Below are positions 1-64,000 of a stretch of 64,000 bases of DNA, in pieces; the stretch's first letter is position 1, and each line of letters opens with the position of its first letter. The notes below the pieces were generated by a model, which had not been told where the DNA came from, made no database searches, and saw only the letters and a program-made list of their open reading frames with translations. The DNA comes from Paralysiella testudinis (GTDB taxonomy: Bacteria > Pseudomonadota > Gammaproteobacteria > Burkholderiales > Neisseriaceae). The position numbers and the translations under genes were made by a program. The DNA lies in contig NZ_CP069798.1 in the NCBI RefSeq assembly GCF_016894345.1, positions 889,385-953,384 on the forward strand, given 5' to 3'.

Positions 1-29
1 AAGGCGGTTTTTTGTTTCAGGCAGCCTTT

Positions 30-890
30 ATGAAATCAATCTGCATTCTCTTGCTGTGTTTTTTGCTCAGCGCTTGTGCCGCGCAATGGCACCGCGGTGA
101 AGATGTGGATGGCCAGCACCGCTATGATTTGCAGTTCCAGCGCAACAACACCGCCGCGCCCACCGGGGTGGTGCCGATTCAGGCGGCGGATTTGCAGGCG
201 GGGGATATTTTGTTTTCCGCCGATTCCGGTTTGCAGTCGCGCAGTTTGCGTTTGTTTGGCAATAGCTCGGTAAGCCACGCGTTTTTGTACTTGGGCGATG
301 GGCAGATTGCCGAGGCGGTGGGCAGCGGTGTGCGCATCGGCAGCCTAGACGACAGCGTACACCACAGCCCGCTGCTGGCGGTATACCGCCACCCGCAATT
401 CAATAGCACGGCGGCGGTGGCCATCCGCCGCTTTGCCGAGCAGGAAGCGGGCGGAAAATACAATTATGTGGGTATTCTCAAGCAAACCCCGTATACGGTT
501 ACCCGCAAGGTGTGCGAATTGCCGCTGATTCCGCGCCAATTCAGACATATGTGTTTGAACACCATGGCGCTGGTGCAGGTAACGCCGTTTGCCGGTGAGC
601 GCTATTTTTGCTCGCAGCTGGTGATTGAGGCGTATAACCGCGCCGGTTTGCCGCTCACGCACACGCCGCCGGAATGGATTAGCCCGGCGGATATTCTGCA
701 TATGCGCGAGCATGATGTGCCTTCGGTGGTGCCGGTGGTGCCTTTGCAGTATGTGGGCCATTTGCGCTGCCGCGCTTCGCTGTGGAACGGCGCTTGTACG
801 GAAGCGGCACGGGTGGGCAACAGTGCCGCCGCCGCGCCCTTGGCCGCCGATGCGTTGCCGCCAGCAGATTTTTCAGATGAGGTGCGCTAG
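30..890 (+). CDS. YiiX/YebB-type lipoprotein, NlpC/P60-like cysteine peptidase fold
   Basis: Predicted outer-membrane lipoprotein of about 286 aa. The N-terminus is a short basic, hydrophobic signal ending in a lipobox (LLSAC, Cys near residue 15). The following domain looks like the permuted papain-like YiiX/YaeF group: a GDILF segment, a conserved His in SVSHAFLYLGDG, and a Cys in RYFCSQLVIEAYNRAG that would be the nucleophile. Enzymes of this fold cut or transfer amide/thioester bonds in peptidoglycan or lipids, but the substrate here is unknown. I chose the ATG at 30 because a TTG 18 bases upstream lies inside a DUS and would put residues before the signal peptide. No clear Shine-Dalgarno sequence is visible. 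Confidence 0.7.
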   Translation: MKSICILLLCFLLSACAAQWHRGEDVDGQHRYDLQFQRNNTAAPTGVVPIQAADLQAGDILFSADSGLQSRSLRLFGNSSVSHAFLYLGDGQIAEAVGSGVRIGSLDDSVHHSPLLAVYRHPQFNSTAAVAIRRFAEQEAGGKYNYVGILKQTPYTVTRKVCELPLIPRQFRHMCLNTMALVQVTPFAGERYFCSQLVIEAYNRAGLPLTHTPPEWISPADILHMREHDVPSVVPVVPLQYVGHLRCRASLWNGACTEAARVGNSAAAAPLAADALPPADFSDEVR

Positions 891-950
891 GGTTGTATTC
901 TGCATTTCACTGTATTTTCAAAATGGTGCAAATGACGCACCCTACGATAT

Positions 951-989
951 AAAACCCCCGCAGTGCGCAATCGGCACTGCGGGGGTTTT
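951..989. terminator. Bidirectional terminator between the lipoprotein gene and argG
   Basis: A perfect 16-bp stem (951-966 with 974-989, loop 967-973) starts with AAAA and ends with TTTT, so it can work for both convergent genes. A DUS copy follows at once. A smaller hairpin (GGTGC/GCACC, about 924-940) lies just upstream. Confidence 0.85.
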
Positions 990-1007
990 CAGGCAGCCTT
1001 AAGCGGT

Positions 1008-2500
<1,493 letters not shown>

Positions 2501-2503
2501 GAT

Positions 2504-2839
2504 TCAATAGCGGTCGCAACGGATTTGTTCGGTTTGGCAAAACATCATCTGGTGGTCGCGCAGGCAGGCTTGTTGTGCTTGACGTTTGGCGCGACCTTGG
2601 TTGTCGGACTCGCCTTTATAGGTGGTGGCAAACGGGCTGAGGCGGCACACATAGGTGTTGTTGCCGCTGCCGCTGTTGCTGCTTTGGCTTAAGGCGCGCT
2701 CCAGCAGTACGATGCGGTTTTGCAGTTGGCTGACTTGTGCTTCCAGGCGTTGCAGGCGCTGCTCGGTATCGGCATCGGCGGCCAAGGCGTGGGTGGACAA
2801 TAGGCCGCACAGTACGGCGGCTAAGAAGGTTTTTTTCAT
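2504..2839 (-). CDS. Small exported protein with coiled coil, unknown function
   Basis: About 111 aa. A typical signal peptide (MKKTFLAAVLCGLLSTHALA) is followed by a heptad-like segment (TEQRLQRLEAQVSQLQNRIVLL cut short here) predicted to form a short coiled coil, a Ser/Gly/Asn linker, and a C-terminal part with four Cys residues (YVCRLSP, QACLRDH, MFCQTE, RCDRY) that could form two disulfides in the periplasm. The start at 2839 is fixed by the signal peptide. It lies 4 bp after tyrS, in the same direction, so the two are probably co-transcribed. Function is not recognised. Confidence 0.6.
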   Translation of the reverse strand: MKKTFLAAVLCGLLSTHALAADADTEQRLQRLEAQVSQLQNRIVLLERALSQSSNSGSGNNTYVCRLSPFATTYKGESDNQGRAKRQAQQACLRDHQMMFCQTEQIRCDRY

Positions 2840-2843
2840 GGTA

Positions 2844-4142
2844 TTAAGCCCAAATAAGTAAAGCATGGTTGCGTTTGCCGCGACGCAAAATGGTGTAGCG
2901 GCCAAAGCGCTGGTGCGCGGGGGTGAATAAATAGGCATCGTCGGGTTTTTCGGCGGCGTGGTCGGGGTTGTTGCGCTCGGCCGCTTTGCCATTGAGCACC
3001 ACGGCACCGCTGGCGATAAAGCCGCGCGCTTCTTTATTCGATTTGGCCAAGCCGCTGAGCACCAATGCTTCAGCCACATTCAGTTTGCCGGATACGTTAA
3101 ATACCGGCAGGCCGTCCAGCGCCAATTGGGCGAAGTCGGCTTCGGTGAGGTCGCTTTGGTCTTCGGCAAACAGGCTGTCTGAAATGCGCTGTGCGGCGGC
3201 CAATGCGGCTTCGCCGTGGATTAAGCGGGTCATTTCTTCGGCCAGAATGCGCTGGGCTTCGGGCTTGCTGCCGCTGGCTTTATCTTGCGCTTCGATGGCA
3301 TCGATATCGGCCACGCTTAAGAAGGTGAAGTATTTAAGGAAGGTGTACACATCGGCATCGGCCACTTTGAGCCAGAATTGGTAAAATTGGTAGGGCGAGG
3401 TTTTTTGTGCATCCAGCCACACGGCGCCGCCTTCGGTTTTGCCGAATTTGGTGCCGTCGGATTTGGTGACCAAGGGTAGGGTGAGGCCGTAAGCGGTGGC
3501 TTTATTGAGGCGGCGGCACAGGTCGATGCCGCCGGTGATGTTGCCCCATTGGTCGGAGCCGCCGATTTGCAGCAGCACGCCGTGGCGGCGGTTAAGCTCG
3601 GCAAAGTCGTAGCCTTGCAGCAGGGCATAGGCAAATTCGGTAAACGAAATGCCCACATCGTCGCGCTCCAGGCGCTGCTTAACCGATTCTTTATTGAGCA
3701 TGGCATTTACGGAAAAATGCTTGCCGATGTCACGCAGAAAATCCAGGCAGCCCATGCCGCCAAACCAGTCGTGGTTGTTGGCCATGAGGGCGGCGTTGGT
3801 GCCGTCGAAGCTCAAAAATGGTGCCAATTGGGCGCGGATTTTGTCTACCCATGCGGCCACGGTGTCGGCGGTGTTGAGGTTGCGCTCCACCGCTTTAAAG
3901 CTGGGGTCGCCAATCATGCCGGTGGCGCCGCCCACCAAGGCCACCGGGGTGTGTCCGGCCAGTTGGAAGCGACGCAAAGCCAGCACCGGCAGCAAATGGC
4001 CGATGTGCAGGCTGTCGGCGGTGGGGTCGAAGCCGCAATAAAGGGCGATTTTTTGCTCTTGCAGCAAAGCATCGAGTGCTTCGGCATCGGTGGTTTGGGC
4101 AATCAGCCCGCGTGCGCGTAAATCCTGAATGATGGAAGTCAT
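2844..4142 (-). CDS. tyrS: Tyrosyl-tRNA synthetase
   Basis: Class I aminoacyl-tRNA synthetase that charges tRNA-Tyr. The 432-aa product has the HIGH motif ([18 protein letters not shown]), the KMSKS equivalent KFGKT followed by EGGAVWLD, and a C-terminal S4-like RNA-binding domain ([11 protein letters not shown]). Length fits bacterial TyrRS. The start at 4142 gives the expected N-terminus ([19 protein letters not shown]), although no strong Shine-Dalgarno sequence precedes it. Confidence 0.95.
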
Positions 4143-4179
4143 GTTGATGGCTTAAATATAAGAATCAAATAAAAAACGA

Positions 4180-4554
4180 TTAGGCTAAATGCACCGCCAG
4201 CCACACCAATAACGCGGCGATGGCCGGGCCGCCCTGTTTCCATAAAATGGCCTTATTGGCGGTGGCGGCACCATAAACCGCAGCCACCACCACGCAAGTG
4301 AGGAAAAACAATTGCAAGGATGCGGCCAGCGGCGGGCCGGCCAGCACGCTCCAAATCAGCCCTGCGGCCAAAAAGCCGTTATAGAGCCCCTGATTGGCAA
4401 ACAAACGGCGGATTTCCGGCTGGCTTTGCACGGTTTGGCTGATGCCAAACACCCGTGCGGCCAAAGCCGAGGGAATGGCAAACATTTCCAGCCACAAAAT
4501 AAACACATGCTCGGCGGCCACCAGCAAAACCAGCACGATCAGCAGGGTATTCAT
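4180..4554 (-). CDS. DUF1304-family inner-membrane protein
   Basis: A 124-aa hydrophobic protein with about four membrane segments. The N-terminal MNTLLIVLVLLVAAEHVFILWLE start and the conserved NQGLYNGFLAAGL segment are typical of DUF1304 membrane proteins, whose role is unknown. The start at 4554 has a GGAG sequence at good distance; the frame stays open further upstream but without a better signal. A DUS and an AT-rich region lie upstream (4600-4690). Confidence 0.75.
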   Translation of the reverse strand: MNTLLIVLVLLVAAEHVFILWLEMFAIPSALAARVFGISQTVQSQPEIRRLFANQGLYNGFLAAGLIWSVLAGPPLAASLQLFFLTCVVVAAVYGAATANKAILWKQGGPAIAALLVWLAVHLA

Positions 4555-4718
4555 GGTCAACTCCGGTGTAAACGGTAAGGCAGCCCAACCAGAATGCTGG
4601 CAGGCTGCCTGAAAGGTATTGTGGCGATGGATAAGGGTATTGTCCATCTGCTCGGTTGGCAATGCGCGCTATATTACACTATTTACGCCGGATTGTAGAC
4701 GCCCAAGGCTGCCTGAAA

Positions 4719-5075
4719 TCAGCGCAAACGGTGCAAACGCTGGCGGTTGGCGTGGACGCGGCGGCTGAAGGGAAATAAAGAGTGGTTGGCGGTGGCCACC
4801 GAATCATTGAGCCATTGTTGGTAGCGGTAGGGGCGGCGCACGTCTAATAATTGGCGTTGTTGCTGGGTGGAGCCCCAAAACAGCCACCAAGTGGCGCACA
4901 TTTCCTGCATGGCGGCCATTTTTTCCCAATACATGGCCTGATATTCGACCACGGTATTGGCCGACCACCAAGGTTGGCTAAACAGGGTGAGGCGTTGGCT
5001 GATTACTTGTGGCGCTTCGGCGGCCATTTGCAGGTTTTGCAGCCACAGCTGTTGCAGGGCGATAAAAGGAAACAT
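4719..5075 (-). CDS. Conserved-looking small protein, unknown function
   Basis: 118 aa, rich in Gln, Trp and Ala (SQPWWSANTVVEYQAMYWEKMAAMQEMCATWW), with no signal peptide and no clear membrane segment. The helical, Gln/Trp-rich pattern faintly recalls phasin-like proteins, but I do not recognise the family. It ends just past a DUS. The upstream gap (5076-5323) holds a 21-bp palindrome at 5259-5279 and the terminator of the next gene. Confidence 0.5.
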   Translation of the reverse strand: MFPFIALQQLWLQNLQMAAEAPQVISQRLTLFSQPWWSANTVVEYQAMYWEKMAAMQEMCATWWLFWGSTQQQRQLLDVRRPYRYQQWLNDSVATANHSLFPFSRRVHANRQRLHRLR

Positions 5076-5258
5076 GGTGTGTGCTCGCTTCAGTGGCGCG
5101 CTTGATGGCCGCCACGGTATTGTTAGTAAAGGATTGAATTATACCGTGTTTTATACACCTGCTTGTGGTTTGCGCCGCAATAAGCTGCCTGAAGTTGTAT
5201 CAGCCATGGTGAAAGCGGCAATAGGCGGTGCGCAGCGGTGTTTGTGGCGGTGTGGTAA

Positions 5259-5279
5259 TTTTGTTGCACTGCAACAAAA
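5259..5279. promoter_or_regulatory. 21-bp perfect palindrome, possible operator
   Basis: Two 10-bp arms (TTTTGTTGCA and TGCAACAAAA) around a single C, about 180 bp upstream of the 118-aa gene. It could be a repressor site or part of the terminator region of the glycine-zipper gene. No binding protein can be named. Confidence 0.35.
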
Positions 5280-5291
5280 CAGGTGCTAAAA

Positions 5292-5317
5292 ATGGGAAAG
5301 TAGCGCAACTTTCCCAT
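5292..5317 (-). terminator. Terminator of the glycine-zipper gene
   Basis: A perfect 10-bp stem (ATGGGAAAGT/ACTTTCCCAT, 6-nt loop) followed on the minus strand by a T run, 7 bp after the stop codon. Confidence 0.75.
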
Positions 5318-5323
5318 CAAACA

Positions 5324-5797
5324 TCAGCGCGTATGTTTTGAATGCTGATGGTGGCCATAACGACCCTGTTGATGCCCCCACTGGTTGTTGCCGCGTGATG
5401 TCGGCTGTGCTTGAGCATATTGACGCTGCCAGCGGCGGTAATCCTGATAACGGCTGCGCTCTTTACCGGCGAGTTGGTTGCGGCGCGCGGCATCGCGGTA
5501 GGCTAGGTATTCGTTTTGTTGGTCAAATTCACGCCCGCCGTAGTAATAGCGGTTGTTGTAGCGGCCTTCGCGACTGTAATTGCGGCTGCTCTGGCTGAGT
5601 AGATTGCCCAGTAGGCCGCCGGCAGCAGCGCCGATTAAGGTAGATTGCATATCGTTGCCGCTCATGCTGCCCACCACACCGCCCACGGCAGCACCCACTA
5701 TGGTGGCTTGGGTCGGGTTCATTTCGGCCATGGCCATGGGTGCAGCGGCCAAAGAGAGGGCGCTAAATACGCTTAGTAAGCGATGATGCAATTTCAT
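5324..5797 (-). CDS. Exported glycine-zipper (2TM) domain protein
   Basis: About 157 aa. A signal peptide ending near AAAPMAMA is followed by two glycine-rich segments (TIVGAAVGGVVGSMSG and TLIGAAAGGLLGNLLS) that form the glycine-zipper 2TM domain, then a hydrophilic tail rich in Arg, Tyr, Gln and His. Such proteins sit in or at the outer membrane (the Rickettsia 17-kDa antigen group). The start at 5797 has an AAGGA sequence upstream. A 51-bp perfect palindrome (5822-5872) sits just upstream. Confidence 0.75.
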   Translation of the reverse strand: MKLHHRLLSVFSALSLAAAPMAMAEMNPTQATIVGAAVGGVVGSMSGNDMQSTLIGAAAGGLLGNLLSQSSRNYSREGRYNNRYYYGGREFDQQNEYLAYRDAARRNQLAGKERSRYQDYRRWQRQYAQAQPTSRGNNQWGHQQGRYGHHQHSKHTR

Positions 5798-5821
5798 GGT
5801 GCTGATCCTTGTTGATATAAG

Positions 5822-5872
5822 CAATAACCGCCGCTGGGTTTCAGGCAGCCTGAAACCCAGCGGCGGTTATTG
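5822..5872. repeat. 51-bp perfect palindrome built around fused DUS sequences
   Basis: Two exact 25-bp arms (5822-5846 and 5848-5872) around a single A. The centre reads TTCAGGCAGCCTGAA, which is two DUS cores in opposite orientation sharing their middle. It lies 25 bp upstream of a gene start, so it is in a promoter region rather than after a gene. Confidence 0.85.
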
Positions 5873-5941
5873 TGACGGCTCACGCGGCATAAAGTGCGGT
5901 TGGTTTGCCTGATTTATGCCAAGCTTAACCAAACCTTGCTT

Positions 5942-5994
5942 TAGAGCTTGTTTCTGTACTAAATCTGGCGACGAAAAAATCGTAAACGGGCTTT
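5942..5994. repeat. Degenerate remnant of the 35.7-kb MITE-like element
   Basis: The stretch GTTTCTGTACTAAATCTGG through AAATCGTAAACGGGCTT matches the right end of the element at 35712-35870 (GTTTCTGCACTAAAATCCG through GATCGTGAACAGGCTC) with scattered changes, and TAGAGCTTGTTT just before it resembles that element's terminal repeat. The remaining gap up to 6110 shows only a DUS. Confidence 0.55.
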
Positions 5995-6110
5995 TGGCGA
6001 AATAGGGTAATCGCCGTTACAAACACAATATCAAGTTTTGGCGACGGGCGGACGTAGAATTTGAATCGGGTCATGGCAATTCTGTTGCGCTTGGCTGCCT
6101 GAAAGGTTGG

Positions 6111-6953
6111 TTATGGCCGATCTGCATCGGTGCCCTCTTCATATGTTTCAGGCACATAGCTTACCCGGGCAAAATTGCGTGTGACCAGCTCGGTGGCCAG
6201 AATTTCACCGCTTTTAAAGCGTTCTTTTTTATGGCGCCAGATTTCGTTTTGGCGGTAAAAGACATTGTTTATCTTTAAAAAGCGGTGTTTTTGCTCGAAT
6301 ACATGATAGGCAAAATCCAATACCGTATCCACCCGCAGCTCCCCTTCCAAGCATTTGTCGGAAAACCATAAATTGATTTGGAAGGTATACGGCGTGTGGT
6401 TGGTAAACTGATAATCGCCATAGTTGTAGAATACAGTGGCACCGCTGCCAAACGGCAACACCCGGCCATCGTCAGGGAAAGGATCAAAAGAATGGTGGTG
6501 TCGTTCGGTTACTGTTAAAGGGCTGTGCAGCACCAACCAGTGTATCAGATTGGCCAACTGGCAAATGCCTCCGCCCACCCCGGCACGTGCTTGATCAAAC
6601 GACAGCTCCATGCCAGTCAGATAACCTTTGCGCCGCGTGGGCAAGCCCACCCGGCGGCAAAAAGAGAATACCTCGCCCGGGCGGATGATTAAACCATTGA
6701 TTGGCTGTGCGGCGATTTTTAAATTGGTTATTTTATTGATTTGCAAATGCTTGTCGCTGTCGCCCAGCTTTTTGATTAGCACCGACTGGTGTTTCTTCAC
6801 CTGATAAGCCAGTTTTTCGGTGCTTTGTGCGGCCGCATAACGGCGGCCATCGCCATACCAAGCCACATAACGATGCAAGCGCCGCAGCCAAACGGCGATA
6901 AAGTACAGGGCAGGATGGTATTGGCTAATTGGTTTGCGCGGCATGGTAGTCAT
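6111..6953 (-). CDS. VanW-family protein
   Basis: About 280 aa. The central region (GEVFSFCRRVGLPTRRKGY, GVGGGICQLANLIHWLVLHS, TVTERHHHSFDPFPDDGRV, GATVFYNYGDYQF) is the VanW domain, first named from vanB clusters but widespread in bacteria without vancomycin resistance; its biochemical role is not settled. No signal peptide is evident; the N-terminal part is basic. It stands alone, so nothing here points to glycopeptide resistance. The start may be 6953 or 6944. Confidence 0.8.
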   Translation of the reverse strand: MTTMPRKPISQYHPALYFIAVWLRRLHRYVAWYGDGRRYAAAQSTEKLAYQVKKHQSVLIKKLGDSDKHLQINKITNLKIAAQPINGLIIRPGEVFSFCRRVGLPTRRKGYLTGMELSFDQARAGVGGGICQLANLIHWLVLHSPLTVTERHHHSFDPFPDDGRVLPFGSGATVFYNYGDYQFTNHTPYTFQINLWFSDKCLEGELRVDTVLDFAYHVFEQKHRFLKINNVFYRQNEIWRHKKERFKSGEILATELVTRNFARVSYVPETYEEGTDADRP

Positions 6954-7009
6954 TTATTCAAACAGTTTGGTTAAGGTGCTATCCAAAAGTGTTTAGGCTG
7001 CCTGAAACA

Positions 7010-7035
7010 CAAAAGCGCCCGAACAGGCGCTTTTG
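7010..7035 (-). terminator. Terminator of ychF
   Basis: A perfect 10-bp stem (CAAAAGCGCC/GGCGCTTTTG) with a 6-nt loop, 8 bp past the ychF stop codon, followed by a DUS. Confidence 0.75.
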
Positions 7036-7042
7036 TATGGAT

Positions 7043-8134
7043 TTAAACATTAAACAAAAAGTGAATCACATCGCCGTCTTTCACCACATATTCTTTGCCT
7101 TCGGCGCGCATTTTGCCCGCTTCTTTTGCTTTGGCTTCGCCGCCCAGCGCCACAAAGTCATCATAAGCAATCACTTGTGCGCGGATAAAGCCGCGCTCAA
7201 AGTCGGTGTGGATTACGCCAGCGGCTTGCGGGGCGGTGTCGCCTTTGTGGATGGTCCAGGCGCGCACTTCTTTTACCCCGGCGGTGAAATAGGTTTGCAG
7301 GCCGAGCAAATCGTAGCCGGCGCGAATCAGGCGGTTTAATCCCGGCTCGGCCAAGCCCATTTCCTGCAAAAATTCCATTTTTTCGCTGTCGTCCAGCTCG
7401 GCAATTTCGCTTTCCATTGCTGCACATAAGGCCACCACCGGTGCGCCTTCTTTGGCTGCCAGCTCATGCAAGCGCGCCAGGTGCGGGTTGTTGTCAAAGC
7501 CGTCTTCAGCCACATTGGCCACATACATGGCCGGTTTGATGGTGAGCAGGCACAAGGGCTTGATGATTTCGAGCGCTTCGTCGTCCAGCCCGGCCGCGCG
7601 CACGGGCTTGCCTTCGAGTAGATGGGTTTGCAGGCGCTCCAGTACCGCCACCAATTTTTGCGCTTCTTTGTCGCCCGATTTGGCCCGTTTGCCTTCGCGC
7701 ACAATGGCTTTTTCCACACTGCCCAAGTCGGCCAGTGCTAGCTCGGTGCCAATCACTTCGATATCGGCAATCGGGTCTACTTTGCCGGCCACATGCACGA
7801 TGTTGGCATCGTCAAAACAGCGCACCACATTCACAATGGCATCGGTTTCGCGGATATTGGCCAAAAACTGATTGCCCAGCCCTTCGCCTTTGCTGGCACC
7901 GGCCACCAAACCTGCAATATCCACAAACTCCACAATCGCCGGCTGCATTTTTTGCGGATTCACAATTTTGGCCAGCGCATCCATGCGCGCATCCGGCACT
8001 TCCACAATGCCCACATTCGGCTCGATGGTGCAAAACGGATAATTGGCCGCTTCAATTCCCGATTGGGTAAGCGCATTAAATAAAGTGGATTTGCCCACAT
8101 TGGGCAGGCCGACAATGCCGCATTTCAAACTCAT
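7043..8134 (-). CDS. ychF: Redox-regulated ATPase/GTPase YchF
   Basis: Obg-like P-loop NTPase (OLA1/YchF), 363 aa, the usual length. It binds ribosomes and prefers ATP; it affects translation and oxidative stress responses. Visible motifs: G1 [10 protein letters not shown]3 DIAGLV, and the C-terminal TGS domain ([27 protein letters not shown], ending [11 protein letters not shown]). The start at 8134 is preceded by AAGGA; the longer open frame upstream lacks one. Confidence 0.95.
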
Positions 8135-8270
8135 GATATTCCTTAAAAACCAGCTGGTAAGCAAATGGGGGCGATTGTAGCACAAAGCAGGACGGCTTTC
8201 AGGCAGCCTGCAGGTGAGCGTGGTAGATTAATGGCAAAGCTTGGCGCGGCTTGAATAGCACGAAGATGGG

Positions 8271-8345
8271 TGGCCTCGCCGACAGGAATCGAACCTGTAT
8301 TTTACGCTTAGGAGGCATACGTTCTATCCGTTGAACTACGGCGAG
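8271..8345 (-). tRNA. tRNA-Arg(CCT)
   Basis: A 75-nt cloverleaf read from the minus strand: acceptor CTCGCCG/CGGCGAG, D stem GTTC/GAAC, anticodon stem TATGC/GCGTA with loop CTCCTAA (anticodon CCT), T stem ACAGG/CCTGT with loop TTCGATT, discriminator G and an encoded CCA. It decodes AGG. It lies between ychF and ispB. Confidence 0.93.
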
Positions 8346-8357
8346 GCGGTAAGGGCT

Positions 8358-9332
8358 TTAAGACAGGCGGGCTACGGAAAGCTCGGCCAGTTCGCGCATG
8401 GCGCGGGTGGTGTCGTTGTCGGGCAAGTCGGCCAGGGCGGCCACGGCGTTGTTTACCGCATTTTGTGCTTGGCTGATGCAATAGGCCAGTGCATTGGAAT
8501 GCAGCACATGATGGTGGATTTTGGCAAAATAGCTGCGGTCGGCGTTTTCCAGCGCTTGGCGCACATCGGCGGCGGCTTCGGTGCTGCCTTGCTGCATCAG
8601 GTAAATCAGCGGCAGGGTGGGCTTGCCTTCGGCCAGATCGTCGCCCACGTTTTTGCCGATTTGCTCGGCGCTGCCGGAATAATCCAGCACATCATCAATA
8701 ATTTGAAATGCGGTGCCCACATACATGCCGTAGTTTTTCAATGCGGCTTCTTGCTGCGCATTCGCACCGGCCAAAATGGCGCCCACTTGGGCGGCGGCTT
8801 CAAACAGCTTTGCGGTTTTGTATTGGATGACTTGCAGGTATTCGGCTTCGGTGATGTGGGTGTTGCCGATGTTCATCAGCTGCATCACTTCGCCTTCGGC
8901 AATGATGTTGGTGGCATCGGCCATCACTGAAAGGATTTTCATGCTGCCGGAGCCTACCATGAGCTGGAAAGCGCGGGTGTATAAAAAGTCGCCCACCAGC
9001 ACGGCGGCGGCGTTGCCAAACAGGTTGTTGGCGGTTTGGCGGCCACGGCGCAAGTCGCTTTCGTCTACCACGTCGTCGTGCAATAAGGTGGAGGTGTGGA
9101 TAAATTCCACCATTGCCGCCAAGGAATATAAAGGTGTGTCGCTGTAGCCCAGTGCTTTGCCGGCCAAAATGGTGATGATGGGGCGCAGGCGTTTGCCGCC
9201 GGCACTAATAATGTATTGGCCGATTTGCGAAATCAGCACCACTTCAGACTGCACCGCTTGGTTGATTACGGCATCCACTTGCGCCAAGTCGCCGGGCAGG
9301 TTTTTTTGAAAGTAAGGCAGGTTTTCGAGCAT
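8358..9332 (-). CDS. ispB: Octaprenyl diphosphate synthase (polyprenyl synthetase)
   Basis: Trans-isoprenyl diphosphate synthase that makes the ubiquinone side chain, 324 aa. Both aspartate-rich motifs are present: LLHDDVVDESDLRRG and FQIIDDVLDYSG; GGKRLRP and the DDLAEGKPTLPL segment also fit. The start at 9332 gives the normal N-terminus. An extended -10 promoter lies about 70 bp upstream. This enzyme could supply or compete for prenyl diphosphates used by the squalene/phytoene-synthase-like domain at 44857. Confidence 0.93.
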   Translation of the reverse strand: MLENLPYFQKNLPGDLAQVDAVINQAVQSEVVLISQIGQYIISAGGKRLRPIITILAGKALGYSDTPLYSLAAMVEFIHTSTLLHDDVVDESDLRRGRQTANNLFGNAAAVLVGDFLYTRAFQLMVGSGSMKILSVMADATNIIAEGEVMQLMNIGNTHITEAEYLQVIQYKTAKLFEAAAQVGAILAGANAQQEAALKNYGMYVGTAFQIIDDVLDYSGSAEQIGKNVGDDLAEGKPTLPLIYLMQQGSTEAAADVRQALENADRSYFAKIHHHVLHSNALAYCISQAQNAVNNAVAALADLPDNDTTRAMRELAELSVARLS

Positions 9333-9401
9333 GGCTTTAAGGGGTTTCGGCAGGCGGGCGCACGCGTAAAGATACGCCCTTGGCTAATCGGTGTGGGCGG
9401 G

Positions 9402-9410
9402 ATTATAACA
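9402..9410 (-). promoter_or_regulatory. Extended -10 promoter for ispB
   Basis: On the minus strand the sequence reads TGTTATAAT, a perfect extended -10 (TGnTATAAT), about 70 bp from the ispB start codon. No good -35 is seen, as expected for this promoter class. Confidence 0.6.
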
Positions 9411-9495
9411 GCATTGCGCCTTGGCTGCACCGCCGTGCACATGCGTGCGGGTGTGGTTTTCAGGCAGCGTTGGCGGATTTTGGGTGGCAAAAGTT

Positions 9496-9524
9496 TTGAC
9501 AAAACAGACGGGTGTGCTTACAAT
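9496..9524 (+). promoter_or_regulatory. Sigma-70 promoter for rplU-rpmA
   Basis: TTGACA at 9496-9501 and TACAAT at 9519-9524 are separated by exactly 17 bp. The predicted transcript start leaves about a 50-nt leader before rplU. Confidence 0.85.
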
Positions 9525-9583
9525 GCGCAGTTCCACATTTGTTGTGTGGTTTGATTAAATCCAAGATTCTTATGGAGTTGAGT

Positions 9584-9892
9584 ATGTACGCGGTCATAAA
9601 AACCGGCGGTAAACAATACAAAGTTACCGTTGGCCAAAAATTGAAAGTAGAACAGATACCAGCCGAACTCGACAGCCAAATCGAACTGAATGAAGTTTTG
9701 ATGATTGCTGACGGCGAAGCGGTTCAAGTGGGTGCACCTTTTATTTCAGGTGCCAAGGTAACGGCCAAAGTGGTGGCGCATGGTCGCGGCGAGAAAGTAC
9801 GCATTTTCAAAATGCGCCGCCGCAAGCATTACCAAAAGCGCCAAGGTCATCGCCAAAATTTCACCCAAATTGAAATTGTGGCAATTGCGTAA
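9584..9892 (+). CDS. rplU: 50S ribosomal protein L21
   Basis: 102-aa ribosomal protein that contacts 23S rRNA. It starts with [14 protein letters not shown], carries the basic [10 protein letters not shown] segment, and ends near [10 protein letters not shown], as usual for L21. The ATG at 9584 is preceded by GGAG; the frame upstream is non-coding leader and promoter. It is followed 18 bp later by rpmA, the standard pair. Confidence 0.97.
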
Positions 9893-9910
9893 TAGTTAAG
9901 GAGTAAACAA

Positions 9911-10183
9911 ATGGCAACCAAAAAAGCAGGCGGTAGCTCACGTAACGGCCGCGATTCAGAAGCCAAACGACTGGGTGTTAAAGCCTTTGGCAGCGAACTG
10001 ATTCCCGCCGGTTCTATCATCGTGCGTCAGCGCGGTACCCGTTTTCACGCTGGTGACAACGTGGGCATGGGCAAAGACCACACCTTGTTCGCCAAGGTAG
10101 ACGGCTATGTGGAGTTTAAAGTGAAAGGCGCTTTGAACCGCAAAACCGTGAGCGTGCGCCCCTACACCGGCGCCGACGAATAA
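9911..10183 (+). CDS. rpmA: 50S ribosomal protein L27
   Basis: 90-aa ribosomal protein whose N-terminal tail reaches the peptidyl transferase centre. It has the typical start [20 protein letters not shown] and the [20 protein letters not shown] block. There is no N-terminal cleavage extension like that of Firmicutes. An AAGGAG sequence precedes the ATG, and a terminator follows. Confidence 0.97.
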
Positions 10184-10199
10184 TTTTCGTCTTCGCGAT

Positions 10200-10230
10200 A
10201 AAGCCCTGTCGTAGCGACGGGGCTTTTTTT
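10200..10230 (+). terminator. Terminator of rplU-rpmA
   Basis: A 12-bp stem with one G-T wobble (AAAGCCCTGTCG/CGACGGGGCTTT), a 3-nt loop and a T7 run, 16 bp after rpmA. Confidence 0.9.
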
Positions 10231-10294
10231 ATTGTGTATTCTGCCTTGTTTGGAAGTGCGGATTTTGCCAAATTACACGATATAATAGTGGCAG

Positions 10295-10345
10295 ATGGTT
10301 TTTCAGGCAGCCTTGGGCAAATGAAAAGGCTGCCTGAAAAACCAT
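10295..10345. terminator. DUS inverted-pair hairpin before obgE
   Basis: A perfect 20-bp stem (10295-10314 with 10326-10345) formed by two DUS copies in opposite orientation plus flanks. A TATAAT at 10281-10286 lies just upstream without a clear -35. The hairpin would end any rplU-rpmA readthrough before obgE. Confidence 0.75.
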
Positions 10346-10392
10346 TTTGCGGATGAATAGCCGGATTGTGCTGCTCATCGCTTAATCAATAG

Positions 10393-11553
<1,161 letters not shown>

Positions 11554-11645
11554 GCGGGAACCTGGCCGGGCCGGATGGCTCCTACTCACAGGGCTTGGGT
11601 TTGCAAACCCATATCATCTCAATGACTCAACAAGGATTTAAAGAC

Positions 11646-12134
11646 ATGATGAAACGTATGCTCCCTTTATTGTTGGCCGGCTTGGTATTGGCGGCTTGCG
11701 GCGGCAACACCGCAGCAGACAACCCACCCACCCCGGCAGCCTCGGCAGCGCAGCCTGCATCTGCGCCGGAAACCATTGAGGCCAGCGCTGTTGCGCCGGA
11801 TATGCACAATGCCCAAAACGCACTGGATTGGAACGGCACTTACCAAGGCGTGCTGCCGTGCGCTTCGTGCGAAGGCATTGCCACCGAGCTGGTGTTGAAT
11901 GACGACGGCACCTACCGCCTCACCGAAGACTACCAAGGCGGTAAAGAAGCGCTGAAAGAAACCGTAACCGGTAAATTCACTTGGTTGCCGGGCGGCAGCG
12001 TGGTGCAATTGGATGCGGCCGCCGACCAGCGCCAGTATTTTGTGGGCGAAGGCCAGATTAAACATCTGGATGCCGACGGCAAAGAAATCACCGGCGAATT
12101 GGCCAACAATTATGTGCTGAAAAAAGTGCAATAA
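11646..12134 (+). CDS. NlpE-type outer-membrane lipoprotein
   Basis: About 162 aa. A lipoprotein signal (MLPLLLAGLVLAACGG, lipobox LAAC) and an Ala/Pro-rich linker lead to an NlpE N-terminal-like domain with LDWNGTYQGVLPCASCEGI, which keeps the CxxC of the family, and LVLNDDGTYRL. In E. coli, NlpE signals surface sensing to the Cpx system; no cpx genes are here. A second, more divergent member lies at 28944. Starts at 11646 or 11649 are equally possible; AAGGA lies about 11 bases upstream. Confidence 0.78.
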   Translation: MMKRMLPLLLAGLVLAACGGNTAADNPPTPAASAAQPASAPETIEASAVAPDMHNAQNALDWNGTYQGVLPCASCEGIATELVLNDDGTYRLTEDYQGGKEALKETVTGKFTWLPGGSVVQLDAAADQRQYFVGEGQIKHLDADGKEITGELANNYVLKKVQ

Positions 12135-12141
12135 ATCGGCT

Positions 12142-12211
12142 TATAGTGGATTAAATTGGAATTAAGACAAGGCGAGCCAACGCAGTATTAGTTTCAATTT
12201 AATTCACTATA
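12142..12211. repeat. CREE-like element, 70 bp, TATAGTGGATTAAATT termini
   Basis: Terminal inverted repeats TATAGTGGATTAAATT and its near-complement AATTTAATTCACTATA flank the core ACAAGGCGAGCCAACGC. The termini are those of the neisserial Correia element; the core is an internally deleted version. It starts 7 bp after the NlpE-like gene. Confidence 0.8.
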
Positions 12212-12224
12212 AAAACACACAATA

Positions 12225-12257
12225 GGCTGCCTGAAACCGTTCAGGCAGCCTGTTTTT
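12225..12257 (+). terminator. DUS hairpin terminator after the NlpE-like gene
   Basis: AGGCTGCCTGAA and TTCAGGCAGCCT pair across a 3-nt loop and are followed by a G and a T run. Confidence 0.8.
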
Positions 12258-12332
12258 TATCCACAGCAGGGTGGCAGGAATTGTTTTACAATAGCGGCCT
12301 TGTCATCAATCAGATTAACGGAATGGGTTGCC

Positions 12333-13859
12333 ATGCTGAAATGGCCGAAACGGTTTTGGGTGATTGTGCGCACGCTGTATGTTTACGGCCTGTTGGCGCT
12401 GCTGCTGCCGCACATCCGCCCGCGTTGGCTGCAAAAATTATGCGCCCGCCTGCCGCAAGGGCGCCATGCCGACAAAGCACCGGCAGTGCGTTTGCGGCTG
12501 GCCTTGGAAGAGCTGGGGCCGATTTTTGTTAAATTCGGCCAAGTGCTGTCGACCCGCCCCGACCTAATTGCACCCGACTACGCCCGCGAGCTGGCCCAGC
12601 TGCAAGACAATGTGCCGCCGTTTGACGGCGCGGTGGCGATGGCGCAAATCGAAGCCGGTTTGGGTAAGCCCGTGGCCGCACTGTATGCCCGCTTTAACCC
12701 GCAGCCGGTGGCCAGCGCCTCGATTGCACAGGTACACGAAGCCCATTTGTTTGACGACAACGGCGGCGTGGGCGAAAAAGTGGCGGTAAAAGTGTTGCGC
12801 CCGCAAATTTTGCCGGTGATAGAGCAAGACTTGGCGCTGATGCAGTTTGGGGCGGTGTGGATTGAGCGTCTGCTGGCCGACGGCAAACGCTTAAAGCCGC
12901 GCGAAGTGGTGGCCGAGTTCGACAAATACCTGCACGACGAGCTGGATTTGATGAAAGAAGCCGCCAACGCCAGCCAGCTGCGGCGGCAGTTTGCAGGCAG
13001 CACCATGCTGCTGGTGCCGCAAGTGTATTATGATTATTGTGCGCGCAATGTGCTGACCATCGAATGGATGGACGGCACCCCGATTGCCGATATCGCCGTG
13101 CTCAAAGCACAAGGCATTGATTTAAAACAGCTGGCGCGTTTCGGTGTGGAGATTTTCTTTACCCAAGTGTTTGACAACGGCTTTTTCCATGCCGATATGC
13201 ACCCGGGCAATATTATGGTGGCCGCCGACGGGCGCTATATCGCGCTGGATTTTGGCATTGTCGGCAGCCTCACCGATTACGACAAGCGCTATCTGGCCAT
13301 CAACTTTCTGGCCTTTTTCAATCGCGATTACCACCGTGTGGCCACCGCCCATATCGAATCGGGCTGGGTGCCGCCAGACACCCGTGCCGAAGAGCTGGAA
13401 GCGGCGGTGCGCGCCGTGTGCGAGCCGATTTTCAACAAGCCTTTGTCGCAAATTTCTTTTGGGCTGGTGTTGATGCGCCTGTTTGAAACCAGCCGCCGCT
13501 TCAATGTGGAAATCCAGCCGCAGCTGGTGCTGCTGCAAAAAACCCTGCTCAATATCGAAGGCTTAGGCCGCCAGCTCGACCCCGATTTGGATTTGTGGGC
13601 CACCGCTAAGCCGTTTTTGGTGCGCTGGATGAACGAGCAAATGGGCGTTAAAGCGCTGTGGCGCAACCTGAAAACCGAAGCGCCGGATTGGGCGCAAATG
13701 CTGCCCAGCCTGCCGCGCAAAATCAATATGCTGGTGGACGAGCGCCGTCAGCAGGAAATGCGTGATGCCTATATCCATTTGGTTAAAACCCAGCAACGGC
13801 AAAACCTGTGGCTGGCCTTGATTGCGCTGGCTTTGGTGGGGATTTTTCTATTGAAATAG
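12333..13859 (+). CDS. ubiB: UbiB, atypical kinase/ATPase needed for ubiquinone synthesis
   Basis: Membrane-anchored protein of the ABC1/ADCK family, about 508 aa, that helps early coenzyme Q intermediates reach the Coq/Ubi enzymes. Visible are the KxGQ motif ([19 protein letters not shown]), the Ala-rich loop ([15 protein letters not shown]), the catalytic-like [10 protein letters not shown] and LDFGIVG segments, and a C-terminal hydrophobic helix ([16 protein letters not shown]). I prefer the ATG at 12333 (MLKWPKRFW), which fits family length; the frame opens 11 codons earlier. Its stop codon lies inside an 18-bp tandem repeat. Confidence 0.92.
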
Positions 13860-13897
13860 TGTTTATTAAAGATATAGTGTTTATTAAAGATATAGTG
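13857..13897. repeat. Tandem 18-bp repeat over the ubiB stop codon
   Basis: TAGTGTTTATTAAAGATA occurs twice (13857-13874, 13875-13892) plus a partial third copy. The first TAG is the ubiB stop codon, so copy number would not change the protein. A DUS inverted pair follows at 13905-13951 and probably terminates transcription. Confidence 0.8.
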
Positions 13898-13977
13898 CAA
13901 TTAAAGGCTGCCTGAAACCGGTTTGGATAAAAACCCTGTTTCAGGCAGCCTAAGTGTTTTGTAAAATGCAGATTCTG

Positions 13978-14085
13978 TCGCTCCTGCGCAGGCAGGAGCC
14001 CAGCTTGAAGCGCAGCTTCATTTTCTAAAAATGAGTGATAAGCAAAGCGCTGCTTTGCACTGGGCACCTGCCTGCGCAGGTGCGA
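13978..14085. repeat. 108-bp inverted-repeat element with nested hairpins
   Basis: Outer arms of 26 bp (13978-14003 and 14060-14085) match with two mismatches. Each arm is itself nearly palindromic (CTCCTGC/GCAGGAG type), and the interior holds two more hairpins (GAAGC-GCA-GCTTC and GCAAAGC-GCT-GCTTTGC). It resembles REP/BIME-type or small non-autonomous elements. It lies in the 392-bp gap between ubiB and yegP; the rest of that gap shows no other gene. Confidence 0.65.
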
Positions 14086-14251
14086 CTGAGTGCGGTTTTG
14101 CCAAAGCTTCAGCCTTATCTCTTAATCCTACACCCGCAAAGATTGACAACGCCCGCAGCCTGTTCCTATAGTGCGCAACTGTAGTTGCTGTTTGCAGTGC
14201 CCTTTTTTAATCATCTGATTTTTCTATATTATCTGCAAAAGGAGTGGCAAG

Positions 14252-14581
14252 ATGGCCGAGTTTATTCTCAGAAAAACCGACAGCGGGCAGTTCAATTTCA
14301 GCCTCAAAAACGATGCTGACAAAACTTTACTCAAAAGCGAACAATACAACAGCAAAGCTTCAGCGCAAAACGGCATTGAGTCGGTGCGCACCCATGCGCC
14401 CACGGCAGCACGCTACGAGCTGAAAACCGGTGAGTCGGGCAAGTTTTATTTCAATCTTAAATCCGGCAACGGCCAGATTGTGGGCACCAGCGTGATGTAT
14501 GCCAGCGAAGAAGCGCGCAACACCGCCGTGGCCGAAACGCAGGCGGTGGCCGCCGCTGCGGGCGTGGTAGAGGATTTGTAA
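14252..14581 (+). CDS. yegP: YegP-family protein (two DUF1508 repeats)
   Basis: 109 aa built of two similar halves: FILRKTDSGQFNFSLKNDADKTLLKSE and YELKTGESGKFYFNLKSGNGQIVGTS (each shortened here in meaning, not in homology), each followed by SKASAQNGIESV or SEEARNTAVAE. This is the DUF1508 duplication seen in E. coli YegP; the biochemical role is unknown. A strong AAAGGAG precedes the ATG. Confidence 0.85.
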   Translation: MAEFILRKTDSGQFNFSLKNDADKTLLKSEQYNSKASAQNGIESVRTHAPTAARYELKTGESGKFYFNLKSGNGQIVGTSVMYASEEARNTAVAETQAVAAAAGVVEDL

Positions 14582-14616
14582 ACACCGAACAGAGCAGCCC
14601 CAAAAGCAAAGCAATC

Positions 14617-14664
14617 TGCCGTTTCAGGCAGCCTTCAAAAATGATAAGGCTGCCTGAAACGGCA
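14617..14664. terminator. DUS inverted-pair terminator after yegP
   Basis: A perfect 19-bp stem (14617-14635 with 14646-14664) made of two DUS copies plus flanks, 36 bp after yegP. Confidence 0.8.
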
Positions 14665-14729
14665 TCATTGTTTGCGGCGGCAGCCAGCAGCGGAATGCGG
14701 TATAATCCACAGCGATTTTGTTACTTTGT

Positions 14730-14888
14730 ATACCATCATAAAAAATAAAATAACAAGGCGAAACTGATTTACTTGGTGCTTTAAGCACTCTAGTAAATTA
14801 AATCGTTCTCTTTGAGTTGAGCCGCAGGCCGTATACCCAGTACGACAAGGTGACCCAACGCAGTTAGCTTATTTTTTAGGATGGGTAT
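14730..14888. repeat. CREE-like element, 159 bp, ATACC-type termini
   Basis: Termini ATACCATCATAAAAAATAA and the complement of ATACCCATCCTAAAAAATAA enclose a core containing TTACTTGGTGCTTTAAGCAC and AAATCGTTCTCTTTGAG, which matches the long core of the neisserial Correia element, and the CCAACGCAGTTAG end segment. Its termini differ from the classic TATAGTGGATTA. It ends 10 bp before the Shine-Dalgarno sequence of psd, so it now forms the psd leader and may carry its promoter. Confidence 0.8.
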
Positions 14889-14909
14889 TATTTCCATAGG
14901 AGCATTGCT

Positions 14910-15695
14910 TTGGCCCGTTTTTACCCTCATCCGGTTATCGCCCGCGAAGGCTGGCCGTTTATTCTTGGCAGCGTGCTGATTAGCGTGCTGGCGGCGTTGT
15001 TTTGCGGCTGGTGGTCGCTGCCTTTGTGGCTGCTTACCGCCTTTGTGGTGCAGTTTTTCCGCGACCCCGCACGTGAAATTCCCACCGACCCCGAAGCCAT
15101 CCTCAGCCCGGCCGACGGACGTATTGTGGTGGTGGAAAAAACCACCGATCCCTATCGCGAAGTGATGGCGCTGAAAATCAGCGTGTTTATGAATGTGTTT
15201 AATGTGCACTCCAACCGCAGCCCCATTGATGGCACCGTGGAGCGGGTAGACTACATTAAAGGCAGCTTTGTGAATGCCGACTTAGACAAAGCCAGCACCC
15301 AAAACGAACGCAACGCCGTGTTGGCGCAAACCCGCAGCGGCCGCCCGGTTACCTTTGTACAAGTGGCCGGCTTGGTGGCGCGGCGCATTTTGTGCTATGT
15401 GGGCGCCGGTGAAATGATTACCCGCGGCCAGCGCTACGGCTTTATCCGCTTCGGCTCGCGCGTGGATGTGTATTTGCCGGTGGATGCCACGCCCTTGGTG
15501 GCGATTGGCGATAAAGTGAGCGCCAGCAGCACCGTATTGGCACGCCTGCCCCTGGAAGCGGGTGAAGACAGCACCGAAAACGCCGCCGCCACTACCGACA
15601 GCATCCCCGCCGTTCAAGCTGACGATGATGCCGTGGTGGCCGATGCCGCCAAATTGGCACAGCAAGCCGCCGAGCATATTGCCCGGCAAGGTTGA
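14910..15695 (+). CDS. psd: Phosphatidylserine decarboxylase proenzyme
   Basis: Makes phosphatidylethanolamine from phosphatidylserine at the inner membrane; pssA, the previous step, lies at 17069. An N-terminal hydrophobic region ([21 protein letters not shown]) is followed by [20 protein letters not shown] and the self-cleavage region [15 protein letters not shown], where the Gly-Ser bond is cut to form the pyruvoyl group. It starts with TTG at 14910, set by AGGAG at 14898-14902; no in-frame ATG fits. An Ala/Asp-rich C-terminal tail of about 40 aa is longer than in short PSD proteins. Confidence 0.9.
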
Positions 15696-15801
15696 GGTGT
15701 AACCGGCTTTCAGGCTGCCTGAGACTGATTGACTTTCTTCACGCTGCCTTTCAGGCGGCGTGAAAGGCTTTTTTTATTGAGTATTTTAAGAAGCAACCCT
15801 T

Positions 15802-16956
15802 ATGGCCACCGCAACTGCTTTCCCCGTAGACAAAAGCCTTGAACACCCCGAGCGCGTGTTGCTGGTGGGTGTGATGCTGTCTGCCGACTACCACGGTGCC
15901 GCCGAAACCCGTCAGCGCCTGTTTCAGGCAGCCTTGAATGAAGCGGCGGAATTGGTGGCGGCCAGCGGCGGCGAAGTGGTGGATGTGCTCAGCAGCAGCC
16001 GCGACAGAGCGCATAGCGCCTTATTTGTGGGCACCGGCAAGGCCGAAGAGCTGGCCGCAGCCGTGGCGGCGCAGCAGATTGATTTGGTGGTATTTAACCA
16101 CGAGCTCACGCCCACGCAAGAGCGCAATCTGGAGCGCGCGCTGCAATGCCGCGTGCTCGACCGCGTGGGGCTGATTTTGGCCATTTTTGCCCAACGGGCG
16201 CAAAGCCAAGAAGGCAAGCTGCAAGTGGAGTTGGCGCAGCTAACCCATTTATCCGGGCGGCTGGTGCGCGGCTACGGCCATTTGCAAAGCCAGCGCGGCG
16301 GCATCGGCCTGAAAGGGCCGGGCGAAACGCAATTGGAAACCGACCGCCGCTTAATCGGCCACAAAATCAGCGCCTTGCAAAAGCAATTGCAGCAAGTAAA
16401 AAAACAGCGCGCCACCCGCCGCAAAAGCCGCATGAACAGCAGCCTGAAAACGTTTGCGTTGGTGGGCTACACCAACACCGGCAAATCCAGCCTGTTTAAC
16501 CGCTTAACCAAGGCTGAAGTGCTGGCCAAAGACCAATTGTTTGCCACGCTGGACACCACTGCGCGGCGTTTGTATTTGTCGGACGCGGCCAGCGTGTTTA
16601 TCACCGATACGGTTGGCTTTGTGCGCGACTTGCCGCACAAATTGGTGGCCGCTTTTGCCGCCACGCTGGAAGAAACCGCTCTGGCCGATGTGTTGCTGCA
16701 TGTGGTGGACGTGAGCCACCCCGAATTTGAGCGCCAAATCGACGATGTGAACACCGTATTGGCCGAAATCAAAGCCGCCGAAGTGCCGCAACTGCTGGTG
16801 TACAACAAAATCGACAAGCTGGCGCAAAACCAACAGCGCCCCGGCATCTTGCGTGCGGCCGACGGCACCCCGGTGGCGGTGCGTATTTCCGTGGCCAGCG
16901 GCGCCGGTTTGGCTGATTTGCGCAGCGCCATGATAGAGCTGGCCTTGGCCAAATAG
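15802..16956 (+). CDS. hflX: GTPase HflX
   Basis: Ribosome-splitting, heat-shock-associated GTPase, 384 aa. An N-terminal HflX domain (GTGKAEELAAAV, DRVGLILAIFAQRAQSQEGK, GGIGLKGPGETQLE) precedes the G domain (GYTNTGKSSLFNRL, DTVGFVRDLPH, YNKIDKL). Length is near the usual. A DUS is embedded in frame near residue 40, where it encodes LFQAAL. It follows a DUS/spacer repeat at 15709-15765. Confidence 0.94.
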   Translation: MATATAFPVDKSLEHPERVLLVGVMLSADYHGAAETRQRLFQAALNEAAELVAASGGEVVDVLSSSRDRAHSALFVGTGKAEELAAAVAAQQIDLVVFNHELTPTQERNLERALQCRVLDRVGLILAIFAQRAQSQEGKLQVELAQLTHLSGRLVRGYGHLQSQRGGIGLKGPGETQLETDRRLIGHKISALQKQLQQVKKQRATRRKSRMNSSLKTFALVGYTNTGKSSLFNRLTKAEVLAKDQLFATLDTTARRLYLSDAASVFITDTVGFVRDLPHKLVAAFAATLEETALADVLLHVVDVSHPEFERQIDDVNTVLAEIKAAEVPQLLVYNKIDKLAQNQQRPGILRAADGTPVAVRISVASGAGLADLRSAMIELALAK

Positions 16957-17068
16957 GTGTGGTTGGCGCAGCGCCACCATACAGATAGGCTGCCTGAAGT
17001 TTTAATCGTGTTGCACCGGCCACACTTGCACAGGCTGCCTGAAACCCCCACTCAGAACCCCAATAACC

Positions 17069-17869
17069 ATGACAACCGATACCCCTCAACAAACCCCGCC
17101 CGAATCCCCCATTCCCGCCCGTGGTCGCCTGCGCGACAACAGCATCTACTTGCTGCCCAACGCCTTTACACTGGCGGCGCTGTTTGCCGCTTTTTACGCC
17201 ATCACCCAAGCCATGCACGGCCATTACGAAACGGCGGCGGTGTCGGTGTTTATCGCCATGCTGCTGGACGGTATGGACGGGCGCGTGGCGCGGTGGACCA
17301 ACAGTCAAAGCGCTTTTGGCGAGCAAATGGATAGCTTGGCCGATATGGTGAGCTTTGGTGTGGCGCCGGCGCTGATTGCCTATAAATGGCAGTTGTTTCA
17401 GTTTGGCAAGGTGGGCTATTCCATTGCCTTTATCTACTGCGCCTGCGCCGCCTTGCGCCTGGCCTTGTTTAATACCTTAATCGGCAAGGTCGACAAAAAA
17501 TGGTTTATCGGCATCCCCAGCCCCACCGCCGCCGCATTGGTAATCGGCTTGGTGTGGGTGAACCACAGCTTTGAAAAGCTGCCTTATGTGGGCTGGCTGT
17601 GTTTGGCGGTAACATTGTTTGCCGGGTTTTCGATGGTGGTGCAGATTCCGTTTTGGTCGTTTAAAGAAATCAACATCCGCCGCAAAGTGCCGTTTTTTGT
17701 TTTGATTTTGGCGGTGCTCGGTTTGCTGGTGGTTACGTGGCAGCCTTCGGTGGTGCTGTTCGGTTTTTTCTTGGCCTACAGCGTGTCCGGTTATGTGCAT
17801 TACGCTTGGCGCTGGCTTAAAAAACGCCGCCAACGCGCCGCACGCGCGGATGATTCAGGCGCAGCATAG
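17069..17869 (+). CDS. pssA: CDP-diacylglycerol--serine O-phosphatidyltransferase
   Basis: Inner-membrane CDP-alcohol phosphotransferase of 266 aa that makes phosphatidylserine, the substrate of Psd at 14910. The diagnostic motif DGMDGRVARWTNSQSAFGEQ continues to MDSLADM, giving the catalytic Asp residues. Six or so membrane helices follow, with a basic C-terminal tail. The ATG at 17069 lacks a strong ribosome site but the N-terminus is plausible. Confidence 0.93.
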   Translation: MTTDTPQQTPPESPIPARGRLRDNSIYLLPNAFTLAALFAAFYAITQAMHGHYETAAVSVFIAMLLDGMDGRVARWTNSQSAFGEQMDSLADMVSFGVAPALIAYKWQLFQFGKVGYSIAFIYCACAALRLALFNTLIGKVDKKWFIGIPSPTAAALVIGLVWVNHSFEKLPYVGWLCLAVTLFAGFSMVVQIPFWSFKEINIRRKVPFFVLILAVLGLLVVTWQPSVVLFGFFLAYSVSGYVHYAWRWLKKRRQRAARADDSGAA

Positions 17870-17914
17870 CGCCGCCGTTGCGTTGTATCACCAACGGCAT
17901 AATGGAGAGTGGGA

Positions 17915-18373
17915 ATGGAGCAAAACACAAACGAAGAAGTAGTGCTGGTGAGCGCCTGCTTATTGGGGCAGCCGGTGCGCTACAACGGCGGCGGCTGCGC
18001 TGATCCGGCGCTGGTGTTGGCGTTGGCGGAAACCGAAGTGATACCGGTATGCCCCGAACACTTGGGCGGCTTGCTCACGCCACGCCTACCGGCCGAATTA
18101 CAGGGCAGCGACGGTGCGGCCGTGCTGAACGGCTGCGCCCGCGTGTGCGATTTAAGCGGCGCTGATGTGTCGGCAGCCTATGTGGCCGGTGCCCATGCGG
18201 TGTTGGCCTTGGCGCAACAACACGGAGCCACCCGCGCGGTGCTCAAGCAAAACAGCCCTTCTTGCGGCTGCGGCCAGGTTTACGATGGCGGCTTTCACAA
18301 CCGCATGGTGGCCGGTGACGGCGTAACCACTGCCTTGTTGCGCCGCCACGGCATTAAGGTCGAATCACGTTGA
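17915..18373 (+). CDS. DUF523-family protein
   Basis: About 152 aa. It shows the family pattern VSACLLGQPVRYNGG, PVCPEHLGGL and LKQNSPSCGCGQVYDG, with conserved Cys residues that suggest metal or Fe-S binding. The function of the family is not established. The ATG at 17915 is preceded by GGAGAG; a GTG six bases earlier is less likely. Confidence 0.85.
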   Translation: MEQNTNEEVVLVSACLLGQPVRYNGGGCADPALVLALAETEVIPVCPEHLGGLLTPRLPAELQGSDGAAVLNGCARVCDLSGADVSAAYVAGAHAVLALAQQHGATRAVLKQNSPSCGCGQVYDGGFHNRMVAGDGVTTALLRRHGIKVESR

Positions 18374-18416
18374 ATCGCCAAATCGCTTTTCAGGTAGCCT
18401 TTAAGCACAAAACACG

Positions 18417-18434
18417 TCAATTTAATCCACTATA
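18417..18434. repeat. Solo terminal repeat of a CREE-like element
   Basis: TCAATTTAATCCACTATA matches one end of the TATAGTGGATTAAATT-type CREE without a partner nearby. It ends 17 bp before the TauE/TSUP gene start and may be what remains after a deletion. Confidence 0.6.
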
Positions 18435-18451
18435 GAAAGCAAACCAACCTT

Positions 18452-19255
18452 ATGTGGGATATACAGCTGATTGCCGCCGTGCTGGCGGTGAGTGCCGCTG
18501 CCGGTTTTCTGGCCGGGCTGTTGGGCATCGGCGGCGGCATGGTGATGGTGCCGGTAACGCTGTGGGTGCTGCATGCGCAAGGTTTGGATTCGCCGCACAC
18601 GCAGCACATCGCCATCGGCACCTCTTTTCTGGTGATGGTGTTTACCGCTTTTTCCAGCGCATTGGCGCAGCACCGCAAGCAAGCGGTGCGTTGGGATATT
18701 GTGCGCGGCATGGTGCCGGGGCTGATGATGGGTGTGGTTACCGGTGCCGTGCTGGCGCGCTTTATTTCGGCCAAAAATTTGCAATTGTTTTTTATTGTGT
18801 TTGTCACCGTGGTGGCCATCCGCACGCTGCGAAATATCAAACCCCAGCCCACGCGCACGCTGCCTAGCCGTGGCGGTATGGCGGCGGTGGGCGGTATTAT
18901 CGGGGTGATTTCCAGCTGGGTGGGCATTGGCGGCGGCGCTATGTCGATGCCGTTTATGATGCGCTGTAATGTATCCGTGCGCGAGGCGGTGGGTACTTCG
19001 GCGGCATTGGGCTGGCCGATTGCGGCATCCGGCGCACTGGGTTATCTGGTGGCGGGCTGGTCGGTACCGGGCTTGCCGGCGGGCACCTTGGGCTTTTGGT
19101 ATTTGCCGCTGGCGGCGATGATGGCGGTGGCCACGGTAACGGTGGCGCCCTTGGGGGTAAAGGTGGCGCACACCTTGCCGCCGGAAAAATTGAAAACCGC
19201 CTTCGGCGTGCTGTTGTTGGTGATTGCAGCACAAATGCTTTACCGTTGGCTGTAA
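18452..19255 (+). CDS. TauE/SafE (TSUP) family membrane permease
   Basis: 267-aa protein with about eight membrane helices. The two repeats begin with AAGFLAGLLGIGGGMVMVPV and GGIIGVISSWVGIGGGAMSMPF, the glycine-rich signature of TSUP permeases that move sulfite, organosulfonates or related anions. The substrate cannot be told from sequence. It lies 24 bp before argJ in the same direction. Confidence 0.85.
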   Translation: MWDIQLIAAVLAVSAAAGFLAGLLGIGGGMVMVPVTLWVLHAQGLDSPHTQHIAIGTSFLVMVFTAFSSALAQHRKQAVRWDIVRGMVPGLMMGVVTGAVLARFISAKNLQLFFIVFVTVVAIRTLRNIKPQPTRTLPSRGGMAAVGGIIGVISSWVGIGGGAMSMPFMMRCNVSVREAVGTSAALGWPIAASGALGYLVAGWSVPGLPAGTLGFWYLPLAAMMAVATVTVAPLGVKVAHTLPPEKLKTAFGVLLLVIAAQMLYRWL

Positions 19256-19279
19256 ACAGCATTCAAGAGGAAGAACATT

Positions 19280-20497
19280 ATGGCAGTGAATTTACAGGCC
19301 GCTGATGCGGCACAGATTTTGGCCATCGACGGCACGCAGGTGTATGTGGGCCAGGCCGGGGTGAAAAAAGCCGGGCGCGATGATTTAACCTTGGTGGTGC
19401 TCAATGCCGCCAACAGTGTGGGCGCGGTGTTTACCCAAAACCGCTTTTGCGCCGCGCCGGTGCAAATCGCTAAGCAGCATCTGGCCGCCGATGCGGGTAT
19501 TCGCGCCTTGGTGATCAACACCGGCAATGCCAATGCCGGCACCGGCCAGCAAGGGCGCGATGATGCACTGGCGGTGTGCCGCGCCGTAGCCGAGCAAGTG
19601 GGCTGTGCGCCCGAGCAAGTGCTGCCTTTTTCCACCGGCGTGATTCTGGAGCCGCTGCCGGTGGCCAAAATCACCGCCGCGCTGCCCACGGTGAAGCCGG
19701 TGCATTGGTCCGACGCCGCTGCGGCCATCATGACCACCGACACCGTGCCCAAAGCTGCCAGCCGCACCCTGTATATCGACGGCCATAAAGTGCATTTCAC
19801 CGGCATTGCCAAGGGTGCGGGCATGATTCACCCCAATATGGCCACCATGCTCGGCTTTGTGGCCACCGATGCGGCGATTGCGCAGCCGGTATTGCAGCAA
19901 ATGGTGGCCGAAGTGGCCGAGGTGTCGTTTAACGCCATTAGTGTAGACGGCGATACCAGCACCAACGACAGCTTTGTGGTGGTGGCCACCGGCAAAAGCG
20001 ATTTGCCCAAAATCAGCGCCGTGGCCGACACCAATTACGCCGCCGTGAAAGCGGTGCTGGCCGATTTGGCGCTGGAATTGGCGCAGGCGATTGTGCGCGA
20101 TGGCGAAGGCGCCACCAAATTCATCACCGTGGCGGTAAAAAACGCCCGCAGTAGCGAAGAAGCGCGTGCCGTAGGCTATGCCATTGCCCGCTCGCCGTTG
20201 GTGAAAACCGCTTTTTACGCCAGCGATCCCAATTTAGGGCGGATTTTGTGCGCCATCGGCTATGCGGGGATTGCCGATTTGGATGTGGATGCCTTGCAAG
20301 TGTATTTGGGCGACGTATTGGTGGCCGAACACGGCGGCCGTGCCGCCAGCTACACCGAAGCGGCGGGGCAGGCAGTGATGGCCGAAGCGGAAATCACCGT
20401 CACCGTGGATTTGCATCGGGGCGAAGCCGCCGCGCATATTTATACTTGCGATTTTTCCAAGGAATATGTGGCGATTAATGCCGATTACCGCAGTTGA
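19280..20497 (+). CDS. argJ: Bifunctional glutamate N-acetyltransferase/ornithine acetyltransferase
   Basis: Self-processing N-terminal nucleophile enzyme of the cyclic arginine pathway, 405 aa. It moves acetyl from N-acetylornithine to glutamate and in some species also uses acetyl-CoA. The cleavage and nucleophile region KGAGMIHPNMATMLGFVATDA (21 residues in the protein, Thr in MATM) and STNDSFVVVATG are clear. AAGAGGAAG precedes the ATG. Confidence 0.95.
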   Translation: MAVNLQAADAAQILAIDGTQVYVGQAGVKKAGRDDLTLVVLNAANSVGAVFTQNRFCAAPVQIAKQHLAADAGIRALVINTGNANAGTGQQGRDDALAVCRAVAEQVGCAPEQVLPFSTGVILEPLPVAKITAALPTVKPVHWSDAAAAIMTTDTVPKAASRTLYIDGHKVHFTGIAKGAGMIHPNMATMLGFVATDAAIAQPVLQQMVAEVAEVSFNAISVDGDTSTNDSFVVVATGKSDLPKISAVADTNYAAVKAVLADLALELAQAIVRDGEGATKFITVAVKNARSSEEARAVGYAIARSPLVKTAFYASDPNLGRILCAIGYAGIADLDVDALQVYLGDVLVAEHGGRAASYTEAAGQAVMAEAEITVTVDLHRGEAAAHIYTCDFSKEYVAINADYRS

Positions 20498-20510
20498 AGT
20501 GTATTTATTG

Positions 20511-20565
20511 CAAGGCTGCCTGAAAGCCCAGCTTCTGCGAAGCCAAAACTTTTCAGGCAGCCTTG
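20511..20565. terminator. Compound DUS terminator between argJ and the L,D-transpeptidase
   Basis: CAAGGCTGCCTGAAAG pairs with CTTTTCAGGCAGCCTTG, and the loop holds a second hairpin GCTTC-TGC-GAAGC. A near copy lies at 23207-23261. Both sit between convergent genes. Confidence 0.75.
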
Positions 20566-20585
20566 TTGTTATGCTAGCCGCCGGT

Positions 20586-21632
20586 TTACAGCAATTGCTT
20601 GAGCATGGTTTCTTCCGGCGTGTCGCTGGCCGGCGGCACAGCCACGGGTGCGGTGTTGATGGGTTTGAGTTCGCGTACTGGCGGTGTGCTCGCCGGTGCC
20701 GGTGTCAGTGGTTTCTGCGTGTGCGGTGCGGGATTGTGAGACGACGGCACCGGATCGGTTAGCGCTTCCACGGCGCTGCCTTCGGGCAGGATTTGGTCTT
20801 GCTCGGGCACGCTGGGCGGGGTGCCGAATACCGCTTTCGGGCTGACCAAGTCACCACTGCCGCTTTGCCAAGCCAAGGCACTGAGTTTGCCTTGTACTTT
20901 GTTTTGCGCGGCGGTGCAGGTAACGCACACCAAACGGCCATTGCGTTGGGTGAGCGTATGGTTAACCCGTTGGGTGTTGATTTTGAGCTGGTTTTGCGCT
21001 GCCCAGTTGGTCATGCTGTTGTTTAGCGCACTGCGGTCGAGGTTTTTTTTGTTGTAGGGGTCGCGGTAGGCAGCCAGCCACAAATGCCCGGCTTCGTCGA
21101 CATTAAGCGAAGCCAATTGGTATACCACTGCCGCATCGGCACCGCTGCGCACCGATTTGGCAAATTCCAGCGCATTCGGGCTTTGCATACGCACGCAGCC
21201 GTGGCTGCGCACACCGGGTACGCTGCCCGGGGCATTGGTGCCGTGGATGCCCAAGCCCAGCTTGGGATCGCCTAGGCGCACAAACACCGGCCCCAGCGGG
21301 TTTTTAGGCCCCGGTGGAATGGTGGTTTGCACTGGCTGCCCTTTGGCCGCCATTTCACGCTGAATGCTGCTGGGAATATGCCAAGTGGGGTTGTAGGCCT
21401 TAGCGCCGATTTTGTACTCGCCCAAGGGGGTGCGGGTGGTGTTTTTGCCCACCGCCACGTTGTAGCTTTTCAACAGTGTGCCGTTTTGATACAGAAACAG
21501 TTTCAGCTGGGGGATGTTGATCACCACCTGCTGGCCTTCAGCCGGCGGGGCGAAATCGGGCAGCGGCGTATTGGCCCAAGCCGGGGCGCTCAACAGGCAT
21601 AAGGCCCAGCAATGCAGTGTAATTTTTTTCAT
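20586..21632 (-). CDS. L,D-transpeptidase (YkuD domain)
   Basis: Periplasmic enzyme of 348 aa that cross-links peptidoglycan or attaches proteins to it. A signal peptide (MKKITLHCWALCLLSAPAWA) is followed by a YkuD domain (VVINIPQLKLFLYQNGTLL to about residue 170) with the catalytic motif HGTN and SHGCVRM, where Cys is the nucleophile. The C-terminal half is a Pro/Ala-rich, probably disordered region with a small basic domain of unknown role. This is the ErfK/YbiS architecture. Confidence 0.88.
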   Translation of the reverse strand: MKKITLHCWALCLLSAPAWANTPLPDFAPPAEGQQVVINIPQLKLFLYQNGTLLKSYNVAVGKNTTRTPLGEYKIGAKAYNPTWHIPSSIQREMAAKGQPVQTTIPPGPKNPLGPVFVRLGDPKLGLGIHGTNAPGSVPGVRSHGCVRMQSPNALEFAKSVRSGADAAVVYQLASLNVDEAGHLWLAAYRDPYNKKNLDRSALNNSMTNWAAQNQLKINTQRVNHTLTQRNGRLVCVTCTAAQNKVQGKLSALAWQSGSGDLVSPKAVFGTPPSVPEQDQILPEGSAVEALTDPVPSSHNPAPHTQKPLTPAPASTPPVRELKPINTAPVAVPPASDTPEETMLKQLL

Positions 21633-21788
21633 GATTTTGCTTGATTTAATCAGATAAAACGAAACGCCATCATACCCGAATTGAATTGTTTTGTATGCAA
21701 ATCATCCGGGTGGCGGTGGTTTGCGCTAACGAGGTGTGGATTTTTGGTACAACAACACAAGTCAGGCCGCCGGGCGGCGGGGAAAACC

Positions 21789-23135
21789 ATGGCCGCCAAC
21801 GGCGCAAGGCTGCCTGAAAGCGATATTTGCCTGCACGGCATTGACCATGAAGGCCGCGGTGTGGGGCGTTGGCAAGGCAAGGCGGTGTTTGTGGCCGGTG
21901 CCTTGCCGGGTGAAACCGTGCGCTGGCGCTTGCGGCAAGACAAAAAATCGTTTGCCTTGGGCGAAGCGGTGCAGATACACCGTGCCAGCGCTCAGCGGGT
22001 AGTGCCGCCGTGTCCGCTGTTTGCTCATTGCGGCGGCTGTGCTTTGCAGCATGTGGCCGCCGAAGCACAAGTGGCTTTGAAGCAGCGGGTATGGGAGGAG
22101 CAAATGCAGCGCTTGGGCGGCGGGATGCCGCAGCAGCTATTGCCGCCCATCTACGGCCAGCCGTGGCACTACCGCCAGCGCGCCCGTTTAAGTGTGGGCA
22201 AAACCGACAGCGGCGAAATGGCCTTGGGTTTTTTGGCGCGCGGCTCTAAGGCGGTGGTGGATATGGATGCTTGCTTGGTGCTGCCTGAAGCGGTGAGTGC
22301 GGCTTTGCCACGGCTGAAACAGCGGTTGGCTGCATGGCAGGAGGCGATTGGCTTGGCATCGATTGCGTTTAGCGATGGCGAAGACAGCTTGGTGTGGGTG
22401 TTGCAGCACCGCCATGCGCTCACCAATGCGGCATTGGCGGCTTTGCAGGCGCTGGCGGCCGACGAAAATCAGCACCAAGGCAAGCCGTGGCATTGGTATA
22501 CGCAACACCAAGGCAGCTTAACGCTGCTCAGCGCAACAGCCACCCCCGCCTTGTGTTACCGCTTGCCGGAATTCGGCATCACCATTGCCTACCGCCCCGA
22601 TGATTTCACCCAGATCAACCGCCACACCAATGCGCTGATGGTGCACCGTGCCATGCAGTGGCTGGCGCCGCAGCCGGGCGAGCGCATGGTGGATGCCTTT
22701 TGCGGCTTGGGCAATTTCAGCCTGCCGATGGCGCGCTTGGGTGCGCAAGTGCTGGGTATTGAAGGCGTGGCCGATATGGTGGCGCAAGCGCAGGCCAATG
22801 CCGCCGCCAATGGCTTAGCGGCACAATGCCGCTTTGCGGTGGCCGATTTGTTTGCCGCCGATGTGGCCATGGTGCAGCAGTGGGGCATGGCCGATAAATG
22901 GCTGTTGGATCCGCCGCGTGCGGGGGCGTATGCGTTGGTGCAGGCCTTGGCAGCCTTACCGCAGGCGCAGCGCCCGCGGCGGCTGGTGTATGTGTCGTGC
23001 AATCCGGCCACATTGGCACGCGATGCAGCGGTGTTGGCGGCGGCAGCTTATGTGTTCCGCGCTGGCGGGATTATGAATATGTTTGCCCAAACCGCGCATG
23101 TGGAATCGCTGGCGGTGTTTGATTTGGCGGGATAA
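21789..23135 (+). CDS. rlmD: 23S rRNA (uracil-5-)-methyltransferase RlmD
   Basis: SAM-dependent RNA m5U methyltransferase, about 448 aa from the ATG at 21789. A TRAM-like N-terminus (ICLHGIDHEGRGVGRWQGKA) is followed by a 4Fe-4S cluster motif (PPCPLFAHCGGCALQH), the SAM domain (MVDAFCGLGNFSLPMA) and the catalytic Cys region VYVSCNPATLARD. Family length supports 21789; the frame runs 36 codons further upstream without a better start. Confidence 0.88.
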   Translation: MAANGARLPESDICLHGIDHEGRGVGRWQGKAVFVAGALPGETVRWRLRQDKKSFALGEAVQIHRASAQRVVPPCPLFAHCGGCALQHVAAEAQVALKQRVWEEQMQRLGGGMPQQLLPPIYGQPWHYRQRARLSVGKTDSGEMALGFLARGSKAVVDMDACLVLPEAVSAALPRLKQRLAAWQEAIGLASIAFSDGEDSLVWVLQHRHALTNAALAALQALAADENQHQGKPWHWYTQHQGSLTLLSATATPALCYRLPEFGITIAYRPDDFTQINRHTNALMVHRAMQWLAPQPGERMVDAFCGLGNFSLPMARLGAQVLGIEGVADMVAQAQANAAANGLAAQCRFAVADLFAADVAMVQQWGMADKWLLDPPRAGAYALVQALAALPQAQRPRRLVYVSCNPATLARDAAVLAAAAYVFRAGGIMNMFAQTAHVESLAVFDLAG

Positions 23136-23157
23136 TGGCAGGCTTTGATGATACTGA

Positions 23158-23189
23158 TAATAAAGGCTTATGTTAATAAAGGCTTATGT
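23158..23189. repeat. Tandem 16-bp repeat after rlmD
   Basis: TAATAAAGGCTTATGT occurs twice head to tail, 22 bp past the rlmD stop. It resembles the tandem repeat after ubiB in position but not in sequence. Confidence 0.7.
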
Positions 23190-23206
23190 GCATTGTTTTA
23201 AATGAT

Positions 23207-23261
23207 AAAGGCTGCCTGAAAGCAAAGCTTCTGTGAAGCGAAAACCTTTCAGGCAGCCTTT
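23207..23261. terminator. Compound DUS terminator between rlmD and gap
   Basis: Same design as 20511-20565: DUS arms AAAGGCTGCCTGAAAG and CTTTCAGGCAGCCTTT with an inner GCTTC-TGT-GAAGC hairpin in the loop. Confidence 0.75.
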
Positions 23262-23298
23262 GTTTGAACGCGTGGTGCATGACCACCACCATAGCGGA

Positions 23299-24327
23299 TT
23301 AGTCCAATGCGGTTACCGGCATGCCGAACAAGGCGCGGGCGGTGTTGAGCATTTGGCAGCTAAAGCCCCATTCGTTGTCGTACCAAGCCAGCACTTTCAC
23401 CATATTGCCGTTGGATACTTTGGTGAGGGTGCTGTCGAAGGTGGATGCTTGGGTGCTGTGGTTAAAGTCCATCGACACCAAGGGCAGGGTATTGTAGCCG
23501 AGGATGTTTTTCATGGCGCCTTCGCTGGCGGCTTTAACCAAGGCGTTGACTTCTTCCACGCTGGTGTCGCGGCCGGCTTCAAAGGTTAAATCCACCAGTG
23601 ATACATTGATGGTGGGCACGCGCACGGCAAAACCGTCGAGCTTGCCTTTCAATTGCGGCAGTACCAAACCCACGGCTTTGGCGGCGCCGGTTTTGGTGGG
23701 AATCATGTTTTCCACGGCGCTGCGGGCGCGGCGCAGGTCTTTATGGCGCACATCGGTGAGCACTTGGTCGTTGGTGAAGGCGTGGATGGTGGTCATCAGG
23801 CCTTTATTGATGCCCAAGCCGTCGTGCAGCGCTTTGGCCACGGGGGCTAAGCAGTTGGTGGTGCAAGAGGCATTGGAAACCACGGTCATATCGGGGGTGA
23901 GCACATCGTGGTTAACGCCGTACACAATGGTGGCGTCCACATCGTCGCCGCCGGGGGCGGAAATCAGCACTTTTTTAGCGCCGGCATCCAAGTGTGCTTG
24001 GCATTTTTCTTTGCTGGTAAAGGCGCCGGTGCATTCCATCACCAAGTCCACGCCCAAATCACGCCACGGCAGCTCGGCCGGGTTGCGGGTAGAGAAAAAC
24101 GGGATTTTGTCGCCGTTGACAATCAAGTGGGTGTCGTCATGCGACACGGCTGCCTGAAAGCGGCCGTGTACGGTGTCGAATTTGGTCAGGTGGGCATTGG
24201 TTTCCAAGCCGCCGCTGGCATTCACCGCCACAATTTCAAATTGGTCGCGCAGATTGTATTCGTAGATGGCGCGCAAAATTTGGCGGCCGATGCGGCCGTA
24301 GCCGTTGATGGCGATTTTCAAACTCAT
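23299..24327 (-). CDS. gap: Glyceraldehyde-3-phosphate dehydrogenase
   Basis: Phosphorylating GAPDH of 342 aa. The NAD-binding start [16 protein letters not shown], the catalytic [15 protein letters not shown] with Cys nucleophile, and [12 protein letters not shown] are present. The segment [20 protein letters not shown] matches GapA-type enzymes, though an erythrose-4-phosphate activity cannot be excluded by sequence. The start at 24327 has an AGGAG upstream. Confidence 0.94.
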
Positions 24328-24540
24328 GGGGGCTCCTTGGGGAATAATGATGGCCAAATAGGCGAAATTATAGCCGAAATTACGGGGGGATGCAGCTTGA
24401 AACTACAGGGGATTACAGCAGGTGTGGGTGGCGTATGGGGTGACAATTCATTGAAGAATAAGGCGTGGTGCGCGTGGCGTACCCTAATAATGGATTTGTT
24501 TTTGAACACGGGGTTTGTCCAGACGATGGCCGCCAAATAG

Positions 24541-24577
24541 AACCGCCCGCTATGCTTAAAGCGCATAGCGGGCGGTT
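24541..24577. terminator. Terminator of the MliC/ACP-like lipoprotein gene
   Basis: A perfect 15-bp GC-rich stem (AACCGCCCGCTATGC/GCATAGCGGGCGGTT) with a 7-nt loop, 21 bp past the stop codon. The rest of the gap up to gap shows only AT-rich leader sequence. Confidence 0.8.
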
Positions 24578-24598
24578 GGGTTAACGAAACCGGCAGGC

Positions 24599-25111
24599 TT
24601 ATTTTTTAACAGCTTGGTTCAGTTTGGCGGTTTCTTTTTTATCCAGTTTGCAGTATTTCACCACAATTTGATCCACCATCATCTCTTTGCCGTTGACCAC
24701 TTCTTTGCCCGGCTGGGTGAGCATATTGCCGCCCACTTTATCAACGGTGGCGGCGGTGGCTTTATCGGCTACCCAGCGGATGCCGCTTTCGGAGGTAAAG
24801 CTGTTGCTGTCTTGCTGGCTGCGGTCGCGGTAGAGCACCGGTGAGGCTTGTTGTTTGTAGAGCACTTGGGCGGCCACGACTTCGTTGCCCTGGAAGCCGT
24901 ACATCACGCGCACGGTTTCATTGGCTTTGGCGCCGCAGCGGTAGGCCACTTCTTTTTTGCCATCGATACTGGTAACCGGCTGGGCAGGTGTGGCCGCCGT
25001 GCTTGCGGGGGCTTCGGTACTGGCGGTGGTTTGGGGGGTGGCATCGCCTTTGGCGGCACAGCCGGTTAAGGCCAGCATCAGGGCGGCGGCGGGAATCAAT
25101 AAAGTTTTCAT
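24599..25111 (-). CDS. Lipoprotein resembling MliC/adhesin complex protein (lysozyme inhibitor fold)
   Basis: About 170 aa. A lipoprotein signal (MKTLLIPAAALMLALTGCAA) and a Thr/Ala-rich linker precede a domain starting KKEVAYRCGAKANETVRVMYGF, similar in pattern to neisserial ACP and to MliC (start VSYVC...VTYGF), with a second Cys near the end (VVKYCKLDK) for the conserved disulfide. Such proteins inhibit C-type lysozyme. The start is set by the signal peptide and a GGAG upstream. Assignment rests on pattern only. Confidence 0.65.
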   Translation of the reverse strand: MKTLLIPAAALMLALTGCAAKGDATPQTTASTEAPASTAATPAQPVTSIDGKKEVAYRCGAKANETVRVMYGFQGNEVVAAQVLYKQQASPVLYRDRSQQDSNSFTSESGIRWVADKATAATVDKVGGNMLTQPGKEVVNGKEMMVDQIVVKYCKLDKKETAKLNQAVKK

Positions 25112-25333
25112 GCGGCAATACTCCATAAAGGGGAACATAATAAACACAGCATTGGCTTGGAGCAGATTGTGGCGCTTCGGTTCGGGCGCGTAAAGTGGTT
25201 GGTGGCGGCGATTGGAATCCCGGGTGGTGCGATGGTTGGGTAGTCAATGGGTTTGTGGATGACAAGGGTGTTGATAATGCAGATTTATTGTGGGCGCTTG
25301 CCTATTGTCGGATGGGGTTTGGGCGGTGCTGCT

Positions 25334-26161
25334 TTAGCGTGCCTTTGCCCAATTTAACCGGCTTTGACTGGCCACTTGGTGGATTTGGCCGCTATTTAAG
25401 TTGGCGGCAGTGAGGGTGCCGCCCCACAAGGCGCCGGTGTCGAGCCCCAAAACGCCGTTGTTTTGATAAAGCCCCAAGGCCGACCAATGGCCGAACACCA
25501 CGGTGTGGCTGCGGTGTTGGCGCTCGGGGGCGTCAAACCAAGCGCGCAAGTGTGATGGCATATCGGCCAGGGTGGCTTTGAAATCAAAATCCATATCGCC
25601 ATCTAAAGTGAGCGCGCGCAGGCGGGTGAGGACGTTGGTGGTGAAGCGCAGCCGCTCGATGCCGCTGTGTTCGGGGTGGTATTGCAAGGGGGTGTTGCCG
25701 TACATATGGGCGAAAAACCCGGCCGGGTTGGGTTGGCGGATGGCGGCTTCCACTTCGGCAGCCAGGGTTTGGGCGGTGGCAATGTTCCATTGCGGCCACA
25801 AGCCGGCGTGCACCAGCGCATGGCTGTGGTTGTGCAGCAGCAAGGGCTGGGCGCGCAGCCAATCGATCAGCGCCAAGCGGTCGGGCGCGTTGAGGATGTC
25901 GTTTACGGTGTCGCTGCGTTTTAAACGGCCATAGCCATAAGCCAGCGCCAGCAAATGCAGATCGTGGTTGCCGAGCACGGTTTGCATGCTGCTTTCGTGT
26001 TGCTTGACCCAGCGCAGCGTGGCCAGCGATTGCGGGCCGCGGTTGACCAAGTCGCCGGTGAGCCACAGGGTGTCGGCACCGGGGTTGAAGCCGATGTGCG
26101 CCAGCAAGGCCTGAAATTCGGCAAAGCAGCCTTGGATGTCGCCAATTGCGTAATGAGCCAT
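25334..26161 (-). CDS. apaH: Bis(5'-nucleosyl)-tetraphosphatase, symmetrical
   Basis: Metallophosphoesterase of 275 aa that splits Ap4A into two ADP and can decap NpnN-RNAs. The phosphoesterase motifs are visible: YAIGDIQGCFAEF, WLTGDLVNRGPQSL, LGNHDLHLL and a later FGHWSALG. The ATG at 26161 gives the standard MAHYAIGDIQG start. Confidence 0.94.
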   Translation of the reverse strand: MAHYAIGDIQGCFAEFQALLAHIGFNPGADTLWLTGDLVNRGPQSLATLRWVKQHESSMQTVLGNHDLHLLALAYGYGRLKRSDTVNDILNAPDRLALIDWLRAQPLLLHNHSHALVHAGLWPQWNIATAQTLAAEVEAAIRQPNPAGFFAHMYGNTPLQYHPEHSGIERLRFTTNVLTRLRALTLDGDMDFDFKATLADMPSHLRAWFDAPERQHRSHTVVFGHWSALGLYQNNGVLGLDTGALWGGTLTAANLNSGQIHQVASQSRLNWAKAR

Positions 26162-26276
26162 ACGGAATCGATAGGTGATGGAGAGGGCAGTTTTGGCTGC
26201 GCAGAAGATTTATTTTCAGGCAGCCTATTGCTTATATTTTAGGCTGCCTGAAGTCTAAACAAATAAATCTGGCGGC

Positions 26277-26666
26277 TTAGTCGTTCAACACCAATACGCC
26301 TTCGGCTTCCACCGCCACGCCTTTGGGTAGGCTGGCCACGCCCACGGCGGCGCGGGCAGGGTAAGGGGCTTCGAAGTATTCGGCCATGATTTGGTTGAAG
26401 GTGGCAAAGTTGGCCAAATCGGTGAGGTAGGCATTGATTTTGACTACGTCGTTGAGGCTGCCGCCCGCGGCTTCCACCACGGCTTTGAAGTTTTGGAATA
26501 CTTGGTGGGTTTGCTCGGCAAAGCCGCCAGCCACCACTTCCATGGTTTCCGGCACCAAGGGGATTTGGCCAGACAAATACACGGTGTTGCCCGCGCGCAC
26601 GGCTTGCGAGTAAGCGCCGATGGCGGCGGGGGCTTTGTCGGTGTGGATGATGGTTTTGTTGCTCAT
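26277..26666 (-). CDS. ridA: RidA/YjgF-family enamine/imine deaminase
   Basis: Small cytoplasmic enzyme of 129 aa that hydrolyses reactive 2-aminoacrylate and related imines. It shows [26 protein letters not shown] and the C-terminal [20 protein letters not shown], with the Arg that binds the carboxylate. A strong AAAGGAG precedes the ATG at 26666. Confidence 0.93.
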
Positions 26667-26711
26667 AATCAAACTCCTTTGGTGTGAATGGTGACTAGGC
26701 TGCCTGAAAAA

Positions 26712-27902
26712 TCAGGCCAAAAAAAGCTGCAATAAATCGTTTAAAAACCGCCGCCCATGGGCGGTGGGCTGCAAGCGCCGCGGGTCGGCATCCAACAGCC
26801 CTTGTGTTACGGCGCGGGCAACGGCGGGCTGAATGGCGGCCGCGCTTAAGCCGGTGCGCTCGGCAAACCAAGCGGCGGGTACGCCATCGGTGAGGCGCAG
26901 GGCATTCATCATAAACTCAAACGGTAAATCTTGTGTGACAACTTCGCTGCGGCTGATGGCCTGTGCCGGTTGGCTTTGCATGGCGGCCAAGTAGTCTTTG
27001 GGGTGGCGGCTGCGCACGGTGCGCACAATGCCGCCGGCGGCGGAAATTTTACCGTGCGCGCCGGCGCCGATGCCGATGTAGTCGCCAAATTGCCAGTAGT
27101 TGAGGTTGTGTTGGCAGGCTTGGCCGGGCTGGGCGAAGGCAGAGGTTTCGTAGTGTTCGAATCCGGCGGCGGTGAGCGCATTTTGCACGGCGTCTTCGAT
27201 GTCTTGTGCGGCGTCGTCGGCGGGCAGATGGGGCGGCGGCGTGTGGCCAAACGGCGTGTTCGGCTCCATGGTTAAATGGTAGGCGCTGAGGTGGCGTACG
27301 CCGGTGGCCAGTGCGGTGTGCACATCGCTTAAGGCTGCCTGAACATCTTGGCCGGGCAGGGCATACATAATATCCACATTCACTTTGGCAAACGTGGCCA
27401 GCGCCAGCTCAATCGCTTGCAAGGCTTCGTTGCGGTTGTGGATGCGCCCCAATGCGGCCAGTTTGGTATTGTTGAAACTTTGCACGCCGATGGAAAGCCG
27501 GTTGACGCCCGCTTGGGCAAAGCCGATAAAGCGCTCGCGCTCAAAGGTGCCGGGGTTGGCTTCTAAGGTGATTTCGGCATCGGGCAGCAGGCGCACGCGG
27601 GCGCGGATGCCTGCCAGCAAGGTGTCGATGGCATGGGCGGAAAACACGCTGGGGGTGCCGCCGCCGATAAACACCGTGCCCACCGGCCGCCCCCAGATGT
27701 GCGGCAATTCTTGCTCCAAATCGGTGAGCAAGGCGTGAACATAGGCGCTTTCGGCCAGCTCGCCCTTGATTTGGTGTGAATTAAAGTCGCAATAAGGGCA
27801 TTTCTGGATGCACCAAGGAATATGCACATACAGCGATAAGGGCGGCAGGCTGCTCAGCTGCGGCTTGAGGCTGCCTGAAAAGGCCACGGTGTGGGTGTTC
27901 AT
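26712..27902 (-). CDS. hemW: HemW, radical SAM heme chaperone
   Basis: Radical SAM protein of about 396 aa related to HemN but thought to insert heme into respiratory enzymes. The cluster motif is CIQKCPYCDFNSH; GGGTPSVFS and GVQSFNNTKLAALGRIHN also fit. The C-terminal HemN-type domain (FEFMMNALRLTDGVP) is present. It overlaps rdgB by 4 bp (ATGA), so the two are translationally coupled. Confidence 0.92.
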   Translation of the reverse strand: MNTHTVAFSGSLKPQLSSLPPLSLYVHIPWCIQKCPYCDFNSHQIKGELAESAYVHALLTDLEQELPHIWGRPVGTVFIGGGTPSVFSAHAIDTLLAGIRARVRLLPDAEITLEANPGTFERERFIGFAQAGVNRLSIGVQSFNNTKLAALGRIHNRNEALQAIELALATFAKVNVDIMYALPGQDVQAALSDVHTALATGVRHLSAYHLTMEPNTPFGHTPPPHLPADDAAQDIEDAVQNALTAAGFEHYETSAFAQPGQACQHNLNYWQFGDYIGIGAGAHGKISAAGGIVRTVRSRHPKDYLAAMQSQPAQAISRSEVVTQDLPFEFMMNALRLTDGVPAAWFAERTGLSAAAIQPAVARAVTQGLLDADPRRLQPTAHGRRFLNDLLQLFLA

Positions 27903-28507
27903 GCGGCACTAAACAGCGGATTGTGCGCAAGCTTGGCCAGCAGCAAATCCAGCGCTTGGGCGCGGTGGCTGTGGCGGTTTTTCACCGCGGCGGCCAGCTC
28001 GGCGGCGGTTTGGCCGTGTTCGGGCAGGTAAAAATGCGGGTCGTAGCCAAAGCCGTTGCTGCCGGCGGCCTCGGCCTGCCATTGGCCGTGCCACACGCCT
28101 TCGGCAATCAAGGGCTGCGGGTCATCGGCATGGCGCAGCAGCACCAGCACGCACACGTAATACACCGATAAATCGGCCTGATTAGCCAGCTTGGCATTGA
28201 GTTTGGCATTGTTGGCGGCATCGGATTTAGGCTCTTCGCCGCCAAAGCGGGCGGAATACACCCCGGGCGCACCGCCCAATGCCACGGCGCAGATGCCGGA
28301 ATCGTCGGCCAGCGCGGGCAGGCCGCTGATGCGGCTGGCGTGACGTGCTTTGGCCAGCGCGTTTTCCACAAAAGTGGCGTGTGGTTCGGGGCAGTCGGGC
28401 ACGGCATAGGCCGATTGCGGCTGCAGGTGGATGTTGAGCGGCGACAGCAATTGCGCCAGCTCGGCCAGTTTGCCGGCATTATTGCTGGCCAAAACCAGTT
28501 TATTCAT
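27899..28507 (-). CDS. rdgB: RdgB, dITP/XTP pyrophosphatase
   Basis: House-cleaning enzyme of 202 aa that removes non-canonical purine nucleoside triphosphates. Visible are VLASNNAGKLAELAQLL, the DDSGICAVALGGAPGVYSAR block and NGFGYDPHFYLPE. It overlaps the upstream membrane-protein gene by 8 bp and hemW by 4 bp, forming a three-gene operon. Confidence 0.94.
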   Translation of the reverse strand: MNKLVLASNNAGKLAELAQLLSPLNIHLQPQSAYAVPDCPEPHATFVENALAKARHASRISGLPALADDSGICAVALGGAPGVYSARFGGEEPKSDAANNAKLNAKLANQADLSVYYVCVLVLLRHADDPQPLIAEGVWHGQWQAEAAGSNGFGYDPHFYLPEHGQTAAELAAAVKNRHSHRAQALDLLLAKLAHNPLFSAA

Positions 28508-28754
28508 GGGGTGTACTCGTGGTGGTGGCGTTGCGCTGTGCTTGTTGGCGCAAAAAACGCGCCCGCGCCCGTTCGCGCAAAAACAGTGCCAGAGCGCCCA
28601 TTTGGCCGATTACGCAGGCAAAAGCCAGCAAAAAGCAGGCAATGGCAATGCCTTTGTTGGGCACGGTAAGAAAGTGGCCGCCCAGTGCCACCAAGCCGAT
28701 AAACATCAGCGAAAATGAGGCAATCAGCAATAAATAGAGTTGGGATTTGGTCAT
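28500..28754 (-). CDS. Small two-helix membrane protein in the rdgB-hemW operon
   Basis: 84 aa with two membrane segments (LYLLLIASFSLMFIGLVAL and GIAIACFLLAFACVIGQM) and a basic C-terminal tail. I do not recognise a family. The start at 28754 (MTKSQLY) is chosen because upstream sequence reads non-coding. Its stop codon overlaps the rdgB start, which supports it being a real, co-translated gene. Confidence 0.65.
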   Translation of the reverse strand: MTKSQLYLLLIASFSLMFIGLVALGGHFLTVPNKGIAIACFLLAFACVIGQMGALALFLRERARARFLRQQAQRNATTTSTPHE

Positions 28755-28943
28755 GATGGTGTGTGCTTGTATCAGGCTGGCTGAAACCGTTGGGGTGGTC
28801 GCGCGGCGCTGAAGTGAAAAACGGCCACAGTATAGCGCAAATGGCGGCGGCTCGGCAGCGGCAGCGGTGATTGACAGCCTGCGGTTTTGGCGAGAGTATG
28901 GCTTGTGTTGGTGTTGAGATGTGGCTAAATAATAGGGTAGAAA

Positions 28944-29402
28944 ATGAGCAGCATGAAGTTGGCGGGGCGCAAAATGGGCATTGCTTGGATGGGAATGTTG
29001 ATGGTGGTGGCTTTTCAGGTAGCCTGCAAACGGGCACCGCCGCCGGCCACACCACCTTTGCATACGCTGGTGTTTGCGGCACAAAAAACCTTTAAACCGG
29101 CGTGGTCTTACCATTACCAAGGCCGCCTGCCGTGCAGCGATTGCGATTATGTGGCCGCCGATTTGGTGCTGGATGCCAATGCTGAATTTTTACTGGTGGC
29201 GCGGGCGGTTATCAATGGCGAAGCGGGACAGCGGGTGATGAGGCAGGGCGGCTATCATGTGCGCCCCGACGGCTTGGTGATGTTGGATGGGCGCGGCCAA
29301 TATTGGGTGCTGGCGGCGGAAAACGGCCGCTTGAGCTTGGGCGGCGGGCAAACAGCGCTGTCAATAGAGCAGGACGGCGAATTGTGCCATGCACCGCCTT
29401 GA
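28944..29402 (+). CDS. Second NlpE-like lipoprotein
   Basis: About 152 aa. A long basic/hydrophobic signal ends in a lipobox (VACK); the segment FQVAC is encoded by a DUS variant (29014-29025). The mature part has YHYQGRLPCSDCDYVAADLVLDANAEF, which lines up with the other NlpE-like protein (11646) including the CxxC, then a short beta-rich remainder. Starts at 28944, 28953 or 28971 are possible. Confidence 0.65.
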   Translation: MSSMKLAGRKMGIAWMGMLMVVAFQVACKRAPPPATPPLHTLVFAAQKTFKPAWSYHYQGRLPCSDCDYVAADLVLDANAEFLLVARAVINGEAGQRVMRQGGYHVRPDGLVMLDGRGQYWVLAAENGRLSLGGGQTALSIEQDGELCHAPP

Positions 29403-29428
29403 ATCGGCAGATGCCAAACCAGATTAAA

Positions 29429-29455
29429 AAAGCCCCGGCCAATGGCTGGGGCTTT
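29429..29455. terminator. Terminator between convergent genes
   Basis: A 12-bp stem with one mismatch (AAAGCCCCGGCC/GGCTGGGGCTTT) and a 3-nt loop; A and T runs on both sides suit both directions. Confidence 0.75.
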
Positions 29456-29472
29456 CGCATTTGGATATCGGT

Positions 29473-29766
29473 TTATTGGTCGCCGCCGGAGAAGGCGCCG
29501 CCCAGACCCAATACCACGGCCAGCAAAATATACAAGACAAAGAAAACCGCCATAATCACCAGATAGGCTTTGCAGAAGTTGGCTTTGTTGGGGTTGGTTT
29601 TACTGCTAAAACCCCACACAAACAGCATCACTAGGTTAACCAAAGGAATGGCCAGCACAATCAGGGTGATGATCCACTCGCCCAAGCTGAGCACGGGCGC
29701 TTGGTTGCCCATGGCCGCGGCCGGGCTTTGCGGGGCGTTGTAGGGGGAAGTTGGGGTGTTGTCCAT
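29473..29766 (-). CDS. Small membrane protein, unknown function
   Basis: 97 aa from the ATG at 29766, which has a GGAG upstream. A Pro/Ala/Gln-rich N-terminus is followed by two membrane helices (EWIITLIVLAIPLVNLVMLFV cut here, and YLVIMAVFFVLYILLAVVL) with a charged loop SSKTNPNKANFCKA between them. This pattern is common in small uncharacterised membrane proteins of Gram-negative bacteria. A CREE-like element lies 40 bp upstream. Confidence 0.65.
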   Translation of the reverse strand: MDNTPTSPYNAPQSPAAAMGNQAPVLSLGEWIITLIVLAIPLVNLVMLFVWGFSSKTNPNKANFCKAYLVIMAVFFVLYILLAVVLGLGGAFSGGDQ

Positions 29767-29805
29767 GTTTTGCTCCAAAGGATTGAAAATAAAACGCCAT
29801 TTATG

Positions 29806-29896
29806 CATAGCAAAAAACTCAATAATCCTACGGTGTTGGCTCGCCTGTGCGGTCAATCAGTTTCGCCTTGTATGATTTATTGATTTTCTTGCTATA
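29806..29896. repeat. CREE-like element, about 91 bp, ATAGCAAA-type termini
   Basis: Left end CATAGCAAAAAACTCAATAA and right end TTATTGATTTTCTTGCTATA form imperfect terminal inverted repeats. The core, read in reverse, holds ACAAGGCG and GGCGAGCCAACACCG. It is the reverse-orientation relative of the elements at 35547 and 49755. The gap on to 29996 contains only DUS variants. Confidence 0.7.
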
Positions 29897-29996
29897 ACAC
29901 AATTTAATAGAAAAAAGGGTTTTCTGTATTGGTTTAAGGCTACCTGAAATAAGATTGATGCATGCAATCGGCTTTCAGGTGGCCTTAAATGTTGGT

Positions 29997-32390
29997 TTAG
30001 GGTGCCAACTTATAGGCCACAACATAGTCGCCCAGTTTGGTGCCCACCGAGCCGTGGCCGCCGGCCACAATCAGCACCATTTGTTCGCCTTGGCTGTTGA
30101 GGTAGGTCATGGGGGTGGCCTGGCCGCCGGCGGGCAAGCGGCCTTGCCATAATACTTCACCGGTTTTCAGATCGTAGGCGCGCAGATAGTTATCCACCGC
30201 CGCGCCCATAAACACCACGCCGCTGGCGGTAATCATCGGCCCGCCAATGCCGGGCACGCCCATTTTGATGGGAATACCCAAGGGGGTCATGTCTTTGATG
30301 GTGCCGTTTTTGTGTTGGTAGATCACCTTGCCGCTGCGCAAATCGGCGGTGGCGATATTGCCCCAAGGCGGCTGTTGGCACGGCACGCCCAGCGGCGACA
30401 AAAACGGGGTTAGGCTTACGCCGTAGGGTGCGCCTTCATTGGTGCTCACGCCGTGTTCGCCGGTGTTGGCACTGCTTTGATCCACGGCGGCTTGTGGAAT
30501 CAGTTTGGACACAAAGGCCAGATGCAAGGGCATGCCGAACATCACTTCCTTATGCGGGTCCACGGCAATGCCGCCCCAGTTGAATACACCAAAATTGCCC
30601 GGATACACAATGGTGCCTTGCAGCGAAGGCGGGGTGTAGCGGCCTTCATAGCGCAGCTTTTTGAATTCGATGCGGCACAGCATTTGGTCGACTAGGCTGG
30701 CGCCCCACATGTCTTTTTCGGTGAGCGGTGCGGGGTTGAAGCTAAGCCCGGATACCGGCTGCACCGGCGAAGCATGGTCTTCGGGAATGGTTTGGGTATC
30801 CACGTTCACTTGGCCGATGGGCACAATCGGCTCGCCGCTGGCGCGGTTGAGCACATACACATCGCCCTGTTTGGTGGGCACGGCCAGCGCGGGCTGTACG
30901 CCTTGGGCGGTGGTGATGTCGAGCAAAGAAGGCTGCGCCGGGGTGTCCATATCCCATAGATCATGATGCACGAATTGCTGCACCCAGCGCGCTTGTCCGG
31001 TTTGCAAGTCCAGCGCCACTACTGATGAGGAATATTTTTCTTCCGCCGGGCTGCGGTACATGCCCAATTGGTCGGGGGTGCGGTTGCCCATGGGGAAATA
31101 AGCCAGCCCCAGTGCTTCGTCGGCACTGGCAATCGACCAGCTGTTGGGCGAGCTGACGGCGTATTTTTGATTGGGGTCGTTCACATCCAGCGGTGCGGTG
31201 CTTTCCGGATGGCCGGCATCCCAATTCCATAGCAATTGGCCGGTTACGGCATCGTAGGCGCGAATCACGCCGGAAGGCTCGTTTAGCGCATAGTTGTCGT
31301 TTACCGCGCCGGCCACAATCACTTTGCCTGCGGCCACCAGCGGCGGCGAGGTGGAGTAGTAATAGCCCGATTGGGTGTAGGGCATGTTGTGCATCAAATC
31401 CAGCACACCGTTGTTGGCAAAGTTGCTGCACAAATGGCCGTCTTTGGGGTCGAGCGCATACAGCTTGGCATCGGAAGTGGGCAGGAAAATCTGCTCGTGG
31501 CAGGTGGTGCTGGCCACAGTGGCGGGCGTGGTGGCGGCTTGAGGAGCCGGGCGTTCGCTGGCGGTGGCGACAACGGCAGTGGCTGCGTTACCGGCAAAAT
31601 AGGAAACACCGCGGCAGGTTTGGTGTTGGCGTTGCAAATCGGTGCCCACTTCCGGGTTGAATTGCCACACGGTTTTGCCGCTGTCGGCATCCAGTGCCAG
31701 CAGCCAATTGTGGGGGGTGCACAAATACAATAGATTGCCGATTTTCAGCGGTGTGGCCTGATAGGTGAATTCGCCGATGTCTTTGGGGCCTTTGGTGTCG
31801 CCGGTTTGCATCATCCAAGCTTGTTGCAATTGGGCCACGTTGGCGGGGGTGATTTGTTGCAGCGGTGAGAAACGCTGGCCGAAATTGTTGCGGCCATAGG
31901 CGTGCCATTCGCCTTCGGGTACGGCGGGACCGGTGTTGGGCGTGGGGTTCACCACGGTGTCGGCTACGGTGCCCGGGTATTCATGGGTGGGGTTGGTGAT
32001 GCTGCCAAAAGCGGCCACGGCGGCCACCGCCACCAAAGCGGTAAGTGCGGGCAGGCCGCGCGTGCCATCCGGGCTTTGCCGCTGCCAAGCACGGCGGAAA
32101 AACGGCAGCACAAACCACAAACCAAATAGGCTGGGCAGACCCACACGGGTGGCCAGCGGCCACCAATCATAGCCCGATTCCCACAGCGCCCATGCATAGG
32201 TGGCTACCAGTGTGATGGCAAATAAGGTAAGGCCGCGGCTGCGCTTTTGCAGCAAATAAACCGCAGACAAAGCAAAGGCCAAGCCCGCAATCAGGTAATA
32301 GCCGCTGCCGCCCAGCCAAACCAAATAAGCGCCGCCCACGGCCAGTATCAGCCCGAACAGCAACAACAGCACTGCACTGAAGGCAATCAT
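29997..32390 (-). CDS. Membrane-bound PQQ-dependent glucose/quinate/shikimate-type dehydrogenase
   Basis: Quinoprotein of 797 aa that oxidises a sugar or cyclitol in the periplasm and passes electrons to ubiquinone. The first 140 residues form about five membrane helices; then a signal-like linker leads to an eight-bladed PQQ propeller (VPEGEWHAYGRNNFGQRFSP, TFQ-like QATPLKIGNLLYLCTPHN, repeated W/PQQ motifs, ending YVVAYKLAP). Glucose, quinate and shikimate enzymes share this layout, so the substrate is open. No PQQ synthesis genes are in the window; the cell must make it elsewhere or take it up. Confidence 0.88.
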   Translation of the reverse strand: MIAFSAVLLLLFGLILAVGGAYLVWLGGSGYYLIAGLAFALSAVYLLQKRSRGLTLFAITLVATYAWALWESGYDWWPLATRVGLPSLFGLWFVLPFFRRAWQRQSPDGTRGLPALTALVAVAAVAAFGSITNPTHEYPGTVADTVVNPTPNTGPAVPEGEWHAYGRNNFGQRFSPLQQITPANVAQLQQAWMMQTGDTKGPKDIGEFTYQATPLKIGNLLYLCTPHNWLLALDADSGKTVWQFNPEVGTDLQRQHQTCRGVSYFAGNAATAVVATASERPAPQAATTPATVASTTCHEQIFLPTSDAKLYALDPKDGHLCSNFANNGVLDLMHNMPYTQSGYYYSTSPPLVAAGKVIVAGAVNDNYALNEPSGVIRAYDAVTGQLLWNWDAGHPESTAPLDVNDPNQKYAVSSPNSWSIASADEALGLAYFPMGNRTPDQLGMYRSPAEEKYSSSVVALDLQTGQARWVQQFVHHDLWDMDTPAQPSLLDITTAQGVQPALAVPTKQGDVYVLNRASGEPIVPIGQVNVDTQTIPEDHASPVQPVSGLSFNPAPLTEKDMWGASLVDQMLCRIEFKKLRYEGRYTPPSLQGTIVYPGNFGVFNWGGIAVDPHKEVMFGMPLHLAFVSKLIPQAAVDQSSANTGEHGVSTNEGAPYGVSLTPFLSPLGVPCQQPPWGNIATADLRSGKVIYQHKNGTIKDMTPLGIPIKMGVPGIGGPMITASGVVFMGAAVDNYLRAYDLKTGEVLWQGRLPAGGQATPMTYLNSQGEQMVLIVAGGHGSVGTKLGDYVVAYKLAP

Positions 32391-32481
32391 GGAGGAATCC
32401 TTTCTGATGGGTGTGATGTGTTATTTTTTATCAATTTAGGCAAAAGTATGGTGGTGTGAAACGGCAGTGTCAATATGAATA

Positions 32482-32519
32482 ATCAAGGCTGCCTGAAAGA
32501 ATGTTCAGGCAGCCTTGAT
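32482..32519. terminator. DUS inverted-pair terminator of the QseBC-type operon
   Basis: ATCAAGGCTGCCTGAA pairs perfectly with TTCAGGCAGCCTTGAT over a 6-nt loop, 38 bp past the histidine kinase stop. Confidence 0.8.
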
Positions 32520-32556
32520 AGGGTGTGAAAGCATGGGTATGGGGTGCGCTTCTGCT

Positions 32557-33930
32557 TTACGTTGCCGTATCCATACGGATGCGGGCGCGTAAACCGGCGG
32601 GGGTGTTTTCGCTGGCGGGCAGGTTGTCTAGGTCGATGCTCAGGCCGTGCAGGCGGGCGATGGTGTCGGCAATCGACAGCCCCAAGCCGCTGCCGGTTTG
32701 GCTTTGGCCGGGTGGGCGGAAGAAGCGTTCGCGGATGCGGTGCAAATCCGCCGCCGCCACGCCGCCGCCGTGGTCGCAGATATCGATGTAATCGGGGTGC
32801 AAATAAAGCTGTACCTGATTATGCGGCGGGCTGTAGCGCACGGCGTTGTCGAGCAGGTTGCGCAGCAGCAAGCCCAGCAGCATTTCGTCGCCGCTGCAGG
32901 GCAGTACATCGGCCCAGCTGTCGGCGCAAAGGTGGCGTTGCAGGCGGATGTGTTGCTCGCGCGCAACCAGGTTTACGCTTTGCAACGCTTGCTCGCTGAT
33001 GCGCTGCCACGACACCGCAGCGGTGTAGGGCGGTGCTTTGAGCGGATCAAGCCGCGACAGGGTGAGCAGCTGGTCGACCAGATGGCCGGCACGGTCGATG
33101 CCGTGGCGGATGGCGGCCAAGCGCTGTTGTTGTTCGTCCGGCTCGTGGGTGAGCGCCAATACTTCGGTTTGTACTTTCAATGCCGCCAAGGGGCTGCGTA
33201 ATTCGTGGGCGGCATCGGCGGTGAAGCGCTGCTCGCGTGCCAAGGCGGCCTGCATGCGTTGTAACAGCTGGTTGAGCGCGTTCACCATTGGCGCAGCCTC
33301 GGCAGGCACGTTGGTGCTAACCGCTTGCAGGCTGTCGGCATCGCGCCGGTGTAATTCGTCGGCCAGTTGGTGCAAGGGCTGCATACCGCGGCGCACTGCC
33401 CACACCAGCAGCCACAGCATCAAGGGCAAGGCCAGTAAGGAGAGGATGATTTGAATCAACAGGGCGTTGCCCACGGTTTCCAGCCGCTCTTTCCAGCGCG
33501 CGGCCACCGCCACGCTGGTGCCGTTGTCGGGGTTGCGCAGGTAAATCACCCGCCACGATTTGCTCTGCCACCAATGGCCTAAATTATCAAAGCCCTGATA
33601 TTCGGCGCGGTAGGGCAGCTGGCTGCCTGATTCGTCGGCCAGCAGTAAGGTGCCATCCGCGCGCCACAGGGCAAAGCCCATTTCGTCGTCATCGGCTTGG
33701 CCGCGTTGGGCTTTGGGCAGCTTGAGCTCGGGCAGAATGGTGGTGGCACCATCGGGAACGGGTACATGCAAGAGCTGGCGTGCCAGCTGGCTCATTTGGC
33801 TGTCGCCCGCTTCGTTGATTTCGTGCAATACCGCCACGGCGCTGAAGGCGGCGGTGGCCAGCCATAGTATGGGCAGGCTTAAGCCCAGATACCAAAACAG
33901 ACGCTGGGCAATGGCGGTGGTGGCTTTCAT
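32557..33930 (-). CDS. Sensor histidine kinase, QseC/PmrB-like
   Basis: 457-aa membrane kinase. Two membrane helices (about 10-35 and 155-180) enclose a periplasmic sensor domain of about 120 aa with several acidic residues. The HAMP-like region is followed by the H box FTADAAHELRSPLAAL (phosphorylated His), an N box LLRNLLDNAVRYSPP, and G boxes DHGGGVAA and GSGLGLSIADTIARLHG. It overlaps the response regulator by 4 bp. The ligand is unknown; QseC/PmrB kinases sense metals, pH or catechols. Confidence 0.88.
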   Translation of the reverse strand: MKATTAIAQRLFWYLGLSLPILWLATAAFSAVAVLHEINEAGDSQMSQLARQLLHVPVPDGATTILPELKLPKAQRGQADDDEMGFALWRADGTLLLADESGSQLPYRAEYQGFDNLGHWWQSKSWRVIYLRNPDNGTSVAVAARWKERLETVGNALLIQIILSLLALPLMLWLLVWAVRRGMQPLHQLADELHRRDADSLQAVSTNVPAEAAPMVNALNQLLQRMQAALAREQRFTADAAHELRSPLAALKVQTEVLALTHEPDEQQQRLAAIRHGIDRAGHLVDQLLTLSRLDPLKAPPYTAAVSWQRISEQALQSVNLVAREQHIRLQRHLCADSWADVLPCSGDEMLLGLLLRNLLDNAVRYSPPHNQVQLYLHPDYIDICDHGGGVAAADLHRIRERFFRPPGQSQTGSGLGLSIADTIARLHGLSIDLDNLPASENTPAGLRARIRMDTAT

Positions 33931-34589
33931 GGCTCGTTGCCCAGCTGGTAGCCTAAGCCGCGGCGGGTGAGGATAAATTGGCTGCCGATTTTTTTGCGCA
34001 GGTGGTGGATATGTACTTCCACGGCGTTGCTTTCCACTTCTTGATCCCAGCCGTAGAGTTTGTCTTCAATTTGCGCGCGGCTGAGGATGCGGCCTTGATT
34101 GCTGAGCAAAAGTTGCAGCAGCAGCCATTCGCGTTGGGTAAGGGTGAGGGTGTGGCCGTGCAGCGTGGCGGTGCAGGCGGCAGTGTCTAAAACCAATTGG
34201 CCGTAGGCCAGCGATTCTTGCGTGCGCCCTTGGCTGCGCCGCACCAAGGCGTGCAGGCGTGCCACCACTTCGTCTAGCGCAAACGGTTTGCATAAGTAGT
34301 CGTCGGCGCCGGCATTCAGCCCGGCAATGCGCTCGGGCAGGGCATCGCGGGCGGTGAGAATCAGCACCGGCGTGTGGTGGCCTTGCTGGCGCCAATGTGC
34401 CAACACGCGCATACCGTCGATTTCAGGCAGCCCCAAATCAAGTATGGCGGCATCGTAGGGGGCGCTGCTCAGTGCATTTAAGCCCAAGCGCCCGCTTTGC
34501 AGCCAATCGGCTTGGATGCCGTGTTTTTTGAGGCCAAGGTGGATGCCTTCGCCAATATCGGGGTCGTCTTCAAGCAACAGAATGCGCAT
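33927..34589 (-). CDS. OmpR-family response regulator, QseB/PmrA-like
   Basis: 220-aa DNA-binding regulator. The receiver domain has the acidic pocket EDD, phosphoacceptor Asp51 (AILDLGLPE), Thr in LILTARD and Lys in LCKPF. The winged-helix domain contains YGWDQEVESNAVEVHIHHLRK, characteristic of QseB/PmrA proteins. It sits between cytochrome b561 and the kinase. A YTTAAK-N5-YTTAAK box upstream of the phosphoethanolamine transferase gene (37052-37068) is a plausible target. Confidence 0.9.
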   Translation of the reverse strand: MRILLLEDDPDIGEGIHLGLKKHGIQADWLQSGRLGLNALSSAPYDAAILDLGLPEIDGMRVLAHWRQQGHHTPVLILTARDALPERIAGLNAGADDYLCKPFALDEVVARLHALVRRSQGRTQESLAYGQLVLDTAACTATLHGHTLTLTQREWLLLQLLLSNQGRILSRAQIEDKLYGWDQEVESNAVEVHIHHLRKKIGSQFILTRRGLGYQLGNEP

Positions 34590-34595
34590 TTGGGT

Positions 34596-35126
34596 TTAGT
34601 CCGGCAGGTTTTTGCGCCCGGTAATCATGGCGCGCGGCAGGTTGACGCGAGTATACAAGCTCATGCCGATGGCGGCCAGAATGTGAATCGCAATCAGCAC
34701 TATCAGGCCGTTGGCCAGCACTTCGTGGATTTCTTGCAGCCATTCTTCGCCAAAAAAGCGGTCGGTGCCCATCAGGTAGCCGCTCGCGCCCAGCATCAAC
34801 ACCACCGCCCACAGCGCCAGCATCATGATGGCACCAAAGGGATTGTGGCCGTGGTGCGGGTCCGGCTCGCGGTTTTGCATGTGCTGCCAATGGGCTTTCA
34901 GCCGCGCAGGCGTGGGCCAAAAATCGCTAAAGCGGGCATGGCGGCTGCCCACCAAACCCCACAGCAGCCGCACCGCCACCACGGCACAGGCGGTATAGCC
35001 GATGTAGCGGTGCCACATTTCGCCTTCTTCTACCAGCCCGGTTAAATTCACCAATACACAGGCGGCCAATAGCCAGTGGGCAATGCGCACCAGTGGATCC
35101 CAAACATAGACAGTGGTTTTGTTCAT
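34596..35126 (-). CDS. Cytochrome b561-like protein (b-type cytochrome)
   Basis: 176 aa with four membrane helices. It starts TTVYVWDPLVRIAHWLLA, and His residues at HWLLA, HRYIGY, HEVLANGL and HILAAIG are placed as in di-heme cytochrome b561/hydrogenase b-type subunits. A histidine-rich loop (PDPHHGHNP) lies between helices 2 and 3. With the PepSY protein next door, this forms a common PepSY-cytochrome b-two-component cluster, probably in membrane electron transfer. Confidence 0.85.
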   Translation of the reverse strand: MNKTTVYVWDPLVRIAHWLLAACVLVNLTGLVEEGEMWHRYIGYTACAVVAVRLLWGLVGSRHARFSDFWPTPARLKAHWQHMQNREPDPHHGHNPFGAIMMLALWAVVLMLGASGYLMGTDRFFGEEWLQEIHEVLANGLIVLIAIHILAAIGMSLYTRVNLPRAMITGRKNLPD

Positions 35127-35251
35127 GATTTTTTCTGCGTTGCTTTAATTAAAATTAAAACGGCTGCCGTAAACGCAGCCGTGCCACTTAATATTTTCAG
35201 GCAGCGTTGATATGGTTTTCAAGGCTGCCTGAAAGCAAAATACAAGGCTGT

Positions 35252-35518
35252 TTATTTGCTGATTTCGCTTTTTACCGGCTGGCCGGTTTTGGTGTCGAAA
35301 TAGATTTCGGCTTTTTTGCCATCGCGGGTGTGGCCGTACATTTCATAGCAATTGCCGTCTACTTTGAATTTTTTGATGGTGTAGCCTTGTTGTTGCAATT
35401 GGGCTTGCAGCTTTTCTTTCGGCATCCACTCGTTTTGCGGGTGTTTTTCACATTTGGCACCGGCAAAAGCGGGCACGGCAACCAAGGCGGCCAGAAGAAC
35501 AAAAACGGATTTTTTCAT
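35252..35518 (-). CDS. Exported PepSY-domain protein
   Basis: 88 aa. A signal peptide (MKKSVFVLLAALVAVPAFA) precedes a PepSY-like domain (LQAQLQQQGYTIKKFKVDGNCYEM, AEIYFDTKTGQPVKSE). Two Cys residues could form a disulfide. Small PepSY proteins beside cytochrome b561 and QseBC-type systems are common in proteobacteria and are thought to act in the periplasm as part of a sensing or electron-transfer unit. The start at 35518 is set by the signal peptide. Confidence 0.82.
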   Translation of the reverse strand: MKKSVFVLLAALVAVPAFAGAKCEKHPQNEWMPKEKLQAQLQQQGYTIKKFKVDGNCYEMYGHTRDGKKAEIYFDTKTGQPVKSEISK

Positions 35519-35546
35519 GGTGATTTCCTTTATTAGGGATTGGTTT

Positions 35547-35651
35547 TATAGCAAAAAAATAAATAAATCATACAAGGCGGCCAGCCGCAGACAGTATAGG
35601 TATACGGCAAGGCGAGCCAACGCTGTAGGATTGTTTAGTTTCTTTGCTAGA
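35547..35651. repeat. CREE-like element, about 105 bp, TATAGCAAA-type termini
   Basis: Left end TATAGCAAAAAAATAAATAA and right end TTTAGTTTCTTTGCTAGA enclose a core with ACAAGGCGG, AGCCGCAGACAGTATAG, GTATACGGCAAGGCGAGCC and AACGCTGTAGG, the same order as in neisserial CREE. It lies 28 bp upstream of the PepSY gene start and may affect its expression. Confidence 0.8.
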
Positions 35652-35711
35652 AATGCACCACAGCGGTGGCTTGGTGTGTATTAAACCGCCGCCGCCTTAA
35701 CGCGGCCTTAA

Positions 35712-35870
35712 GAGCCTGTTCACAATCTTTTATTGTGCTGCTTTCAGCACATAAACAGGCACATGCTGCGTTAAAAATGCGCGCCAAAGCTTGCTTTGGC
35801 TGTGCTTTTTGCCTTGCCTGCACCCGTTTCTGCACTAAAATCCGCTACAAAAAAGATCGTGAACAGGCTC
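35712..35870. mobile_element. 159-bp MITE-like element with TAA target duplication
   Basis: Terminal inverted repeats GAGCCTGTTCACAATCTTTT and AAAAGATCGTGAACAGGCTC (one mismatch) are flanked by TAA on both sides (35709-35711 and 35871-35873), as expected for an IS5-type transposase that duplicates TNA. There is no open frame inside, so it would need a transposase from elsewhere. A degraded copy is at 5942-5994. The rest of the 612-bp gap (35519-36130) holds a CREE-like element and a terminator. Confidence 0.78.
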
Positions 35871-36040
35871 TAAGCCGATGTTGGCGTGTGTAAAGAGGGT
35901 AAACCACATCAATCGGCAGCAAAAAACCGCCACGCAAAAAAAAAAACCAACAGTACCATGCGGGCAGTCTGCCGTAGAGTGCGGTTGGTTTTGGGATGGC
36001 CTGCGGTGTGCTGCGTCGTCTTTTTTAAGGCTGAAAATGT

Positions 36041-36080
36041 GAAACCGTCATTGCCGAATCAGTTCGGCAATGACGGTTTC
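36041..36080. terminator. Terminator of the VIT-family gene
   Basis: A perfect 18-bp stem (GAAACCGTCATTGCCGAA and its complement) with a 4-nt TCAG loop, about 50 bp past the stop codon; a DUS lies between. Confidence 0.75.
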
Positions 36081-36130
36081 GATGGTTTCAGGCAGCCTTT
36101 AAAACAGGCGGATGCCCATGTCCCGCCGAG

Positions 36131-36829
36131 TTAAGCCTGCACACCCAAAAAATGGCCAATCAAGCTGGTGCTGGCCAGCGCCACCGCACCCCACAGCAAT
36201 ACGCGCACCAGTGCCGGTTTTACCGGCGCGCCGCCGAGTTTGGCCGAGGCATAGCCCAACACGCCCAGCCCGGCCAAGGTGCTGGCGGCCAGCGCGGGCA
36301 TCAGCGCGGCGGTGGGGCTGAAAATGGCCACCAGCACCGGCAAAATAGCGCCGCTGCAAAACGCCAATGCCGAGGCACCGGCCGCCTGCAAAGGGTTGGC
36401 GCTCATGGTGTCGGTGATGCCGATTTCATCGCGGGCGTGGGCTGCAAGGGCGTTGTGCTCGGTGAGCGCCACCGCCACTTCGTGCGCCAAATCGGGGTTG
36501 AGGCCGCGGCCTTCATAGATGCGGGTGAGCTCGGCCAGCTCTTTGTCGGGGTTGCGCTCCAGCTCGCGTGCTTCTTTGATTAAATCCGATTTTTCGGTGT
36601 CGGCTTGGCTTGACACCGATACATACTCGCCCGCCGCCATCGACACCGCGCCGCCCACCAGCGCGGCCACGCCGGTAATCAAGATGGTGCCGGCATCGGG
36701 GCGGGCGGCGGCTAGGCCGATAAGCAGGCTGGCGGTGGAAATCAGGCCGTCGTTGGCGCCCAAAACACTGGCGCGCAGCCAGTTGTTGCGTTGGCTGAAA
36801 TGCGGTTCGATATGCCAAGAGTGGCTCAT
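36131..36829 (-). CDS. VIT1/CCC1-family iron/manganese transporter
   Basis: 232-aa inner-membrane protein with five predicted helices. It has the family N-terminus NNWLRASVLGANDGLISTAS, then TGVAALVGGAVSMAAGEYVSV and a charged loop between helices 2 and 3 with Glu residues that bind metal in VIT proteins. Family members move Fe2+ or Mn2+; direction and metal are not known here. AGGAG precedes the ATG. Confidence 0.88.
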   Translation of the reverse strand: MSHSWHIEPHFSQRNNWLRASVLGANDGLISTASLLIGLAAARPDAGTILITGVAALVGGAVSMAAGEYVSVSSQADTEKSDLIKEARELERNPDKELAELTRIYEGRGLNPDLAHEVAVALTEHNALAAHARDEIGITDTMSANPLQAAGASALAFCSGAILPVLVAIFSPTAALMPALAASTLAGLGVLGYASAKLGGAPVKPALVRVLLWGAVALASTSLIGHFLGVQA

Positions 36830-37051
36830 TTTGAATGCTCCTAAAAATGGGTGGTCAACACAATTTTACAATGATAGCTGTGTTGGCTGAAGCCAATCTT
36901 AAACCGTGGCGATATTAATTATGTAATTATGCTGCCTGAAAATCAGCATTGCTTTTGGTATATAAATTCAATCAATACAAAGGTATTGCGGCATAAGATG
37001 TTTGTTTGGATGGCAATACTTGTTCGGTTCGGGTACAAACACGCCCTTGTC

Positions 37052-37082
37052 TTTAAGATTGGCTTAATTTTGACAGTATAAG
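37052..37082 (+). promoter_or_regulatory. PmrA/QseB-type box and -10 element before the PEA transferase gene
   Basis: TTTAAG-ATTGG-CTTAAT (37052-37068) fits the PmrA consensus YTTAAK-N5-YTTAAK exactly. A -10-like TATAAG lies 8 bp downstream (37077-37082) without a usual -35, as in activator-dependent promoters. The remainder of the 318-bp gap from 36830 shows one DUS and AT-rich sequence only. Confidence 0.55.
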
Positions 37083-37147
37083 TTAGTGCCTTGGCCGATT
37101 GATGAGATTGGCGTGGTGTTGGGTAACGAAGAACAGATAGGGGATTT

Positions 37148-38770
37148 ATGCGTTGGCGTTTGCATTTAAGCAGCAATCAGATTGTGTTGGTGTTCAGTGT
37201 GTTTGCACTGGTGGTGTTCAATATCCATTATTGGCAACACATGGCTGCGCACGCACCGTTTGGTGAGGGGCGTAACTGGCTGCTGTGGCTCACGATGCCG
37301 TTTTTTTTGCTGGCGTGCATGAATTTTTTGATTCAACTCACCTTTTGGCCTTATGTGCATAAGGTGTGGATACCGCTGCTGCTGGTGTTGGGCGCGGGTG
37401 CCAGCTATGCGGTGATGACGCAAAACATCTATTTTAATGCCGATATGATGCAAAACATCATCCAAACCAACCCGGGCGAAGCCAAATCGTGGTTGGCACC
37501 GGGGTTTATCGGCTGGGTGCTGCTCACCGGCGTGTTGCCGGCGCTGTTGTATGTGTGGCTGGTGCGGGTGCGCTATGCTAAGCGCTGGTATCAAGAAATC
37601 GGCTGGCGGCTGGCCAGTGTGATTGCTTCGGTGTTGGTGGTGGCCATCGTGGCGGCCACGGCCTATGGCAACTATGCTTCGTTTTTCCGCAACAACAGGG
37701 GCATTGCTCATCAGATTACCCCCAGCAACCTGATTGGCTCGGGGTTTTCCACTGCCTACAATGTTTATGATGCCAACCGCCCGCTGGTGCAGATTGGTCT
37801 TGACGCCAAACGCACCACTGCGCAGGGCGAGCGCAAAAAAGTGTTTATTCTGGTGGTGGGCGAAACCACCCGTGCCGACAACTGGGGTTTGAGCGGCTAT
37901 GCGCGCCAAACCACGCCGCAGCTCGCAGCGCTGGGCAGCGAAGTGATTAACTTTGCGCAGGCGTCGTCGTGCGGCACTTCCACCGCCACTTCGCTGCCGT
38001 GTTTGTTTTCGCGCATGAGCCGCAGCGATTACAACGGCAACCGCGCCGCGCATGAAGAAGGGCTGATGGATATATTGCAACGCGCCGGTATTTACACCAG
38101 CTGGCGCGAAAACGACGGCGGCTGCAAAGGCGCTTGCGACCGCATCAAGCATGTGGACGTACAAGACTGGGCGCCAAAAAACGAATGCGTGCGCGAAGGC
38201 TGCTGGGACATCCATCTGCTCACCGGCTTGCAACAGGAAATCGACGCCATGCCCAATGATGGCGTGATTGTGTTGCACACCATCGGCAGCCACGGCCCGT
38301 CGTATTACCAGCGCTATCCGCAAGCGTTCAGAAAATTCACCCCCACTTGCGACACCAACCAAATCCAGCAATGCGACCGCCAGGCCTTAATCAACACCTA
38401 CGACAACACCGTGCTGTATGCCGACCATGTGCTGGCCGAAACCATCAAGCTGCTGCAAAACGACAGCCAAGTGGACAGCGCACTGTGGTATTTTTCCGAC
38501 CACGGCGAATCGCTGGGTGAAAAAGGCATGTATCTGCATGGTGCCCCGTATATGATTGCGCCCAGCCAGCAAACCCATATCCCGATGGTGTTTTGGGCCA
38601 GCCCCGGTTTTTACCAGCACAGCGGGCTGAATCAAACCTGCTTGCGCGACCATGCCGGGCAGCAAACTTATTCGCACGATAATGTGTTCCACTCCATGCT
38701 CGGCATCATGGGCGTGGGCACCGAGGAATATCAGGCGGATTTGGACTTGTTTCGGGCTTGCCGCAGTTAA
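37148..38770 (+). CDS. eptA: Lipid A phosphoethanolamine transferase, EptA/LptA type
   Basis: 540-aa inner-membrane enzyme that moves phosphoethanolamine from PE to lipid A, giving resistance to cationic peptides and polymyxins. Five N-terminal helices are followed by a periplasmic sulfatase-like domain with VVGETTRADNWGLSGY (Thr nucleophile, zinc site), SCGTSTATSLPCLFS, DNGGCKGACDR-like ENDGGCKGACDR, HTIGSHGPSYY and YFSDHGESLGE. The Cys pattern fits the conserved disulfides. The symbol is given by family; it could be a core-sugar PEA transferase. Confidence 0.88.
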   Translation: MRWRLHLSSNQIVLVFSVFALVVFNIHYWQHMAAHAPFGEGRNWLLWLTMPFFLLACMNFLIQLTFWPYVHKVWIPLLLVLGAGASYAVMTQNIYFNADMMQNIIQTNPGEAKSWLAPGFIGWVLLTGVLPALLYVWLVRVRYAKRWYQEIGWRLASVIASVLVVAIVAATAYGNYASFFRNNRGIAHQITPSNLIGSGFSTAYNVYDANRPLVQIGLDAKRTTAQGERKKVFILVVGETTRADNWGLSGYARQTTPQLAALGSEVINFAQASSCGTSTATSLPCLFSRMSRSDYNGNRAAHEEGLMDILQRAGIYTSWRENDGGCKGACDRIKHVDVQDWAPKNECVREGCWDIHLLTGLQQEIDAMPNDGVIVLHTIGSHGPSYYQRYPQAFRKFTPTCDTNQIQQCDRQALINTYDNTVLYADHVLAETIKLLQNDSQVDSALWYFSDHGESLGEKGMYLHGAPYMIAPSQQTHIPMVFWASPGFYQHSGLNQTCLRDHAGQQTYSHDNVFHSMLGIMGVGTEEYQADLDLFRACRS

Positions 38771-38788
38771 ATAACTTCATCATGCACT

Positions 38789-38823
38789 TTCAGGCAGCCT
38801 TGTGTATCCCAAGGCTGCCTGAA
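38789..38823. terminator. DUS inverted-pair terminator after the PEA transferase gene
   Basis: TTCAGGCAGCCTTG and CAAGGCTGCCTGAA-type arms pair across a short loop 19 bp past the stop, followed by TTTTATT. A TATAAT at 38870-38875 could serve rdgC but has no good -35. Confidence 0.7.
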
Positions 38824-38911
38824 TTTTATTCCGGCCACCTCAAAGCTGCGCCCGCCACCTTGTTTGCCGTATAATGCCGCGGTTTGAGCATGGCACAACA
38901 GAAAGCACGTG

Positions 38912-39814
38912 ATGTGGTTTAAACAACTCTCTATCTACCCCTTAAACAAAGCCCAACTGCCCACCTTGGAAACCTTGGCCGATAAATTGGCCGCCGCCGA
39001 ATTCGCCCCTTGCATGGGGCTGGATTGGGACAGCGTGGGCTTTGCCGCTCCGGCCTCGTTTCAGCCGCAAGAAATGGTGTTTGCGGCGCAAAACACTTGG
39101 CGCGTGGCGCTGAAAAAAGAAGAAAAAGTGCTGCCCGCCGCGGTGGTGCGCGATATTCTGGACGACAAAGTACAGGAAATCCAAAACGCCGAAGGGCGCA
39201 ATGTGGGCCGCAAAGAAAAGCAGGAGCTGAAAGATAACATCACCGACGACTTGCTGCCGCGCGCCTTCACCAAAAGCAGCCGCACCGAAGCCGTTTTTGA
39301 TACCGACCACGGCCTGCTGCTGGTGAACAACGCCAATGCCAATAAAGCCGAAGCGCTGCTCACCAAGCTGCGCGAAGCGTTGGGCGGCTTGGAAGCGCGG
39401 TTGCCGCGCACCAACCAATCCCCCGGCAGCCTGATGACCGACTGGCTGCTGCGCGGCGCGGGCGAAGGCGGCTTTGAGCTTGACAGCGATTGCGAGCTCA
39501 AAGGCTTGGGCGATGCCGCCGCCACCGTGCGCATGAGTAAGCAGGATTTAAGCGCCGAAGAAGTGATTAACCATGTGAAAAACGGTAAAATCGTGACCCA
39601 ATTGGGCTTATGCTGGCAAGAGCGCGTGCGCTTTGTGCTCACGCAAGACTTCACCCTCAAGCGCATCCAATTTTTGGATGTGTTGCAAGAAGAAGCCGCA
39701 AGCCACGGCGACGATATGGCCAGCCTGATGTTTGCCAGCCAGATATTGATGAGCGAAGCGCTGAGCACCTTGATTGCCGAGCTGGTGTTGCATTTGGGCG
39801 GCTGGGCAGAATAA
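38912..39814 (+). CDS. rdgC: Recombination-associated protein RdgC
   Basis: About 300-aa DNA-binding ring protein. In Neisseria it is linked to pilin antigenic variation and recombination; in E. coli it limits RecA. The start MWFKQLSIYPLNKAQLP and the PCMGLDWDSVGFAAP and LLPRAFTKSS segments are typical. I chose the ATG at 38912; a GTG lies one codon upstream. A CREE-like element begins on the last base of its stop codon. Confidence 0.92.
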   Translation: MWFKQLSIYPLNKAQLPTLETLADKLAAAEFAPCMGLDWDSVGFAAPASFQPQEMVFAAQNTWRVALKKEEKVLPAAVVRDILDDKVQEIQNAEGRNVGRKEKQELKDNITDDLLPRAFTKSSRTEAVFDTDHGLLLVNNANANKAEALLTKLREALGGLEARLPRTNQSPGSLMTDWLLRGAGEGGFELDSDCELKGLGDAAATVRMSKQDLSAEEVINHVKNGKIVTQLGLCWQERVRFVLTQDFTLKRIQFLDVLQEEAASHGDDMASLMFASQILMSEALSTLIAELVLHLGGWAE

Positions 39815-39917
39815 TACCAATTCTACAAAATAAGATAACAAGGCGGCGAGCTGAAGACAGTACAAGTAGTACGGCAAGGCGAGCCAACGCAGTTAGGTTA
39901 TTTTGTAGAATTGGTAT
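39814..39917. repeat. CREE-like element, 104 bp, perfect ATACCAATTCTACAAAATAA termini
   Basis: Exact 20-bp terminal inverted repeats enclose a core with AACAAGGCGGCGAGCTGAAG, ACAGTACAAGTAGTACGGC and AAGGCGAGCCAACGCAGTTA, clearly the CREE core. The element begins at the end of the rdgC stop codon. A DUS inverted pair (39921-39949) follows. Confidence 0.85.
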
Positions 39918-39974
39918 AACAGGCTGCCTGAAAAGGCTTCAGGCAGCCTAATCCACCAACACAAGGGTTAAACA

Positions 39975-40541
39975 ATGAGCATCAAATCCGATAAATGGAT
40001 TCGCCGCATGAGCGAAGCGCACGGCATGATTGAGCCCTTTGAGCCCGGGCAAATTAAAGAAGCCGACGGCAAGCGCATTATTTCCTACGGCACTTCCAGC
40101 TACGGCTACGACATCCGCTGCGCGCGCGAATTTAAAATTTTTACCAACATCAACAGCACCATTGTGGATCCGAAAAATTTCGACACCCGCAATTTTGTTA
40201 CCGTGGAAGACGACTACTGCATCATCCCGCCCAACTCATTTGCGTTGGCGCGCACCGTGGAGTATTTCCGCATCCCACGCAATGTGCTCACCGTGTGCTT
40301 GGGCAAATCCACCTATGCCCGCTGCGGCATTATTGTGAACGTAACCCCGTTTGAGCCGGAATGGGAAGGCTATGTAACGCTGGAATTTTCCAATACCACT
40401 CCGCTGCCGGCCAAAATCTACGCCAACGAAGGCGTAGCGCAAGTGCTGTTTTTTGAGAGCGACGAAGTGTGCGAAACCTCGTATAAAGACCGCGCGGGCA
40501 AATACATGGGGCAAACCGGCGTTACCTTGCCGAAAACCTGA
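39975..40541 (+). CDS. dcd: dCTP deaminase
   Basis: 188-aa enzyme that makes dUTP from dCTP, the main route to dTMP in many proteobacteria. It has [37 protein letters not shown], the catalytic Glu region [16 protein letters not shown] and ends [13 protein letters not shown]. Length is standard. Confidence 0.95.
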
Positions 40542-40580
40542 TTGCGCTTGTGGCGTAATGCTAGCTTGGTGATACAACAG

Positions 40581-40601
40581 GGCCGCTGCGATGCAGCGGC
40601 C
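40581..40601 (+). terminator. Terminator of dcd
   Basis: A perfect 9-bp stem (GGCCGCTGC/GCAGCGGCC), 3-nt loop, followed by TTGCTTTT, 40 bp after dcd. Confidence 0.7.
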
Positions 40602-40689
40602 TTGCTTTTATTGTGTCTTTTATTACGTTAAATGTAGAACAAATACAAGGCTGCCTGAAACTACCCTAAATAATATGGGCTAATCTGTA

Positions 40690-41085
40690 TTATTTTGAAT
40701 GATAGGGTGCCAATACTTCATTTAAATAGACTTCTGTTAAACAAAGGTCTGCGCCGGTGTCAGTGAATTTTTGGCAGTTCCAGCGCAACCGCTGTTTGTT
40801 ACTGTCAAGATTCGGGTCGGTTGCATAGTATGCGGTTACGGCATCGGCAGTAGAGGTTGTAATCGGGAATAAGCGAGTAATCGGTTTGTCTGCCGAAAAG
40901 AAAACGGCCTGGCAGACTTCGGTTTTATCACAGGCTTTAGTAAAGGCATTGCGATAATCTGATTTGCTGGCATTAGCCGGCATTTGTATTAGTTTGGTGG
41001 TGCCTATGGTCTGGGTTTCGTTGGCGCCAGAGCAAGCGCTTAATAATAGCAGTGATGAAACAAGCAGTGCGTTGCGGTATGACAT
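40690..41085 (-). CDS. Small lipoprotein, unknown function
   Basis: 131 aa. A lipoprotein signal with lipobox LLSAC (Cys near residue 18) leads to a mature part with four Cys residues (KACDKTEVCQ, RWNCQKF, ADLCLTE) that could form two disulfides. I do not recognise the family. AAAGGA precedes the ATG. Its base composition is more AT-rich than its neighbours, which may point to a separate origin. Confidence 0.65.
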   Translation of the reverse strand: MSYRNALLVSSLLLLSACSGANETQTIGTTKLIQMPANASKSDYRNAFTKACDKTEVCQAVFFSADKPITRLFPITTSTADAVTAYYATDPNLDSNKQRLRWNCQKFTDTGADLCLTEVYLNEVLAPYHSK

Positions 41086-41119
41086 GAGCCCATCCTTTTA
41101 TTAAGCAAATTTTTCGTAG

Positions 41120-41167
41120 CAGGCGTTAAGCCTGTTTTTTTTATGCCCGCCATTTGGCGGTTTTTTT
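41120..41167 (+). terminator. Two back-to-back terminators on the plus strand
   Basis: CAGGC-GTTAA-GCCTG followed by T8, then CCGCC-ATTT-GGCGG followed by T7. Both have their T runs on the plus strand, but the adjacent gene upstream (40690-41085) is on the minus strand; the nearest plus-strand gene is dcd, which has its own terminator. Confidence 0.75.
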
Positions 41168-41266
41168 ATTGTAATGGGATAAGCAAAATGGGTGAACCTG
41201 TATATTAATCTTAACAGTGACTGGGCAATAACAATCTGACCGATTGAAATTAAAGCTGAGAAAAAT

Positions 41267-41309
41267 CTTTTATTTCTGTATTGACAGAAATAAAAGACAA
41301 GTCTATGCT
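41267..41309 (+). promoter_or_regulatory. Promoter and palindromic operator of the GbsR/MarR regulator
   Basis: TTGACA (41281-41286) and TATGCT (41304-41309) are 17 bp apart. A perfect 12-bp inverted repeat, CTTTTATTTCTG (41267-41278) and CAGAAATAAAAG (41285-41296), overlaps the -35 element. This layout suggests repression by a dimeric regulator, most simply the product of the next gene. Confidence 0.7.
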
Positions 41310-41316
41310 GGCAGGC

Positions 41317-41835
41317 ATGAAACTAAATCCCACCACCGAAAAATTTGTGCTGCACTGGGGCGAAATGGGCACCCAATGGGGCGTGAACCGCACCGTGGCG
41401 CAAATCCATGCGCTGCTCTATATTTTGGGGCGGCCGCTGAATGCCGACGAAATTGTGGAAACCTTGGGTGTGGCGCGCTCGAATGTGTCCACCAGCATTA
41501 AGGAATTGCAAAGCTGGCAATTGGTGCACACCGTGCACATCATGGGCGACCGGCGCGACCACTTCACCACCGAAGATGATGTCTGGGCCTTGTTCCGCAC
41601 CATTGTGGCCGAGCGCCAACGCCGTGAAATCGAGCCGACGGTGCGCTTTTTGCAATCCTTGATGGACAGCCCGGAATTTGCGCAAGAAAACGAAGCGGTG
41701 CGCGGGCGCATTGTGCAAACCCACGATTTTGTGAACACGCTCACCCGCTGGGCCAATGAAATGCTCAGATTGTCTACCGGCACTTTAACCAAAGTGTTGA
41801 AGCTGGGGGCAAGCATACAAAAGCTGTTGCGCTAA
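41317..41835 (+). CDS. GbsR/MarR-family transcriptional regulator
   Basis: About 172 aa. A winged helix-turn-helix (IHALLYILGRPLNADEIVETL, ARSNVSTSIKELQSWQLV, then a wing HIMGDRRDHFTTEDD) is followed by a helical dimerisation region, the GbsR-type layout. The ATG at 41305 lies inside the predicted -10, so I prefer 41317 (MKLNPTTEK); its mRNA would be nearly leaderless, since transcription should begin at about 41315-41317. It probably controls itself and the membrane/redox genes downstream. Confidence 0.8.
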   Translation: MKLNPTTEKFVLHWGEMGTQWGVNRTVAQIHALLYILGRPLNADEIVETLGVARSNVSTSIKELQSWQLVHTVHIMGDRRDHFTTEDDVWALFRTIVAERQRREIEPTVRFLQSLMDSPEFAQENEAVRGRIVQTHDFVNTLTRWANEMLRLSTGTLTKVLKLGASIQKLLR

Positions 41836-41969
41836 GTGTTGCGCAGATTGGATATTTGAATCCGATCTGCGGCGGATAAACAGGATGTGCCTGTATAGGG
41901 CAACCCAAAATCCGGCAAAATTTTTTCACGCGATATTTCTGTTTAAACTGAAATTACGGAAAATTAAAA

Positions 41970-42440
41970 ATGGAAAATACCAACCATCAACAACAGCCCA
42001 ACCCATATGCCAGTACGGTGGCGGCATTGCCTGTAAAGCCAAAAGCCGCGCAGCCTTATCCCTATGTGCGGGTGATATTGGGCTTTGCCTTGCTGGGTGG
42101 TGCCACGGGCGGGATGATATTGGCGTTGGGCTCGGCACTGCTGGATGGTATGGGTGAGGGAATAGCTGCCTGGCTGCCTGTGCTGCTGGTGTTTATGATT
42201 TATGGCGCACTGCTGGGGTTCGTGCCTGCTTTGTTGTGTGGTGTGTGGCTGGCACTGTGGCAAACCCGGCGCAATGCAGCTGGTTTGCTGCACGCCGCGC
42301 TGGCCGGCACGGTGGTGAGTGGGCTGTGTCTGTTGTTGGTGGCACCGGATATGAGCATCACCGTTTTCGGATTGCTGGGCGGGGCATCGGCGGTGTTGTT
42401 GGTCGTTTTGTTGTTGCCCGCACCCGTTGAGGCTGCCTGA
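41970..42440 (+). CDS. Four-helix membrane protein, unknown function
   Basis: 156 aa: a polar N-terminus of about 30 residues, then four membrane helices (from VILGFALLGGATGGMILALG to FGLLGGASAVLLVVLLLP). I do not recognise the family. Its last codons and stop (GAG GCT GCC TGA) are supplied by a DUS. It lies 135 bp after the regulator and 9 bp before the DoxX-like gene, so it is probably in the same operon. Confidence 0.65.
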   Translation: MENTNHQQQPNPYASTVAALPVKPKAAQPYPYVRVILGFALLGGATGGMILALGSALLDGMGEGIAAWLPVLLVFMIYGALLGFVPALLCGVWLALWQTRRNAAGLLHAALAGTVVSGLCLLLVAPDMSITVFGLLGGASAVLLVVLLLPAPVEAA

Positions 42441-42448
42441 AAGGCATC

Positions 42449-42844
42449 ATGATGCATAAACCTATTCCGCTGTATTTGTCTGCATCGCTGGGGGTGCTGT
42501 GGTTGTGGAGCGGCATGCAGCCGCTGCTCACCGCGCCGCAGCAATCGCTGGCTTTGTTGGCACAATTGGGCATGCCCACACCGGCACAATGGCCGCTGTT
42601 GCTGGCGGCCTCGGCTTGGGATGTGCTGCTGGGCGTGGCTTGTTTTAGCCGCTGGCGTGCCTATTCATGGCTGTGGGCTGTGCAACTGGCCACGGTGCTG
42701 GCCTACAGCGTGATGATAGCCGTGGGGCTGCCTGAATACTGGCTGCATCCGTTTGCGCCGCTGCTGAAAAACCTGCCGATTGCGGCGTTGATGCTGTACT
42801 TATGGCAACAAAGCCATTGTGATTTGAAAATAGGAGCCAAGTGA
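42449..42844 (+). CDS. DoxX-like membrane protein
   Basis: 131 aa with four membrane helices. The pattern LYLSASLGVLWLWSGMQPLL, WDVLLGVACF and LPIAALMLYLW resembles the DoxX-like family, often found near thiol-disulfide or NAD-dependent redox proteins. Its TGA overlaps the start of the next gene (TGATG), indicating coupled translation. Confidence 0.75.
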   Translation: MMHKPIPLYLSASLGVLWLWSGMQPLLTAPQQSLALLAQLGMPTPAQWPLLLAASAWDVLLGVACFSRWRAYSWLWAVQLATVLAYSVMIAVGLPEYWLHPFAPLLKNLPIAALMLYLWQQSHCDLKIGAK

Positions 42845-43311
42845 TGAATCTTTATTTCACCATCAAAACCCTGCATATTCTGTCGGCCACGCTGATGGTG
42901 GGCACCGGCTTTGGCAGCGCGTTTTATTTGTTTTGGGCCAACCGCAGCGGCTCGGTAGCAGCGCAGGCGGTGGTGGGGCGTTGGGTGATGAAGGCCGATT
43001 GGTGGTTTACCACCCCGGCGGTGATTTTCCAGCCGCTGTCCGGCTTGTGGCTGGCGCAGCATTTGGGCTGGCCTTTGTCGGCTACTTGGCTGTGGTTGGC
43101 GCTGGCTTTGTATGCCTTGGCCGGTGCCTGCTGGCTGCCGGTGGTGTGGCTGCAAATCCGCATGGCGCGCATGGCTGCTGCCGCCAATGCCGCCAACGGC
43201 ACATTGCCGCCGCGCTACTGGCGCTATGCTCGCGCGTGGGAATGGCTGGGCTATCCGGCGTTTTGCGCCATGGTGGCGGTGTATTTTCTGATGGTATTCA
43301 AGCCTGCTTAA
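42844..43311 (+). CDS. DUF2269-family membrane protein
   Basis: 155 aa with four or five helices. It begins LYFTIKTLHILSATLMVGTGFG, the typical DUF2269 start with a conserved His in the first helix, and has the WWFTTPAVIFQPLSG segment. The function is unknown; the conserved His residues could bind heme or another cofactor. The ATG at 42844 overlaps the previous stop. Confidence 0.78.
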   Translation: MNLYFTIKTLHILSATLMVGTGFGSAFYLFWANRSGSVAAQAVVGRWVMKADWWFTTPAVIFQPLSGLWLAQHLGWPLSATWLWLALALYALAGACWLPVVWLQIRMARMAAAANAANGTLPPRYWRYARAWEWLGYPAFCAMVAVYFLMVFKPA

Positions 43312-43322
43312 AGGAGTGTGTC

Positions 43323-43730
43323 ATGTCTGCTTATCACGTGTTTTACGATGCCCAATGCCCGATCTGCATCCGCGAAATGGCCTTGGTGCGCGAGCAAAAT
43401 GTTTCAGGCAGCCTCAATACCGTGCCGATTCAGGGCAATGAAGCGCTGCTGGCGCAATACGGTGTCAACGCCGACGCGGCAATGACCTTGCTGCATGTGG
43501 TGGCGGCAAACGGCACCATCACTAGCGGTATGCCCGCCTTGCGGATTGTCTACCGCGAATGCGGCGGCAGGCCGCTGGCACAAATCTGGAATTGGCCGCT
43601 GCTGAGCAAACTGGCCGATTGGGGCTATCCGTGGTTTGCCCGCCACCGCTACCGCTTCCCGCGCTGGCTGCTGCCGCGCCCGCAATGTGAAAGCGATGTA
43701 TGCGGCCTGCCGCCACATAAGCGCAAATAA
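43323..43730 (+). CDS. DCC-family thiol-disulfide oxidoreductase (DUF393)
   Basis: 135 aa. The N-terminal FYDAQCPICIREMAL carries the CPxC motif of the DUF393/DCC family, here CPIC, which resembles a thioredoxin-like active site. The rest contains WNWPLLSKLADWGYPWFARHR, usual for the family. AAGGAG precedes the ATG at 43323. It follows DUF2269 by 11 bp. Confidence 0.85.
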   Translation: MSAYHVFYDAQCPICIREMALVREQNVSGSLNTVPIQGNEALLAQYGVNADAAMTLLHVVAANGTITSGMPALRIVYRECGGRPLAQIWNWPLLSKLADWGYPWFARHRYRFPRWLLPRPQCESDVCGLPPHKRK

Positions 43731-43924
43731 GCGTGAGTGAACAGCTCAAGATAAACATTAACTTATCAAGGCTGCCTGAAATCTAAGCTTGGCAATAACG
43801 GATTTAATGTTTTCAGGTAGCCTTAACCTTAACACGCCGATGTGTAAGCTCAAAAAATAAAACAACAGGGCGGCATGGATGGGGTTTTACCAACATTTCA
43901 GGCAAACAAAGCAAGGAGTAAAAA

Positions 43925-44764
43925 ATGAATATCTTATTACTGGGCGGCAGCGGCTTTATCGGCAAACGCGTGGCGGCTTTATTGCGCCAGCAAGGGCATC
44001 AAGTGGCCACGCCCGGCCATCGCGAGCTGGATTTACAGCACCTGCACGAAGCACAAGCCATGCCGTTGCTGGCGGATAAAGAGGTGGTGGTGAACTGCAT
44101 CGGCGTGATGAGCCGCCATGCCGATGTTTTGGAAACCATCCACCACCACGCCCCGGCGCAATTGGCACAATGGGCGCAGGCGGCGGGCGTGCAGCGCTGG
44201 GTGCAGCTTTCGGCTTTGGGGGCGGACGCGGCGCAAACCGTGGCGTTTGTGGGCAGCAAAGGGCGCGGTGATGCCGCCTTGTGCGCCAGCGGTTTGCAGC
44301 TGGCCTTGGCGCGGCCATCGGTGGTGTATGGGCGCGGCGGTGCCAGCTGCGAGCTGTTTATCAAACTGGCACATCTGCCTGTGCTGGCCTTGCCCGGCGG
44401 CGGCCGTTTCGACTTACAGCCGGTGCATGTGGGCGATGTGGCGGCAGGCATCGTCAATATGGTGAACCACCCGCCGCCGCACGCCACGGTGGTGAACATG
44501 ACCGGCAGCCAAATCTGCACCTTGGCCGGCTATCTGAGCACCCTGCGCCAAACCCTGCACCGCAAGCCGCCGCTGCGGGTGCTGCCGATACCGCTGGCGC
44601 TCATCAAGCCAATGTTGCCGCTCACCAATATCCTCAGCAACGGCATCCTCAGCCCCGGCAGCATCGCCTTGCTGGAAGCGGGCAACTGCGCCGACAACAC
44701 CGACTTTGCCGCTCTATTGGGGCGCGCACCGCTGGCGGCGGAACAGTTTGCGGCGGTGGATTAA
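43925..44764 (+). CDS. NAD(P)-binding SDR-type protein (NDUFA9/NmrA-like)
   Basis: 279 aa. The Rossmann start ILLLGGSGFIGKRVAALLRQQ with GGSGFIG, VVVNCIGVMS and the region ARPSVVYGRGG are typical of atypical SDR proteins related to complex I subunit NDUFA9 and YbjT. The usual YxxxK catalytic pair is not obvious (GSKGRGDAAL instead). AAGGAG precedes the ATG. It ends the GbsR-headed cluster; a DUS terminator (44792-44824) follows. Confidence 0.78.
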   Translation: MNILLLGGSGFIGKRVAALLRQQGHQVATPGHRELDLQHLHEAQAMPLLADKEVVVNCIGVMSRHADVLETIHHHAPAQLAQWAQAAGVQRWVQLSALGADAAQTVAFVGSKGRGDAALCASGLQLALARPSVVYGRGGASCELFIKLAHLPVLALPGGGRFDLQPVHVGDVAAGIVNMVNHPPPHATVVNMTGSQICTLAGYLSTLRQTLHRKPPLRVLPIPLALIKPMLPLTNILSNGILSPGSIALLEAGNCADNTDFAALLGRAPLAAEQFAAVD

Positions 44765-44791
44765 ACGGGTGATGCGCCAATGCGTTCCAAT

Positions 44792-44824
44792 CAAGGCTGC
44801 CTGAAATGTATTCAGGCAGCCTTG
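44792..44824. terminator. DUS inverted-pair terminator between convergent operons
   Basis: CAAGGCTGCCTGAA pairs with TTCAGGCAGCCTTG over a 5-nt loop, followed by TGTATTTT. Confidence 0.75.
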
Positions 44825-44856
44825 TGTATTTTCGGGGCTTGGGATTTTATTGGCTT

Positions 44857-46320
44857 TCAAGCATCGGATGCCAGCCACGGATACAGGCGGTAGAAACGCC
44901 GTTGGGCAAAGTCGCGCACCGAGCGGGCAAATATCCGCATGATGCGCTGCGCACGCGGGTCGAGAGAATCGGCGGCCAATTGGGTGTCCAGCAAGCTCAG
45001 CTGTTGCAGTGCCTGTGCGTGTTGTGCGGCCATCCATTGTTGCAGCGGCGGCTGGCGCAGCCAGCTGTCCGGCGGGGTGCCGTTGGGTGGCGGGCTGAGC
45101 TGTTGCCATTGTGTTTGCGGGATATTGATGATGCCTGCGGCGATGTCTTCGCGTAAATCGCGCATCACCGAGCACCAGCCCAATACGGTGGTGAGCGCGG
45201 GTGCGGCGGCGGCGCGGCTGGGCGAGCCCAATGCGGCCAGCAGCAAATCCAGCGATAAGGCAAAGGTGGCTTGGTGTTGCGCTGCCAATGCGATGGCCGA
45301 CCACACGGCACGTGATTCGGCGCGCAAGCGGTCGGCCCGCATCACCTGCAACAGCGCGCCGACATCGGCCAGCGCATGATTGGCATTCGGCAATAAGGCG
45401 AGGCGCTGTTGGAAGTCGTGTGCCAGCAGCATCAGGTTGTGGGCGGTGTGAAAACGGCGCTGCTGCCAAGCGGCCAACAGGTCGTCGGCCACCGCAATCG
45501 GTGCGGTGCGGCTGCGGCGGTCGCCGTCCATAATGTCGTCCACCGCTTGTAAAAAGCAGTAGCCGCTCAGCAATAGCGTGCCGCGTTGTGGCCGGCGCAG
45601 GCGCTGCGTGGCAATCATCAGGCTAATCAGGGCATAGCGGCGATGGCGTCGGGCAAACGCCCATTGATTGCAGCACCACAGCCATTCTAGCCGCACCCGC
45701 TGCAATACCGCGGCTTGCTGCGCCCATGGCGGCACGATGCGCCAAGCCAGCAGCGCCAGCACCGCACCGGCGATGATGTCGAGCAGGTGGTGTTCGTGGA
45801 TTGACACGGTGCTGGCGGCCACCAGCATCATCCACAGCCAAGAGAGCAAACGCGACAGCGGGCGCAGCACGGGCTGTAAGGCCAAGGCGGCGGTAAGGGC
45901 AAACGCCACGTGCAAAGAAGGAAAATGGTTGTGGCGCATGCTCAAGGTGGTGGCCAGCTCAAACCACGGCGCTGCCCAGCCGCTAACATGGCGCGGCGGA
46001 AAAGCGGTTTCTACCGGCAGCAACACAAAAAACACACAGGCCAACAGCAATTCGGCCAGTAAAGTGGCCAGCAGCGCCCATTGCGCCGTCCAGTTGAGCT
46101 TCACCACGCACCAAAACAACAGCAAGGGCATCAGCAAATACAGCGGCGCCCATTGCGGATAAAACGGCCATGCCGCCTCGCCGGGCAGTGCAGGATGCCA
46201 GCGCCACGGTATCCAATCGCTCACGATATTGGCACCGCCGTAGAACAGCAAAAACAGCAGCGCAAACACGGCCGCCAACACCCAGCCGAAAGTGCGCTGG
46301 CAGGGCAATGCGGTGTTCAC
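44857..46320 (-). CDS. Fusion of a PAP2-type phosphatase and a squalene/phytoene synthase-like domain
   Basis: About 487 aa. Residues 1-215 form six or so membrane helices with PAP2 (Aur1/Ipt1-like) motifs: RHNHFPSLHVAFAL and SIHEHHLLDIIAGA. From about 230 on, a soluble all-helical domain resembles head-to-head prenyl synthases: first Asp-rich motif LQAVDDIMDGDRR and second VMRDLREDIAAGIINIPQ. The Asp residues that bind magnesium are kept, but the Gln and Asn usually six and three residues before RD are Gly and Ser. It starts at GTG 46320, overlapping the desaturase stop (GTGA). The predicted pair of activities, joining prenyl diphosphates and removing phosphate, is inference. Confidence 0.8.
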   Translation of the reverse strand: MNTALPCQRTFGWVLAAVFALLFLLFYGGANIVSDWIPWRWHPALPGEAAWPFYPQWAPLYLLMPLLLFWCVVKLNWTAQWALLATLLAELLLACVFFVLLPVETAFPPRHVSGWAAPWFELATTLSMRHNHFPSLHVAFALTAALALQPVLRPLSRLLSWLWMMLVAASTVSIHEHHLLDIIAGAVLALLAWRIVPPWAQQAAVLQRVRLEWLWCCNQWAFARRHRRYALISLMIATQRLRRPQRGTLLLSGYCFLQAVDDIMDGDRRSRTAPIAVADDLLAAWQQRRFHTAHNLMLLAHDFQQRLALLPNANHALADVGALLQVMRADRLRAESRAVWSAIALAAQHQATFALSLDLLLAALGSPSRAAAAPALTTVLGWCSVMRDLREDIAAGIINIPQTQWQQLSPPPNGTPPDSWLRQPPLQQWMAAQHAQALQQLSLLDTQLAADSLDPRAQRIMRIFARSVRDFAQRRFYRLYPWLASDA

Positions 46321-47234
46321 AACACGTCTTTCTGTTGGAAGGTGGGGAAGTTTTCCAGCCGCTGCGGGCCGCGCCAACACGCGCGCCACACATCAATAAA
46401 CCGCGGGCCGGGGCTGGCGTGTTGCGGCAGTGCATGCCATGGCAGTTGCGGGTATTGGTGGTGTGCCAAATGCAGGTGGTAGTTGAGAAACACTCGCCGC
46501 AGCCAGCGCGGTACGCGCAGATTCCACGCGCCGGTGCGCGCATCCAGCGGCGAGAAGGCGTGATCGGTGTATTGCAAGGAGCTCCACATCAGCGCAAAGG
46601 CCGCATAGCAGGCAGCCCAGCCGACCAGCGACAAATCAAGCAGATAAAACAATGCCGCTTGCCAAGCCACGGCAGCGTAAATTTCCAAACGGGCAGTGAT
46701 GGGCGGCAGCTGATCCAGTGCGCCGATGTAGTGGTTGGCGCTGGTTTGCACGCCGCCTTGGCGGCCAAACAGGCGCAGCAAACCTTGGCGTACCCGGCGC
46801 GGCGTAACGGCATAGAGCAGCACGCCCAGGCTGGCCACCAGCCAATACAGGCCGGTGAAAATGGCATACCACTGGGCGTATTTCAGCCAACGCACGTCTT
46901 GCGGGTGCAATACGTCGAATTGCTCAGCGGCAGAACGGTTGTGGCGGTGGTGGGTAAGGTGGAATGTTTGCTGGATGGCCAAGCCGGTGGGAAACCAGCA
47001 GGCGGCCAAGCGCCCGGCCCAGCGGTTGAGTGTCGGATTAAGCGCAAAGATGCTGTGCACGCTTTCGTGTAGCAATGAAAACAGGGTGTTGTTGGTGAGC
47101 GAAAACAGCAAGGCCGCCGCCAGCACGCCCCACCACGGCGCATGGCTGGCAGTGTAGAGCCACAGCATATTGGCCGCCGATGCGGCGACGAGCAGCAGTA
47201 AATTAAGGGCGGTGGGCGGCGTAGCAGCGTTCAT
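46317..47234 (-). CDS. Fatty-acid-desaturase-like membrane di-iron enzyme
   Basis: 305 aa with about four to six membrane helices and three His boxes: HESVHSIF, FHLTHHRHN and HLAHHQYP. These mark membrane non-heme di-iron desaturases, hydroxylases and ketolases. The spacing is closest to short fatty acid desaturases; a carotenoid hydroxylase or ketolase is possible. It overlaps both neighbours by 4 bp, so it is made together with the Rieske protein and the PAP2/prenyl-synthase fusion. Confidence 0.8.
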   Translation of the reverse strand: MNAATPPTALNLLLLVAASAANMLWLYTASHAPWWGVLAAALLFSLTNNTLFSLLHESVHSIFALNPTLNRWAGRLAACWFPTGLAIQQTFHLTHHRHNRSAAEQFDVLHPQDVRWLKYAQWYAIFTGLYWLVASLGVLLYAVTPRRVRQGLLRLFGRQGGVQTSANHYIGALDQLPPITARLEIYAAVAWQAALFYLLDLSLVGWAACYAAFALMWSSLQYTDHAFSPLDARTGAWNLRVPRWLRRVFLNYHLHLAHHQYPQLPWHALPQHASPGPRFIDVWRACWRGPQRLENFPTFQQKDVL

Positions 47235-48208
47235 GGGTGGTGTTCCATATCGGCCAAGGTGTGCTGATAAGCCGTAACCGCCTGCACGCCGACATCGGCG
47301 GTATGGTTCAACTGTAGGCGCATGCCTTCCACCACGCGAAAATCCTTGCGCAAAAAAGCCAGATACAGCGCCCGCGCCAAGCGCAGCTGTAGGGTGGGCC
47401 AGCGGGCGCCGTGGGGAATGCCGATGGCGGCCAAGGCCACGCTGTGCCGTTGCTCCGGGCGGGTGCCGGGTGCGTCTTGCGGCAGTAGGGCGAATACGGC
47501 GCTGGTGCGAAATCGCCCCACACGGCTTTGCACCATAATGCTGCTGCCCACGCAGGTGTGCACCAAATGGATGACGCCGCCGGACAAGCGCTGCATCAGC
47601 CAGCTGGACAGACCGCCGCGCGGCAACACACGGGTGCGGTAGGTCATGCGCAAGCCGTTTTCAGGCAGTCTTTCAAACAGCGGCTCGCCCTCCACTTGGC
47701 GTTGGTGCACCGCTTGCATGTGTTCGAGGTCGAAACCATTGCAAATCATGGCGCGCCAGTCGGCGGCCACCGCTTGCGGCCCGGCAGCCAGCCAATGATG
47801 GCCGCCATCGCTACCCGAAAACGGCAGCGGCGGTATGGCGGCGGCAGGCGGGTGCAGCCAAATCAGGCCAAAATGCTCGGCGCTTGGCCAAGCGCGCACG
47901 GCCAAACGGCAGCCGGCCTTGATGTGTTCAGGCAGCGTGGGGGCGGCGGTTTGCGGTAATAAGTGGCAAGCGTGCAGGCCGCACACCAATGCCTCGCCGC
48001 ACACTTGGGCATTGTGCAAATGGGCGCCCATGTGCGGGCAAAAAGCATCGGTGGCGTGAAGTGTGCCGCTGTGGCCGCGATACAGCACCCAAGGTTGCCC
48101 GGCCAGGTGGCCGCTGTGTATTTGGCCGGGGCGCAACGCATCGGCACGCGCTACGGCATACCAGCCTTGCGGCCAGTGTTTCCAGTTGTCGGCGGGGTCT
48201 TGTGTCAT
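47231..48208 (-). CDS. Rieske-type non-heme iron oxygenase
   Basis: About 325 aa. The Rieske motif is C57-x-H59 and C76-x-x-H79 (FCPHMGAHL, CGLHACHLL), followed by a mononuclear iron site NGFDLEHMQAVHQ (D-x2-H-x4-H). The C-terminal domain resembles KshA/DAF-36-like enzymes that act on hydrophobic substrates. No ferredoxin or reductase lies next to it, though several are elsewhere in the window. The start is ATG 48208; a TTG two codons upstream is less likely. Confidence 0.82.
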   Translation of the reverse strand: MTQDPADNWKHWPQGWYAVARADALRPGQIHSGHLAGQPWVLYRGHSGTLHATDAFCPHMGAHLHNAQVCGEALVCGLHACHLLPQTAAPTLPEHIKAGCRLAVRAWPSAEHFGLIWLHPPAAAIPPLPFSGSDGGHHWLAAGPQAVAADWRAMICNGFDLEHMQAVHQRQVEGEPLFERLPENGLRMTYRTRVLPRGGLSSWLMQRLSGGVIHLVHTCVGSSIMVQSRVGRFRTSAVFALLPQDAPGTRPEQRHSVALAAIGIPHGARWPTLQLRLARALYLAFLRKDFRVVEGMRLQLNHTADVGVQAVTAYQHTLADMEHHP

Positions 48209-48241
48209 CGGCAAAGGGTGCGATTAAGAGAATAAAGAATT

Positions 48242-48910
48242 TCAGGCAGCCTTGCGGCGCTGGCGGCGACCAAACCAAAAACCCAGCAGCGCGGCGGCCA
48301 GTGCGGCGGTGGCCGCGCCGCCCAATAGCCATTGGCGTTGGGCGTTGAGCACCGGATTGTCGAAAATATTGGCCGAATAATGGAAATTGGCAATCAGCCA
48401 GCGCTGCTCATACCGAATCAGGGTGGCGCTCCATTGCGGGCTTACGTTGATGGTTTGGCCGTTGCCCAGCTCGTAGTGGTCGTTGCTGTGGCCAAAAGCC
48501 ACGGCGGTGTCGCCGTTATAGAGGTGCGATAAGGCTTCAACTTCAAATTGGGTGGTAACCGAGCGCACCAGCGGATTGGGGCCGTTGAGCATGGTATCGA
48601 AATATTGGCGGATGCCTTCTTTACCAATCACGCGATCGCCGTTCATGGTGGTGAACACCACATTGTCGGTTACATTGTCCAGTAAGCTGTTCAGGTCGCG
48701 TTGGTTCAGTGCGGTTTGCATGCGGTCGCGCAAATCGCGCAATTGCTGGTGTAAGGCCTCATCGGCTGGCACGGCTTGGATGCTGGCGGCAGGGGCAGAA
48801 GCAGAAGCAGCGTTGGTGCTGGCGGGTGCGGCGTTGGCCAAGGGTTGAAACAGCAGCACTGCCGCCAATAAGCAGGCCGCCGTGATGCGGGTGGGCATGG
48901 AAAAGGTCAT
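48242..48910 (-). CDS. Exported, membrane-anchored NTF2/SnoaL-like protein
   Basis: About 222 aa. A signal sequence (ending near FQPLANAAPA), an Ala/Ser-rich linker, then an NTF2/DUF4440-like domain (LHQQLRDLRDRMQTALNQRDL, VVFTTMNGDRVIGKEGIRQYF, AVAFGHSNDHYEL, IRYEQRWLIANFHYSANIF), and a C-terminal helix with a basic end (LLGFWFGRRQRRKAA). The stop codon comes from a DUS (AAG GCT GCC TGA). It lies 33 bp before the Rieske gene and is probably the first gene of that operon. It could bind a hydrophobic ligand. Confidence 0.75.
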   Translation of the reverse strand: MTFSMPTRITAACLLAAVLLFQPLANAAPASTNAASASAPAASIQAVPADEALHQQLRDLRDRMQTALNQRDLNSLLDNVTDNVVFTTMNGDRVIGKEGIRQYFDTMLNGPNPLVRSVTTQFEVEALSHLYNGDTAVAFGHSNDHYELGNGQTINVSPQWSATLIRYEQRWLIANFHYSANIFDNPVLNAQRQWLLGGAATAALAAALLGFWFGRRQRRKAA

Positions 48911-49208
48911 GGTGTGTTCTCCGCCAGCAGTCGATTGAGCGGTCAGTATAACTTTAGCCGTTGCGGTAAATCCACCCATGATTGGCATGTTGTGGCGAAA
49001 AGGCTGCCTGAACATACCCGAATACACAGAGAAAATGACGCAGAGAAAATGGCGTAGCCAATGTTTGTATGCCCTCTTCATGCCGAAATGGCATAAGCAA
49101 AGAAGCATATCTTCTTTTGCGCCCGCGTGTGTGGGGTGGATAATCACGGCGATGGGCAAGGCACGGCTGTGCCTGCTAAGGAATCGTTGATGATTTAAGG
49201 AGAAGGTA

Positions 49209-49751
49209 ATGTCTGATGTAACGTATTTGCGCCCGATTGATGCCGAGGGCTTGGCCAAGTTTGCTGCGGCCGGGCGCGACAACCCCAACCGCCAAGGCAC
49301 GGTGAAAGTGGACACCATCTCGGTGGGCCAGTTCCGCACCCTGAGCTATGTGGCCAGCCACGACCCCAATCATCCGGCAGTGGTGGTGGACGAGCCTTAC
49401 CATTTGTTTGGCGAAAACACCGCTCCGGCACCGGGCGAAGTGGTGCTGGCGGCGCTGGGCGGCTGCTTGGCCGTGGGCGTGAAAGCCGTGGCCACGCATC
49501 GCCAAGTGCAATTATCCAAGCTGGAAGTGTATCTGGAAGCCGATATCGGCAACAGCGCTGCGTGGGGTGCCGGTGGCGCCGAGCGTGAGCCTGCCCAAAT
49601 GGGCTTTCAAGCCATTCGTGTGAAGGTGAAAGTGGAAGGCGATGCCAGCCGCGAAGTGCTGGACGAAATCGTGCAACACGCCAATTTCTATTCGCCGGTG
49701 GCCAATACCCTGCGCAATCCGGTGGCATTCGACATCGGCTTGGCCGACTGA
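49209..49751 (+). CDS. OsmC-family protein with one active-site Cys
   Basis: 180 aa. The OsmC fold is recognised by TAPAPGEVVLAALGGCLAVGV, with the first redox Cys on the central helix. The second Cys, normally in a CPV context, is replaced: HANFYSPVANTL. Such single-Cys members cannot work like classic peroxide-reducing OsmC/Ohr. AAGGAGAAGG precedes the ATG. The 298-bp gap upstream (48911-49208) has one DUS and a few weak hairpins, no gene. A CREE-like element starts 3 bp after the stop. Confidence 0.8.
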   Translation: MSDVTYLRPIDAEGLAKFAAAGRDNPNRQGTVKVDTISVGQFRTLSYVASHDPNHPAVVVDEPYHLFGENTAPAPGEVVLAALGGCLAVGVKAVATHRQVQLSKLEVYLEADIGNSAAWGAGGAEREPAQMGFQAIRVKVKVEGDASREVLDEIVQHANFYSPVANTLRNPVAFDIGLAD

Positions 49752-49754
49752 TTC

Positions 49755-49876
49755 TATAGCAAAGAAAATAAATAAATCATACAAGGCGGCGAGCCGCAGA
49801 CAGTACAGCTGCAGACACTACAGATAGTATGGCTAGGTGGGTCAACGCCGTAGGATTATTTAGTTTCTTTGCGATA
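49755..49876. repeat. CREE-like element, 122 bp, TATAGCAAA-type termini
   Basis: Left end TATAGCAAAGAAAATAAATA and right end TTTAGTTTCTTTGCGATA enclose the CREE core (ACAAGGCGGCGAGCCGCAG, GACAGTACAG, GGTGGGTCAACGCCGTAGG). A short internal duplication (GCAGACAGTACA/GCAGACACTACA) makes it longer than the copy at 35547. A DUS pair (49886-49927) follows, and the two fill most of the gap before the acyl-CoA dehydrogenase gene. Confidence 0.82.
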
Positions 49877-50006
49877 TCTTATTCTTTCAGGCAGCCTTGA
49901 GAGGCAAACTTATCAAGGCTGCCTGAAAACCGGTGTACCCATACCCAAGCATGGCCATGCCGGGCTTGCGTATGCGTATCCCTGATTCGCATTAAGGCTT
50001 TACATC

Positions 50007-51119
50007 ATGCTCACCACCGCCGTTTCTCCCGCCAACACCCAATTGCTTGCCGCTGTAGACACCATTGCCCGGCAAGACTTGCAACCCTTGGCACACCGCA
50101 TCGACCGCGGCCATTACCCGTTGGAAATCATGGCCAAGCTGGGGCAAGCCGGGGCGTTTGCCGCCCATCTGCAAAGCCAAGGCTCGCGCTTCGATACCGC
50201 CATCGATGCCATGCAAATCGTGAGCCGTGCCTGCGGCGCCACCGGCTTTCTCACGTGGGCGCACCAGGTGTGCGGCCTTTATTTGGACGCCAGCGACAAT
50301 CCGGCGCTGCGCGGCCAAGTGCTGAGCGACCACGCCTATGGCAAAACCTTTGGCGGCACCGCGCTTTCCAATCCGATGAAAACCTGGGCCAATATCGAGC
50401 CGATGCTGTTGCGCGCCAAAAAAGTGCCCGGCGGCTATTCGGTGAGCGGTGCCTTGCCGTGGGTGAGCCATATTGCTTATGGCCAGCATTGCGGCGCGGT
50501 GGCGCAAGTGGAAGGCGGCAAAGATCACGACATTATGTTTTTGCTGCGCTTGGACGAAACGCGGGTGAAGCTGGCGGCCTGCCCCGAATTTAGCGGCATG
50601 GAAGGCACCAGCACCTGGAGCATTCATTTAAAAGACTTTTTTGTCGGCAGCGACGACATCATTGCCGACCCGGCCAAGCCCTTTATCGCCCGCATTCGCG
50701 CCGCTTTTGTGCTGCTGCAAATGGGCATCGGCTTGGGCGTGGTGCAAGGCAGCATCGACGATATGCTCGAAGTGGCGCCGGTGTTGGGGCATGTTAATCA
50801 ATTTTTGGAAGACCAAACCGGCAGCTTGCAATTGGCGCTAGACAAGGCCGAACAGCAAACCCGTCTATTAGCGCAAACCCCGTTTGAAACCAGCAAAGAC
50901 TATTTGCTCGATGTGCTCGACTTGCGCATCCAAGGTGCCAAGCTCGGTTTGCAAGCCAGCCAGGCCGCGCTGCTGCACCAAGGCGCGCGCGGCTATTTGG
51001 CCAATGCCAACCCTCAGCGGCGCATACGTGAAGCGCAATTCGTGGCCATTGTTACCCCCGCCATCAAACACCTGCGCTATCTGGTGCAGCAAATCATGAG
51101 CGAGGAACTGCCCGCATGA
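50007..51119 (+). CDS. Acyl-CoA dehydrogenase-family flavoprotein
   Basis: 370 aa with the acyl-CoA dehydrogenase fold: helical N-terminus, a middle beta domain ([31 protein letters not shown]) and a C-terminal helical domain. The catalytic Glu of true dehydrogenases is not evident, and the SGxLPWVS pattern recalls flavin monooxygenase relatives that use reduced flavin from a partner. Its stop overlaps the start of the rubredoxin-reductase gene (ATGA), so that protein is a likely electron partner. The substrate is unknown. Confidence 0.78.
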
Positions 51120-52459
51120 GCCAGCCTGAATGGAAAAAATACATCTGCCGCGCCTGCGGTTTGATTTACGACGAAGCACTGGGCGACCCCGACAGCGGCA
51201 TCGCCCCCGGCACCCGCTTTGCCGACATTCCCGCTGATTGGGTATGCCCCTTGTGCGGTGTGGGTAAGGCCGATTTTGAGCCTTATGTACCGCGCACACC
51301 CTTGGTGGCAGCCAACCCGGCGGTGATGCCGGTGGACAACGGCGGCGTGGTGGTCGTGGGCGGCGGCATGGCCGGCTGGGCGGTAGTGGAAGCCTTGCGT
51401 GCGTTGGATCAACACCTGCCGATTAAGCTGATTAGCGCCTGTGCGGCTGATCGCTACCACAAGCCCGAGCTATCCGTGGCCATCAGCCGCGGCAGAAACA
51501 GCCGCCAATTGGTGAAACAAAGCGCCGCCGATGCGGCACAAGCGCTGAATGTGCAGCTGTTGGCGCACACCTTTGTCATCAACATCGACAGCGCCGCCAA
51601 AACCATCCACACCACCCGTGGCGACTTCGGCTGGGATAAGCTGGTACTGGCCGCCGGAGCCACCCCGACGCTGCCTGAAACCTTGCCGCCCAGCTTATGC
51701 TGGCGCGTAAACCAACTGGGCAGTTTCGACAAACTGTTTGCCGTGCTGGCGCAAAAACCACAGCACGTGGCGGTGGTGGGCGCGGGCATGATTGGCACCG
51801 AGCTGGCCGAAGACATGGCGCGCGCCGGGCATCGCGTTACCCTAATCGATCGCACGCCGCATCCCTTGGGCGGCTTACTGCCGCCGCAGGCGGGCACAAA
51901 GCTTCAGGCAGCCTTGGCCGCACAGGGCGTGACTTATTTGGGGCAAACCCATGTGGAAAACCTGAGCCGTTTGGCCGACGGAAGCTACCAGCTACAACTG
52001 CAAGACGGCCGCGGCAACCCTACCGTGTTGCAGGCCGATCAAGTGGTGGCCGCCACCGGCTTAGCCATCGACAGCCGCCTGCCCGAGCGCGCCGGCGTAT
52101 TGTTTCATCCACAACACGGCATTGTGGTGGACGAACACAGCCTGCAAACCAGCCAGCCGGATATTTATGCCTTGGGCGACTGTGTCGGCATCAACGGTCA
52201 AAGCTGCCGCTTTATCGCGCCCTTGCGCCGCCAAGCCGAAACCATCGCCGCCGAAATCACCGGCACCGAACACAGCGGCTATGAGCATACCGACCCGGTG
52301 GTGCGCCTGAAAACCCGCAGCGTGGGCGTGGAAGTGTTGGGCCGCCCGCAGCCCGGTGCCGCTTGGCAAGTAGAGGCCGATAATGCCGACGCCTTGGTGC
52401 TGTACCAGCCGCAAAGCGGCGGCCAAAACGCCAGAGTTACGCTCACCCTGCGCGGATAA
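51116..52459 (+). CDS. Rubredoxin fused to NAD(P)H-rubredoxin reductase
   Basis: 447 aa. Residues 1-55 are a rubredoxin with C11, C14, C44 and C47 ([21 protein letters not shown]) that bind one iron. The rest is a pyridine-nucleotide-disulfide-type FAD reductase with two Rossmann motifs ([17 protein letters not shown] and [17 protein letters not shown]) and the FAD motif [12 protein letters not shown]. It would pass electrons from NAD(P)H to its own iron centre and then to a partner, perhaps the flavoprotein upstream or the iron enzymes nearby. A DUS is embedded in frame. Confidence 0.88.
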
Positions 52460-52662
52460 ATAAAACGGGATTGGCGAACGGCGTGATTTCAGGCAGCCCA
52501 AGGCAGGAGCGGGCTTTATGCCCGTGTGCATGGCTCGCCTGCCGATTTGTGCAGCCAAGTTGTGCTTATCATCAAAAAACGGTGGCCAATCCGTTTTAAA
52601 GGCTGAAAGATTATTGGCCTCATATAAGCTTTGCTTTCAGGCAGCCTTTATCGTTTGCAAAT

Positions 52663-54360
52663 TCAGGGTTCCTGCATTTTTTTCATGCGATAGGCCAGTG
52701 CCGGGCGGGTGAGACCGAGGCGACGGGCGGCTTCGGAAACATTGCCTTTGCTCAAGGACAAGGCTTGCTGGATTAAGTCTTGCTCGAATTGTTCCAGCGC
52801 AAAATCGGCTTGCAGCAATTGTGCCAGCCAGCTTTGCCACTGCACGTTTTGGTTGCGTTGAATTTGTATTTTCCCTCTGATATCAAAGCCTTCTGCATTA
52901 AATGCGGTGTCGCTATTGCCCGGGAACAGGCTGGCCGAGGCGATGTGGTGGTTGTGGTCGGTGAGGATGACGCCGCGTTCAATTACATTTTCCAGCTCGC
53001 GGATATTGCCCGGCCAGTCGTATTGTTGCAGCAATTCCATGCCGCGATCGCTGATGCCGAGGATGCGCTTTTTGTATACGGTGCAGAATTTGGCCAGAAA
53101 ATGTGCCACCAACAGCGGAATATCGTCTTTGCGCTCGCGCAAGGGCGGGATGCGGATGGGAAACACATTGAGGCGGTAGTATAAGTCGGCGCGGAATTTA
53201 CCGGTTTGCACGGCCTGTTGCAAATCCTCATTGGTGGCGGTGACCACGCGCACATCAATGCTGCGGGTTTTGTGGTCGCCCACGCGCTCGTATTCGTTTT
53301 CTTGCAGCACGCGCAGCAATGCCGCTTGGGCGCGTGCCGACAATTCCACTACTTCATCCAGAAAAATGGTGCCGCCATGAGCGCGTTCGAACTTGCCCAT
53401 GCGGCTTTGGTGCGCACCGGTAAAAGCCCCTTTTTCCACGCCGAACAATTCGGCTTCAATCAATTCCGGGGGAATGCAGGCGCAGTTGATGGCCACAAAC
53501 GGCCCCTCGGCGCGCACGCTGCCCGCATGCAGGCTGCGTGCAAATGCTTCCTTACCGGCGCCGGTTTCGCCTTGCAACAGCACGGTAACCTTGCTCTGGG
53601 CGGCATGGGCCAGCAGGTTATAGGCTTGGCGAAACGGCTGCGATTCGCCAATGGCATTAAAAATTTTAAATTCGGGGTCGGTGCGCAAGGGCTGGCTGCT
53701 GCGCAGACGCACCAATTCAGTGCGCAAGGCGAAAAGCTCGTCTTGCACCGGGTCGGGCGTCATCGAGCGTTCCATGTCGGTGAGTTCGCCCCATGCTTCT
53801 GCCGGTTTGCCCACGATGCGGCAATGTTCGTGTCCCATGGCGGTACAAGCGGTTTCCTGATAGATGATGGCCTTGCCCATAAAATAACTGGTGTAGCCGC
53901 TGGCATAGCCCAGTAAGGTCCAGCACACCGGCTGATCGGACAGGCCGTTTCCGTGTGCGTGCACACCGGCTTCGTAAGAGTCGAACCAGTTGAAAACGCC
54001 GTGGTAATGCCCGGTTTCGATGTCAAATTGCAGCTCTATCGGCTCCACACGCACCATGCCGCGGATATTGTGCATCTGCGGCCCGGCCAGAAAAGCTTTT
54101 TCCGGGCTTAAATGCGGGCGTAGCTTGCGTGACACTTCGGCATCTTTGATGCCTGCCTGGTAGCCGAAGCGCATTAAAAACAGCTTGGCGCGCTCGCTGC
54201 CTAAAGAAGCAATCAAATCGGCTTTGAGTTGCGCCATCACGCTGGCGTCCACCAGCAGCATGCGCTGCTCGTTAAGCCAAATCTTGCCGTTGTCGGTATC
54301 GAACTTAATGGCTTGGATCAGGTCTTTGGCCGTGGGCAACTTGGGTTTGCTTGTCATCAT
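52663..54360 (-). CDS. dmpR: Phenol-responsive sigma-54 activator, DmpR/MopR type
   Basis: 565 aa, close to DmpR (563). The sensor domain has a V4R region whose residues line up with MopR: zinc ligands C146, E169, C172, C180 and phenol contacts H97 and W125 keep the MopR spacing with a constant shift of nine. The AAA+ domain has the Walker A GETGAGKE, the sigma-54 contact GAFTGA and Walker B GGTIFLDEV; the Fis-type helix-turn-helix is NVSEAARRLGLTRPALAYRM. It activates the divergent dmpK promoter in response to phenols. Its Shine-Dalgarno region is duplicated in tandem. Confidence 0.93.
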   Translation of the reverse strand: MMTSKPKLPTAKDLIQAIKFDTDNGKIWLNEQRMLLVDASVMAQLKADLIASLGSERAKLFLMRFGYQAGIKDAEVSRKLRPHLSPEKAFLAGPQMHNIRGMVRVEPIELQFDIETGHYHGVFNWFDSYEAGVHAHGNGLSDQPVCWTLLGYASGYTSYFMGKAIIYQETACTAMGHEHCRIVGKPAEAWGELTDMERSMTPDPVQDELFALRTELVRLRSSQPLRTDPEFKIFNAIGESQPFRQAYNLLAHAAQSKVTVLLQGETGAGKEAFARSLHAGSVRAEGPFVAINCACIPPELIEAELFGVEKGAFTGAHQSRMGKFERAHGGTIFLDEVVELSARAQAALLRVLQENEYERVGDHKTRSIDVRVVTATNEDLQQAVQTGKFRADLYYRLNVFPIRIPPLRERKDDIPLLVAHFLAKFCTVYKKRILGISDRGMELLQQYDWPGNIRELENVIERGVILTDHNHHIASASLFPGNSDTAFNAEGFDIRGKIQIQRNQNVQWQSWLAQLLQADFALEQFEQDLIQQALSLSKGNVSEAARRLGLTRPALAYRMKKMQEP

Positions 54361-54402
54361 GAGATGACGTTCTCCTCTGTATGAGATGACGTTCTCCTCT
54401 GT
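54359..54402 (-). repeat. Tandem 22-bp duplication of the dmpR ribosome binding region
   Basis: ATGAGATGACGTTCTCCTCTGT occurs twice head to tail (54359-54380, 54381-54402). On the minus strand each copy carries AGAGGAGAACG, a good Shine-Dalgarno sequence, but the nearer one is about 12 bases from the ATG. The second copy gives an extra, distant site. Confidence 0.8.
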
Positions 54403-54550
54403 TTGTGTTCTGTTTTTCCGGCTTGGTGTTTGTAACTGCCGGTTTTGTAGGCCGCTGATGCGGCTTGGCTTTTTTCAGTATAGCGAGCATTACCCCCTGT
54501 CCGTCAATTATTGTGTGGCTGTGGCCGTATGCTGGCTCGGGCTGTCTGAA

Positions 54551-54582
54551 CCGCTTATTTCATCATTTGATGAAATAAGCGG
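54551..54582. promoter_or_regulatory. 32-bp palindrome, candidate upstream activating site for DmpR
   Basis: A perfect 15-bp inverted repeat (CCGCTTATTTCATCA and its complement) around TT. The core TTTCATCATTTGATGAAA resembles the palindromic sites of XylR/DmpR regulators, and it lies about 135-150 bp upstream of the -12/-24 promoter, the usual distance. A partial second site may lie at 54590-54605. It could also be a terminator stem, since TTTTT follows. Confidence 0.5.
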
Positions 54583-54701
54583 TTTTTGCTTGATGATATG
54601 GTGAAATTTTTCAGGCAGCCGCTAAGGTTTTGGCCGCAGCTTGCCATAAAATAAAAATAAATATTGATAAATATCAAATATCTAAAATGTATTTTTGCGC
54701 T

Positions 54702-54717
54702 TGGCATCGCGCATGCT
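54702..54717 (+). promoter_or_regulatory. Sigma-54 (-24/-12) promoter of the phenol operon
   Basis: TGGCAT-N5-ATGCT matches TGGCAC-N5-TTGCW with the invariant GG (54703-54704) and GC (54715-54716) at correct spacing. Transcription would begin at about 54728, leaving about a 70-nt leader before dmpK. The rest of the 438-bp gap holds the palindrome and a DUS at 54609. Confidence 0.85.
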
Positions 54718-54798
54718 ATTCATCTGCCATGGCCAGCGGCGGCACTTTGGGTGCGGCTGTGTTATCCCGGCCACAATCCTTTAGCACAGGAAATACGC

Positions 54799-55104
54799 AT
54801 GTCCGTAACCGCCTACACACCTGCCGGTGCCGCCTTGCCAGCGCTAACCAAATTTGTTCGCGTACGCAGCACTGCCGACGCCCGTTTTGTGGCATTCGAC
54901 TTTGCCATCGGTGACCCCGCCCTGTTTGTGGAGCTGGTGATGCCGCCGGCGGCATTTGCCGACTTTTGCGCCCGCAATCAGGTGGTGCACATGAGTGAGG
55001 CGCAAATGGCGGCGGTGGACAGTGAGCTGGAGAAATGGCGTTATGGCGAAGACACGCTGATGTGCCACAACCACCAAAGAAATACCCAAGCAAACTCGGA
55101 TTAA
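54799..55104 (+). CDS. dmpK: Phenol hydroxylase assembly/accessory protein
   Basis: About 101 aa, first gene of the hydroxylase operon. DmpK-type proteins are needed for assembly or iron loading of the oxygenase but not for catalysis by the finished enzyme. The segment KFVRVRSTADARFVAFDFAI and VELVMPPAAFADFCARNQV fit the family. The ATG at 54799 lies after the sigma-54 start site; the longer open frame beginning upstream overlaps the promoter and is rejected. CAGG lies 9 bases before the ATG. Confidence 0.85.
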   Translation: MSVTAYTPAGAALPALTKFVRVRSTADARFVAFDFAIGDPALFVELVMPPAAFADFCARNQVVHMSEAQMAAVDSELEKWRYGEDTLMCHNHQRNTQANSD

Positions 55105-55142
55105 AACAAAACGCGGTCAGTCAATACCCAAGGAGAAACCGC

Positions 55143-56156
55143 ATGACCCTAGAAATCAAAACCGCCGCCATTGAGCCTGTGCGCCACACTTATGCGCACA
55201 TTGCCCGCCGCTTCGGCGACAAGCCGGCCACGCGCTATCAGGAAGCCACCTACGATGCACAGGCCACGGTGAATTTTCATTACCGCCCCTTGTGGATGCC
55301 GGACAAAGAGCTGAACGATGCCGGTCATACCGCTATTCAGATGGCCGACTGGTACGCCCTGAAAGACCCACGCCAGTTTTACTACGGCGCCTATGTGCAA
55401 AACCGGGCACGTATGCAAGAAGGCGCCGAACACAATTTTGCCTTTTTCACCAAACGCGACTGCGCCGCCCACTTGGGTGAAGCCGCTCGGCAGAAAATCA
55501 TTTTCGGCCTGTTGCCGCTGCGCCATGTGGAGCAAACCGCCAACCTCAACCACATGAGCGGCGCCGCTTACGGCTACGGCACCGCCATCACCCAAGCCTG
55601 CCTGTATGCCGGCACCGACCGCTTGGGTATGGCGCAGTATTTGTCGCGCATCGGCCTGCTGTTGGACGACAACAGCGGCAGTTCGCTGGTTGAGGCCAAA
55701 CACCGGTGGATGAGCGATGCCGCTTGGCAACCGCTGCGTGCCTTGTGCGAAAAAATGCTGGTTACCCGCGACTGGTTCGAGCTGCTGCTGGTGCAAACAC
55801 TGCTGGTGGACAGCCACATCGGCCAGCTGTTTTACCGCCATTTCGACCAATGGCTCAGCGCCAACCAAGGCCGCGATGTGGCCATGTTGACCGAATTCGT
55901 GCAGGACTGCCTGCAAGACGTGGACAACTGGAGCGACAGCGTCATCAAACAAGCCGCCGCCGAGAGCGAGGCCAACCGCGCGCAATTGCAGCAATGGTTG
56001 GCGCAATGGCAGCCGCAAGTGGCCGCTGCTTTTGCACCGCTGGCCGAAGCCGTGCTCGGTGCCGCCGGACAAGCCGCGATGGCAGACGCCGCCGGTCAAA
56101 TCAAACAACGCCAAAGCAAACTGGGTTTGGCCACAGAGGAGAACCAGCATGTCTAA
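55143..56156 (+). CDS. dmpL: Phenol hydroxylase P1, oxygenase beta subunit
   Basis: About 337 aa (DmpL is 331). This subunit pairs with DmpN and DmpO in the (LNO)2 oxygenase but lacks the iron ligands. The start TLEIKTAAIEPVRHTYAHIA and the NFHYRPLWMPDKELNDAG and LLPLRHVEQTANLNHMSG segments fit. AAGGAG precedes the ATG at 55143. It overlaps dmpM by 8 bp. Confidence 0.92.
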   Translation: MTLEIKTAAIEPVRHTYAHIARRFGDKPATRYQEATYDAQATVNFHYRPLWMPDKELNDAGHTAIQMADWYALKDPRQFYYGAYVQNRARMQEGAEHNFAFFTKRDCAAHLGEAARQKIIFGLLPLRHVEQTANLNHMSGAAYGYGTAITQACLYAGTDRLGMAQYLSRIGLLLDDNSGSSLVEAKHRWMSDAAWQPLRALCEKMLVTRDWFELLLVQTLLVDSHIGQLFYRHFDQWLSANQGRDVAMLTEFVQDCLQDVDNWSDSVIKQAAAESEANRAQLQQWLAQWQPQVAAAFAPLAEAVLGAAGQAAMADAAGQIKQRQSKLGLATEENQHV

Positions 56157-56418
56157 AGTTTATTTGGCCTTGCAAGACAACGATATGTCGCGCTACATCG
56201 TGGCCGCCGTGGAAGCCGATAACCCCGGTGTGACCGTGATTTATCAACCGGCCATGGTGCGCATGGAGCGCGAGGACAGCTTGACGGTGCGCCGCAGCAC
56301 GGTGGAGGCGCAATTGGGGCAAAGCTGGGATGTGCAGGAGCTGCACCTAAACCTGATTACTTTGGGTGGCAATGTGGAAGAAGACGACGAGGCGTTCAGC
56401 CTGAGCTGGGTACGTTAA
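56149..56418 (+). CDS. dmpM: Phenol hydroxylase P2, effector protein
   Basis: 89 aa (DmpM is 90). It has no cofactor; it binds the oxygenase and controls access to the di-iron centre, coupling electron transfer to hydroxylation. MSKVYLALQDNDMSRYIVAAV and the acidic end GGNVEEDDEAFSLSW fit the family. AGAGGAGAA precedes the ATG. Confidence 0.93.
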   Translation: MSKVYLALQDNDMSRYIVAAVEADNPGVTVIYQPAMVRMEREDSLTVRRSTVEAQLGQSWDVQELHLNLITLGGNVEEDDEAFSLSWVR

Positions 56419-56464
56419 TTGGCTCACCGCAATCATTAATAAAGAAACCCAAGGAGAAATCAAC

Positions 56465-57967
56465 ATGGCTGCCAAATTAAATCTGAAAGACAAATACCGC
56501 TTACTCACCCGCGATTTGGACTGGGAGTTTTCCTATCAAAATCGCCAAGATGCCTTTCCTTATGAAGAATTTGAAGGCATCAAAATCACCGACTGGTCCA
56601 AATGGGAAGACCCTTTCCGCCTCACCATGGATGCCTACTGGAAATACCAAGCGGAAAAAGAAAAAAAGCTCTATGCCATTTTTGATGCCTTTGCACAAAA
56701 CAATGCGCAAATGAATGTATCCGACCCGCGCTACCTGAACGCCATCAAGATTTTCCTCACCGGCGTAACCCCGCTGGAGTATCAGGCTTACCAAGGTTTT
56801 GCCCATGTGGGGCGGCAGTTTGGCGGCATCGGTGCGCGCATTGCCTGCCAGATGCAGTCCATCGACGAATTGCGCCATGTGCAAACGCAAATTCACGCCA
56901 TGAGCCACTACAACAAGTTTTTCGACGGCTTTCAAGATTGGAGCCACATGCATGATCGCGTGTGGTACTTGTCGGTGCCCAAGTCTTTCTTTGAAGACGC
57001 ACGCTCGGCCGGGCCGTTCGAGTTCTTGGTGGCCATCAGCTTCTCGTTTGAATACGTGCTCACCAATTTGCTGTTTGTGCCGTTTATGTCCGGTGCCGCC
57101 TACAACGGTGACATGGCCACCGTTACCTTTGGTTTCAGCGCCCAATCCGACGAGGCCCGCCACATGACCTTGGGCTTGGAAATCATCAAATTCCTGCTGG
57201 AACAGCATGAAGACAATGTGCCCATCGTGCAAAAGTGGATTGACAAATGGTTTTGGCGTGGCACGCGGCTGCTGGCGATTGTGGCGATGATGATGGATTA
57301 CATGCTGCCCAACAAAGTGATGTCGTGGCAGGAAGCGTGGGAAGTGTATTTCGAAGAAGCCGGGGGTGCACTGTTTAAAGATCTGGCCCGCTACGGCATC
57401 CGTGCGCCCAAGTATGCCGAAGTGATTGAAAAAGAAAAAGAGCATATTTCACATCAGGCTTGGTGGATTTTCTACAACTTCGGCCATGCCGCCGGTTTCC
57501 ATACTTGGATTCCCACCGATGAAGAGCTGGATTGGCTGAGTGAGAAATACCCCGATACTTTCGACAAATACTACCGTCCGCGTTGGGAATTGGCCAAGCA
57601 AATGGCTGCCGAGGGCAAGCGGTTTTATTCCAGCGGCCTGCCGCAGCTGTGCCAAGTATGCCAAGTGCCGATGGGCTTCACCGAAATGGCAGACGATCCC
57701 GGCCAAATCAGCTACCGCAGCGCCGAATATCAAGGTGAGCGCTACCACATGTGTTCCGACGGCTGCCGTGACATCTTTTTGGACGAGCCGGAAAAGTTCG
57801 TACAGGCTTGGCTGCCGGTGCATCAAATCCTGCAAGGCAATTGTGGCGGCTCCGACTTGGAGGAAATGTTGCGCGATTACTACCGCATGAATGTGGGCGC
57901 CGACAATATGGATATGGTGGGCTCGCCAGACGAAACACGTTGGCAGAAATGGAAAGGTGCAGCCTAG
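56465..57967 (+). CDS. dmpN: Phenol hydroxylase P3, catalytic di-iron alpha subunit
   Basis: 500 aa. The di-iron ligands are visible at the expected spacing: E105, E135, H138 (DELRH) and E196, E230, H233 (DEARH). This subunit hydroxylates phenol to catechol. The C-terminal part has a Cys-rich segment (QLCQVCQVPMGF, MCSDGCRDIF) found in phenol hydroxylase alpha subunits and able to bind zinc. AAGGAG precedes the ATG. Confidence 0.95.
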   Translation: MAAKLNLKDKYRLLTRDLDWEFSYQNRQDAFPYEEFEGIKITDWSKWEDPFRLTMDAYWKYQAEKEKKLYAIFDAFAQNNAQMNVSDPRYLNAIKIFLTGVTPLEYQAYQGFAHVGRQFGGIGARIACQMQSIDELRHVQTQIHAMSHYNKFFDGFQDWSHMHDRVWYLSVPKSFFEDARSAGPFEFLVAISFSFEYVLTNLLFVPFMSGAAYNGDMATVTFGFSAQSDEARHMTLGLEIIKFLLEQHEDNVPIVQKWIDKWFWRGTRLLAIVAMMMDYMLPNKVMSWQEAWEVYFEEAGGALFKDLARYGIRAPKYAEVIEKEKEHISHQAWWIFYNFGHAAGFHTWIPTDEELDWLSEKYPDTFDKYYRPRWELAKQMAAEGKRFYSSGLPQLCQVCQVPMGFTEMADDPGQISYRSAEYQGERYHMCSDGCRDIFLDEPEKFVQAWLPVHQILQGNCGGSDLEEMLRDYYRMNVGADNMDMVGSPDETRWQKWKGAA

Positions 57968-57972
57968 TTTCT

Positions 57973-58006
57973 TTCAGGCAGCCCCAAATCAGCAAGGCTG
58001 CCTGAA
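57973..58006. repeat. DUS pair between dmpN and dmpO
   Basis: A near DUS (TTCAGGCAGCCC) and a perfect DUS (AGGCTGCCTGAA) in opposite orientation lie in the 105-bp gap inside the hydroxylase operon. The stem is incomplete, so readthrough is likely; partial termination could lower dmpO and dmpP relative to dmpN. Confidence 0.75.
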
Positions 58007-58072
58007 AGCGCAACGGTACTGCCGTCACCCGCCATCAGAACAAGCCCAATCGATATTTTGAGGAGCAACACC

Positions 58073-58435
58073 ATGCCCGTACACGCTATCACCCCCGACT
58101 ATCGCGGTGAAGTACGCGATGCACAAGCCCGCTTCGGCGGCAATATTCTGGTCTACATCGGCTGGGACGAACACCTGCTGTTTTGTTCCGCCAAAACCTT
58201 TCCGCTGCCGTCTGCCATGACTTTCGCCGAACTCAAGGCCAATGTGCTGCCGCAAGGCTTTGCACAACACCCCGATTTCGCCCACATCAATTGGGACACG
58301 GTGCAGTGGCAATTGAATGGCCGCACGCTACAAGCACAAGACGACCAGACCTTGGCCGAGCTGGGCTTCGATCACAAAAGCCTGTTGCGCTTCAAAACCC
58401 CCGGCCTAAACGGCTGGCGCGGCACCGGCGTGTAA
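58073..58435 (+). CDS. dmpO: Phenol hydroxylase P4, oxygenase gamma subunit
   Basis: About 120 aa (DmpO is 119). It is the small third subunit of the oxygenase. AITPDYRGEVRDAQARFGGN, LLFCSAKTFPLP and LRFKTPGLNGWRGTGV fit the family. The ATG at 58073 has AGGAG upstream; a frame opening 15 bases earlier is not needed. dmpP follows after 11 bp. Confidence 0.92.
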   Translation: MPVHAITPDYRGEVRDAQARFGGNILVYIGWDEHLLFCSAKTFPLPSAMTFAELKANVLPQGFAQHPDFAHINWDTVQWQLNGRTLQAQDDQTLAELGFDHKSLLRFKTPGLNGWRGTGV

Positions 58436-58446
58436 GGAGCGGGCGC

Positions 58447-59550
58447 ATGAGTTACCAAGTTACCGTAGAGCCCACCGGCGAAATGATTGAAGTGGACGAC
58501 GGCCAAACCATATTGGATGCGGCGCTGCGCCAAGGGGTGTGGCTGCCGTTTGCTTGTGGCCACGGCACCTGCGGCACTTGCAAGGTGCAGGTGTTGTCCG
58601 GCTTTGCCGACGTGGGCAACGCCTCATCGTTTGCATTGATGGATGTGGAGCGCGACGAAGGCAAGGTCTTGGCCTGCTGCTGCAAGCCCGAATCGGACAT
58701 GACCATTGAAGCCGATGTGGATGTGGACGCCGATTTCCTTGGCTATCCGGTGGAAGACTACCGTGCCACCGTGGCCGCCATCGAAACCCTGTCGCCCACC
58801 ATCAGAGGCATCGCCTTCAAGCTGGATCGTCCGATGCGCTTTCAGGCCGGACAATACATCAACCTGCACATTCCCGGTGTGGAAGGCACGCGCGCGTTTT
58901 CGATTGCCAACCCGCCCTCGTGCGCCGACCCCTCGTGCGCCGACCCCTCGTGCGCCGACCCCTCGTGCGCCGACAAAGTGCTGCTGCATGTGCGCAAAGT
59001 GGCCGGTGGTGCCGCCACCGGCTGGCTGCACGAGCAATTACAAGTGGGTGATGTGCTGGATTTGTCCGGCCCGTATGGCCAGTTTTTCGTGCGTAAATCC
59101 GACAGCCAAGACGTGATTTTTATTGCCGGCGGTTCTGGTTTGTCTAGCCCGGAAGCCATGATTCTGGACTTGTTGGAAACAGGTGACGGCCGCCAGATTT
59201 ACTTATTTCAGGGTGCGCGCAATCTGGCCGAGCTCTACCACCGCGAACGCTTCGAAAGCTTAGCGGCGCAGCATACCAACTTCCACTACATTCCGGCGCT
59301 GAACGATGTGCTGCCGGAAGATGCGTGGCAAGGCTTCAGCGGTTTTGTACACGAAGCCGTAATCCAGCATTTCAACCATCGTTGCAGCGGCCACAAAGCC
59401 TATTTGTGCGGCCCGCCGCCGATGATTGACGCCGCCGTTACCGCGCTGATGCAAAGCCGCTTGTTCGAGCGCGACATCCACATGGAGCGGTTTGTTACCG
59501 CTGCCGATGGTGCCGCCGCCAGCCGCTCGGCCTTATTTAAAAAGATTTGA
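58447..59550 (+). CDS. dmpP: Phenol hydroxylase P5, NADH reductase
   Basis: About 367 aa (DmpP is 353). A plant-type 2Fe-2S domain (C37, C42, C45 and one of C77-79) is joined to a ferredoxin-reductase-like part: FAD motif RAFSIANPP and NAD motif GGSGLSSPEAM, ending in the CGPPPM segment. It passes electrons from NADH to DmpN. Right after RAFSIANPP there is a four-fold repeat of SCADP, coded by a 15-bp tandem repeat (58915-58974), which explains the extra length. The much longer frame starting at 58183 is out of register with dmpO and rejected. Confidence 0.92.
   Translation: MSYQVTVEPTGEMIEVDDGQTILDAALRQGVWLPFACGHGTCGTCKVQVLSGFADVGNASSFALMDVERDEGKVLACCCKPESDMTIEADVDVDADFLGYPVEDYRATVAAIETLSPTIRGIAFKLDRPMRFQAGQYINLHIPGVEGTRAFSIANPPSCADPSCADPSCADPSCADKVLLHVRKVAGGAATGWLHEQLQVGDVLDLSGPYGQFFVRKSDSQDVIFIAGGSGLSSPEAMILDLLETGDGRQIYLFQGARNLAELYHRERFESLAAQHTNFHYIPALNDVLPEDAWQGFSGFVHEAVIQHFNHRCSGHKAYLCGPPPMIDAAVTALMQSRLFERDIHMERFVTAADGAAASRSALFKKI
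58915..58974 (+). repeat. Four tandem 15-bp repeats inside dmpP
   Basis: CCCTCGTGCGCCGAC occurs four times without change, coding for (P)SCAD repeats in the loop after the FAD-binding motif. Each unit keeps the frame, so copy number can vary without breaking the protein. Confidence 0.92.
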
Positions 59551-59616
59551 TCCGGCTGTTTTCAGAACATCAAGGCTGCCTGAAAAGCATACCAACCCAT
59601 TAATAAGGAAACCGTT

Positions 59617-60525
59617 GTGAATCAAAAATTAAAAGCCGCCATCATCGGGCCGGGCAACATCGGCACCGATTTACTGATGAAAATGCAGCGTTCGGATTGG
59701 GTGGAGCCGGTGTGGATGGTGGGCATCGACCCCGAATCGGAAGGCCTCAAACGCGCCCGCGACATGGGCATCAAAATTTGCGCTACCGGCGTGGATGGCT
59801 TGCTGCCGCATGTGCTGGCCGACGACATCCGCATTGCCTTCGATGCCACCTCGGCCTATGTGCATCCGGAAAACAGCCGCAAGCTCAATGAATTGGGCGT
59901 ATTGATGGTGGATTTGACCCCGGCGGCCATCGGCCCATTCTGCGTGCCGCCGGTGAACCTCAAGCAACACGCCGCCAAGCTGGAAATGAATGTGAACATG
60001 GTTACTTGCGGCGGCCAAGCCACCATTCCGATGGTGGCCGCAGTATCAAGGGTACAGCCGGTAGCCTATGGTGAAATCATTGCCACTGTGTCATCGCGTT
60101 CGGTGGGGCCCGGCACCCGCGTCAATATCGACGAATTCACCCGCACCACCGCCAGTGCCGTGGCTTCGGTGGGCGGTGCCGCCAAGGGCAAAGCCATCAT
60201 CATCATCAACCCGGCCGAGCCGCCGTTGATGATGCGCGACACTGTGCACTGCCTCACCGAAACCCGTCCCGATGAAGCGGTCATCACCGCTTCGGTGCAC
60301 GCAATGGTGCAGTCGGTACAGCAATATGTACCCGGCTACCGGCTGGTGAATGGCCCGGTGTTTGACGGCAACAAGGTGTCTATTTTTCTGGAGGTGGCCG
60401 GGCTGGGCGACTTCTTGCCCACCTATGCCGGCAATCTGGACATCATGACCGCCGCTGCCTTGCACACCGCCGAAATGTTTGCCCAAGAAGCCGCCAGCGG
60501 TGCCATTGCGCTGCCTGTGCGCTGA
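59617..60525 (+). CDS. dmpF: Acetaldehyde dehydrogenase (acylating)
   Basis: 302-aa enzyme that turns acetaldehyde, CoA and NAD into acetyl-CoA; it forms a channelled complex with the aldolase DmpG encoded next. The NAD-binding start [17 protein letters not shown] and the catalytic region [19 protein letters not shown] (Cys nucleophile) are clear. It starts with GTG at 59617, preceded by AAGGAA. One DUS lies in the gap before it (59574-59585). Confidence 0.94.
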
Positions 60526-60544
60526 ACCAAAAGGGAATAGCCAA

Positions 60545-61576
60545 ATGAATTTATCCGGAAAAAAAGTCATCCTGCACGACATGAGCCTGCGTGACGGAAT
60601 GCACGCCAAAGCCCACCAAATCAGCTTGGCGCAAATGGTGGCAGTGGCCACCGCACTGGACGAGGCGGGCATGCCGCTGATTGAAGTCACCCACGGCGAC
60701 GGCTTGGGCGGCGCTTCGCTCAACTACGGCTTCCCCGCCCACAGCGATGAAGAATACCTGCGCGCGGTGGTGCCGCAAATGAAACAGGCACGCGTATCGG
60801 CATTATTGCTGCCCGGCATCGGCACTGTGGATCACCTGAAAATGGCGGTGGATTGTGGCGTGTCCACCATCCGCGTGGCTACCCATTGCACCGAGGCCGA
60901 TGTATCGCAACAACACATCGGTATGGCCGCCAAAATGGGGCTGGATACCGTGGGCTTTCTGATGATGGCGCACATGGCCGACGAAGCCACCTTGCTGCAA
61001 CAGGCGCGGCTGATGGAAGGCTACGGCGCCAACTGCATTTATTGCACCGATTCGGCCGGTTATATGCTGCCTGAAGAAGTGAGCCGCAAGCTGGGCGCTT
61101 TGCGGGCAGGCTTGCAGCCGCAAACCGATCTGGGCTTCCACGGCCACCACAATTTGGGCATGGGCATTGCCAATTCGCTGGCAGCGATAGCCGCCGGCGC
61201 CGACCGCATCGACGGCTCCGTGGCCGGGCTGGGCGCCGGGGCGGGCAATACGCCGTTGGAAGTTTTTGTGGCCGTGCTGGAGCGCATGGGTGTGGAGCAC
61301 GGCACCGACTTATATCGGGTGATGGACGTGGCCGAAGACTTGGTGGTGCCGCTGATGGATCACCCCATCCGCATCGACCGCGATGCCCTCACCTTGGGCT
61401 ATGCCGGGGTGTACTCCTCTTTCTTGCTGTTTGCCAAGCGCGCCGAGAAAAAATACGGCGTGTCCGCGCGCGACATCTTGGTGGAGCTGGGTCGGCGCGG
61501 CACCGTGGGCGGGCAGGAAGACATGATTGAAGACTTGGCACTCACCATGGCCAAACAGAAAGGATTGCCGCTATGA
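60545..61576 (+). CDS. dmpG: 4-hydroxy-2-oxovalerate aldolase
   Basis: 343-aa class II aldolase that splits 4-hydroxy-2-oxovalerate into pyruvate and acetaldehyde. [15 protein letters not shown] carries the metal-binding Asp and catalytic Arg; [11 protein letters not shown] and [14 protein letters not shown] give His ligands. It overlaps dmpH by 4 bp (ATGA). Confidence 0.95.
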
Positions 61577-62364
61577 GCACACTCACCGCCGCCCAAATCG
61601 AAGCCTTGGCCGAACACTTGGAAAACGCCGAATTGCAGGCGTATGAAGTGACCAAAATCACCGACGACTATCCAAACATGGATTATCAGGACGCCTTCGA
61701 CATCCAATGGGCCATCCGCCGCCGCAAAGAGGCCCACGGCCACAAAATAGTGGGCATGAAAATGGGGCTCACCTCGTGGGCGAAAATGAGCCAAATGGGC
61801 GTAGAACATCCGTGTTACGGCTTTTTGGCCGATTACTTCAGCGTGCCCGAAGGCGGCGACATCCGGCACAGCGAATTAATCCACCCCAAAATCGAAGCCG
61901 AGCTGGCCTTTGTAACCCGTGCCGACTTGCAGGGTTCCGGTTGCCACATCGGTGATGTGTTGGCGGCCACCGACTTTGTGATGCCCGCCATTGAGGTTAT
62001 CGACTCACGCTATAAAGATTTCAAATTCGATTTAAAAAGCGTGATTGCCGACAACTCCTCTTCCAGCCGTTTTATCACCGGTGGCTGTATCAAACCGGTA
62101 GCGGCGCTGGATTTGAAAAACCTAGGTGTGGTGATGGAAATCAACGGCCAAGTGGTGCAAACCGGAGCAGGTGCCGCAGTGCTCGGCCACCCGGCGGCTT
62201 CGGTGGCCATGTTGGTCAATATGCTGGCCGAGCGCGGCGAATACCTACCCGCCGGCAGCTTTGTGATGATTGGCGCCATCACCGCCGCGGTGGCGGTGGC
62301 CCCGGGCGACAGCTTTAACGTGCGCTTCCAGGATTTGGGCAGCATAGGCGGGCGCTTTGTCTGA
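61573..62364 (+). CDS. dmpH: 4-oxalocrotonate decarboxylase
   Basis: 263 aa (DmpH is 264). It decarboxylates 2-oxo-3-hexenedioate to 2-hydroxypentadienoate in the dehydrogenase branch of meta-cleavage. [30 protein letters not shown], the [13 protein letters not shown] segment and FITGG fit DmpH more closely than the related hydratase DmpE, which would be its partner and is not in the window. Confidence 0.88.
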
Positions 62365-62387
62365 ACCGATTTTTGAAGGAGAGCAAT

Positions 62388-62579
62388 ATGCCGATTATTC
62401 AGGTTCACATGATGGAAGGGCGAAGCGATGCGCAAAAAGAAGCGCTGATTGCCGAAATCACCGCTGCCGTGGTGCACGCATTGGGTGCGCCGAAGGAGTC
62501 GGTGCGGGTGTTGATCGACGAAATGCCCAAACAGCATTTCGGCATTGGCGGCGTATCGGCTAAGGCGTTGGGGCGTTAG
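62388..62579 (+). CDS. dmpI: 4-oxalocrotonate tautomerase
   Basis: 63-aa small tautomerase whose Pro1, exposed after Met removal, is the general base. PIIQVHMMEGRSDAQKEALI with Arg11-type residues and FGIGGVSAKALGR fit the family (62-63 aa). AAGGAGAG precedes the ATG at 62388. Confidence 0.92.
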   Translation: MPIIQVHMMEGRSDAQKEALIAEITAAVVHALGAPKESVRVLIDEMPKQHFGIGGVSAKALGR

Positions 62580-62581
62580 CC

Positions 62582-62628
62582 TTTCAGGCTGCCTGAAGAA
62601 AGTCGATCCACCCTAGGCTGCCTGAAAC
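62582..62628. repeat. DUS-spacer-DUS unit inside the catabolic cluster
   Basis: AGGCTGCCTGAA, the spacer GAAGAAAGTCGATCCACC, and a second AGGCTGCCTGAA. The spacer is a close match to the one at 2467-2485 upstream of argG (GAAGAAAATCAATCCATC). It lies between dmpI and dmpQ. Confidence 0.75.
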
Positions 62629-62645
62629 GTGGCGAGGAGCAAATT

Positions 62646-62990
62646 ATGGGCTTTCACGTTTGCATCAAGGAGCACGGCAATGCCGCAACCTGCTTGCGCA
62701 ACATCGAGGTGGCCGAAGGGCAAAGCTTGCTGGCCGCTTGTGAGCGCAGTTGCCAAACGGCCATTCATGTCGGTTGCCGTGGCGGCGGCTGCGGCGTGTG
62801 CCGGATACAGATTTTGTCCGGCCGCTACCGCCACAAGGCCATGAGTAAAACCCACATCAATGCGCAAGACTTGGCCGCCGGCATGGTGTTGGCGTGCCGG
62901 GTGTTTCCCGAAAGCGACATGGAAATCGTGCCGCAACAAACCGCAGTAACCCGCAACCCATTTATGGAAAACGGGCATAACAATAGCTAG
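62646..62990 (+). CDS. dmpQ: Plant-type ferredoxin that reactivates catechol 2,3-dioxygenase
   Basis: 114 aa (DmpQ/XylT type). The 2Fe-2S ligands are C44, C49, C52 and C84 (CRGGGCGVC, VLACRVF). This ferredoxin reduces the iron of the dioxygenase when it is oxidised by substrate analogues such as methylcatechols. It lies 25 bp before dmpB, as in other meta pathways. Confidence 0.9.
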   Translation: MGFHVCIKEHGNAATCLRNIEVAEGQSLLAACERSCQTAIHVGCRGGGCGVCRIQILSGRYRHKAMSKTHINAQDLAAGMVLACRVFPESDMEIVPQQTAVTRNPFMENGHNNS

Positions 62991-63014
62991 AAAACCACCC
63001 CAAGGAGAAACAAC

Positions 63015-63941
63015 ATGAAAAAAGGTGTAATGCGTCCGGGGCATGTGCAATTGCGCGTGCTGGACATGGCTGAGGCGGTAAAACATTACCGCGACTTGAT
63101 GGGCTTGATCGAAATGCACACCGATGAGGCCGGCCGGGTGTATTTGAAAGGCTGGACCGAAGTCGACAAATTTTCGGTGGTGCTGCGTCAGGCCGATGAA
63201 GCGGGTATGGATTTTATGGGCTTCAAAGTGGTGGACGAAGCCACACTGGACAGCTTGCGCCAAGAGCTGGAGGCCTTTGGCGGGCTGGATGTGAGCGAAA
63301 TTCCGGCGGGCGAGCTGGCCGGTTGTGGCCGTCGCATCCGCTTTACCGCGCCCACCGGCCACGTATTTGAGCTGTTTGCCACCAAGGAGCAGCCGGGCAA
63401 ATACGGTGTTGGTCACCACAATCCCGAAGCCTGGCCGCGCGATGTGGGCGGCATGCGCGCCACCCGTTTCGACCACTGCTTGCTTTATGGCGACGATTTG
63501 GACAACACCCACAAACTGTTTACCGAAGTGCTGGGCTTTGATTTGGCCGAACAAGTGCTGGATCCCGCCGGCAACCGTGTGGCACAGTTTTTAACCACAT
63601 CCATGAAAGCGCACGATGTGGCCTTTATCAAACACGGGGAAAAAAACAAGCTGCACCATGCCTCGTTTTATCTGGACACTTGGTACGATGTACTGCGTGC
63701 GGCCGATTTGATTGCGATGACCGATACCTCCATCGACATCGGCCCCACCCGCCACGGACTCACCCACGGACAAACGATTTATTTTTTTGATCCATCCGGC
63801 AACCGCAACGAAGTATTTGCCGGTGGTGATTATTTCTACAGCGACCATCCGGTCACCACTTGGGATGCCGAGCAATTGGGCAAGGCGATTTTCTACCACG
63901 ACCGCGTGCTCAACGAGCGCTTCCTTAGTGTATTGACCTGA
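63015..63941 (+). CDS. dmpB: Catechol 2,3-dioxygenase
   Basis: 308-aa extradiol dioxygenase (XylE/DmpB type, 307 aa) that opens catechol to 2-hydroxymuconic semialdehyde. The iron ligands are H154, H215 and E266, one residue shifted from the known H153, H214 and E265. AAGGAG precedes the ATG. A DUS hairpin follows, so it may be the last gene of this transcript. Confidence 0.95.
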
Positions 63942-63959
63942 ATACTCTCAGCAACACCG

Positions 63960-63988
63960 AGGCTGCCTGAATGCCTTTCAGGCAGCCT
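63960..63988. terminator. DUS inverted-pair terminator after dmpB
   Basis: AGGCTGCCTGAA and TTCAGGCAGCCT pair over a 5-nt loop, 18 bp past the dmpB stop; no long T run follows (TTGATG), so termination may be partial. Confidence 0.65.
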
Positions 63989-64000
63989 TGATGAATACCC

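Follow-up and report, generated by a model that had tools for sequence, protein, structure and literature searches.

Four genes on the minus strand of the window, a stretch of 64,000 nucleotides from Paralysiella testudinis, constitute one conserved module (module A) that recurs in distantly related bacteria. The cluster lies at positions 44857–48910, where the original prediction had placed it, and its genes, all of which are open frames, encode in order an NTF2-like protein, a Rieske oxygenase (Rieske A), a desaturase, and a fusion of a PAP2 domain with a domain resembling squalene synthases (SQS-like). The NTF2-like gene (48242–48910, from ATG 48910 to TGA 48242) specifies a DUF4440/SnoaL-like protein of the SgcJ/EcaC type, and the Rieske A gene (47231–48208, ATG 48208 to TGA 47231) specifies a KshA/SxtT-like oxygenase. 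The desaturase gene (46317–47234, ATG 47234 to TGA 46317) encodes a membrane di-iron protein of the FA_desaturase/AlkB-like type, and the fusion gene (44857–46320, GTG 46320 to TGA 44857) encodes a protein of 487 aa. Reading of the start and stop codons confirmed the predicted spacing, with a gap of 33 bp between the NTF2-like and Rieske genes and two overlaps of 4 bp, ATGA between Rieske A and the desaturase and GTGA between the desaturase and the fusion. For the fusion, the list of open reading frames has GTG 46389; GTG 46320 matches the position of the Met in the N. elongata ortholog. An alternative TTG start is possible for Rieske A, two codons upstream of ATG 48208.

Among 83 Neisseriaceae genomes, the fusion, Rieske A and the desaturase were all found in the same five, where their genes are mostly scattered; the fusion count leaves out 26 more genomes that match through the PAP2 part alone, and the Rieske count leaves out seven more with Rieske proteins at 30% identity or less. 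As the desaturases of these five genomes group in a single clade (SH-aLRT 99), this co-occurrence does not represent five independent events. Outside Neisseriaceae, 19 loci were found by two peptide patterns in a non-exhaustive search, and since both patterns lie in the C-terminal domain, all of these loci were selected for the SQS-like domain; 14 of them are Myxococcaceae-like. In all 19 the desaturase gene is the direct neighbour of the SQS-like gene; a Rieske A gene is near in 18, and an NTF2-like gene is present within the DNA examined in 14. The genes thus do occur together elsewhere, as the original prediction required, and a merely local arrangement was rejected. Carriers comprise Myxococcaceae and Neisseriaceae, together with MAGs of Planctomycetota, Acidobacteria, Gammaproteobacteria, Bacteriovoracaceae and Elusimicrobia, and in a planctomycete MAG the desaturase, PAP2 and SQS parts are joined in a single frame of 834 aa. 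Two loci, in two phyla, have the SQS part beside the desaturase with no PAP2 match, and gammaproteobacterial relatives have PAP2 without the SQS part near desaturase, NTF2-like and GH3 genes, indicating that neither half is indispensable. The maintenance of the gene set across distant bacteria suggested that it is probably useful to its carriers.

Judged from its motifs and predicted structure, the second domain of the fusion (44857–45711, about residues 204–487) is a divergent squalene/phytoene-synthase-fold domain of the SQS_PSY superfamily. The window copy gave no match to PF00494 at E 0.1, nor at E 10 in a search of its own genome. SQS-like proteins also occur free-standing, in Bacteriovoracaceae (L100) and Elusimicrobia (L101, 277 aa), and L101 gave no match at 0.01. 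Six of 24 fusion-family members match PF00494 at E 0.01 (best 2.5e-8), and the N. elongata ortholog passes SQS_PSY with 37.1 bits (cut-off 26). Profile comparison of the domain with HpnC/HpnD-type proteins gave E 6e-6 and a probability of 85%. Both Asp-rich motifs, claimed earlier for the window copy, are present as DDxxD and RDxxxD in all 24 family members. In the predicted model (pLDDT 93.4, pTM 0.88), the best-aligned solved fold among the matches listed is HpnC (4hd1; Z 18.4, rmsd 3.7 A over 249 residues), with a carbazole prenyltransferase and CrtM-like proteins tied with it (Z within 1); the carbazole prenyltransferases LvqB4 and CqsB4 have the same fold (Z 17.8 and 17.2) but only 11–12% identity. 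Alignments to class I terpene synthases still reach Z 15–16, 2–3 Z lower, so that the fold alone cannot single out SQS chemistry. A better score to a family other than prenyl synthases, which would have counted against the original prediction, was not seen: SQS_PSY was the only family found, and assignment to another known family was rejected since profile searches gave none. Comparison of the fusion with PDB sequences by phmmer and searches of plasmid and viral collections yielded no useful result.

Fold, domain length and the two Asp-rich motifs are common to the fusion domain and to HpnC/HpnD and CrtM (SQS_PSY, PF00494). The fusion differs from them in its fused PAP2 part, in the lack of a Pfam match for the window copy, and in two residues: in all 15 sequences compared, Ser replaces the Asn of the second Mg-binding motif and Gln or His replaces the Tyr of YC...G. 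In a comparison with 12 SQS_PSY rows, seven of them intact, both Asn and Tyr occurred in all seven intact HpnC/HpnD-type proteins. These two residues presumably mark head-to-head synthase activity, in which case the fusion domain would fall outside that activity, and because they are absent, the name squalene or phytoene synthase is unproven for the fusion. Of the earlier description as a head-to-head prenyl-synthase fusion, the joining of PAP2 to an SQS-superfamily domain therefore stands, whereas the head-to-head synthase and its squalene- or phytoene-like lipid are unsupported as written, given the two missing residues and the fold ties. The idea behind the original prediction, an ordinary squalene/phytoene-type synthase in a module whose product is an oxidised C30 or C40 hydrocarbon, would agree with the kept Asp-rich motifs, the HpnC fold and the single Pfam family, but we consider it quite improbable. 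Apart from the substitutions, a hydrocarbon needs no PAP2 part, HpnC-, HpnD- and HpnE-like genes are already in the genome (two PF00494 genes; names assigned by eye), and 69 of the 83 Neisseriaceae genomes encode PF00494 proteins, so that the fusion is not needed for squalene supply.

The N-terminal half of the fusion (45721–46320, about residues 1–200) is an AUR1/SMSr-like PAP2 membrane domain, above the Pfam cut-offs for both PAP2_3 (42.7 bits; cut-off 27) and PAP2 (35.7 bits; 27.2). In agreement with the prediction that the PAP2 His and Asp are kept, PSLH and H-x3-D were found by eye in all 22 PAP2-bearing family members, including the window copy. In sequence the half matches AUR1 (E 0.003) and LpxE (E 0.055) weakly, and its predicted structure has the fold of the PAP2-type lipid phosphotransferase SMSr (Z 15.4, 3.8 A, 199 residues). 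To our knowledge, no SQS-like domain occurs in AUR1, SMSr or LpxE. A paralog in the same genome (G000:C1:325680), which we take by eye to be a YnbD-like PAP2/dual-specificity phosphatase, is 28% identical to the fusion in its PAP2 half and has another C-terminal half and other neighbours; other proteins of the family likewise appear by eye to join PAP2 to a dual-specificity-phosphatase-like half.

The remaining proteins of module A also retain their expected residues. In Rieske A both iron sites are kept as predicted, with CxH...CxxH and D160, H163, H168 and D305 conserved without exception in the 15 sequences aligned; the resulting His/His/Asp mononuclear iron site with a bridging Asp identifies a KshA/SxtT-like Rieske oxygenase, and the best solved matches are KshA and SxtDIOX. 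The His boxes claimed for the desaturase are likewise invariant (H56/E57/H60, H92/H95/H96, H225 and H258/H259 in 17 of 17), and the FA_desaturase match reaches 80.4 bits (cut-off 29.7). Its best folds among the matches listed are a chloroplast Ycf2/Orf2971-FtsHi motor subunit (Z 20.3) and AlkB (Z 14.6), and its profile found no match among PDB sequences at E 1. A common fold of the fusion and the desaturase was rejected (profile comparison, E 0.85). The NTF2-like protein, as judged by eye, begins with a signal peptide and carries a membrane helix at its C-terminus; among the Neisseriaceae loci read, such genes were found only in the window and in genome G004, whose ortholog is 63–67% identical and stands in the same gene order.

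A second group of genes, module B, tends to accompany module A and comprises a GH3 ligase, GNAT-type acyltransferases (among them one of 258 aa), a second Rieske protein (Rieske B), a small membrane protein and RnfD-UnbV; the trio of fusion, Rieske A and desaturase thus appears to form only part of a larger pathway. GH3 was found in four of the 83 Neisseriaceae genomes, all of them module A carriers, and in 19 of 19 carriers outside the family against 1 of 14 control genomes, a background drawn from so few genomes that the 19 of 19 may partly reflect GH3-rich lineages. Of 21 GH3 places outside Neisseriaceae, eight were examined, one each from eight of the 19 genomes. Close orthologs of Rieske B and the GNAT-like protein are in the same four Neisseriaceae genomes as GH3, the Rieske B count leaving out four more genomes at 25–27% identity. 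The two modules are neighbours in several lineages: in MAGs of planctomycetes and acidobacteria, GH3 and GNAT-type genes stand next to module A, and in Alysiella module B is beside Rieske A and the desaturase.

We propose that the modules form a pathway for a membrane lipid that is oxidised and probably prenylated or isoprenoid-containing, in which the fusion couples prenyl transfer to a PAP2 step, a reading that we regard as about evenly balanced between right and wrong. The observations behind it are the gene content with its conservation and co-occurrence, the predicted folds and the kept metal-site residues, to which we add by inference the substrate, step order, product and sidedness. The SQS-fold domain would bind an allylic diphosphate through two Asp-rich Mg sites and attach the prenyl group either to a lipid or to a second isoprenoid, and at the membrane the PAP2 domain would then remove the product's phosphate group or transfer it. 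Oxygen or double bonds might next be added by the desaturase and the Rieske oxygenase, and the NTF2-like protein may act on or bind the product on the periplasmic side. More tentatively, and with a clearly smaller chance of being correct, the product could represent a new type of isoprenoid lipid in bacterial membranes, the core of its pathway (SQS-like domain, desaturase and Rieske) being present in six phyla and most lineages having a transmembrane bifunctional prenyl-transfer/PAP2 enzyme. In one form of this tentative reading, a presqualene-type diphosphate would be directly dephosphorylated to a cyclopropyl alcohol, which the desaturase and Rieske oxygenase would then oxidise.

The GH3 gene allows for a different product, namely an amino-acid-linked fatty lipid made by GH3, in which PAP2 would act as a lipid phosphatase or transfer a head group, the SQS-like domain being a later add-on that uses another allylic diphosphate or serves as a binding domain. 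The GH3 ligase resembles the GH3-type ornithine-lipid synthetase OlsH, although the match to this lyso-ornithine lipid synthetase is weak (48.8 bits; cut-off 620) and the available text of the OlsH paper mentions no Rieske, desaturase or radical SAM (PMC12493201). The likeness of the PAP2 part to AUR1 and SMSr and the gammaproteobacterial relatives with PAP2 but no SQS part would also be in keeping with such a lipid. However, the invariance of the metal-site Asp residues in the 24 family members would argue for catalysis, and the PAP2-less SQS part still adjoins the desaturase in two phyla, and we deem this product unlikely.

Four components of module B were sought in the genome of the window. 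Three of them, GH3 (E 0.001), Rieske B (E 1e-20) and the GNAT-like protein (E 1e-15), gave no match, so the proposed prenyl-lipid pathway may be incomplete there. The fourth, RnfD-UnbV, occurs in the same five Neisseriaceae genomes as module A, but here only a fragment was found (residues 724–899 of 902), with a Mu-transposase-like frame about 1 kb away. Module A in this organism could accordingly be the leftover of a decaying pathway that makes nothing of note, yet its four frames are intact and tightly spaced with every catalytic residue checked kept, and such decay appears rather unlikely, if less so than the amino-acid-linked lipid.

No description of this gene set was found among the literature matches listed, most subscription papers and all preprints being outside the scope of the searches, and the claim that no such pathway has been described was upheld to that extent; the product appears to be undescribed. 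The gromomycin cluster, as far as its published description goes, brings together Rieske oxygenases, a polyprenyl synthase, a PAP2 phosphatase, a putative prenyltransferase and a P450, for a guanidino triterpene that is not made through squalene (PMC12105684). Compared by description only, it has Rieske, PAP2 and prenyl enzymes in common with the module, but the word desaturase is absent from its main text and the passages on the cluster describe no fusion (PMC12105684), and membership of module A in a gromomycin-type cluster was rejected on this difference in gene set. The fusion is a clue that ties prenyl-diphosphate chemistry to PAP2 lipid chemistry, and since a Myxococcus xanthus genome has both modules A and B, the product can be sought in that species, which is harmless and experimentally tractable.

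A verdict of horizontal acquisition from composition alone was rejected, as the GC content of the operon (0.58–0.63) against its surroundings (0.47–0.62) is not decisive. A promoter scan of the region found two sites against 1.5 expected, and terminator-like sites showed no excess (7 against 6.5 in shuffles). The longest stem (14 pairs) belongs to a stem-loop at 44792–44824, formed by two inverted AGGCTGCCTGAA elements between the fusion gene and a convergent plus-strand gene (43925–44764); given its T-rich tail on the plus strand, it fits better as the terminator of the convergent gene than as that of the fusion.

In the window, which spans positions 889385-953384 of a 2.9-Mb single-contig genome, four open frames on the - strand encode an NTF2-like protein (48910-48242), a Rieske protein (Rieske A, 48208-47231), a desaturase (47234-46317) and a PAP2/SQS-like fusion (46320-44857). 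The arrangement of these genes (module A) agrees with the original prediction in the frames, the common - strand, the overlaps at ATGA (Rieske/desaturase) and GTGA (desaturase/fusion), and the 33-bp gap between the NTF2-like and Rieske genes. Between the fusion and the convergent gene lies a stem-loop formed by two inverted AGGCTGCCTGAA elements, with a T-rich tail on the + strand. There are 57 copies of AGGCTGCCTGAA in the window, against 0.03 expected, and they frequently form inverted pairs; the element resembles the Simonsiella-type DNA uptake sequence of Neisseriaceae. The NTF2-like gene ends inside one copy (48241-48252), which contains its stop codon. At 50007-52459, an acyl-CoA-dehydrogenase-like gene overlaps one that encodes a fusion of rubredoxin and a NorW-like reductase; this rubredoxin could feed an AlkB-like enzyme.

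In the window's copy of the fusion, the N-terminal half is PAP2 according to Pfam; the C-terminal half matched no Pfam family, and a PF00494 search of the window's genome matched two other genes, the fusion not among them. Among its relatives, the Neisseria elongata ortholog exceeds the PF00494 cut-off (37.1 bits), six of 24 aligned fusion-family members match at E 0.01, and the free-standing SQS-like proteins of a Bacteriovoracaceae MAG and an Elusimicrobia MAG gave a match (6e-4) and no match in the Pfam scan, respectively. When profiles were compared, 208 columns of the domain aligned with HpnC/HpnD-type proteins at E 6e-6 and a probability of 85%. Using an AlphaFold2 model of the fusion (pLDDT 93.4, pTM 0.88), the best structural alignment of the SQS-like domain was to HpnC (Z 18.4, rmsd 3.7, 249 residues), with the LvqB4 carbazole prenyltransferase and CrtM-like proteins at most 1 Z from it and class I terpene synthases next in the ranking (Z 15-16); a Foldseek search with the whole fusion matched nothing at E 0.001. 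For the PAP2 half, the structural match is SMSr, which is related to sphingomyelin synthase (Z 15.4, rmsd 3.8, 199 residues), and AUR1 is a weak sequence-profile match (E 0.003).

Among the catalytic residues, DDxxD and RDxxxD are present in all 24 fusion-family members, and PSLH and HxxxD in all 22 that have the PAP2 part. The HpnC/HpnD residue comparison comprised 12 rows, of which five were degenerate PF00494 proteins and seven intact ones were used, with names assigned by eye. Relative to the intact proteins, the Asn of motif 2 is replaced by Ser, and the Tyr of YC...G by Gln or His, in 15/15 fusion-family sequences. Because these two residues are absent, the C-terminal domain is filed in the SQS_PSY superfamily but not as a squalene or phytoene synthase. 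Of the predicted head-to-head prenyl synthase, the superfamily placement and both Asp-rich motifs are supported, and a squalene or phytoene synthase is not. Separately, PF00494 proteins of some family genomes (L105, L106, L110, L111 and L112) lack Asp-rich motif residues and may be degenerate or repurposed.

Among 83 Neisseriaceae genomes, including Eikenella sp., N. elongata and Alysiella crassa, the full fusion was found in five, namely the window's own (G000) and G004, G012, G021 and G065. Rieske A (at least 56% identity) and the desaturase are restricted to the same five. The chance of one gene landing on those same five genomes is 3.4e-8 if placements are independent, an assumption to be read with the relatedness of the genomes, since all five desaturases group in a single clade (SH-aLRT 99). 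PF00494 occurs in 69/83 genomes, so HpnC/HpnD-type genes do not single out the carriers. Module A genes are scattered across the carriers: adjacency of desaturase and fusion is confined to the window and N. elongata, the NTF2-like, Rieske and desaturase genes are together in the window and G004, Rieske and desaturase are adjacent in Alysiella, and about 7 kb separates them in G012. In the latter genome, a cas2 gene and, judged by eye, CRISPR-like repeats lie close to the fusion gene (L033).

Scanning named genomes turned up 22 loci, three from Neisseriaceae and 19 from elsewhere. In all 19, the genes for the desaturase and the SQS-like protein are direct neighbours, with Rieske A nearby in 18 and the NTF2-like gene within the DNA stretch examined in 14. 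Fourteen loci are Myxococcaceae-like (13 named so, one labelled Comamonas), and five are from MAGs of Planctomycetota, Gammaproteobacteria, Acidobacteria, Bacteriovoracaceae and Elusimicrobia. The PAP2 part was not found at the Bacteriovoracaceae and Elusimicrobia loci, and in the planctomycete MAG a single 834-residue open frame comprises desaturase, PAP2 and SQS. The record titled Comamonas sp. KCTC 72670 (L087) carries its Myxococcaceae-like locus in a 9-Mb assembly, and its label may be wrong.

Relatives of the PAP2 half at E 1e-20 occur in six of 368 other gammaproteobacterial genomes, all six beside an NTF2-like gene. Within the stretch examined, four have a desaturase of the module A kind, three have GH3, and no SQS-like part was seen at the six loci. 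These clusters hold varying sets of GNAT-type, B12 radical SAM, Rieske or P450 genes, with RnfD-UnbV in one; the sixth locus (G280) is, by eye, a YnbABCD-like operon. A family of about 320 residues recurs in gammaproteobacterial clusters (L075:3769-4722, L077:7451-8413, L079:2188-3252), with no Pfam match for two members scanned and no NCBIfam match for one.

The families suggest a membrane-associated isoprenoid route. The Asp-rich sites of the SQS-like domain would bind an allylic diphosphate as substrate, the PAP2 half would remove or transfer phosphate at the membrane, and the desaturase/AlkB-like enzyme and Rieske A, whose best solved matches are KshA and SxtDIOX, would oxidise a hydrophobic product, with the NTF2-like protein placed on the periplasmic side (topology by eye). 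Gromomycin biosynthesis shows that a single isoprenoid pathway can draw on Rieske oxygenases together with a polyprenyl synthase and PAP2, a likeness at the level of gene families (PMC12105684). A literature search of incomplete coverage found no description of the PAP2/SQS-like fusion or gene set among the papers matched, so that novelty is not proven; apparently, these are known enzyme families in a new combination.

A second gene set (module B, including a GH3 ligase, GNAT-type acyltransferases, Rieske B and RnfD-UnbV) tends to accompany module A. GH3 is present in all 19 non-Neisseriaceae carriers, and Rieske B and RnfD-UnbV adjoin it in seven of eight GH3 loci examined; on the 5-kb contig of the Bacteriovoracaceae MAG, only GH3 of the three was seen. 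GH3 occurs in four of the 83 family genomes, together with close Rieske B and GNAT-like orthologs and full-length RnfD-UnbV; in G004 the RnfD-UnbV frame is open over 901 residues, so its one TAA is the gene end. In the window's genome, searches for GH3 (E 0.001), Rieske B (E 1e-20) and the GNAT-like protein (E 1e-15) found nothing, and RnfD-UnbV is present as a fragment (residues 724-899 of 902, 65% identity). Module A is intact there, and the whole pathway is probably not. In this region (L132:9462-13450; contig C1 near 2857467), Mu-like phage-type frames lie about 1 kb from the fragment. One of them, of 716 aa and adjoined by a 107-aa gene without Pfam match, combines the C-terminal domain of a Mu transposase with a CdiA C-terminal tRNase domain.
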